Shown: positions 1 to 28,109 of the stretch, in pieces
Numbering within the stretch: the first letter of the stretch is position 1
Layout: every line of letters begins with the position of its first letter
IMG/VR virus record: IMGVR_UViG_3300011113_000298
Span: 1-28,109 of that record
Origin: a virus
Direction: 5' to 3' (one strand)
Length of the DNA stretch: 28,109 nucleotides
Made by a program: the position numbers and the translations under genes
Notes under the pieces: model-generated
Database searches by the model: none
The model's input: only the letters and a program-made list of their open reading frames with translations
What the model was told of the DNA's origin: nothing

Positions 1-1100
1 TCCTGGCCTATGGCTCTGGACTCCCTGAGCTGGTTGTTGTCGTTCAGCTGGCTAGCGGTAAGCACGACTTTCTGCGACTTCACTGCCGTTCGTTTAAGCC
101 TCCTGGAGATACTAGCCACTAGCTCCTCTCTGGTTGCTCCCTTCCGCCCTTCGTCTTCCATCAACTGGAGATAGTCCACCATCACCACATCGGCTTCACA
201 TTGCTCGATATCGGCCAGGATTTCTGTGGCTGAAGCTCCATTAACGTCCACAATGTCAGCCTTAGCTTTGGCTAGCCTGCGGATAGCCTCATGGAGAGCC
301 ACGGTATCACTACGACTCATTAGCCCTTTCCAAACCGCTTGGTTGTCGAGTCCACCTTGGCTGCATAAAATGCGGTAAGCCTGCTCCTCTTGGCTCATCT
401 CCAGGGGATAGATTCTGACTCGTTTGCCAGCGTCGAGAGCACTTTCCAGGAAGTTCTGCATCAGCACTGACTTCCCGTCTCCAGGCTTGCCAGCAATGAC
501 CCAGACTCTGCCTGGCTGCATCCCCTGAGTCTTAGCGTCAATCGTATCAAAGCCGGTCGAGATACCAGGGAGTGCATTCCCTCGCATCGTCCTAGCTTCA
601 ATGCCTTCGATGATGTCCACCGATAGTTCGCCCATCGTTTTGCTAGCGAGTGGCTTGCCGGGGATCTTGCCTGCTTCGGCTAGCATGGCCTCAGCCTCAG
701 CAATCGCGGTGCTAGTGTCCGTTCCGGCGACGACTGCCAGCTCTAGCATTTCTGTGGCCTTTTTCAGCGTCTCGATACGTTTCCGCACCTCATACCCTCT
801 GCGCAAGTCAGAAACGTATTTTGGGGCGTTTCTGTGCAAAACAGGGCTTGTCCAGAGTTCAGTCAGCCTCGCAGCTCCGCCAAACGTCTCCAAAGCGTCC
901 TTTTCGCGCAGTTTAGCAGTCACCAGCAGCAAATCAGGCGACTCGTCACGGCCTACGCTGTCCACTAGCTCACGGAACAAACCGCGATTCTCAGGCGAAA
1001 ACATGTCAGCCGTAATGGCATGGAGAGACTTTCGCAGACTCTCGGGATCTTGGGCAAAGATCGCCAGCAGGCTTTCCTCGGTAGCGGCTTGAAGGCTCAC
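1..1100 (-). CDS. DnaB-type replicative DNA helicase, 3' part missing
   Basis: This gene should unwind the phage replication fork as a hexameric 5'-3' helicase. I translated about 366 codons before the left window edge cuts it. The N-terminal 100 residues are helical like the DnaB primase-interaction domain. The RecA-like domain then shows Walker A AGKPGDGKS, the DnaB signature LEMSQEE, Walker B VVMVDYLQLM, the ASQLND motif, and ESRAIGQD near the edge (DnaB RESGAIEQDAD). The GTG start at 1100 overlaps the TGA of the DUF1376 gene (GTGA), so the two are probably translationally coupled as initiator/loader and helicase. The family is clear from the motif order; only the extreme C-terminus is unseen. 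Confidence 0.93.
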   Translation of the reverse strand, partial: MSLQAATEESLLAIFAQDPESLRKSLHAITADMFSPENRGLFRELVDSVGRDESPDLLLVTAKLREKDALETFGGAARLTELWTSPVLHRNAPKYVSDLRRGYEVRKRIETLKKATEMLELAVVAGTDTSTAIAEAEAMLAEAGKIPGKPLASKTMGELSVDIIEGIEARTMRGNALPGISTGFDTIDAKTQGMQPGRVWVIAGKPGDGKSVLMQNFLESALDAGKRVRIYPLEMSQEEQAYRILCSQGGLDNQAVWKGLMSRSDTVALHEAIRRLAKAKADIVDVNGASATEILADIEQCEADVVMVDYLQLMEDEGRKGATREELVASISRRLKRTAVKSQKVVLTASQLNDNNQLRESRAIGQ

Positions 1101-1783
1101 AGGTTCAATCCTCCCACCGCTTTAGGTTTCGTTGCTGGCTGCTCATCTTCCCAGCGGCGCTGGTTCAAGTAGGTCGAAGGATGCGGGATGAAATTCCCCT
1201 GGTCCTTCGTCCAGGCGTCCTGCTTGGTTTGCCAGGCCAATGCAGTTAGGACGGTGGCAAGGTCTGGCTTCTGCTTCTCCCACGACTTCTCCGCAGCTCC
1301 CTTTCCGGTTTTGTTCGGATAGGCTTTCCAGAACTCTGTGAAACCTACGGAAGTACTATCTTTGGTTTTGGTTTTGGTTAGCTTTCTAGCGGGTTTCTGC
1401 TCGGTTTCCGCTGGGTTGCCACTAGGTTCCTGCTGGGAACCGGCTGGGTTTCCGCTAGGTTTTGTTCCTTCATTTTTGGGCCTTCCACCAGCCTTGCCGT
1501 TCTGCCTAGCTCTCTCCTGAAGTGCCTTGTAATCAGCTAAAACAGCATCGCAACGCTTGTGAGTGTATCCATTTTCGGTGCAAACGAAGAACTCATTTAG
1601 CACTGAAATGACAGACTCATAACCTAACCGTAACCTACGGCTAACCAGCTGGGTTTCCAGCGGGATAGGAGCTTCAGATAGGTAGTAAAGGTCTAGCAAA
1701 CGACGGTAGGCTAGGTCTTCGAGCGGATCTAGATGCGCCGTATCGCGCAGGTAGTCGCCAGGGTGAAAAGGGTAATAGTTCAT
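1097..1783 (-). CDS. DUF1376 (YdaU-like) phage replication protein
   Basis: This 228-residue protein has the DUF1376 fold signature at residues 1-85 (start MNYYPFHPGDYLRDTAHL, then LAYRRLLDLYYLSEAPIP), typical of phage replication-initiation proteins found next to DnaB. Residues 98-142 form a low-complexity basic linker containing two PSGNPA repeats and a KTKTK run. The C-terminal part (about 147-217) contains TEFWKAYPNKTGKGAAEKSW and FIPHPSTYLNQRRWEDE, a block seen in phage replisome organisers. It overlaps the helicase start by four bases, which supports a role in loading the helicase at the phage origin. DNA binding is inferred. The ATG follows directly after the TAA of a 13-codon mini-ORF. 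Confidence 0.85.
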   Translation of the reverse strand: MNYYPFHPGDYLRDTAHLDPLEDLAYRRLLDLYYLSEAPIPLETQLVSRRLRLGYESVISVLNEFFVCTENGYTHKRCDAVLADYKALQERARQNGKAGGRPKNEGTKPSGNPAGSQQEPSGNPAETEQKPARKLTKTKTKDSTSVGFTEFWKAYPNKTGKGAAEKSWEKQKPDLATVLTALAWQTKQDAWTKDQGNFIPHPSTYLNQRRWEDEQPATKPKAVGGLNL

Positions 1784-1825
1784 TTAGAATCGTCCTCGCT
1801 GTCGTGTGTGAGATAGTCCATTCAT
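1784..1825 (-). CDS. 13-codon bridging mini-ORF
   Basis: A 13-residue reading frame (MNGLSHTRQRGRF) starts with an ATG overlapping the TGA of the zinc-ribbon gene (ATGA). It ends with a TAA that touches the ATG of the DUF1376 gene (TAAATG). It therefore fills the gap between two genes exactly and could let ribosomes re-initiate without a Shine-Dalgarno site. The peptide is basic and too short for a domain. It may be only a translational-coupling device or chance. Confidence 0.3.
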   Translation of the reverse strand: MNGLSHTRQRGRF

Positions 1826-2118
1826 GCTTTATTTATTCTCGACCTCTTGAAGGTCAACTTGGTGTCCTTCCCGTAGTTTTTCTGAGCTTTGTTGGGAACA
1901 AGAAAAGAATTGTAACCGCATTTCTTGCACCAGTTCATGTCCGTATAGTATGGGGCTAGAGGGTCCATCTGATCATACCATTTCCCGCAGTTGCAAACGG
2001 CTATTTCCCAGCCTGTCCAATGCTCGTTCACCTCTAGCCATGTTTTTACGTCGGCAGGTATTCGACCAGGTGGGCGTCGCATATATATTTCGCTCGGCGG
2101 TATTGGTTTAGATTTCAT
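1822..2118 (-). CDS. Small putative zinc-binding protein
   Basis: This 98-residue protein matches no family I can name. It has two cysteine pairs, CNCGKW at about residues 42-47 and CKKCGY at 64-69, spaced as in a zinc ribbon. The N-terminus is proline-rich and the C-terminus is basic (KLTFKRSRINKA), so nucleic-acid contact is possible but inferred. It lies between the small accessory genes and the DUF1376/helicase pair. The ATG at 2118 has an A/C-rich leader (AACAAACAACACCA) and no Shine-Dalgarno sequence. Confidence 0.7.
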   Translation of the reverse strand: MKSKPIPPSEIYMRRPPGRIPADVKTWLEVNEHWTGWEIAVCNCGKWYDQMDPLAPYYTDMNWCKKCGYNSFLVPNKAQKNYGKDTKLTFKRSRINKA

Positions 2119-2137
2119 TGGTGTTGTTTGTTGTATG

Positions 2138-2662
2138 TTAGCTACCCAGTGGTGCGTCCATCACCCACACAATATCAGAGAGCCGCACATCAACGCCACG
2201 ATCAGCGGGGTAGGCGATTTGATTTTCTTTGGGTTGTTGATCCATCGGCTTCAGACGCAGATGCACCCACTCACGATTCAGCACTTGAGCGCCACTAAAT
2301 GCAATTACCTCGCCTGTTCGCAGTTTCATGGCGTAATCGAACGGATCATCCACACATGCTTTAGCTAAAGCCTTGCTTCCAGTAAGCAATTCTATCATCC
2401 GGCATTGTTCATCTAGATACTGGTCGTCAGCCTCTAAATCAATATCGGCAATATCTGCTAAATCTTCTGTTTTCATAGTTTCCATTGTTGTTATACCTTG
2501 TTCCTCATAATCGCGTGAAACATTGTGAAGGGTGCAGTCTCCACTGTAAACGTAAATGCCTGGAATGCCCATGTAGCCAGCGCCGTGGTGGTTGTCCATC
2601 ACGGGGCAGCGGCAGCCAAGCTTGACTGCTTCGGAGCTTCCTGGTGAAGGTGTCGTGTTCAT
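2138..2662 (-). CDS. Hypothetical phage protein, two fused small modules
   Basis: I chose the ATG at 2662 because it overlaps the TGA of the upstream gene (ATGA) and begins a recognisable block. The 174-residue product looks composite. Residues 9-46 (GSSEAVKLGCRCPVMDNHHG ... GDCTLH) match a recurrent small phage protein pattern with conserved Cys and His. Residues 112-174 end in RGVDVRLSDIVWVMDAPLGS, another recurrent pattern in short phage proteins that I remember as separate. An acidic linker (about 60-90) joins them. Function is unknown for both halves. Longer upstream starts would run back through the preceding gene and are unlikely. Confidence 0.65.
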   Translation of the reverse strand: MNTTPSPGSSEAVKLGCRCPVMDNHHGAGYMGIPGIYVYSGDCTLHNVSRDYEEQGITTMETMKTEDLADIADIDLEADDQYLDEQCRMIELLTGSKALAKACVDDPFDYAMKLRTGEVIAFSGAQVLNREWVHLRLKPMDQQPKENQIAYPADRGVDVRLSDIVWVMDAPLGS

Positions 2663-2985
2663 GGTTTGAGGAAGGGTTGGAGTTTGGCGAGGGCGGTTTC
2701 TGACATCTTGATCGGCTCCCATTGCCACTGAGCTTCTATAATGTGAGCGTTACGGATAAATTCGATGGAATTATCAAGCGCATCATGAGCCTCTTTGATC
2801 GCCGTCCGCATGGCTTCATTTTCGACTTGGAACCCGTCGAAGCCGCGCATGGTGGCAGCCGCCAAGCCGTTCTCGCCGTCCAGCTTGGAATCGGGATGAC
2901 CTTTGAGACGCTGCCGGATATCGGCCAGCTCGTCGCGCATCGCCTGGATCTCTGCAAAGGCGATTCTTATTTGGTCGTCAGTCAT
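2659..2985 (-). CDS. Hypothetical helical protein, long paralogue of the 3770-3949 gene
   Basis: This 108-residue, mostly helical, heptad-like protein has no family I recognise. It opens with MTDDQIRIAFAEIQAMR and closes with LAKLQPFLKP. Both ends recur in the 59-residue product at 3770-3949, which lacks most of the middle. The gene starts four bases after the TAA of the HTH gene at 2990-3166 and overlaps the next start by ATGA. The leader before ATG is AAAATCTAACACC, without a Shine-Dalgarno site. Because it is always paired here with the small HTH gene, a functional link is plausible but only inferred. Confidence 0.7.
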   Translation of the reverse strand: MTDDQIRIAFAEIQAMRDELADIRQRLKGHPDSKLDGENGLAAATMRGFDGFQVENEAMRTAIKEAHDALDNSIEFIRNAHIIEAQWQWEPIKMSETALAKLQPFLKP

Positions 2986-2989
2986 GGTG

Positions 2990-3166
2990 TTAGATTTTGA
3001 AGTTGAGTTCCTTGGCCCAATTTCGGGCCGTGATGCTTGTCGTGCCTGCCCTCTTGCAGGCGATCTCCATGCCGTATCCGTCGGCTAGCATGGCTCTGAG
3101 TTTCTTGAGCTTAGCCAGCTTTTCGCTAGCTGGCGCGTGGCGTGGTCCTCCGCGTTGTGTCGTCAT
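2990..3166 (-). CDS. Small helix-turn-helix-like protein, copy 1
   Basis: This 58-residue protein has a basic N-terminus (MTTQRGGPRHAPAS) and a helical core, LRAMLADGYGMEIACKRAG followed by TTSITARNWAKELNF, that reads like a helix-turn-helix of the kind used by small phage regulators. A near-identical copy lies at 3962-4138. The copies differ at 16 of 177 bases by my alignment, giving only four amino-acid changes (positions 13, 22, 57, 58), so both look maintained by selection. The ATG overlaps the TGA of the YodC-like gene, and a real Shine-Dalgarno sequence (AAGGAG) precedes it, which is rare in this genome. Confidence 0.7.
   Translation of the reverse strand: MTTQRGGPRHAPASEKLAKLKKLRAMLADGYGMEIACKRAGTTSITARNWAKELNFKI
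2990..3166 (-). repeat. Duplicated cassette, copy 1 (HTH unit)
   Basis: This is the best-conserved part of a duplication whose second copy is 3962-4138 (about 91% identical by hand). Similarity resumes in the partner gene over its first ~48 bases and its last ~40 bases, and ends at ATGAACACGACACC after that gene. Confidence 0.85.
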
Positions 3167-3759
3167 GGCTTCTCCTTTCTAACTAGCTCCAAGCTGGCGA
3201 CTGGCACTGGGAGTTGATGGTATTGGCCGTTGGGATCAAACCAGATGCAACTGGCAAGCCCGTCTGACGTAATGGCTTTTACAGTCACCTGCGGCCCCCC
3301 CGACTTCAGCCTGACGACATCGCCTGCGGCAGGTGCCCAGGGCTGGGCAGGCTCAGGCTCGTCGGCGTAGCGCCAGCCGATGATAACTCCCCACCAAGCG
3401 TTATCTTTCTCGGTGTATTGCCAGCCACAGCAGCCCGCAGCGGATGCTGGCGTTTGGCCTTTTTTAGACGTGAGCACATATACGATAGTAGTTCCAGGCA
3501 CAGGGCACGAATCTCCAGGCTTGTGCCGCGTCCACGTCTTGCCGTGAGCCTCGAAGGTTTCAGGCTCACTGGTTAGCGCAGACTGCTCCGCAGGCGGCAG
3601 CGCAGCCAAGAAAGCCTTTGCCACAGCGAGGCGGGCGGGGGCTTCTCTAGGCCATGCTATATGGCACTTACTGGTGACAAGAGTGCCACCGTGTTTGTCG
3701 CCGTTGGAATGAAACGCCGCGTCAATGGCGAATTGTAGGGTGCTGCCGTCGTGTGTCAT
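3163..3759 (-). CDS. YodC/DUF2158-like phage protein with an additional N-terminal module
   Basis: The 198-residue product starts at the ATG at 3759, which overlaps the TGA of a five-codon remnant ORF (ATGA). An earlier in-frame start at 3831 would run back into the upstream gene. The last 55 residues (GDVVRLKSGGPQVTVKAITS, then CIWFDPNG) match the YodC/DUF2158 pattern GDVVxLKSGGPxMTV...CxWF. Residues about 75-125 (KPGDSCPVPGTTIVYVLTSK ... WWGVIIGWRY) resemble a second recurrent phage module (CPV...W...DIIAYR). The N-terminal 60 residues include REAPARLAVAKAFLAALPP. Biochemical function is unknown. It sits between the two copies of a duplicated cassette. Confidence 0.75.
   Translation of the reverse strand: MTHDGSTLQFAIDAAFHSNGDKHGGTLVTSKCHIAWPREAPARLAVAKAFLAALPPAEQSALTSEPETFEAHGKTWTRHKPGDSCPVPGTTIVYVLTSKKGQTPASAAGCCGWQYTEKDNAWWGVIIGWRYADEPEPAQPWAPAAGDVVRLKSGGPQVTVKAITSDGLASCIWFDPNGQYHQLPVPVASLELVRKEKP
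3172..3177 (-). promoter_or_regulatory. Shine-Dalgarno sequence AAGGAG
   Basis: AAGGAG lies five bases upstream of the ATG at 3166, inside the last codons of the preceding gene. It is one of only two strong Shine-Dalgarno matches I noticed in the window and supports the start chosen for HTH copy 1. Confidence 0.6.
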
Positions 3760-3773
3760 GGTGTCGTGTTCAT
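3756..3773 (-). other. Five-codon remnant ORF (MNTTP, stop)
   Basis: Directly after the 3770-3949 gene comes ATGAACACGACACC, the same 14 bases that begin the gene at 2662. Here the next codons give a stop overlapping the ATG at 3759. It looks like the truncated start of the gene that follows the other cassette copy, left behind at a duplication junction and now linking two coding regions. Confidence 0.45.
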
Positions 3774-3949
3774 GGCTTGAGGAAGGGTTGGAGTTTAGCG
3801 AGGGCTTTGTTAATGTAGAGGTCGCCGCCAACGTAGCTATGGCGATCTTTGAAGTAGTCGTGATTTTGAATAGCCTCTACAAGAGCTTGAGCAGCTATGC
3901 GCATCGCCTGAATCTGCGCGGGGGCGATTCTTATTTGATCGTCAGTCAT
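3770..3949 (-). CDS. Hypothetical small protein, short paralogue of the 2659-2985 gene
   Basis: This 59-residue frame begins MTDDQIRIAPAQIQAMR and ends ALAKLQPFLKP, matching both ends of the 108-residue protein at 2659-2985. The middle is different and shorter (QNHDYFKDRHSYVGGDLYIN). It follows the second HTH copy, exactly as its paralogue follows the first. Its stop overlaps the remnant ORF start by ATGA. Function is unknown. Conservation of both ends and of gene order argues that it is expressed. Confidence 0.6.
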   Translation of the reverse strand: MTDDQIRIAPAQIQAMRIAAQALVEAIQNHDYFKDRHSYVGGDLYINKALAKLQPFLKP

Positions 3950-3971
3950 AGTCTTATAGTCTTATAGTCTA
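3948..3971. repeat. Three tandem octamers (ATAGTCTT)
   Basis: The plus strand reads ATAGTCTT, ATAGTCTT, ATAGTCTA. The array spans the stop of HTH copy 2 and the ATG of its partner gene, widening their spacing to 12 bases against 4 in the other copy. It looks like a slipped-strand expansion in a translation-initiation region. Confidence 0.8.
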
Positions 3972-4138
3972 AAGTTGAGTTCCTTCGCCCAATTTCGGGC
4001 CGTTATGCTTGTTGTGCCTGCTCGCTTGCAGGCGATCTCCATGCCGTAGCCGTCGGCTAGCATGGCTCTAAGTCTCTTGAGCTTAGCCAGCTTTTCGCTA
4101 TCTGGCGCGTGGCGTGGTCCGCCTCGTTGTGTTGTCAT
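3962..4138 (-). CDS. Small helix-turn-helix-like protein, copy 2
   Basis: This 58-residue protein is the near-identical paralogue of the product of 2990-3166, with the same basic N-terminus and HTH-like core (MLADGYGMEIACKRAG, then TTSITARNWAKEL). Eleven of the sixteen base differences are silent. The leader before its ATG is CTAACCAACACC, without a Shine-Dalgarno site, whereas copy 1 has AAGGAG. The two copies may therefore be translated at different rates. A DNA-binding regulator role is inferred from fold-like pattern only. Confidence 0.7.
   Translation of the reverse strand: MTTQRGGPRHAPDSEKLAKLKRLRAMLADGYGMEIACKRAGTTSITARNWAKELNFRL
3962..4138 (-). repeat. Duplicated cassette, copy 2 (HTH unit)
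   Basis: Direct repeat of 2990-3166 in the same orientation, about 970 bases away. The YodC-like gene at 3163-3759 lies between the two cassettes. Confidence 0.85.
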
Positions 4139-4146
4139 GGTGTTGG

Positions 4147-4215
4147 TTAGTGTTGCCGGTATTTTCGCACCCGCCGGAACGGTCGTTGGCCTGCATGAGG
4201 GTCGAGGCTTACCAT
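4147..4215 (-). CDS. 22-codon basic mini-ORF
   Basis: A 22-residue frame (MVSLDPHAGQRPFRRVRKYR and two more) fills the gap between the membrane protein stop at 4223 and the HTH copy 2 start at 4138. The peptide is strongly basic. It has no match I know. Its position fits the gene packing here, but the length is within chance. Confidence 0.25.
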   Translation of the reverse strand: MVSLDPHAGQRPFRRVRKYRQH

Positions 4216-4222
4216 TAGGAAA

Positions 4223-4423
4223 TCAGGCAAAAGCCAGGAAGACTAGCGCGATGCAAAGTCCTGCTAGCACAACTGCGCCGATCATGTCGTGGACGAGCTG
4301 CCGGTGGAAAGATAGCGTGGCATCCTGGTGTCCTGGCTTATGGGCACGAATGCCAGCCAGTCGGCGGTTTTGCCATTCGAGCGTGCGGTCACACTCGCGG
4401 GAAGGGTAGGTCTTGCGTCTCAT
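4223..4423 (-). CDS. Small membrane protein
   Basis: This 66-residue protein has a basic, soluble N-terminal half (MRRKTYPSRECDRTLEWQNR) and one C-terminal transmembrane segment (about residues 47-66, ending VVLAGLCIALVFLAFA). A charged N-terminus and tail-anchored layout fit an inner-membrane protein with the N-terminus in the cytoplasm. It starts with an ATGA overlap on the upstream gene. No family is recognised. It lies far from the lysis cassette, so a host-takeover or superinfection role is as likely as a lysis role. Confidence 0.6.
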   Translation of the reverse strand: MRRKTYPSRECDRTLEWQNRRLAGIRAHKPGHQDATLSFHRQLVHDMIGAVVLAGLCIALVFLAFA

Positions 4424-4614
4424 TTTGTCGTGTTTTTCAGGTAGTTTAGATGGGAAAAAGTGGAAACTCTAGCGGAAGGACACTCCACTAGCGTTTGAGC
4501 TAGCCTGCTCTGAATGTAGCCCAGCAGGTAGGCTGAATCGGCGGGCGTTGTCGCGGTCTTTGCTGCCAGCTCGGTCAGCTCCTCCACAACGGCCATGGCT
4601 TCGGTGTGGGTCAT
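4420..4614 (-). CDS. Small hypothetical protein
   Basis: This 64-residue, largely helical protein (MTHTEAMAVVEELTELAAK, then DSAYLLGYIQSRLAQTL) has no family I can name. Both ends are joined to neighbours by ATGA overlaps: its ATG with the stop of the ribbon-helix-helix gene, and its stop with the start of the membrane protein. This packing is the main evidence that it is real. The leader is CTCAAAACCAAACC with no Shine-Dalgarno site. Confidence 0.6.
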   Translation of the reverse strand: MTHTEAMAVVEELTELAAKTATTPADSAYLLGYIQSRLAQTLVECPSARVSTFSHLNYLKNTTK

Positions 4615-4742
4615 GGTTTGGTTTTGAGTGCGGCCAAGAGGATTTTCTCAGCCTGTTGTTGGAGACTCAGACCAGTCTCTGCGGCTTTAATCCGCAGAAG
4701 ACGGTGAAGGTCTGGCGTTACTTTGATGGTTTTTGGTGGCAT
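4611..4742 (-). CDS. Ribbon-helix-helix (Arc-like) small DNA-binding protein
   Basis: This 43-residue protein opens MPPKTIKVTPDLHRLLRIKA and continues AAETGLSLQQQAEKILLAAL. A short beta strand (TIKV) followed by two helices, the first ending in an alanine-rich RIKAAETG and the second beginning at SLQQ, is the layout of Arc/CopG ribbon-helix-helix repressors, which bind operators as dimers. Its stop overlaps the next start (ATGA). It would be a transcription regulator of the phage or a host gene, or an antitoxin-like protein. No toxin-like partner is evident. Confidence 0.65.
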   Translation of the reverse strand: MPPKTIKVTPDLHRLLRIKAAETGLSLQQQAEKILLAALKTKP

Positions 4743-4772
4743 GGGAGATGGGGTGTGGATGAGGGTTGGAGA

Positions 4773-5102
4773 TCAGGCGTTGAAGTCGAGGCCGTCGCAG
4801 CCGATGATCTGCCCGTTGGCATCACGCACCAACTGGCCTGGTGAGGCCACGTCGGGACGTTGGGCCACGGCTGGGTGACTCCGCACCATAGCGGAGACGA
4901 TGTAGATCGCCCCGTCTTGAGGCGCAGGAAGGTCGGTGACATCCCCGAAGGCTGGGACGAAGGCGGGGACGGTGGTGCCGTCTTCCAATGGGATGCTGCC
5001 AACCTGTCGGCGGGTGGCAGCGACTCTGGCAACCGTGCCCGAAGGAGGCACGGTCAAAGAGCCGATGGTGATGGGATGCGGGGTGAGGTTGATGAGGCTC
5101 AT
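4773..5102 (-). CDS. Conserved small phage protein (LTPHPI family)
   Basis: This 109-residue protein begins MSLINLTPHPITIGSLTVPP and ends with RDANGQIIGCDGLDFNA. The pattern LTPHPI, then PPSGxxARV, then LPxPxxGxxYIVSAxV, then PGQLVRDAxGQIIGCxGL is one I recognise from many phage genomes as an uncharacterised small protein. It is beta-rich with no transmembrane segment. Function is unknown. It sits in the accessory block and starts after an A/C-rich leader (CACTAAACCAACCC). Confidence 0.75.
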   Translation of the reverse strand: MSLINLTPHPITIGSLTVPPSGTVARVAATRRQVGSIPLEDGTTVPAFVPAFGDVTDLPAPQDGAIYIVSAMVRSHPAVAQRPDVASPGQLVRDANGQIIGCDGLDFNA

Positions 5103-5110
5103 GGGTTGGT

Positions 5111-5590
5111 TTAGTGAAGATACATTTCATCGTCGGCAAATCCGCCGCCAACGTTCGGCGCATATTGATCAGCTGCGCGTGCAGCAACGGCGGCCCTCTC
5201 CGCCGCCACATTGTCAGGCAGGGCGCGGGCAGCAGACCGCGCAGCGGTGGCGCGATCAAAGGCCGCGTCCAATGCCGCAAGACCCACGATGCGCTGTTCC
5301 TCCTTTAGCAACTCGCTGTATTTACGAGCAACGGGAGCCAGTATTTTTTCAACTGCGCCGCTCACGCAGTTTTCGGCCTGCGCCAAAAAACCGATGGCGG
5401 AAACGTCCGCCGTATTGATGCCGCGGGCGCTGGCATTGCGGGCCAGTGCGGCCAGGTGCTCCGGCTGGAGCAGCGGCAAAAGCCGCTGGCAGGCGGCCTT
5501 TTCAGCGGCATCGCGAGCCGCTTTCCTTGCGGCCAAAGCCGCGTCATAGGCGGCATCCGCCGCTTGTAGTTGTTGTTGGTGTGCGCTCAT
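5111..5590 (-). CDS. Alanine-rich helical hypothetical protein
   Basis: This 159-residue protein is extremely alanine-rich (for example AADAAYDAALAARKAARDAA near the start) and looks like long helices or a coiled coil, with a breaker segment around residues 40-75. The C-terminus turns glycine- and acid-rich (VGGGFADDEMYLH). I cannot assign a family. The ATG has the leader CCACCCCACACGCC and no Shine-Dalgarno site. Codon positions rich in GC may simply reflect alanine content. Confidence 0.65.
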   Translation of the reverse strand: MSAHQQQLQAADAAYDAALAARKAARDAAEKAACQRLLPLLQPEHLAALARNASARGINTADVSAIGFLAQAENCVSGAVEKILAPVARKYSELLKEEQRIVGLAALDAAFDRATAARSAARALPDNVAAERAAVAARAADQYAPNVGGGFADDEMYLH

Positions 5591-5620
5591 GGCGTGTGGG
5601 GTGGAGTGTGGATGTAGTGT

Positions 5621-5977
5621 TTATGGTAGATCGCGGAGGTCGATTTTAACGCCGTGGACGGTGATGCCGTTGGTGAGGTGTTGGCGCGGATCTTCCCACA
5701 TAACATGGGCGGCTCTCTCAATTTCCTCGACCACATCGGCACCGACCAAATCAACGGCCAGCTCTCTGATGGCGTCCAGTTGAGAGCAGGCGAGGTCAAT
5801 GTCAGCGTTGACCGCGACTAGGGCGCTGTAGTCTGCGCTATCATTGGAGAGTTGTTGCTGCGTGATACGATTTATGAGGCCTTCGCGGGCAGCGAAAGAA
5901 CGCATCCCATCGCGGACGATGGCGTTGATGTGGCGGCTGATGATTTCGTTGTCTGCGCTGGTGAGTGCTGTTTTCAT
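5621..5977 (-). CDS. Hypothetical helical protein
   Basis: This 118-residue protein is helical and acidic, with a C-terminal stretch VEEIERAAHVMWEDPRQHL followed by a small strand-rich end (GITVHGVKIDLRDLP). I recognise no family. It is the first gene downstream of the terminator-like hairpin at 6081-6110, so it may need its own promoter or readthrough. I see no convincing -35/-10 pair in the 75 bases before it. The leader is a run of ACC and ACACC units. Confidence 0.65.
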   Translation of the reverse strand: MKTALTSADNEIISRHINAIVRDGMRSFAAREGLINRITQQQLSNDSADYSALVAVNADIDLACSQLDAIRELAVDLVGADVVEEIERAAHVMWEDPRQHLTNGITVHGVKIDLRDLP

Positions 5978-6051
5978 CGTGTGTGGTGTGGTGTGGTTTC
6001 CTTGTGCGCCCCTACCTTTAGCCAGCTTCCAGGATGTGCAAGTAACTTTTT

Positions 6052-6249
6052 CTACTTTTCCACTTTTTCTTCACTGGGATTAAAAAACCTCCGCTTGGGA
6101 GGTGTTTTTTGTGGGTCGTAAGCGTCCACAGCCCGAAGGGCGTATTGCAGTGAATTAATGACCTTTTGGTTTCCTTGCCAGTCTCCGAGAAGTTGGCCTA
6201 ACAATACGTTGAGGTGAGCTTTCACCGTTTCCTTGTTCGTTCGTTGCAT
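6052..6249 (-). CDS. Small hypothetical protein overlapping a terminator
   Basis: From the ATG at 6249 the product is 65 residues (MQRTNKETVKAHLNVLLGQL, then LQYALRAVDAYDPQ). The N-terminal two thirds look helical and natural. The C-terminal KTPPKRRFFNPSEEK is encoded by the hairpin and T tract at 6081-6110. It overlaps the end of the resolvase-like gene by 95 bases in another frame. Either it is a real gene whose translation interferes with termination, or the frame is chance. No family is recognised. Confidence 0.45.
   Translation of the reverse strand: MQRTNKETVKAHLNVLLGQLLGDWQGNQKVINSLQYALRAVDAYDPQKTPPKRRFFNPSEEKVEK
6081..6110 (-). terminator. Intrinsic terminator-like hairpin (possibly bidirectional)
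   Basis: On the minus strand ACCTCC, loop CAAGC, GGAGGT is followed by a run of T. On the plus strand the same stem is followed by GTTTTTT. The 6-bp GC-rich stem with flanking A and T runs is a classical rho-independent terminator in either direction. It lies inside the last codons of the coding region 6052-6249, about 28 bases before that stop codon. Confidence 0.65.
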
Positions 6250-6589
6250 GTTGTGTGATGAGTGGTTGATTGCTTTCGCGTAGCAGGGCGAACAGGTCAC
6301 AGGCTCTCAGAATGCAGAGCCATTCCTTGCCATTTCGTTTGTGCGCCACGATTGGCATTTTGTTAGACCCTGCGTCACGTTCAGCCTGCTCCATCCAGTT
6401 GTATGGATTTCCTGCTTGCACGTTTTTGACCTCCCAGTGAATCCCTGGGAGTGAATCGCAGATTACGTCTGGTGAGTCTGCGCCACCTGAGAACTGCTGT
6501 CCTCGTCGTGCATCGAATCCTTCGTTGCGCAACTGGTCACGCCATTGGCGTTCCCCTCTTGCTCCCTTGGCTCTTGAATTGATTGGCAT
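6155..6589 (-). CDS. Holliday-junction-resolvase-like PD-(D/E)XK nuclease
   Basis: I chose the ATG at 6589 because the domain starts there (MPINSRAKGARGERQWRDQL). A start at 6682 would overlap two genes. The 144-residue product has the Hjc-type layout: an early Glu in KGARGERQ, GGADSPDVIC with the catalytic Asp, then WEVKN supplying the Glu-x-Lys, and NWMEQAERDA after it. Such enzymes cut branched DNA and resolve recombination intermediates before packaging. Location just after the recombination genes fits. The C-terminal 30 residues are basic and overlap another frame. It could instead be a related phage PD-(D/E)XK endonuclease of different specificity. Confidence 0.75.
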   Translation of the reverse strand: MPINSRAKGARGERQWRDQLRNEGFDARRGQQFSGGADSPDVICDSLPGIHWEVKNVQAGNPYNWMEQAERDAGSNKMPIVAHKRNGKEWLCILRACDLFALLRESNQPLITQHATNEQGNGESSPQRIVRPTSRRLARKPKGH

Positions 6590-6666
6590 GATCTGAAGAT
6601 GTTGTCGAAGTTGGTTTCGTATTTGACCAGGTTCACCGGCCTGTAAGTATCGCCTTTTCCAGCCAT
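6463..6666 (-). CDS. Conserved small phage protein (MAGKGDTYRPVN) overlapping the resolvase
   Basis: The N-terminus MAGKGDTYRPVN, then VKYETNFDNIF, matches a small protein seen in many phages (KGDxYRPV...Y..NF..IF), which usually stops soon after this point. Here the frame stays open for about 40 more codons, running 127 bases into the resolvase gene in a different frame. The ATG is two bases after the TAA of the preceding gene (TAATTATG), the same junction as at 24646-24649. The start is credible. The extended C-terminus may be incidental. Function is unknown. Confidence 0.6.
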   Translation of the reverse strand: MAGKGDTYRPVNLVKYETNFDNIFRSCQSIQEPREQEGNANGVTSCATKDSMHDEDSSSQVAQTHQT

Positions 6667-6668
6667 AA

Positions 6669-6863
6669 TTAAAGCTCGTCATCCATTAAGGTTTCCAGTG
6701 CGTCGAGTTCTTCGGTGGTCGTGAAGCAATCCAGGATCGCTTCAATGCTGTAGCCGAAAGCGAAAGCGCCAGCTCGGCAGGCTTCCACGAACTCGCTTAG
6801 ATCGGCTTCATCGCTGATCGAGATTTCTATCTTTTGTTGGTTAGTCTGAAAGGTCAGTGTCAT
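6669..6863 (-). CDS. Small acidic hypothetical protein
   Basis: From the ATG at 6863 the protein has 64 residues (MTLTFQTNQQKIEISISDEA, ending ALETLMDDEL). It is acidic, with a short beta-rich start and helical rest. An alternative ATG at 6902, 14 bases after the upstream stop, would add MGRMLCAQLPFKS. I prefer 6863 because that extension looks unnatural for a soluble start, but this is a judgement. Strong acidity could suit a DNA mimic or protein-binding role; that is speculation. No family recognised. Confidence 0.55.
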   Translation of the reverse strand: MTLTFQTNQQKIEISISDEADLSEFVEACRAGAFAFGYSIEAILDCFTTTEELDALETLMDDEL

Positions 6864-6916
6864 AGATTTGAAAGGAAGTTGGGCACAGAGCATTCGCCCC
6901 ATGCCCAGTTTTGCGG

Positions 6917-7216
6917 TTACATTTTCAATCCGTCCGCCGTAGGCTCGATGACAAGCGAAGTCGGATCTTTGCTGTATGGATACGGGTTCGGCTCGTTCTG
7001 CTCTTTAAGGTCCATACCAAGCCACATTATAGCTTCTTGTAGTTTGGTGATGGCAAGGCTGCGTTCACGAGATGAGCGCACGGGATGATCTGGCGCACGT
7101 TCTCCAGTGTAACCCTTGTCGCTGCCTTGCTTGATGCGTTGGAGGCATTCATCAAGGTCTTTACGCCATTGCTTCGTCTGGGACACAATGGCTTCTTTTT
7201 GGTCTAATATTTGCAT
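6917..7216 (-). CDS. Acb2/Tad1-like hairpin-domain protein, candidate anti-CBASS/anti-Thoeris sponge
   Basis: This 99-residue protein is mostly two helices. Residues 49-68 (SRERSLAITKLQEAIMWLGM) carry the SRExSLAxTKLxEAxMW pattern that I associate with phage proteins of the Acb2/Tad1 hairpin family (formerly a DUF). Residues 76-99 (NPYPYSKDP, then IEPTADGLKM) match the common C-terminal extension of such phage proteins. Characterised Acb2 and Tad1 proteins bind cyclic nucleotides or gcADPR made by CBASS and Thoeris and so block host defence. Assignment is from memory of the pattern. Ligand and activity here are inference. Two dyads lie in its leader (7235-7274). Confidence 0.55.
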   Translation of the reverse strand: MQILDQKEAIVSQTKQWRKDLDECLQRIKQGSDKGYTGERAPDHPVRSSRERSLAITKLQEAIMWLGMDLKEQNEPNPYPYSKDPTSLVIEPTADGLKM

Positions 7217-7234
7217 TGTCTTTTTCTTGGTTGC

Positions 7235-7274
7235 GAAGGCTACCGGCCTTCAACGGTTTATCTTGTGAGATAAA
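7235..7274. promoter_or_regulatory. Two adjacent inverted repeats in the leader of the Acb2-like gene
   Basis: GAAGGC-TACCG-GCCTTC (7235-7251) and TTTATCT-TGTG-AGATAAA (7257-7274) are perfect dyads five bases apart. They lie 19 to 58 bases upstream of the ATG at 7216, in the longest gap of the window. Neither is followed by a T run, so a terminator is unlikely. An operator or an RNA leader structure is possible. Confidence 0.45.
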
Positions 7275-7388
7275 AGATAAGAGGGGGCATCGCGTAACGC
7301 TGTCTTAGCTATCCAGTCCTGCCCAGCGTCGGGGCACAAGGTGGACAACATCACCACCGCTGGAAATCCCGTCGATGCCCCCAAAGGT

Positions 7389-7625
7389 TTAATAAGGAAA
7401 ATCGTCGCCGTCAGCTTCTGCCGACTTCTTGGCTGCGCCGTCTTTGGGCTTCACGGAAAGCGAGAAAAACCGCTTACCAGCCTTGCTGGTTTTCTTCCAG
7501 CCATTCAGCCAGTATTCCTTGCCGTCCACGTTGATGGAGCCGGTGAAGTCGGGGTGTGTGTCTTTCTCCCTCTTGTCGTTATCGAACAAGCTGCCTCGGT
7601 TGGTGTTATCGTATTCTTTATTCAT
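7389..7625 (-). CDS. Small ssDNA-metabolism protein with SSB-like acidic tail
   Basis: This 78-residue protein starts MNKEYDNTNRGSLFDNDKRE and contains GSINVDGKEYWLNGWKKTSK, a pattern common in small phage and mobile-element proteins (GSLFxNxKKEKxxHPDxxGxxxxxGxxYWxxGWxK). The end is acidic with a terminal aromatic (AEADGDDFPY), resembling the DDDIPF tip by which SSB recruits partner proteins. It directly follows the nuclease/ATPase recombination genes, so an SSB-like or SSB-partner-binding role in recombination is likely. The start ATG overlaps the upstream TGA (ATGA). Confidence 0.65.
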   Translation of the reverse strand: MNKEYDNTNRGSLFDNDKREKDTHPDFTGSINVDGKEYWLNGWKKTSKAGKRFFSLSVKPKDGAAKKSAEADGDDFPY

Positions 7626-7963
7626 CTGCGTTTGGTTTGTTTGATTGTCTGCTTGACGATGCGGACAAAGGTTTCAGGCGTGATCTTTAGCGTGCCTTCG
7701 CTCCATGCGTTTAGGTATTCGCAGAGGTTAGCGCAAGCCTTTGACTTGAGAAAGGCTGCGCCACTCTGCCAGTCTAACATGTCCTCTTTCATGGGAGCAT
7801 AAATGGCGTCCAGGGTGACCGGATCGACAATGCCAGCGTTGATGCCTTTGACGGCATCTTGCACCGAGACTTTCAAAATCTCGATGTAAAGCCAGCACAT
7901 GCGGTTTTCATGGCCTTTATCAGGGTCATTGAAAAAGCGCCATTCTGCCAAAGGAAGAGCCAT
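7622..7963 (-). CDS. Hypothetical protein of the recombination module
   Basis: I use the ATG at 7963, which overlaps the TAA of the exonuclease gene by one base (TAATG). A start at 8002 would lie inside that gene. The 113-residue product (MALPLAEWRFFNDPDKGHEN, then CWLYIEILKVSV) is helical and ends basic (VRIVKQTIKQTKRR). I recognise no family. Its place between the exonuclease and the SSB-like protein suggests a role in recombination or replication. Confidence 0.65.
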   Translation of the reverse strand: MALPLAEWRFFNDPDKGHENRMCWLYIEILKVSVQDAVKGINAGIVDPVTLDAIYAPMKEDMLDWQSGAAFLKSKACANLCEYLNAWSEGTLKITPETFVRIVKQTIKQTKRR

Positions 7964-8784
7964 TAAAAGTCGGTGACTGGGGATTCGCTTTCCGTTGCCC
8001 ACTTGGGCAGGTGTAATGTGATTGGGTGGCTGGAGATACTAGGCCAATAGCCGGTCTTAAAATAGGTTTTGAAGGTTGCTAAGTCTTCACGGTATTCTTT
8101 GCGGCCTTGTTTTACCATGTCATCTCCAACAACATAAACGCAGCAAAGGTAAGGCGGCTTTTTCTCCTGAGCGATTAACAGAAACGTGCCATCCTGGCCG
8201 GTCACGGTCTTCAGAGCGTCGAGATAGAATGCAGCTTGGACATGGTATCGGAAGCTTAGAACCGTTCGCAGAAATGCTTTAGGGGTAGCGTCTTCGGTCG
8301 TCTTGTAGTCAATAATGATGCCATCCTTTCGGATAACATCCATTCTTGCTCTACACTGAACGTCCTCAAGAGGATCAAGCCAATAAAGTGAAGCTTCCAC
8401 ATGCTCGATGTTCTGCATTGCGTTCTGACAGCATTTGTCAGCGTAAAACGCCTCTTTCATGCCGTTAAGTTTCTGAGCTTCTTCAAGTGTTAAGATCGTT
8501 CTTCCAGCCGCTTCGCGCATGGCTTGATCATAGATTTCCCTGCCTTCCTTGGTGCGTCGGTCGCACGCAGGAAGGATGAACGTCTCATCGTCCATCTTGT
8601 CAGGTTCAAGGATAGCTGTGTGAGCTAGAGTTCCCCAGCGCATTGCTGGAGTCGGCTCCTCGGGGTTGGCTTTTTTGTGCTGATACAAAGCAGGGGCTTT
8701 GCGAATGAGATCGAGGCCATGCTTCGAAATGCCTGCGCTGCTATGGTAAGCAGCTGAGTCCATTTGTGGAATTAGTTCATTCAT
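7963..8784 (-). CDS. RecE-like (exonuclease VIII type) PD-(D/E)XK exonuclease
   Basis: This 273-residue nuclease has the motifs of the phage RecE/Exo VIII C-terminal nuclease family. WGTLAH is at 50-55, an ExSLY strand is near 130, CRARMDV at 144-150 carries the catalytic Asp, IIIDYKTT at 156-163 gives the Asp and Lys of the D-x-K core, and YHVQAAFYLD at 180-189 forms the conserved QxxxY helix. It would resect dsDNA ends to give 3' single strands for the ATPase encoded just upstream. A strong Shine-Dalgarno (AAGGAGG) and an ATGA overlap support the start. Confidence 0.85.
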   Translation of the reverse strand: MNELIPQMDSAAYHSSAGISKHGLDLIRKAPALYQHKKANPEEPTPAMRWGTLAHTAILEPDKMDDETFILPACDRRTKEGREIYDQAMREAAGRTILTLEEAQKLNGMKEAFYADKCCQNAMQNIEHVEASLYWLDPLEDVQCRARMDVIRKDGIIIDYKTTEDATPKAFLRTVLSFRYHVQAAFYLDALKTVTGQDGTFLLIAQEKKPPYLCCVYVVGDDMVKQGRKEYREDLATFKTYFKTGYWPSISSHPITLHLPKWATESESPVTDF

Positions 8785-9617
8785 GCTTCCACCTCCTTAG
8801 CTTCTAGGTAGTTCTTGATGCGGACTAGCTCTGCGTCGTCGCATTCGTCCAGGTTGGCTTTGTTGAGCTTAACCAAAAGGCCGGGAACAGTGCTCCTGGC
8901 TAGTCTATGCTGCCGAATGGCGGCGCGAAGGTCAACCGGCGCAACCTCTTCAGCAGGCGCAGGAGCTTCGCCAGTAGAGAGCCATTTAGCGAGACGTTGG
9001 CCTGTTTCAGCCGTGATCACCTCGGGCTTGCCGTCGAAGAGACGAGTCCGGTCTTTCTGAGCCTCTGCCATGTGAGCTGCGTTGATGTTCCAGCAGACTG
9101 TGAACTCGAAGTCAATTCCATCGCGCTGTTGTGGATCCATACCACTCTTTTGCACCTTGCCTTTCTCATCCATTGAATAGCCTTGCTTAGCTCGAACGGT
9201 AGCGATGATATGAGCCTTAGACCGCATCATTGCTTGAATAAAACGGTCGTGACGTGGTGTGACTTTAGCCCAATCCTGGAAGCGGTCGCCCATCTTCGTT
9301 TTGATATCGAGGCATCCGCCAGGTCCACTCCACTCATGGGTAATGGAGTCAATCACGATGACGTCATACCCTGCCTGCTCTGCGGCTTCAATAGCCTCAA
9401 TGAAGCGTTCTGGCGCATACGGTGGAGACATCTCCATCACGTCGAAGTCGAACCGATCAGCATAAAGTGATGCGCTACCTGCTTCAGTGTCAATAAAGGC
9501 GATGCTTTTGCCTAGTTCCTTGGCGACTGTAAGAGCCGCCGTAGTTTTGCCAGAACCGCTGGCACCGGAGAATAAGAGTCGAGCCTTAGCTGACTGCTTG
9601 GTTGCTTTTTTGAACAT
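8781..9617 (-). CDS. Sak4/AAA_24-like RecA-fold recombination ATPase
   Basis: This 278-residue P-loop ATPase has Walker A GASGSGKT at residues 18-25, FIDTEAG at 41-47, Walker B VIVIDS at 86-91 and a following THEW. The core ends near residue 205. This is the layout of the AAA_24 phage proteins that include Sak4, a small RAD51-like protein promoting strand annealing. The C-terminal 70 residues (after PAPAEEVAPVDL) are a helical extension ending VRIKNYLEAKEVEA. Pairing with a RecE-like nuclease and an SSB-like protein supports a recombinase rather than a generic ATPase. Annealing activity is inferred. Confidence 0.8.
   Translation of the reverse strand: MFKKATKQSAKARLLFSGASGSGKTTAALTVAKELGKSIAFIDTEAGSASLYADRFDFDVMEMSPPYAPERFIEAIEAAEQAGYDVIVIDSITHEWSGPGGCLDIKTKMGDRFQDWAKVTPRHDRFIQAMMRSKAHIIATVRAKQGYSMDEKGKVQKSGMDPQQRDGIDFEFTVCWNINAAHMAEAQKDRTRLFDGKPEVITAETGQRLAKWLSTGEAPAPAEEVAPVDLRAAIRQHRLARSTVPGLLVKLNKANLDECDDAELVRIKNYLEAKEVEA
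8792..8798 (-). promoter_or_regulatory. Shine-Dalgarno sequence AAGGAGG
   Basis: AAGGAGG lies seven bases before the ATG at 8784, within the last codons of the ATPase gene (KEVEA). It fixes the exonuclease start and is exceptional in a genome where most starts lack such a site. Confidence 0.65.
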
Positions 9618-9689
9618 AGTTGTTTTGTGCTTTTGTCCTGTGACGGACGCCAGCCGCTAGACAACTCCAGCCAAGTCTGCAAACGGAAT

Positions 9690-10019
9690 TTACACCAACT
9701 TAAAAAAAGGTCTTTTGATCCTACTGCCGTTGCTCCGCAGGCATGTAAACATCCTCTTCTCCAGTGTTCCACGCTTTACTGCCTTGGCTGCATAGCGTTT
9801 GGCGCTAATGAGCGAACAGTTTAGCATCTCATGCAACTGCTCAACAGACTTCCACTCAGGGCCAGGCTTATCGACCTCATGGTTGAGGCTTAAAGCTTTA
9901 AGCCACAGCGTAACGTCTGAAGCTGGTTGGCAGGTGCCATGCTCCGTTGATTTGCCTAGCTTCTTGGACGGTGTAGCTGCCGTCTTCGTGCAAGAGGCCG
10001 TAGAGGAACCCGTTTTCAT
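9690..10019 (-). CDS. Putative winged-helix DNA-binding protein overlapping the phosphoesterase gene
   Basis: The C-terminal half (SVEQLHEMLNCSLISAKRYA, then KRGTLEKRMF and RPFFKLV) reads as a helix-turn-helix with wing, as in small wHTH regulators or replication proteins. The only ATG that includes the whole domain is at 10019, which makes 109 residues and overlaps the phosphoesterase gene by 122 bases. The first 35 residues are then low-complexity (MKTGSSTASCTKTAATPSKK) and may not be translated. A non-ATG start nearer 9900 is possible. The start is uncertain; the domain is moderately clear. Confidence 0.5.
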   Translation of the reverse strand: MKTGSSTASCTKTAATPSKKLGKSTEHGTCQPASDVTLWLKALSLNHEVDKPGPEWKSVEQLHEMLNCSLISAKRYAAKAVKRGTLEKRMFTCLRSNGSRIKRPFFKLV

Positions 10020-10632
10020 GTCTTAGCGTTGTTGTGTGTCGTTTGTTATACTCTTGGTCTACGTTTAGCAGACCACCGGAACTGTGAGCCGTTTGGCGCT
10101 GGTTGTAGGTGCCGAACGTGTGAGAGTCGAAAGCGTGGATGTGGCCGAATAAACAAGAGCCGTAGATCGTGGCGTGTTGCTTTGCGGCATACACTCCATG
10201 ATGGAAGCCATGCAGCATGTTGAGCTTACCAAAGGAAAAGACTCCATGCCGCTTGTGATACGGCTTCCACTCACAGTGCAACTTCTTGAGCTGGTTGGTA
10301 AACTCACCACATAGCTTCCTAGCATAGTCCGCCTTGATTCCATCCGTGCTGCTTTCCGCTAGCTCAAACAGCCGGTCGTCATGGTTGCCCATCAGGAAGT
10401 GAGTAGGCTTCCAGGAGTGAATGAACTCCATGCCTGCATTCCAGTCGTCCTGCATGGATTCGCACTGCTCCTCAGCAGAGACTCCACGACGCAAGGGACG
10501 AAGATCGAAGAGATCTCCACCAAAGACGCGAACGTCAGGCTTGAAGTCTTTCGTAAAGTCTCGCAAGACCTTCACAGCGGAAAGGTTCTGCCTATCGCCG
10601 TGAAGATCGGTCGCGAAGATGAATTTCAGCAT
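9898..10632 (-). CDS. Calcineurin-like metallophosphoesterase
   Basis: The 244-residue product, from the ATG at 10632, shows every metallophosphoesterase motif: DLHGD at 9-13, GGDLFD at 38-43, GNHDD at 82-86, HGFHH at 141-145 and GHIH at 163-166. These bind two metal ions and hydrolyse phosphodiesters or phosphomonoesters. I prefer 10632 over a TTG at 10692 because it begins seven bases after the upstream stop and the domain starts at once (MLKFIFATDLHGD). Substrate is unknown; nucleic acid end processing or cyclic-nucleotide cleavage are options. It lies between virion and recombination genes. Confidence 0.85.
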   Translation of the reverse strand: MLKFIFATDLHGDRQNLSAVKVLRDFTKDFKPDVRVFGGDLFDLRPLRRGVSAEEQCESMQDDWNAGMEFIHSWKPTHFLMGNHDDRLFELAESSTDGIKADYARKLCGEFTNQLKKLHCEWKPYHKRHGVFSFGKLNMLHGFHHGVYAAKQHATIYGSCLFGHIHAFDSHTFGTYNQRQTAHSSGGLLNVDQEYNKRHTTTLRHENGFLYGLLHEDGSYTVQEARQINGAWHLPTSFRRYAVA

Positions 10633-10639
10633 AAGCCGA

Positions 10640-10786
10640 CTATTTACGTTTTCCCGCTGCGCGCAAAGCCTTTTTCTGCGTGGCGTAGGCAATGGCTAAG
10701 GCTTGCTTCTGAGGCTTGCCTGAGCGCATCTCGGAAGAGACGTTTTTGGAGAATGATTTATCAGAATAACCTTTGATGAGTGGCAT
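10640..10786 (-). CDS. Conserved 48-residue phage protein (MPLIKGYSDKSFSKN)
   Basis: The product begins MPLIKGYSDKSFSKNVSSEM and continues RSGKPQKQALAIAYATQKKA, ending in a basic tail. MPLIKxxSxKxxSKNxxxExxxGKPQKQAxAIA is a very widespread small phage protein of unknown function. It is basic and helical, possibly nucleic-acid binding or packaged. The gene lies five bases after the stop of the 1487-residue protein and seven bases before the phosphoesterase ATG. It is well supported by family pattern and packing despite its size. Confidence 0.85.
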   Translation of the reverse strand: MPLIKGYSDKSFSKNVSSEMRSGKPQKQALAIAYATQKKALRAAGKRK

Positions 10787-10791
10787 GGTAT

Positions 10792-13700
10792 TTACTTGGT
10801 AGCTAGTTTCTTGGCTGCTTGTTCGGTGTCTCGAATGCCTAACAAGGTGCCGGTTACAGAGTAAACACGGAACTTGCCGGACGGAGATTTGATGATCCTG
10901 GTGCCGTTGCTGCCTACCATGATGTTAGGCGAAAGCGGGTCAGGCTGGAAGCGGATGTTATACTCCAAAGGGAATTTGTTGATCATCAAATCAACTGGCT
11001 CAATCTTGCCTGACTTTGTTCTGATAAAGTTACGAGGTTCAACGTCACTGATCAATTCTCCAGTGTTTGGATTGTAATAAGTTGATTCAGGTATGTGTTC
11101 ATAATTTTTATGATACGTCATTAGACCTTCTGCCAACTGTTTGAATCCTCGTTTAGCCATGTAATCTCGAATGATCTTAAGGTCTGCTTTATCTCTTGTT
11201 AAAACATCACCTTCGATCTTCTTCATTACCGAAACAATAACTGGTTGACCAAGTTGGTTTTGGACAACCTCTGTAACCTGCCAAGGAACATCAAACCGTT
11301 TGGAGAAAGTAGCAGTTCTGGCTATATATTCAGAAACTGCCGCCTGTCTAAATCTAAGGCGACGAAACTCTTTCTGATCGAATCCTTGTCCGACATCTTC
11401 ATCAATAGTAAAGCCAACTCCAGACTCATCTGATGGTTTTGTGAACTTTAAAACAAAGTCACTATCGTCTGGAATGTAGGTTATATGCTCTCCACCTTGC
11501 TTTACTTTGTGGCTTGGGAACGCATCAATAAATTGTTGTAAGATTGCATCATCGCTTCTGAGTTTTTCTGAGCGAAGTCTGTCCATTTGATCCCGAACTT
11601 GTCCACTAACTTCTGATTGTCTGCTTTGGATAAAATCGGCACCTGCTCCATACGCTTTGGCTGCTTTTGTTGCTTCTGTGTAATACTCCTCATTTACTTT
11701 TTTGGGATTAAATTTTAAAGATCCTCCAAGAATAGAACGGATAGGTGAATCATCAAGACCTTGTTGATCAAAGTTAATACTTGACGCATTAGGTTTGCTT
11801 TGCTCTTGAACTGTAGCCTGAAACCTCATCTCAGTTGGAGATTTAGAGGTGGCAGGCTCCTCCTTCATCGCCTTCTTGGCGAAGTCGTCCTGCCCCTTGC
11901 GCATCGCTGCTTTTTCCGTCGAAGTCGTGCCAATCAGCTCGCCCTGGTCGTCATAGACGCGGTAGAGCTTGCTGCCTACCTTCTTTAGGATGCGGTAGCC
12001 GTCAGGGTTGGTCAGCGTCTCACCAGCAGGGAGGGTTTCCCTGGTGAAGGCGTCGGGTTGGAAATTCTTCATCGCCCGCTCGTGAGTCGTTGCCTCTTCA
12101 AAAGCGAAGCGGTTGCCGGAGTCCTGAAGCTTAGCAAAGCGTTCGACACGGTAGCTTTTCACCGTGTTCTGCGATTTGGAGATAACGCTTTCTGGTGCGT
12201 TCAGTAAGCTTTCATTGTTACGTAAACGGAAGCCAAGAGCCTCATAGAAAAGGTTACGCTTCTTTGCTCCCTTCTCTCCACCACCTAACAAGGTGGCAGA
12301 ATCGACGGGGTTAATCTGCGTGATATTCTCCAGGTAAAGGTTGAAATCCTTCAGAGCTGCCTCAGAGCTAGCATAAACGTCTTTGAATTGAGGCTTGGTC
12401 AGTGCCGTCGCCAAGCGGTCACGAACTTTGGTCATGTCCACCGCTCGAATGATGACACCTTCTTTGCTGTTCATCTCCACCGAGTAGGGCAGGATTTCGT
12501 TCTGGCTAACCGACTTCACGCCAGCAATCATCTTGTTGCTACCTCTGCCACGGTCATAGACGCCATAGTAACGCGTATCAAAGGTTGCCTTGTTGAAGTT
12601 CTGCATGGACGTGAGCACGTCACGCAAGACAGCCTTGGCTGAAGGATCGAGAGTGCCGCTGTCCAGGATGACGTTTAGTGCCTCGGGGCTGAGTTGCCCT
12701 TTGGCTGTCATCACGGTCTTGCCAGTCTTATCGCGGTTGAACTCGATGCCTTTCCTCTCTGTCTCCGGCAGAGCTGCCATTCTCTGTGTCATGTCCTGCC
12801 ATCTAGCCGTTGCCTCTGCTTGAATCTGAGCCGCTGTTTTTGGCGTGTTGTCGTCGTTCAGGATGCCACGAGCACCACCATACGAACGTGCCCAGATGGC
12901 ACGATCAGCGGGATTTACCGGAATAGGGTCTGGTTTGGCTGTAGGTGCCTGCGCTGCTTTGGTGCCACGTGTAGCCAAGGCTCGTTTCACGATGGCATCT
13001 AGCTCTGGAATGCGGATAGGCTTGCCTTTGGCGTCTTTGAAAGTGCGTGTCACGCTGTCAAAGCCTAGATCCATGCCTTTCTCGAACAGCACAGAGCGGA
13101 ACTTATCGAGGATGCTATCCTCTAGCGCGTTTAGAGCATTGCGGTAAACTAGCGGCAACCGGTCAGGATTGAACCTGCCAGGGCGCAAACGGCCAAAAAG
13201 GTTGCCAGTGTAAGCAGCGGACATCTCGTCGGCGATGCTAGTTCTTGCTTTTTCCAGAGATGCGGCATCAGTGGTGTTTCGTAATACGTTTGCATAGCCT
13301 TTAAACCGATTTGCGGCTTTAGTATTATCGCCATAAGCATCGCCAATCTGGTCAGCGATTTTTGCCAAGGCAATGTCATCAAAAAGGCCAGGTCTAACAA
13401 TTTCGCCTGTTACAGGGTCAGCAAGGCCAAAGATAGCCTGTTCAATTTCAGGCTTAAACGCACGATTGATGGCAGAAGAAAAGAGAACATGGGAGGTTTC
13501 ATGGGCTGCGGTATCGCCTAAGATTCGTTCAGGATTGAGAACTAAATCAAAGGCGTTTTCAGTATTAACCCAGCCAGGGTTCTGCCATTGCTTCATCTCG
13601 TCTGGCGTTGCCACACGAACTTTAGCACCATTGGCTTCAGCGATCTTCATCGCGTCAACTTGAGCGGCAGCGCGTTCGAGGCCGACTTGTTCAACCAAGC

Positions 13701-15255
13701 GGTTTATGGTTTGACTCCAGGCAGCTTGTTCGACTTCGGGACGTTCAGCCAAGAAAGTATTCAAGTCACCTGCGGCTTGCTGTCTGGTGCGGCTGGTTGA
13801 TCCGCCTACCATTTCGCGCCCCATGTCAAAGACGCTTCTCATGGTGCCCGTCAGGCCACCAAAAGCAGCTCCTGCGCCTGCGCCTTGTGCAGCTCCTTCC
13901 AGGTTGCGTTCAGCGAGATAGCCAAGGCCAGCGCCAACGGCAGCACCGGCAGCACCTTCCTTTAGAGCCTGTGCAGCGGCTTGGCTAGCACCTCGGAAGA
14001 CTGGCTGAAGTTGAGCAAGGCCACTAGCGAACTTTCTGGCAGCTGGTGAGATGTTAGCATTTTGAGCGGCTTGTTCCAGCAATCCAACGCGAGAGGCTTC
14101 TTTTCTTGCGGCTTGAGTAGCTACCTTAACCACTTCAGCAACCTTCTCGGCTGTTGCTGCTCCTGCTAGAGTGCCAGCAGTCACGCCCATATCTGCTAAA
14201 AAGCTTGTGCCTAAAGCTACGCCTTTAACTGCTGCGCCAGTTCCAGGGGCAATGCTTTCGGCTACATTGCCAAGACCTTGCAAAGCTTGGCCTGGAAGGC
14301 TTGCTGCCGTCTGAACTCCGCTCGCTGCTCGTTCGATGCCAGATAATGCGGCTTGACCTAGGCTGCCTGGAGCTGTGCTCATGCCTCTTGGTATTGGCAT
14401 TGATCCACTTTCCACGGTAAACTGAGCGGCATCACCTGCCGCTTGAGCGATAGCGTCTGCGGTTGTCTTTTTAGCGGCTGCGGTTGCTGCTGGCTTGAAG
14501 ATCGACTTACCTGCTAGCTTGGTCGCCAAAGTACGGACTGCGGCAGAGCCAAGGCCGGTTAAAAGGGTAGGATCAATGTTTTGAGCACCTCGGGCAATTT
14601 CTTCAATAGGTGCGCCTTGTAGTGTGTCCTCGATAGCGTAAAGCCGATCAATCGCATCAGCCGCACGTTGTTTTTCCTGCTGAACTAGAGCTTTGTAATC
14701 AGCCTCCGTATTTACTCCTTGCTTGAATGTGTTACCCATTCCACCCATGCCAAGGAATGCAGCGGATTTAGGGTCAGCCGCTTTGCCGATAAACTCTTCT
14801 TTTTTCGGAATAGGCGCTGTCGGAGTAAGAATCTTTGCAGCAATGTCAGCTAGGCCAATCGTTCCGGCCACTATGCCAGCTCCAGTGGACTCTGCGACTT
14901 TGCCAAACTCACCTTGAGCCGCCGTGTAAGCAGCTGCTCCTAGACCTGTGCCGATCTCATCAATGACGTTGGTGAACGTGTCTTTTGCGATGCCCAAGAA
15001 GTCGCCAAGGCTTGTCTTTTTGTTGGCTAGATATTGATTAAATAAAATGAAATCATCATCTGGCATTTTCCAAACCGGATTAACCCAGTTCCTACTTTCG
15101 ATGGACTGAGCTTTAGCTTGCTCCACCTCAAACGCTACATCTTCGCCTGAGCGTGGGTATTCTTGATCAATCGCCGCTTGAATCTCCTGCTCCGTCATGG
15201 AGTCGGGAAACTCTAGCTCAACATCGCGTGACGGAAGAGAAACTGTGATTGGCAT
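10792..15255 (-). CDS. Giant polyvalent-type internal virion protein with zincin motif and kinase-like region
   Basis: This 1487-residue protein is the largest in the window. Residues 1-35 (VSLPSRDVELEFPDSMTEQE) match an N-terminal motif of large phage ejection proteins. Residues 100-480 are Ala/Gly-rich with hydrophobic stretches. DTAAHETSHV at 581-590 is a zincin HExxH, with a possible third ligand in ADEMSAAY (Glu677). Residues 1254-1430 resemble a kinase: GGEHITYI, VLKFTK (Lys1270), SDVEPRNF (Asp1404, Asn1409) and IEPVDL (Asp1422). A short module occurs twice, at about 1087-1120 and 1452-1485. Known polyvalent proteins combine such domains and are thought to enter the host with phage DNA. 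Activities are inferred from motifs. Confidence 0.8.
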   Translation of the reverse strand: MPITVSLPSRDVELEFPDSMTEQEIQAAIDQEYPRSGEDVAFEVEQAKAQSIESRNWVNPVWKMPDDDFILFNQYLANKKTSLGDFLGIAKDTFTNVIDEIGTGLGAAAYTAAQGEFGKVAESTGAGIVAGTIGLADIAAKILTPTAPIPKKEEFIGKAADPKSAAFLGMGGMGNTFKQGVNTEADYKALVQQEKQRAADAIDRLYAIEDTLQGAPIEEIARGAQNIDPTLLTGLGSAAVRTLATKLAGKSIFKPAATAAAKKTTADAIAQAAGDAAQFTVESGSMPIPRGMSTAPGSLGQAALSGIERAASGVQTAASLPGQALQGLGNVAESIAPGTGAAVKGVALGTSFLADMGVTAGTLAGAATAEKVAEVVKVATQAARKEASRVGLLEQAAQNANISPAARKFASGLAQLQPVFRGASQAAAQALKEGAAGAAVGAGLGYLAERNLEGAAQGAGAGAAFGGLTGTMRSVFDMGREMVGGSTSRTRQQAAGDLNTFLAERPEVEQAAWSQTINRLVEQVGLERAAAQVDAMKIAEANGAKVRVATPDEMKQWQNPGWVNTENAFDLVLNPERILGDTAAHETSHVLFSSAINRAFKPEIEQAIFGLADPVTGEIVRPGLFDDIALAKIADQIGDAYGDNTKAANRFKGYANVLRNTTDAASLEKARTSIADEMSAAYTGNLFGRLRPGRFNPDRLPLVYRNALNALEDSILDKFRSVLFEKGMDLGFDSVTRTFKDAKGKPIRIPELDAIVKRALATRGTKAAQAPTAKPDPIPVNPADRAIWARSYGGARGILNDDNTPKTAAQIQAEATARWQDMTQRMAALPETERKGIEFNRDKTGKTVMTAKGQLSPEALNVILDSGTLDPSAKAVLRDVLTSMQNFNKATFDTRYYGVYDRGRGSNKMIAGVKSVSQNEILPYSVEMNSKEGVIIRAVDMTKVRDRLATALTKPQFKDVYASSEAALKDFNLYLENITQINPVDSATLLGGGEKGAKKRNLFYEALGFRLRNNESLLNAPESVISKSQNTVKSYRVERFAKLQDSGNRFAFEEATTHERAMKNFQPDAFTRETLPAGETLTNPDGYRILKKVGSKLYRVYDDQGELIGTTSTEKAAMRKGQDDFAKKAMKEEPATSKSPTEMRFQATVQEQSKPNASSINFDQQGLDDSPIRSILGGSLKFNPKKVNEEYYTEATKAAKAYGAGADFIQSRQSEVSGQVRDQMDRLRSEKLRSDDAILQQFIDAFPSHKVKQGGEHITYIPDDSDFVLKFTKPSDESGVGFTIDEDVGQGFDQKEFRRLRFRQAAVSEYIARTATFSKRFDVPWQVTEVVQNQLGQPVIVSVMKKIEGDVLTRDKADLKIIRDYMAKRGFKQLAEGLMTYHKNYEHIPESTYYNPNTGELISDVEPRNFIRTKSGKIEPVDLMINKFPLEYNIRFQPDPLSPNIMVGSNGTRIIKSPSGKFRVYSVTGTLLGIRDTEQAAKKLATK

Positions 15256-15256
15256 G

Positions 15257-16273
15257 TTATTGAAAGCCTTTACCTGGGATGAATACTCGTCGTGTAGGTC
15301 CGCTTTGAGTTGCTGGCGTCATTTGCTCTCCTGAGCCGCTACGTTTTGCAGCAAGTTCGTTGAACAAGTTTTGCAGGTTTCTGACGCTCTTCAAAGCTTG
15401 TTCGTCAGTTCCAGAAAGGTTGATGCCAGAAAGTGCAGCCTTGATGGATGCTCGCTCTGAGTCAGAGAAAGAGCCTTGATTCTCAAATAGGCTTGCACCA
15501 ATCGCGCCAACTTTGTCAGCGACAATTTCCAAGTCTTTGCGAATGCCAGCTGGTTGATTTTTAATCCCCCAATTAGACAAAGCTTGGTAGAATGAGCCGC
15601 TCATTCCAGTTGCGCTTTGAAATGAAGACTCCCTTTCCTGTCTGAGTTTCTTCTGCTGTTCTGTTTCGTTAGGTGAAGGAGCTGGCCCAATCAATTCTTC
15701 AATGCTTTGAATCCCACTTTGCAAAAGCATCGCTGGATTGATCTTGACCTCGCCTTCAGAGGGAAGATCAACAACTTTGCCGTCCATCACGCCTTTTCCT
15801 GGAACCGGCTTACCGGTCGCAGCATTGATCAATGGAACCGCCGTTGCTTGTGGTATAGCCGGTTGCGCGGCTTGGATGAACTGAGGAGAACTCATGCCGC
15901 CACCCATGACCATTACTTGGTTAGTTCCTGGAATAGGTTCAACTCGAATTGGTGCTTGAGGCCGCTCAATCGCTGGCGCTTCGCCGTAAAGCATGGCTAC
16001 ATCTTCCATGGCTTTTTTTTGAGCTACTTCCATTAAGCCAAGCTTCGCCACTCGCTCAGCACCTCCAGCTTGTTGGATCAGCTCCTGCATTCGGCTTTGA
16101 ATGAGATTGACGTATTCTTGACGAGCTGGCGAAGGTCTTAATTGTGGCGCTACCTGTTGTGCAGGCTGTGGCGCATAGCTGGACAAATCAGGCTGCTGTT
16201 GTTGAGGAACAGGAATACCCATTTGGGCATAGTAGCTCAGAGCTTCGGGGGAGAGTGTGCCTGGGGTTGCCAT
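15257..16273 (-). CDS. Internal/ejection-type virion protein
   Basis: This 338-residue protein is Gln-, Pro- and Ala-rich at the N-terminus (YAQMGIPVPQQQQPDLSSYA) and has helical segments later (EQQKKLRQERESSFQ; DEQALKSVRNLQNLFNELAAK). I know no named family. It lies one base upstream of the 1487-residue protein and follows other Gln/Ala-rich proteins, the usual place and composition of podoviral internal or ejection proteins. The message contains an A8 run around 16013-16020 that could promote slippage, but no useful alternative frame is evident. Confidence 0.65.
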   Translation of the reverse strand: MATPGTLSPEALSYYAQMGIPVPQQQQPDLSSYAPQPAQQVAPQLRPSPARQEYVNLIQSRMQELIQQAGGAERVAKLGLMEVAQKKAMEDVAMLYGEAPAIERPQAPIRVEPIPGTNQVMVMGGGMSSPQFIQAAQPAIPQATAVPLINAATGKPVPGKGVMDGKVVDLPSEGEVKINPAMLLQSGIQSIEELIGPAPSPNETEQQKKLRQERESSFQSATGMSGSFYQALSNWGIKNQPAGIRKDLEIVADKVGAIGASLFENQGSFSDSERASIKAALSGINLSGTDEQALKSVRNLQNLFNELAAKRSGSGEQMTPATQSGPTRRVFIPGKGFQ

Positions 16274-16278
16274 GATGT

Positions 16279-16794
16279 TTATCTTCCGAAAAGAATTGGA
16301 TTAGGTGTGCCGTTTCCAGTTGGCAAGGGTAAGCCCCAACCTTGAAGCACTGAGTTTCTTTCTTGCTGAAATCCCTGCATCTGCTGTGCTCGCTGAGCTG
16401 CCTGTTGCTGCATGTCGAAGGCCATCTTCTCGCGGCGCAGTCTTTCCATCAGTAAGGCGTTTTGTTGGGCGGACTGGATGTCTTTCACGAACTGCCCAGA
16501 CTGAGCCGTATTCATCTGCCCCAGGTTGGCATAACGCTCCGTCAAAACAGGGTCAATCGGCTGGCCGGTCACTTGGCTAAGCTGTTCGAGTTGAGCCATG
16601 CCAGTCTGGGCTGCGTCACGGTTGATTCCACCAAGCTCTTTGTTTTGGTAGTATTTATCAATGACGCCAGCAGTGGCTTTGCCAAGACCTTCGATGGCTT
16701 TGGCGTAGTTGTCACCAACGCGCATCTGAGCTTCCATCCAGCCTTGGGGAAGCACTTGGTAGCCACCAGTATAAGAAGCAAAAGGAGTCGCCAT
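16279..16794 (-). CDS. Small internal/ejection-type virion protein
   Basis: This 171-residue protein (MATPFASYTGGYQVLPQGWM) has an N-terminal helix (GDNYAKAIEGLGKATAGVID) and a long Gln-rich helical region (MAFDMQQQAAQRAQQMQGFQ). The composition is like the neighbouring proteins encoded at 15257-16273 and 17599-18459. The position, one base after the PAPS-reductase-like gene and before the next ejection-type gene, suggests a virion interior protein. No family recognised; the role is inferred from context. Confidence 0.6.
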   Translation of the reverse strand: MATPFASYTGGYQVLPQGWMEAQMRVGDNYAKAIEGLGKATAGVIDKYYQNKELGGINRDAAQTGMAQLEQLSQVTGQPIDPVLTERYANLGQMNTAQSGQFVKDIQSAQQNALLMERLRREKMAFDMQQQAAQRAQQMQGFQQERNSVLQGWGLPLPTGNGTPNPILFGR

Positions 16795-16795
16795 A

Positions 16796-17599
16796 TTAGT
16801 CTTGCATGTAAGTCAGCTTTTCCTGTGCAGCCCAAGGCACAAGGTGAGCAATGTTTTCAACGGTCATTCCAAGCTTGGGGCATGGCACGAATTTAGCAGC
16901 GTTCTCGCGTCGATCAAGACAGCGAGTGCAGGCATGAACATAATCGACGTTATGCAGTTTGTTAGCCTTTTCCTGCCAGCCGTCAGCGGTCTTTTCGTAT
17001 CGCTTGTCGTCGTAAGGCACTCCATGGCTCTCCAGGTATTCCCAAACGTCATTATGCGTCCAGTCACGCAAAGGAAAGAGCATCGTGGCTTGACCGGGAA
17101 CGAATCGAGCCTCAATCCTGGTGCCTGCGTCTCCGCCTAGAATAGGGTCAGAGTCGCAGCCTTTGTGGCCTATCCAAAGAGCTTGGAACGGCTGCATCTC
17201 AAGCGCTTGCTGTTTAGGACGCTTCAGGATGTCCAGAGCACATGCCCAGGGGGCGTTTTCGACGGGTTCTACGATGCCGGTCGGGCAGGTCAGCGAGGTG
17301 CTATTGAGTTGGTAAAGGTTCTGAACCTCAAACTCATCATTGGTTTGCTGAAAAGCGGACTCCTGGGGATGCCAGGTGTAAACCAAGAGCTTCCAGTCAC
17401 GAATCAGCTTATCATGGAACTCGTATTTCCACGGCTGCCAAGGCTCACGGAAGAAGATCAACGGCAGGTCAATGCCCATGCTCCGCATGATGTGAAGCAG
17501 GGCCATGCTATCCTTTCCACCAGACCAACAAACCAAGCTGTTAGGAAAGTGGCGGATGCCATCTGCAATGAGTTGACGCGTTTTGTCGAGTTTGGTCAT
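16796..17599 (-). CDS. PAPS-reductase-family (adenine nucleotide alpha hydrolase) protein
   Basis: This 267-residue protein has the PP-loop SGGKDS at residues 26-31 and the family motif FPLRDWTHNDVWEYLESHGV at 175-194, followed by PYDDKRY, as in phosphoadenosine phosphosulfate reductases. The C-terminus carries CTRC at 224-227 and a third Cys at 240 (VPCPKLG), which could bind metal or an iron-sulfur cluster. The CxxC arrangement differs from the ECGLH active-site tail of assimilatory reductases, so sulfate reduction is not assured. Sulfur transfer to tRNA or DNA is an alternative. It overlaps the upstream gene by one base and lies among ejection-type genes. Confidence 0.85.
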   Translation of the reverse strand: MTKLDKTRQLIADGIRHFPNSLVCWSGGKDSMALLHIMRSMGIDLPLIFFREPWQPWKYEFHDKLIRDWKLLVYTWHPQESAFQQTNDEFEVQNLYQLNSTSLTCPTGIVEPVENAPWACALDILKRPKQQALEMQPFQALWIGHKGCDSDPILGGDAGTRIEARFVPGQATMLFPLRDWTHNDVWEYLESHGVPYDDKRYEKTADGWQEKANKLHNVDYVHACTRCLDRRENAAKFVPCPKLGMTVENIAHLVPWAAQEKLTYMQD

Positions 17600-18459
17600 T
17601 AGATCAAGGCAGCTGCCACCACTCCAGAAGCCACACCGCCACCAATAGCGCCAACGGCTCCAATACCAGATGAAATCATGCTGCTACGGTTGGCAGCATT
17701 GGCAGCACTAGCCCCAGCTTGAGCTTGTGACCTTTGGGCAGAGATGTCCATGCTCATCCGGCTCTCAGGGTTGAAAAAGTTGCCTCCTGCGTTGTAGCCG
17801 GTCAGTCCTTGGCCTTGGCCTGTGAGTGCCATCAAGCTTTGTAAGCTGCCGCCTCCCATCATATTCGAGTAATATTGAGGCATTCCAGAGCCTTCGAGCT
17901 GTGCTGCTGTTTGACCCGCAAACTGCCTGCGCTGTTGCAGCCTTTCCTGACCTAGCCCGTATTGGTTGAGGATCTCTGAGCCAATGGCGCGATTGGTTAG
18001 ACCTAGCCCACGTCCTGCAAAGGCAGCGCGACTGGCCTGTTGAGCTTGTCTCGTCTCTTCAGGCGTTAAACTAGCACCTGCAGCTAGGTCTTGCTCTGCC
18101 TGCTGTTGCAAGCCAGAGAGCAAGCCTTGCGTTCCAGCAGCTTGACGGAACGATTGCACATACTGCGGGGCAAATTGCTGCATCTGCTTTAGCTCTTCAG
18201 CACGTAAAGCCGCTGTGTCCTGTGCTTCCATCTGGCGGAACTGAGGTGCTAGTTCCTGCAGGGTGCCGAGATAACCAGGAGTATCGCCAACGCCAAACAG
18301 ACCGCCTCTCAGGTTCTGCAAGTTCATTTCGGTGAACTGCGGCTGATATTCCCTCTCCAGAGCTAGCAGTTGAGGAGCGATTCGAGCCTGACTTCTCAGC
18401 GCAGACTGCATCTGCGAACTGTAAGACGGGATTTTGGGAGCGGAAGCTTTAGAACCCAT
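17599..18459 (-). CDS. Ejection/internal virion protein with C-terminal membrane segment
   Basis: This 286-residue protein starts MGSKASAPKIPSYSSQMQSA and is Gln/Ala-rich and helical (RAEELKQMQQFAPQYVQSFR; LQQQAEQDLAAG). The middle is Gly/Gln-rich, and the C-terminus is a small-residue hydrophobic segment (ISSGIGAVGAIGGGVASGVV), a plausible membrane helix with GxxxG spacing. This composition is typical of podoviral internal proteins that form a conduit for DNA in the host envelope. No named family. The start overlaps the upstream stop by 11 bases. Confidence 0.65.
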   Translation of the reverse strand: MGSKASAPKIPSYSSQMQSALRSQARIAPQLLALEREYQPQFTEMNLQNLRGGLFGVGDTPGYLGTLQELAPQFRQMEAQDTAALRAEELKQMQQFAPQYVQSFRQAAGTQGLLSGLQQQAEQDLAAGASLTPEETRQAQQASRAAFAGRGLGLTNRAIGSEILNQYGLGQERLQQRRQFAGQTAAQLEGSGMPQYYSNMMGGGSLQSLMALTGQGQGLTGYNAGGNFFNPESRMSMDISAQRSQAQAGASAANAANRSSMISSGIGAVGAIGGGVASGVVAAALI

Positions 18460-18784
18460 TTAGTTTGGAGTGTAGAGATTTGAAGGAATAGGCACGATAG
18501 CGGTCTTGCCCGTGACGCTGAAAAACAAGGTGCTCCAACGGAAAAGGGCACGCTTTGAACATATCCATCATATTACCTGCGGCAAGATGCACGAACCACG
18601 CATTTGGTTTGTCAGCTTCGGTGAATACGTCCACTCCATCCCAGAAGACAGGACGAAACAAAAGGAAACAACGAGGAGAGGAATAGACATAACCATTTTT
18701 GAAGTATTCGGCGAGCAACTGCTCGAACGTGTCACCGTCCGAGTTTCTGGAAAACCAGAGAGCTGCTTTTTGCCAGGGTTGCAT
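18449..18784 (-). CDS. Small hypothetical virion-region protein
   Basis: I take the ATG at 18784, which overlaps the TGA of the fibre-like gene by one base (TGATG). A GTG at 18787 is equally in frame. The 111-residue product (MQPWQKAALWFSRNSDGDTF, then WFVHLAAGNMMDMFKACPFP and VFQRHGQDRYRAYSFKSL) looks like a compact alpha/beta protein. It resembles unnamed proteins found near ejection genes in other phages, but I cannot give a family. Function is unknown. Confidence 0.6.
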   Translation of the reverse strand: MQPWQKAALWFSRNSDGDTFEQLLAEYFKNGYVYSSPRCFLLFRPVFWDGVDVFTEADKPNAWFVHLAAGNMMDMFKACPFPLEHLVFQRHGQDRYRAYSFKSLHSKLNGF

Positions 18785-20130
18785 CACCAGAGAGCGAAGA
18801 AGTCAGCTTGACCCGTAGTGGTTGAAACGCCACCACCAGCTGAACCATTTAGCCAGAAGCCAAAGCCGTTTACAGTTTGATAAAGGCTTGCGTTCAAGTA
18901 GCTAACGTAATTTGTTTGAAGCGGATACATCGTGTTGCTAAAGTTGCCCCAACAATTACCTGAAACAATGTAGCTAGTCGCAGAAGGTGGCTTATTTGTG
19001 AAGCTCACCTGAATAGCTCGATCAGTAGGATGCCCAAAGGCACAGTAAACATTGTTTCCAGCTAGGATTTCGTGCTGATACCAATTGATGGTTGGCGCTG
19101 GTCCTGAGCTTGGGATTTGAGTGGTTGCAGCGGTGATGACAGTAAAAACAGAAGAACTAACTACGGTTGCCACCGCATACCATCCAGTGGCAATGCCGTT
19201 CTGTGTATAAATCACATCGCCAACTCTTAAACCGTGATCTGCTTTTGTGATAGTTGCTGTCGTGCTGCCAGACGCACGGGTGACAGTGCCTGAAATAGTG
19301 GTTGGGTTAAGGTTAATCTTTGCCCAGGCTTTAATCAGGCCACCTGGGGTTGATCGTAGCTTGTTGGAATCGGAAACGTCCTTGAAGAGGAACTCGTCCC
19401 CTGATCCTAGCTCCACCGTTTTCAGATTCGCTGCAATGTCACCTTGGATGCTGCCTGCTAGCGTCGATTGAACGGTGGTCGTGCGCTCATACCAAGAGAC
19501 GTTTCCAGAGGTGGCTCCGCTATCAGTGACAGTGATCGTGAACGTGTCAGTTCCCGTCACGGTGACAGAGTAAGTGCCAGAGAGCGCCGTGTTGTTTTGA
19601 ATGACAAACCAACGGCTGTTTCCAGTCGTTAGGCCGTGAGCTGCCTTTGTTACCGTGATTGTCGTGGTAACTCTAGTGTAAGTGCCTGTGACGGCTGCCT
19701 GTCCTAGAGTGGCGTCATTATTCGCGCTAATTGCGCCATTTAAGGTCGTAGCACCGTTGAAGGTGGCAACAGCCCCAAAGGTTGCGGCAGCGTTGAATGT
19801 CGCGTTGTCGCTGCTGGCGTTGCCAATCGTCGAGTTTCCGTTGACTTGAAGTTTTCCAATGATTTCAGCATCGGTTTGGACTTGAAGTTCAGCGACTCTA
19901 GTTGCTGGCAAGTTTAAGGCCAAGGTCGCCACCGTGATTTTCTTCACCGCTCCGCCGTCAATGTCATTGATCAGCAATTCGTCACCTGTGGCAGGGGATG
20001 TCAGCTCGGTTTGCTGCGCGATGAAGTCAGGCAAGGGAGACGCCCCCGTGACGTGGTTGTTGAGGTCAGTAGCAGATAGCGTTTGACCGTTGGAGAATGC
20101 TGGCGATACGCCGGATTGAAGTTTTGCCAT
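18784..20130 (-). CDS. Tail fibre or tail-associated protein with repeated beta modules
   Basis: This 448-residue protein has Asn/Ala/Thr-rich repeats at about 95-150 (GNASSDNATFNAAATFGAVA; FNGATTLNGAIS), as in trimeric fibre shafts. It has two beta modules, 152-212 (TKAAHGLTTG ... LSGTYSVTV ... DTFTITV) and 282-337 (TKADHGLRVGDVIYTQ ... GWYAVATV ... SVFTVI). A C-terminal domain (340-448) may be the receptor-binding end. The N-terminus (FSNGQTLSATDLNNHVTG) is typical of phage fibre starts. A related module is in the nozzle-like protein next to it. Host recognition is the likely role. Confidence 0.7.
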   Translation of the reverse strand: MAKLQSGVSPAFSNGQTLSATDLNNHVTGASPLPDFIAQQTELTSPATGDELLINDIDGGAVKKITVATLALNLPATRVAELQVQTDAEIIGKLQVNGNSTIGNASSDNATFNAAATFGAVATFNGATTLNGAISANNDATLGQAAVTGTYTRVTTTITVTKAAHGLTTGNSRWFVIQNNTALSGTYSVTVTGTDTFTITVTDSGATSGNVSWYERTTTVQSTLAGSIQGDIAANLKTVELGSGDEFLFKDVSDSNKLRSTPGGLIKAWAKINLNPTTISGTVTRASGSTTATITKADHGLRVGDVIYTQNGIATGWYAVATVVSSSVFTVITAATTQIPSSGPAPTINWYQHEILAGNNVYCAFGHPTDRAIQVSFTNKPPSATSYIVSGNCWGNFSNTMYPLQTNYVSYLNASLYQTVNGFGFWLNGSAGGGVSTTTGQADFFALW

Positions 20131-20132
20131 GA

Positions 20133-22049
20133 TTAATCAGCGGATACGAGGTTTCTTCCTGTCACGGTAGCGTCTAACGAGTAGCTGCGCAAGACTGGCC
20201 TACCTGCCAGGCTTTGGAAGAGAATGTCAGCAGAATATCCTCTGCGGCCAATGCGAGTTCTGACGGTTTTGTCTTCGTCAGCCGTAGCTCCAAAGCGGAT
20301 AAGCTGAACCGTAGTATCAGGGTTAGTGATGACGACGGAAATCGTCATGTCGTCGCCTTGGTTTAACACAAAGTCTGACTGGAGTCCGCTGAAGCGTTTT
20401 TCGTCGAAGGTCTTGAAGTTGTAACGACGAGTCAAGATTTGCCCATCGACAGGAATCGTCGCAGCACCTTCCACAAAGGTTGCTGACGTTGCTCCTCCGA
20501 TTGTGCCTAGCGTTGCCGTTCCTAGGACGGGCGTTCCTGTGCCGTCGTTGATCTCGTCGTAGTCCTCTTCTTCTAACAAGAAGTAGTTTCCAGCCGATAC
20601 GGCATACATTCGCTTGCTATTGTTATACAGTGCCTGAAGCAGGTTCTTGGGCTGCATTTGCGATGGGTAGCTGTCCATCGACTCCCAGGCTTGATTGAGC
20701 AGCGAATAGACCAGAACTGCATTGTTCGACGTGCCGGAATCCATTGGCACTGCCAGATAGTAACGGTTGTTCCAGAATAGGCCGCAAGAGCCACTAGAAG
20801 CCGTGGCATTGATGCGGTTCACTAGGTCGCTAATCGGCTCGGAAAGCGGTCTTTGATCTCCAATCAATCGCAGGTCGAGAGTGTGCGAGAGTTGAAAGAT
20901 GCCACGGTCAGAAAGGAAGAACACCTGCTGGCCTGCTAGCTGAATCGAGCGTCTTGCAGAGCATCCGAACTGAGTTGTTAGCGTTTGAATGAATGAGTCA
21001 GCATTGATTCCACGATTAATGCTTGCGGCAATGGCAGGAGGTGGCAGGAAGGCATAGTAAATGCTGTTTCGTTGGAAGATCAGGAACTTGTCCTCCTGGA
21101 ACGGCACAAAGCCAACAATGTAATCATTCGAGCCTGTATTGATGCGGAACTGGTCAAGGCTGACATCAAAGACGTTTGGATCGTAGAAGTTTGACGCTGC
21201 GATCTCGTCACGACTAACACAAAGCACGATTCGACCTTGGAAATACATGCCAAAGTCAGCTGGAGGCATACAAACGTCGTCTCCTCCTTCAAGGTATGGG
21301 TATTGAGTGGCGTTCGCCTGTTCTACCACACTCACTGTGCTGCCATTCCAGACCAAAGCAGCTTTGGCCTTAACGCTGGTGAAAGTGTTATGTGAAATTG
21401 TTCCTGACGCTGTGGTGGTGTAAGTCACCGAATAAATGCCAGAAGATAGCGTTGCCGTTTCGACAAAGTAAGAGCCTGATAGCGTTTGATGCCCAGGGAC
21501 ATAAACGATGATCTCATCTCCGACAGCATAACCAGGGTTTGTTGTGCCAAACGTCAGAGTGACGGTTGTTCCTGTGCGACTAACAGCGGATTCTCCTGGC
21601 GATTTTGCAATGGTGAGAACCGGATTGCGAGAGTAGCCACGAAGGATATACACCTTGTCAGCAGCCTGGAACGCGTCGCACGGGTCAGATGCAGTAATAC
21701 CTCGAACGTAAGTCGTGCCGCTAATCGTGCGACTCGGAAAGGCATATTTCGTGGAGAGGTTTCCTGTGCTGGTGTCATACGCATAAAGGCCATCTGAAGC
21801 GACTAGGATCAGGTATTCAGTGCCAGCGGCATCCAAGTAAGTGCAGCTTGTGCGGAAGTTTACACCAGCCGTAACGAGGCTAGGAAGCGTCAAATCACGA
21901 CAGCCAGACCGAACGGCAGCATTTCCCCTGTCCATGCGGATATTTTTCGCAAACTGGACGTATCCAGGCTGGATATTGACGGGGTTGTCTCGGCTCGCCA
22001 TGCCGATAAAGCCTGAGTCTCCATCCGTTTGGTAAGGGGTGTTTGGCAT
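20133..22049 (-). CDS. Large tail structural protein, nozzle/tubular-B-like
   Basis: This 638-residue beta-rich protein begins with a block typical of large podoviral tail proteins (NPVNIQPGYVQFAKNIRMDR, then AAVRSG), where a phage hub or nozzle subunit starts. Many propeller-like strands follow (YLILVASDGLYAYDT; RGIFQLSHTLDLRLIGDQRP; NRYYLAVPMD). Residues 154-222 contain the same beta module as the next protein. Size, fold pattern and position before fibre and ejection genes fit the tail nozzle analogue of T7 gp12-like proteins. The exact family is not identified, so the name is a role inferred from context. Confidence 0.65.
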   Translation of the reverse strand: MPNTPYQTDGDSGFIGMASRDNPVNIQPGYVQFAKNIRMDRGNAAVRSGCRDLTLPSLVTAGVNFRTSCTYLDAAGTEYLILVASDGLYAYDTSTGNLSTKYAFPSRTISGTTYVRGITASDPCDAFQAADKVYILRGYSRNPVLTIAKSPGESAVSRTGTTVTLTFGTTNPGYAVGDEIIVYVPGHQTLSGSYFVETATLSSGIYSVTYTTTASGTISHNTFTSVKAKAALVWNGSTVSVVEQANATQYPYLEGGDDVCMPPADFGMYFQGRIVLCVSRDEIAASNFYDPNVFDVSLDQFRINTGSNDYIVGFVPFQEDKFLIFQRNSIYYAFLPPPAIAASINRGINADSFIQTLTTQFGCSARRSIQLAGQQVFFLSDRGIFQLSHTLDLRLIGDQRPLSEPISDLVNRINATASSGSCGLFWNNRYYLAVPMDSGTSNNAVLVYSLLNQAWESMDSYPSQMQPKNLLQALYNNSKRMYAVSAGNYFLLEEEDYDEINDGTGTPVLGTATLGTIGGATSATFVEGAATIPVDGQILTRRYNFKTFDEKRFSGLQSDFVLNQGDDMTISVVITNPDTTVQLIRFGATADEDKTVRTRIGRRGYSADILFQSLAGRPVLRSYSLDATVTGRNLVSAD

Positions 22050-22079
22050 AACCTAGTTTTCCACTAAAAAGGAAGGCAA

Positions 22080-22640
22080 TCAAGACGTGGCTTCTGCGTG
22101 CATGGCATCTCTGCCCCAGAATGCACCCGCTGACTTCCAGCCTTCCTTGGCAAAGGTTTCCATCACTTCTAACGGCATAGTAGCGCGAATCGGCCACACA
22201 GTGTGGTTGCCGTTTGTCGATGGCGCTAGATCAATCGCAGCACCTCGGGCATGTAGGCTGGGCAGACTTCCTCCTCTCATCGCGCGGTTGTTGAAAACTC
22301 CAGCATATTCTTTCAACAGTTCGGGATGGCTTTCTGCTAGGCTTTTAAGGATTCGCCCCAAACTATCTGCCACTTTGTGATGGCAGCGAATGCTAGAGAC
22401 TGGCTTCCCGTCGAACCGGATGCCTAGCCCTTTCACATTAAGGTTGGTTAGCTGCGATTCATCGCCAGGAGCACCATAAAAAGCGGTTAGGCTTTTCTGG
22501 TCTGGCTTCGGCCATGGATTAGGCTTCGGCATCAAAGCAAGCAGGTAACGCTGACAAGCAGCAATGGATTTTGGACCCCAGAAGCCATCAGGCTCAGTGC
22601 CAATCTTCTCCTGAATGCGTTTGATGCCGTAGGTTGTCAC
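22080..22640 (-). CDS. Endolysin, M15 (VanY/L-Ala-D-Glu type) peptidase
   Basis: This 186-residue enzyme should cut peptidoglycan cross-peptides at lysis. Residues 1-34 (GIKRIQEKIGTEPDGFWGPK) look like a degenerate peptidoglycan-binding repeat. The catalytic domain has SLPSLHARGAAIDLAP at 125-140, giving the zinc ligands His130 and Asp137, and MHAEA at 180-184 with His181, in the M15 order S-x-H-x6-D ... H. No signal peptide is visible, so release would depend on the holin. The GTG start overlaps the stop of the holin candidate (GTGA). Confidence 0.88.
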   Translation of the reverse strand: MTTYGIKRIQEKIGTEPDGFWGPKSIAACQRYLLALMPKPNPWPKPDQKSLTAFYGAPGDESQLTNLNVKGLGIRFDGKPVSSIRCHHKVADSLGRILKSLAESHPELLKEYAGVFNNRAMRGGSLPSLHARGAAIDLAPSTNGNHTVWPIRATMPLEVMETFAKEGWKSAGAFWGRDAMHAEATS

Positions 22641-22849
22641 TTCTTCGGAGTGATAGCGACAAGAGCAACGCCAGCAGCGGCTTGAACGAGTTCACCGACT
22701 ACGTTGGACATCTCGGGAGGCAGAGGAACGCCAAAGGCAGTCAGGATCGTAACAAGGCCAAGCCAGGTCGATTTCTCGCGGAGTTTGGAGAGGATTATTT
22801 TCATATTCTTCGAGGGGTAGAATAGCGGTGTGTAGTTAGGCCGTTTCAC
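22637..22849 (-). CDS. Holin candidate, two short membrane segments
   Basis: This 70-residue protein has hydrophobic segments at about 29-43 (WLGLVTILTAFGVPLPP) and 53-67 (LVQAAAGVALVAI), and a short charged end (TPKK), as in small phage holins. It lies directly before the endolysin with a GTGA overlap, and its own GTG start overlaps the upstream stop by GTGA. A shorter start at the ATG at 22804 (MKIILSKLREKSTWLG) would look more like known holins. Both are possible. It would form membrane pores that release the endolysin. Confidence 0.7.
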   Translation of the reverse strand: MKRPNYTPLFYPSKNMKIILSKLREKSTWLGLVTILTAFGVPLPPEMSNVVGELVQAAAGVALVAITPKK

Positions 22850-23079
22850 TTCTTCATTAGGTTTTTAAGCGTCTCCAGGATGATGACCGTTCTCTCGTCG
22901 AGACGGTTCAAAACGGCGCTCTGTTGTTTATCTGAATCCTGGAGAGTGATGATCTCACGTTGTGCCGTCTCAATCGCCGTCGCTTTGGCGCTGGCTAACC
23001 AAGTAATGTAAGCAGCGGTCCCCAGCGATGACATAACCACCGTTAGCCAAGCTGAGTTGATCTTGATCAGGCTGCTCAT
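22846..23079 (-). CDS. Small membrane plus coiled-coil protein, lysis accessory or second holin candidate
   Basis: This 77-residue protein has a transmembrane segment at about 10-29 (AWLTVVMSSLGTAAYITWLA) and a charged coiled coil from 36 to the end (QREIITLQDSDKQQ; LDERTVIILETLKNLMKK). Such layout is seen in haemolysin XhlA-like and BhlA-like phage lysis proteins, and also in some spanin-like partners. It is coupled by GTGA to the holin candidate and by ATGA to the gene before it. A role in lysis is inferred from location; the exact type is unclear. Confidence 0.65.
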   Translation of the reverse strand: MSSLIKINSAWLTVVMSSLGTAAYITWLASAKATAIETAQREIITLQDSDKQQSAVLNRLDERTVIILETLKNLMKK

Positions 23080-23492
23080 TGGTTATCGATTGCTTTAGCG
23101 GCTTCAAACCAGTCTTTGACCTGTTCGTCAGTGTAACCTAGAGCGGTTTGGAAGCTCTCCACGACGGGATGGCTGCTGTTCACGGTTGCTGCCTTTTCCC
23201 ACCAGGTTTGAGCCTGCCATTTTGCGTTCACATCGGTGATACTAGCAATGTATGCACCAATCTGAATGCAAACGTCACGACCTAGAGCTAGGCGAAGTGC
23301 TGCCATTGTCACCGAGATAGGCGGCAAAGGCTTTGCAGGTCGGTTGTCCCAGGCTGCTTGAATCTGCGCCATGGTAGGCTTTGGCCCGTTATCCAACATG
23401 GTTAGACCAGCGTATGTCTCTGGAGAGCACATAAACGGCCTTCCTGGCGCTGCTAGGGCTACGGCTTCGTAGAATTGAGACTCTGGGATCAT
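23076..23492 (-). CDS. Hypothetical protein after the tail fibre gene
   Basis: This 138-residue protein (MIPESQFYEAVALAAPGRPF, then PTMAQIQAAWDNRPAKPLPP) is mainly helical in its C-terminal half (TMAALRLALGRDVCIQI; WWEKAATVNSSHPVVESF). It overlaps the fibre gene stop by ATGA. In many phages a small protein here is a fibre chaperone or another virion accessory, and the xxPTxxxIxxAW motif is seen in such proteins, but I cannot prove it. Confidence 0.6.
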   Translation of the reverse strand: MIPESQFYEAVALAAPGRPFMCSPETYAGLTMLDNGPKPTMAQIQAAWDNRPAKPLPPISVTMAALRLALGRDVCIQIGAYIASITDVNAKWQAQTWWEKAATVNSSHPVVESFQTALGYTDEQVKDWFEAAKAIDNQ

Positions 23493-24646
23493 GGCGTGTA
23501 TTCGATCAGTAAGATGGATGATGCGCCTCGGGCAAAGGCAGTTGTGTCAGTATCCGTGCTTGAACGATTCAAGAAAACGCTCCCTGTGCTGTTTGAGCTA
23601 ATTTGTATGTTGTAAGTCGTGCTACTAGTTGTTGCTGGAGAATCATCTGCCACAACAGAAACCGACTGCATCATGGATGCTAAGTTTGTGTTTACTGCGG
23701 TTGTGATCCTTCTTCTATTTCCAGCGGCATCTCCTTGTGCAACAGCAGTTGATCCCCTTAGAATATCAATAAGTGGAGAATTGTTAAGGGCTTGTCCAAT
23801 ACTCAACATCGCCACGATAGCGATCTTATTGCTAGCACTAGCTGGCGTGATGCTTGCCGAAAACACGGTTGCAGGCGTTGTTCCGGTCACGGTGGCTGTA
23901 TCCGTTTTAACCGCTGCGACTACCTTCACGATTGCACCGCCACTTGCAGGAGCTGCAAAGGTGCCGTCAGCTCGGAGAAAGTTAGTTGTTCCACCGCCAC
24001 TTGCAGGCACTAGACCAGCAGCGCCAGAGGCAAACAGAGGCAACGTGACATCTGTTCCCGTCGATGATTCAAGCAGTCGGCTCGCTGCGGTATAACTTAA
24101 ATTGGTTGCAACATTAACCTGCGCTCCCGCTTCGATGCCGTCCAGTTTACTTGCATAGGCTGCGGTCATTAGCCCTTTTTGAGCTGCCGTAGCGTTCTGA
24201 ATGTCATCGGTGCCATTGGTATGGCTAGCAGCGTGAGCGGTTGGCGTCCTGGAGTTGCTTAGTCTGCTGTCATCACCGGCGCAGACTGTGCCTCCTGTCG
24301 TGCCCACGTTACGCGTTGCACTATCACCCAAGTCAGCTTTAGAACGCAAAGCAGAAGCCGTGATGGTCGCCCACCAAGCAGCGATGGCTTGAAACACTCT
24401 CTCTGCGGTAAATGCTCTTCTAGTTGTGCTAGTTCCTGCTTCAGCTTCAGCTTGTGAAATCGTCGAGGCTGTCCATTCGCGGGAATCACTAAGCCTGGAA
24501 TCATCGCCGGCGCAAACGGTGCCAGCCGTGGTGCCTACGTTTAGGTCAGCAGCCGTTCCAAGGGCGTTTACTTCAGCAATGACGCTGTTGATCTTGGTTC
24601 TGACGGAAGAACCGCTTTCACCGTTTGAGACTGTGGAAATGGGCAT
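23489..24646 (-). CDS. Tail fibre protein
   Basis: This 385-residue protein has the marks of a phage fibre. Two near-identical 21-residue repeats occur at about 36-56 and 113-133 (NVGTTxGTVCAGDDSRLSxS). EWTASTISQAEAEAGTSTTR resembles the QAEAEAGT motif of fibres. HTNGTDDIQNATAAQKGLMT, then YASKLDGIEAGAQVN, is a fibre shaft or collar motif. TNFLRADGTFAAP precedes a C-terminal beta-rich domain (200-385) that may form the receptor-binding tip. It would form trimers on the tail. The next gene may be its helper. Confidence 0.85.
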   Translation of the reverse strand: MPISTVSNGESGSSVRTKINSVIAEVNALGTAADLNVGTTAGTVCAGDDSRLSDSREWTASTISQAEAEAGTSTTRRAFTAERVFQAIAAWWATITASALRSKADLGDSATRNVGTTGGTVCAGDDSRLSNSRTPTAHAASHTNGTDDIQNATAAQKGLMTAAYASKLDGIEAGAQVNVATNLSYTAASRLLESSTGTDVTLPLFASGAAGLVPASGGGTTNFLRADGTFAAPASGGAIVKVVAAVKTDTATVTGTTPATVFSASITPASASNKIAIVAMLSIGQALNNSPLIDILRGSTAVAQGDAAGNRRRITTAVNTNLASMMQSVSVVADDSPATTSSTTYNIQISSNSTGSVFLNRSSTDTDTTAFARGASSILLIEYTP

Positions 24647-24648
24647 AA

Positions 24649-24792
24649 TTAATCAATCCAGGTTAGGTCATCTCTCCAGACTCCAACATCATCCCAGAGT
24701 CCAGTAGCTAGAATCCAGGTGCCAGATGGCGGAGGAGCTGGCTTAACATACGTTGAGGCAACGCCTAGAGCAAGACCGAGGGAAAAGTTCAT
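24649..24792 (-). CDS. 47-residue Trp-rich small protein
   Basis: The frame encodes MNFSLGLALGVASTYVKPAP, then a Trp-rich end (TWILATGLW, GVWRDDLTW). Five Trp lie among the last 23 residues. The ATG overlaps the TGA of the fibronectin gene (ATGA) and the TAA is two bases before the fibre gene ATG (TAATTATG), so the frame fills the gap exactly. Its N-terminus (SLGLALGV) resembles that of the fibronectin protein before it (SMSLGVGN). It is probably a minor virion component. No family is known to me. Confidence 0.7.
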   Translation of the reverse strand: MNFSLGLALGVASTYVKPAPPPSGTWILATGLWDDVGVWRDDLTWID

Positions 24793-25154
24793 ATGCCTGG
24801 AATGATTACAGATGCAGTATTACTCACAGGTCCATCTCCTGCCGCGTTAAATGGCGTGACTCGGTAAGTGTAAGTTTCGCCAGTGGCTCCATATTGCTGA
24901 TCATTGTAAGCCAAATCATTGGCTGTTAAAGATGCCACTAGACTGAATGAACCGCCATTAATGCTAACTTCAACTCGATAACCAAAGCCATCACTGTTGG
25001 TCTTATTACTAGCCGTCCATTCAAGCATTGCTGCGTAAGAAGCAAAATAAATGTTAGCAATTAGCACAGGTGCCACGGTCGGAGGCGTGAGAGGTCCAGA
25101 TGCTGTTTTAGCAGCACCATTCCCAACGCCTAACGACATGGAGAGAGCTATCAT
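24789..25154 (-). CDS. Fibronectin type III domain protein
   Basis: This 121-residue protein has a short hydrophobic N-terminus (MIALSMSLGVGNGAAKTASG) and one fibronectin III domain at about 27-119. TPPTVAPVLIANIYFASYAA is strand A/B, LEWTASNK is the conserved Trp, GFGYRVEVSINGG follows, and TYTYRVTPFNAAGDGPVSN is the classical F-G strand end. Such domains are common on phage surfaces and aid weak binding to cell-surface carbohydrate. It starts with a one-base overlap on the upstream stop. Exposed decoration or fibre accessory is likely. Confidence 0.8.
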   Translation of the reverse strand: MIALSMSLGVGNGAAKTASGPLTPPTVAPVLIANIYFASYAAMLEWTASNKTNSDGFGYRVEVSINGGSFSLVASLTANDLAYNDQQYGATGETYTYRVTPFNAAGDGPVSNTASVIIPGI

Positions 25155-25417
25155 TATTGCATCTTGTATGCTCTGACACGTCCAGAGGATAGGGCAAAAG
25201 AAGTAATGCCAAGGCCGTTGTAGAGGATAGTTCCTGCTGGAATTGTGAAGCCGGTCATAGCGTCACCAGTTTTGGCATTTTCGACGAAGGTGCTAAACTG
25301 CGTGTCAGTTAAAACCTGGATAGCATAGAACTTGCCAGTAATGGTATCAGTTCCTGTTTCGACGACGACGCCAAGAGCTGCGCCGGTATGACCTGAGATT
25401 TGAACGTTCGTATTCAT
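25154..25417 (-). CDS. Small beta-rich virion-type protein
   Basis: This 87-residue protein (MNTNVQISGHTGAALGVVVE, then KFYAIQVLTDTQFSTFVENA and TGFTIPAGTILYNGLGITSF) is beta-rich with a C-terminal GRVRAYKMQ. The pattern FYAIQVLxDTxFSxFxxN...IPAGxxLYGxITSxxLxSGxVxAY is common in phage genomes downstream of the capsid gene. It may be a small head- or tail-bound decoration. Function is not established. Confidence 0.7.
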   Translation of the reverse strand: MNTNVQISGHTGAALGVVVETGTDTITGKFYAIQVLTDTQFSTFVENAKTGDAMTGFTIPAGTILYNGLGITSFALSSGRVRAYKMQ

Positions 25418-25419
25418 TG

Positions 25420-26184
25420 TTAGTAGGTGTTGATCATGTTCATTCGGCGGATTTGACCCTCAGCTCTGAGAACGCGGTCAATCTGAAGCATTTTGACGTT
25501 TTCGGCCTCAGCTTCAGCCATGGCTGCATTGTCCATCTGCCCCTCGGTTCTGAGGTAGTCGGAAAAGACTGCCTTGGTCACGTAATCGCCACAGAAGTAA
25601 GGGATTTTGACGATGGACCAACTGCCAGGCGTCGAGTTCGGAGATTGGCCTTGAGAGGTCGCCGTGGTGCAAGTGTAGAAGTTGCCAGCACTTGCTGACG
25701 TTGTGGAAGGCAGAAAGCTTCCTGTGCCAGTGCCGGTGTCGAAGTAGATTTGCGCTCCAACTCCGTAAGTCGCATTCGCGCTGTATGGTTCGCCTAACAA
25801 ATCTGGCTTTGGTTGGCGATACTCGACCCACACTGGCGTCGTCGAGTCCATGATGATGATCCTACGGTTGGTGCCGTCGTCGTCAAGATAGTAAGCCACA
25901 GGCACAGCTCTAGCTGTCACCTTGGGGTTGAGACTGTAAACCTGCAAAACATCGCCAATGTTGCTGGTTAGGTTGATGTAGTCCACGCCTTCAGCATCCG
26001 TGGTCGTGGTCATTTCAGCAACTCGCACGATGTCAGGCCAAGGTTCTTGCTCCCAGATGTGAGCGATACGTTGAGAGGCAAAGTCACGAATCATGCGAAA
26101 CGTGCTGTCCTGGATGGCGGAACGATCTAGGCCGCACAAGGTCACGGCACGATAAAGAATGTCACTGAAGTTGATCGTTCTCAC
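25420..26184 (-). CDS. Head-tail adaptor-like virion protein with carbohydrate-binding-like insertion
   Basis: This 254-residue protein has helices at both ends (SDILYRAVTLCGLDRSAIQD; TKAVFSDYLRTEGQMDNAAM) framing a beta region, which is the general shape of podoviral adaptor or tubular-A proteins. The insertion at about 135-190 (NATYGVGAQIYFD ... NFYTCTTATSQGQSPN ... WSIVKIP) resembles a CBM5/12-like motif (Y..G..V......Y.C......G.SP.....W). The GTG start overlaps the upstream stop (GTGA). Location near the capsid gene supports the role. The adaptor identity is an inference. Confidence 0.6.
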   Translation of the reverse strand: MRTINFSDILYRAVTLCGLDRSAIQDSTFRMIRDFASQRIAHIWEQEPWPDIVRVAEMTTTTDAEGVDYINLTSNIGDVLQVYSLNPKVTARAVPVAYYLDDDGTNRRIIIMDSTTPVWVEYRQPKPDLLGEPYSANATYGVGAQIYFDTGTGTGSFLPSTTSASAGNFYTCTTATSQGQSPNSTPGSWSIVKIPYFCGDYVTKAVFSDYLRTEGQMDNAAMAEAEAENVKMLQIDRVLRAEGQIRRMNMINTY

Positions 26185-26540
26185 GCAAAGACTTTACGAT
26201 ATTTAACGTGTCGAGTCGAGGGCGGTTCAGCAGCAAAACCAAACTGAAGCTTGGTGCCCTTTGAGTTCACTCTGCAATAGGGGTTGTCCTTTTCGTATTG
26301 ATCGAGAAAGGACTTATCCTGCCAGCACTGGTATCCGAGACGTTGGCCCCAATAGTGGTAAGAATCAGCATCGACTCGCATTCTCAAGCGGCCAATGCCG
26401 TCCAGACTGCGGTGCTGCATTTGGTTAATCTGTCCAACGTGTTGCGCCTGCGCCTCTGCCACTACCTTGCGAAAGTTCCATCCGGTCTTGAACTCTTTGA
26501 GCATTTCGGCTTGAAGTTCTTCGGGGACGTTTTCGATCAT
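26181..26540 (-). CDS. Small hypothetical virion-region protein
   Basis: This 119-residue protein (MIENVPEELQAEMLKEFKTG) is helical in the first half and has aromatic-rich later strands (ADSYHYWGQRLGYQCWQDKS; QFGFAAEPPSTRHVKYRKVF). Similar unnamed proteins lie directly after SU10-like capsid genes in other phages. It begins after a 53-base gap with a GC-rich hairpin. Function is unknown; a head or neck role would fit. Confidence 0.65.
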   Translation of the reverse strand: MIENVPEELQAEMLKEFKTGWNFRKVVAEAQAQHVGQINQMQHRSLDGIGRLRMRVDADSYHYWGQRLGYQCWQDKSFLDQYEKDNPYCRVNSKGTKLQFGFAAEPPSTRHVKYRKVFA

Positions 26541-26573
26541 AAGGCAGTGACAGAGGGTTTGTTGCGGGACGCT

Positions 26574-26587
26574 GCGGCCTTAGCCGC
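26574..26587. other. Short hairpin between the capsid gene and the next gene
   Basis: GCGGC-CTTA-GCCGC is a perfect five-base stem in the gap after the capsid stop. No T run follows on the minus strand. It could trim or stabilise the capsid mRNA or reduce readthrough, but may be chance. Confidence 0.25.
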
Positions 26588-26593
26588 TAGCTA

Positions 26594-27604
26594 TTACGGG
26601 GTGGAGGCGAACTTGCCAAGGCCAAGAGGGTTCTTGACCACAAGACCAGCAACGGCCTTGATCAAGCGGGCGGGACCGCCACCAGCGTCAGGAAGTTCGG
26701 TGACTTCGGGAAGGTTGGTATAACGCAACTCCAGAAGCTCCATGTCTAGGACATAACCACGGGCAGCATTCGGCAGGAACAAGCTAGGGTGAAGCTTGAG
26801 GCGGCCAAAGTCACCTTCAAAGATGTCAACGCTGGCGATGTAAGCATCGCTGTTGGCATCACGGCTGAAGGTGCGAACGGCGGTAGCACCGGAACCAGTC
26901 ACGCCAGATGTGGAAGTCGTGGTGATGCCAGTCGTGAACAGCAGGTTGCTGAAAGCACGCTTCAGGCTAGTTCCAACAACGCAGTCGTATTCCTTGAAGG
27001 AACCGGTCTGGCCGTAGATCGAGGTCAAGACGCCTTGAGCATCGCTTTCGGTAAAGGAAGCGGTTGCCGTGGTGTTGATGCTCGTATCTGGCGGGCAGTA
27101 AAGGTCAGGAGGTGGTAGCGTGGTGTCCTTGCTAGCAATTGGGCTAATCCACTTGCCAAGGCCACGGGTGAGATATGGAGTTGTTCCACCTGCGTCAGCT
27201 TGAGCGCCGTTGTCGGAGCTGATCGTCAGCTCAATATCGCGCTTGGTCAGCTTGATGCCTTTGGCAACCATGCCTGCGAGTTCGTCACGCAAACCGGCGA
27301 CGTTCGACACGTCCACAGCCAGAGGAGAAACACGAATGGCTCGTTGGAACACCTGGATGTAGTTCTGAATGACTTTTCGACCATCGTTCAGATTAGAGTA
27401 GGAGGTGACATCCACGCCGTCAACGGAGCCGCTGGACTGAGCCGCTGGCATGTTGTCAGCCTGCCATTGAAGCAGGGTGTTCCCAGGCTTGTTGCCCTTG
27501 GGAATCATGGAGGTGATGGGCGTATCCCGTGCGTCAACAAGGGAGATGTAATCGGCAAGGTCTTCGCGCTTACCGACCTGAGTGCGTTCAAAAAGAGCGG
27601 GCAT
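26594..27604 (-). CDS. Major capsid protein, SU10/DUF5309-like
   Basis: This 336-residue protein forms the icosahedral shell. The N-terminal part (REDLADYISLVDARDTPITS, then MIPKGN and LLQWQADNMPAA) and RKVIQNYIQVFQRAIRVSPL, followed by LTKRDIELTISSDNGA, match the DUF5309/SU10-type major head protein family, which has the HK97 fold. The C-terminal half has FLPNAARGYVLDMELLELRY, typical of its last domain. It follows the scaffold-like protein and has a leader without a Shine-Dalgarno site (ATAGAAAACTACCCAA). The family call is strong in pattern and location. Confidence 0.88.
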   Translation of the reverse strand: MPALFERTQVGKREDLADYISLVDARDTPITSMIPKGNKPGNTLLQWQADNMPAAQSSGSVDGVDVTSYSNLNDGRKVIQNYIQVFQRAIRVSPLAVDVSNVAGLRDELAGMVAKGIKLTKRDIELTISSDNGAQADAGGTTPYLTRGLGKWISPIASKDTTLPPPDLYCPPDTSINTTATASFTESDAQGVLTSIYGQTGSFKEYDCVVGTSLKRAFSNLLFTTGITTTSTSGVTGSGATAVRTFSRDANSDAYIASVDIFEGDFGRLKLHPSLFLPNAARGYVLDMELLELRYTNLPEVTELPDAGGGPARLIKAVAGLVVKNPLGLGKFASTP

Positions 27605-27630
27605 TTGGGTAGTTTTCTATTTGGTTAGAT

Positions 27631-28109
27631 TTACAGGAACCTTTCAGCAATGAGAGCTTTCAGGTTCGATTCGTTGGGAGCTTTTCTGAAGCCAATGTCA
27701 GCGGATTTGGATTTGGCAGCTTGGGAGGTCACGGAAGCTGGTGCAGAGCTTGCTTTAGGTGTCGCAGGTGCCTTTTTCACAGGTTGCGCCGTTTTCTTCG
27801 CTTTGCTTTCCCTGGCCTTTTTTCCTTCGATCAAGTCTCCAATGGAGAGCTTAAAATCTGGGAACTTTTGGATCTCTGGGAATGCTCGGAGAAGTTCACT
27901 AGCAAACTGATACTCAGGGCTTTGCCGTTGTTTCCAGAAGGGGTATTCTTTCTCAGCTTCAGCGTCAAATTGGCGGCGAGTTGCCACGTATTGAATCTGG
28001 GCTGGTAAGTGCTCTTCCAGGGCATCAATCGCATTTAGTCGAATGCGCCGAACTTCTTCAGCGGAATACTCAACCTCCTGCCCATCTTTGCCTTTTACAA
28101 CAGCACCGT
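27631..28109 (-). CDS. Scaffold-like virion assembly protein, 5' end outside window
   Basis: The frame is open to the right edge, so the start is not seen; a GTG at 27987 is internal. About 158 residues are visible: a charged helical part (DGQEVEYSAEEVRRIRLNAI), a helical region (SPEYQFASELLRAFPEIQKF), and a Lys/Ala/Pro-rich flexible stretch (KAKKTAQPVKKAPATPKASS) with a helical end. Charge-rich helix plus linker directly before the major capsid gene is typical of a podoviral scaffolding protein. Sequence family is not recognised, so the call is from position and composition. Confidence 0.6.
   Translation of the reverse strand, partial: GAVVKGKDGQEVEYSAEEVRRIRLNAIDALEEHLPAQIQYVATRRQFDAEAEKEYPFWKQRQSPEYQFASELLRAFPEIQKFPDFKLSIGDLIEGKKARESKAKKTAQPVKKAPATPKASSAPASVTSQAAKSKSADIGFRKAPNESNLKALIAERFL

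What the first reader, a model, noticed from the sequence alone, without database searches (positions are those of the whole stretch)
10792..15255. A 1487-residue polyvalent-type protein joining a zincin motif and a kinase-like region
HETSH at residues 585-589 and a kinase-like set (Lys1270, DVEPRN 1404-1409, PVD 1420-1422) occur in one protein encoded directly after ejection-type genes. If injected, it would bring a protease and a kinase into the host at the start of infection. The 900-1080 region between them (FDTRYYGVYDRGRG and on) matches nothing I know and could be a third activity.
Basis: partly seen in the sequence, partly recalled or inferred. Interest (0 to 1): 0.7.

Follow-up and report, generated by a model that had tools for sequence, protein, structure and literature searches.

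The report
Phage injected protein with swappable effectors
A large phage protein, probably injected into bacteria at infection, keeps a constant protease-like core but swaps its effector domain (kinase, ADP-ribosyltransferase, acetyltransferase and others) between short repeated peptide 'seams', and similar phage-specific seams recur in unrelated phages, as if the protein were built to be cut into parts.

Summary
The ORF and every quoted residue are real (minus strand, 10792-15255). HETSH is a true zincin-type site: H585, E586, H589 and a later D676-E677 are invariant in 13 relatives down to 28% identity. The kinase-like region is a divergent polyvalent-type kinase without a C-lobe; the call is probable, not proven (PF18762 E 0.002, below cut-off; structure model poor). 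The 900-1080 region recurs in other polyvalent proteins but keeps no catalytic residue set, so a third activity is not supported.

The main result lies elsewhere. The kinase is one interchangeable cassette. In a phage 89% identical in DNA on both sides, the same slot holds an ADP-ribosyltransferase; others hold ART pairs, a GNAT, LPD37 or unnamed domains. The slot lies between two copies of one small tail module, and modules begin with the peptide RFQP, encoded by varied codons, so the peptide rather than a DNA site is conserved. In 58 other ART-bearing phage proteins, a protein-specific peptide after the ART recurs in the same protein (12 with two or more extra copies; 1.0 expected). Best reading: a polyvalent protein built like a polyprotein, possibly cut at seams by its zincin. 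Cutting, injection and all enzyme activities are inferred.

The parts
10792..15255 (-). polyvalent protein, 1487 aa
   Evidence: 13 proteins with a complete core (window included), 2 C-terminal fragments and one further member
15151..15255 (-). N-terminal motif, residues 1-35 (MPITVSLPSRDVELEFPD...), start of the core
   Evidence: M1, P2, S9, R10, F16, P17, D18, I25 invariant in 13 cores
13816..14988 (-). Ala/Gly-rich region, residues 90-480, with Gly-zipper segment 430-470
   Evidence: PF13441 Gly-zipper E 9.7e-4, below cut-off; hydropathy peaks near 125 and 346
13156..13788 (-). zincin-like metallopeptidase domain, about residues 490-700
   Evidence: conservation; secondary structure order with pLDDT up to 87 in this part
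13489..13503 (-). HETSH, residues 585-589 (zinc-binding HExxH)
   Evidence: invariant HExxH in 13 of 13
13225..13230 (-). D676-E677, predicted third zinc ligand E677
   Evidence: invariant in 13 of 13, on a predicted helix
12307..12696 (-). middle domain, residues 854-983
   Evidence: hmmsearch matches other zincin-bearing polyvalent proteins L075 (6e-7) and L068 (1.4e-6); no catalytic set conserved
11890..12066 (-). tail module copy 1, residues 1064-1122, begins NFQPDAF
   Evidence: same module as the C-terminal tail: alignment score 64 against at most 51 in 2000 shuffles
11815..11826 (-). seam before the cassette, RFQA, residues 1144-1147
10954..11826 (-). kinase-like cassette, residues 1144-1434
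   Evidence: replaced by ART in L001; PF18762 E 0.0019 over residues 1355-1424; 50% identical cassette in L011
11446..11448 (-). K1270, predicted ATP-binding lysine
   Evidence: conserved in L011; aligned with VLK of the PF18762 kinase in G052
11029..11046 (-). D1404-x4-N1409, predicted catalytic loop
   Evidence: conserved in L011; inside the PF18762 match
10990..10992 (-). D1422, predicted metal-binding Asp
   Evidence: cassette ends 12 residues later
10942..10953 (-). seam after the cassette, RFQP, residues 1435-1438
10795..10953 (-). tail module copy 2, residues 1435-1487 (protein C-terminus)
   Evidence: 70-74% identical across core types whose cores are 30% identical; pLDDT 69-89

Best explanation
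This is a phage polyvalent protein with a polyprotein-like design. A constant part (residues 1-1063: N-terminal motif, Gly-rich region, zincin, middle domain) is followed by an effector slot between two copies of a small tail module. The slot takes one to three effector cassettes, and each module begins with RFQP. Here the cassette is a minimal polyvalent-type kinase; related phages carry ART, GNAT, LPD37 or unnamed domains there. SHOWN: cassette exchange at the seams, duplication of the tail module, conservation of the seam as peptide and not as DNA, conservation of the zincin site, and protein-specific repeated seams in other phage polyvalent proteins. INFERRED: the protein is packaged and ejected with the DNA, and the seams are cut (in this family most likely by its own zincin) so that effectors separate from the core, after which the kinase phosphorylates host proteins early in infection.
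For: Cassette exchange: window and L001 are 89% identical in DNA up to residue 1136 and again from residue 1433 into the next genes, with kinase against ART between (ART-PolyVal E 4.9e-9). Slot contents: two ARTs in L002; ART plus kinase in L011; LPD37 E 3e-18 in L014; GNAT E 1.4e-6 in L031 and ART in L022, L029, L030. A 262-aa unnamed cassette is 92.7% identical between L032 and L033, whose cores are 29% identical. DNA similarity resumes within one or two codons of the FQP codons in the pairs compared across core types. Tail duplication in all six tested. Seam codons: all six Arg and all four Pro codons are used. Seams elsewhere: in 58 non-redundant ART-bearing proteins outside this family, 29 repeat the post-ART tetrapeptide (random windows mean 11.2, maximum 21 in 1000 trials) and 12 repeat it at least twice more (mean 1.0, maximum 5); it is rare in other proteins (0.06 per protein against 0.81); AASL is written with five different codon sets in L076. 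G052 has LYSAA or LFSAA seven times, flanking its PF18762 kinase. Zincin. No prohead protease was recognised between portal and capsid genes in the 38.8-kb relative.
Against: No cleavage has been seen. In the 58 other proteins, repeated seams are not commoner in those with an HExxH (18 of 29 against 19 of 29; many are contig fragments), so a zincin in cis is not generally linked to seams. N4 vRNAP and plasmid ArdC/TraC1, which carry such zincins, travel unprocessed (PMC5512222). The kinase call is below Pfam's cut-off, the 50%-identical L011 cassette gives no PF18762 match, and the AlphaFold model is poor (pLDDT 45.6).
Confidence: 0.6

Rival explanations
1. The seams are uncut linkers. Short conserved joints between independently folding domains let recombination swap domains in frame, and the whole protein acts uncleaved after ejection.
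For: Breakpoints coincide with the seams; one 44-bp stretch containing a seam is 93% identical between L001 (before ART) and L011 (before kinase); N4 vRNAP is packaged whole (PMC5512222).
Against: A linker needs no fixed RFQP or protein-specific sequence. The peptide is kept while codons vary, and unrelated phages each have their own repeated seam peptide, which fits recognition by a factor.
Confidence: 0.25
2. The seams are cut, or bound, by another factor in trans (a host protease, another phage protease or a packaging chaperone) and the zincin is an effector that cleaves host proteins.
For: Repeated seams are not associated with HExxH in other proteins; giant phages process ejected proteins with a trans-acting prohead protease at a fixed motif (PMC5694885); a small stand-alone HELMH protein is encoded elsewhere in the related phage (L117:5644-6006).
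Against: No prohead protease was recognised between portal and capsid genes in the 38.8-kb relative; the zincin site is invariant in 13 of 13 cores of this family.
Confidence: 0.3
3. The kinase-like cassette is not a kinase but another fold with a chance D-x4-N...D pattern.
For: Sub-threshold profile score, no match for the L011 homologue, no Foldseek support; D-x4-N-x12-D occurs in 2.5% of shuffled cassettes.
Against: PF18762 is the top Pfam hit of the cassette at E 0.002-0.006 and absent for the reversed and shuffled controls. The other half of the domain (GGEH...VLK) matches a Pfam-accepted PolyVal kinase in G052 (single-comparison E 0.0018). The cassette ends 12 residues after D1422, as expected for kinases that lack a C-lobe.
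Confidence: 0.2
4. Pseudo-enzyme reading: zincin and kinase are inactive scaffolds used for packaging or assembly of the ejection channel.
For: [quoted passage not shown]
Against: The metal-ligand residues are invariant over 28-90% identity while neighbouring residues vary.
Confidence: 0.15

Closest known systems
Phage-type polyvalent proteins (Iyer et al. 2017, PMC5512222)
   Same: Large late-gene protein joining unrelated effector domains with a zincin-like MPTase; the same cassette domain types (ART, kinase, GNAT, LPD37); the authors proposed zincin processing of the multidomain protein and compared it with viral polyproteins.
   Different: Here: a defined slot, a duplicated flanking tail module, and repeated phage-specific peptide seams. 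None of these was found by searching that paper for linker, motif, cassette and duplication, nor in paper searches.
Kinase-PolyVal (PF18762)
   Same: ATP Lys, D-x4-N, metal Asp, Glu before strand 2, missing C-lobe.
   Different: 18.6 bits against a cut-off of 27; reported mainly from Verrucomicrobia, Chlamydia and Bacteroidetes phages (PMC5512222); the conserved His of the catalytic region is not kept in L011.
Polymorphic toxin systems (Zhang et al. 2012, PMC3482391, abstract only)
   Same: Constant N-terminal part and recombining C-terminal effector cassettes.
   Different: Phage late-operon protein; a conserved tail module follows the cassettes; up to three cassettes in tandem; no immunity gene was looked for.
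N4 virion RNA polymerase
   Same: Giant ejected phage protein with an HExxH zincin region (PMC12633501).
   Different: No RNA polymerase domain was found here; N4 vRNAP is packaged unprocessed (PMC5512222).
SU10-like / P22-like podoviruses
   Same: The related phage G003 has SU10-type major capsid (E 1.5e-40) and portal (1.5e-7) proteins; the window has a P22 gp10-like stabilization protein.
   Different: The polyvalent protein has no match in 50,697 phage records.

Membership tests
Polyvalent proteins (Iyer 2017) | domains of disparate biochemical activity in one polypeptide | tested here: met
   zincin site plus kinase-like here; zincin plus ART, GNAT or LPD37 in relatives
Polyvalent proteins (Iyer 2017) | encoded with phage structural genes | tested here: met
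   late block with major capsid protein phrog_1328 and P22 gp10-like tail gene
Polyvalent proteins (Iyer 2017) | delivered into the host with the DNA | not testable with these tools
   needs virion and infection proteomics
Zincin-like MPTase of polyvalent proteins | HEXXH motif | tested here: met
   13 of 13 cores
Zincin-like MPTase of polyvalent proteins | Glu on a following conserved helix | tested here: met
   D676-E677 invariant, on a predicted helix
Zincin-like MPTase of polyvalent proteins | core of N-terminal helix, three strands, two C-terminal helices | tested here: inconclusive
   this order of elements is predicted, but whole-model pLDDT is 54.6 and there is no significant fold match
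Zincin-like MPTase of polyvalent proteins | match to a curated peptidase profile | tested here: not met
   no Pfam, NCBIfam or PHROG peptidase hit; therefore described as zincin-like, not filed under a named family
Kinase-PolyVal (PF18762) | score over Pfam's gathering cut-off of 27 bits | tested here: not met
   18.1-18.6 bits; therefore 'works like', not filed as a member
Kinase-PolyVal (PF18762) | ATP Lys, D-x4-N and metal Asp intact | tested here: met
   K1270, D1404, N1409 and D1422 kept in L011
Kinase-PolyVal (PF18762) | loss of the C-terminal subdomain | tested here: met
   seam and tail begin 13 residues after D1422
Kinase-PolyVal (PF18762) | Glu before strand 2 | tested here: met
   E1256 in GGEH, as GAEH in the G052 kinase
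Kinase-PolyVal (PF18762) | conserved His, then an insert, before the catalytic Asp | tested here: inconclusive
   His residues are present here but not in L011
Kinase-PolyVal (PF18762) | kinase fold in a structure model | tested here: inconclusive
   pLDDT 45.6 with two sequences
Viral-type polyprotein | repeated peptide at module junctions | tested here: met
Viral-type polyprotein | proteolytic cutting at those junctions | not testable with these tools
   needs mass spectrometry

The most novel reading that the evidence does not exclude
Many phage polyvalent proteins are true polyproteins: each phage line has its own repeated cleavage peptide between effector modules (RFQP here, LYSAA, NAASL, VRSRG, SFSI elsewhere), co-evolving with a phage-specific protease, and effectors are shuffled between phages as seam-bounded cassettes and released separately in the host.
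Probability: 0.4. Interest if true: 0.85.

Novelty: new variant of a known kind. Interest (0 to 1): 0.62.

Why it matters
Zincin processing of polyvalent proteins has been only a proposal, and I found no described cut sites for it in the papers searched. The repeated seams give exact, testable candidate sites in many phages and a simple rule for splitting giant phage proteins into single effectors for assay. The cassette slot also shows how phages exchange early host-takeover enzymes between conserved joints.

Tried and rejected
Third enzyme at 900-1080: rejected for lack of a conserved catalytic set; FDTRYYGVY is not kept in the second core type (FNTVNNPVY). HrpE/YscO/Gly-zipper Pfam hits: coiled-coil or low-complexity matches below or near cut-off, not used. 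A DNA recombination site as the reason for seam conservation: rejected because codons vary, although short seam homology may still help exchange. Deep exchange of tails between unrelated phages: rejected, because backbone DNA is about 70-80% identical on both sides, so the core with its preceding genes is itself a swapped module. AlphaFold: kinase model unusable; core model moderate in the zincin part only; Foldseek and VIA-align gave nothing significant. No relatives in genome contigs or annotated phages. Phage C75C1's large late gene is unrelated by profile. Only 50 of the fetched phage records were scanned for PF18762.

Full report
Observation. The window is a 28.1-kb IMG/VR virus record. 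ORF 10792-15255 on the minus strand encodes 1487 aa, and all quoted motifs are at the stated residues. It is the last gene of the late block, after a P22 gp10-like tail gene and short genes without profile matches, and before a metallophosphoesterase gene.

Relatives. The protein has no relative in 50,697 annotated phages nor in prokaryote genome contigs. Iterated searches of viral contigs gave 13 distinct proteins with a complete core including the window's, two C-terminal fragments (L022, L030) and one further member, L103. Two core types are about 30% identical.

Zincin. Across these 13 cores H585, E586, H589, D676 and E677 are among about 115 invariant residues of 1063, while the residues inside HExxH vary. 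The predicted order of helices and strands fits the polyvalent MPTase description in PMC5512222, but no structure match was found. Metallopeptidase function is therefore likely on sequence grounds; activity is inferred.

Kinase. Residues 1355-1424 match PF18762 Kinase-PolyVal at E 0.0019 (18.6 bits, cut-off 27); the reversed and shuffled sequences do not. A 50%-identical cassette in L011 keeps K1270, E1309, D1404, N1409 and D1422 but gives no PF18762 match itself. A Pfam-accepted PolyVal kinase from phage G052 (33 bits) matches the GGEH...VLK half. The cassette ends just after D1422, as in polyvalent kinases that lack the C-lobe (PMC5512222). Probable kinase; not filed as a PF18762 member.

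Middle region. Residues about 861-978 match the same region of two other zincin-bearing polyvalent proteins, L075 and L068 (E about 1e-6). Only four residues stay invariant over the seven sequences aligned. It looks like a conserved companion domain rather than a third enzyme.

Cassette slot. The window and L001 are 89% identical in DNA up to residue 1136 and from residue 1433 onward, but the kinase is replaced by an ART. Other slots hold two ARTs (L002), ART plus kinase (L011), LPD37 (L014), a GNAT (L031), single ARTs (L022, L029, L030) and several unnamed domains in combinations of one to three. One unnamed 262-aa cassette is 92.7% identical between proteins with 29% identical cores. The slot is bounded by two copies of one small module. 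Identity between core types jumps from 26% in the last 100 core residues to 70% in tail 1 and 74% in tail 2; DNA similarity resumes within one or two codons of the FQP codons in the pairs compared across core types. Because the DNA on both sides of the gene is 70-80% identical, the core itself is also an exchanged module.

Seams. Modules begin with RFQP or a close variant: 2-3 matches to [RM]FQ[PA] per protein against 0.03-0.05 in shuffles. The motif is encoded by all six Arg codons, both Gln and all four Pro codons, so selection acts on the peptide. To test generality, 80 loci with related ART domains were fetched. In 58 non-redundant proteins outside this family, the tetrapeptide 8-11 residues after the ART end recurs elsewhere in the same protein in 29 cases (random windows: mean 11.2, maximum 21 in 1000 trials) and at least twice more in 12 (mean 1.0, maximum 5). 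It is about 13 times rarer in the other proteins. Examples are AASL five times in L076, RSRG five times in L094, FSPA four times in L064, SFSI five times in L097 and LYSAA/LFSAA seven times in a 9598-aa frame of G052; codons differ between copies. Such within-protein uniformity and between-protein difference is what a recognition site for a phage-specific factor would show. Caution: the ART end itself has a common consensus (...DIRFS), copies were counted as tetrapeptides only, and many proteins are contig fragments.

Mechanism and rivals. I favour a polyprotein-like design: ejection of the whole protein, then separation of effectors at the seams. In this family the protein's own zincin is the best candidate protease, because it is invariant and no prohead protease was recognised between portal and capsid genes of the 38.8-kb relative. 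Against this, in other proteins repeated seams are not associated with HExxH, and N4 vRNAP travels uncut (PMC5512222). Linker-only and trans-protease readings remain open.

Known or new. Polyvalent proteins, their kinases and the idea of zincin processing are known (PMC5512222), and cassette recombination was suggested there for Verrucomicrobium. The fixed slot with a duplicated tail module and the protein-specific repeated seams were not found in that paper or in the paper searches made; the library is incomplete.

Noticed in passing
window 16796-17599 (-): A PAPS-reductase-like gene sits inside the putative ejection-gene block and is kept in relatives (PF01507 E 9e-13 in L118:6610-7410); its role there is unclear.
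   Followed up: partly
window 15222-16705 (-): The two short genes before the polyvalent gene are strongly diverged between the window and L001, although DNA on both sides is about 83-93% identical: a second hypervariable block.
   Followed up: no
L115 and L116 (G052): A phage frame of 9598 aa with LYSAA/LFSAA repeated seven times at 185-360 aa spacing and a PF18762 kinase between two copies.
   Followed up: partly
L117:5644-6006 (+): Small stand-alone protein with HELMHAAL next to the helicase gene in the related phage; possible separate zincin.
   Followed up: no
L020 (Pasteurella phage Pmp11): Annotated only as a misc_feature, but it encodes a 2271-aa polyvalent-type protein with ART, HELAH and DIRYS junction.
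   Followed up: partly
L068 and L075: Distinct polyvalent proteins sharing the zincin, middle domain, ART order with this family.
   Followed up: partly
window 22080-22640 (-): Peptidase M15_4-like endolysin (E 4e-6), followed by a short hydrophobic holin-like ORF at 22637-22849.
   Followed up: no
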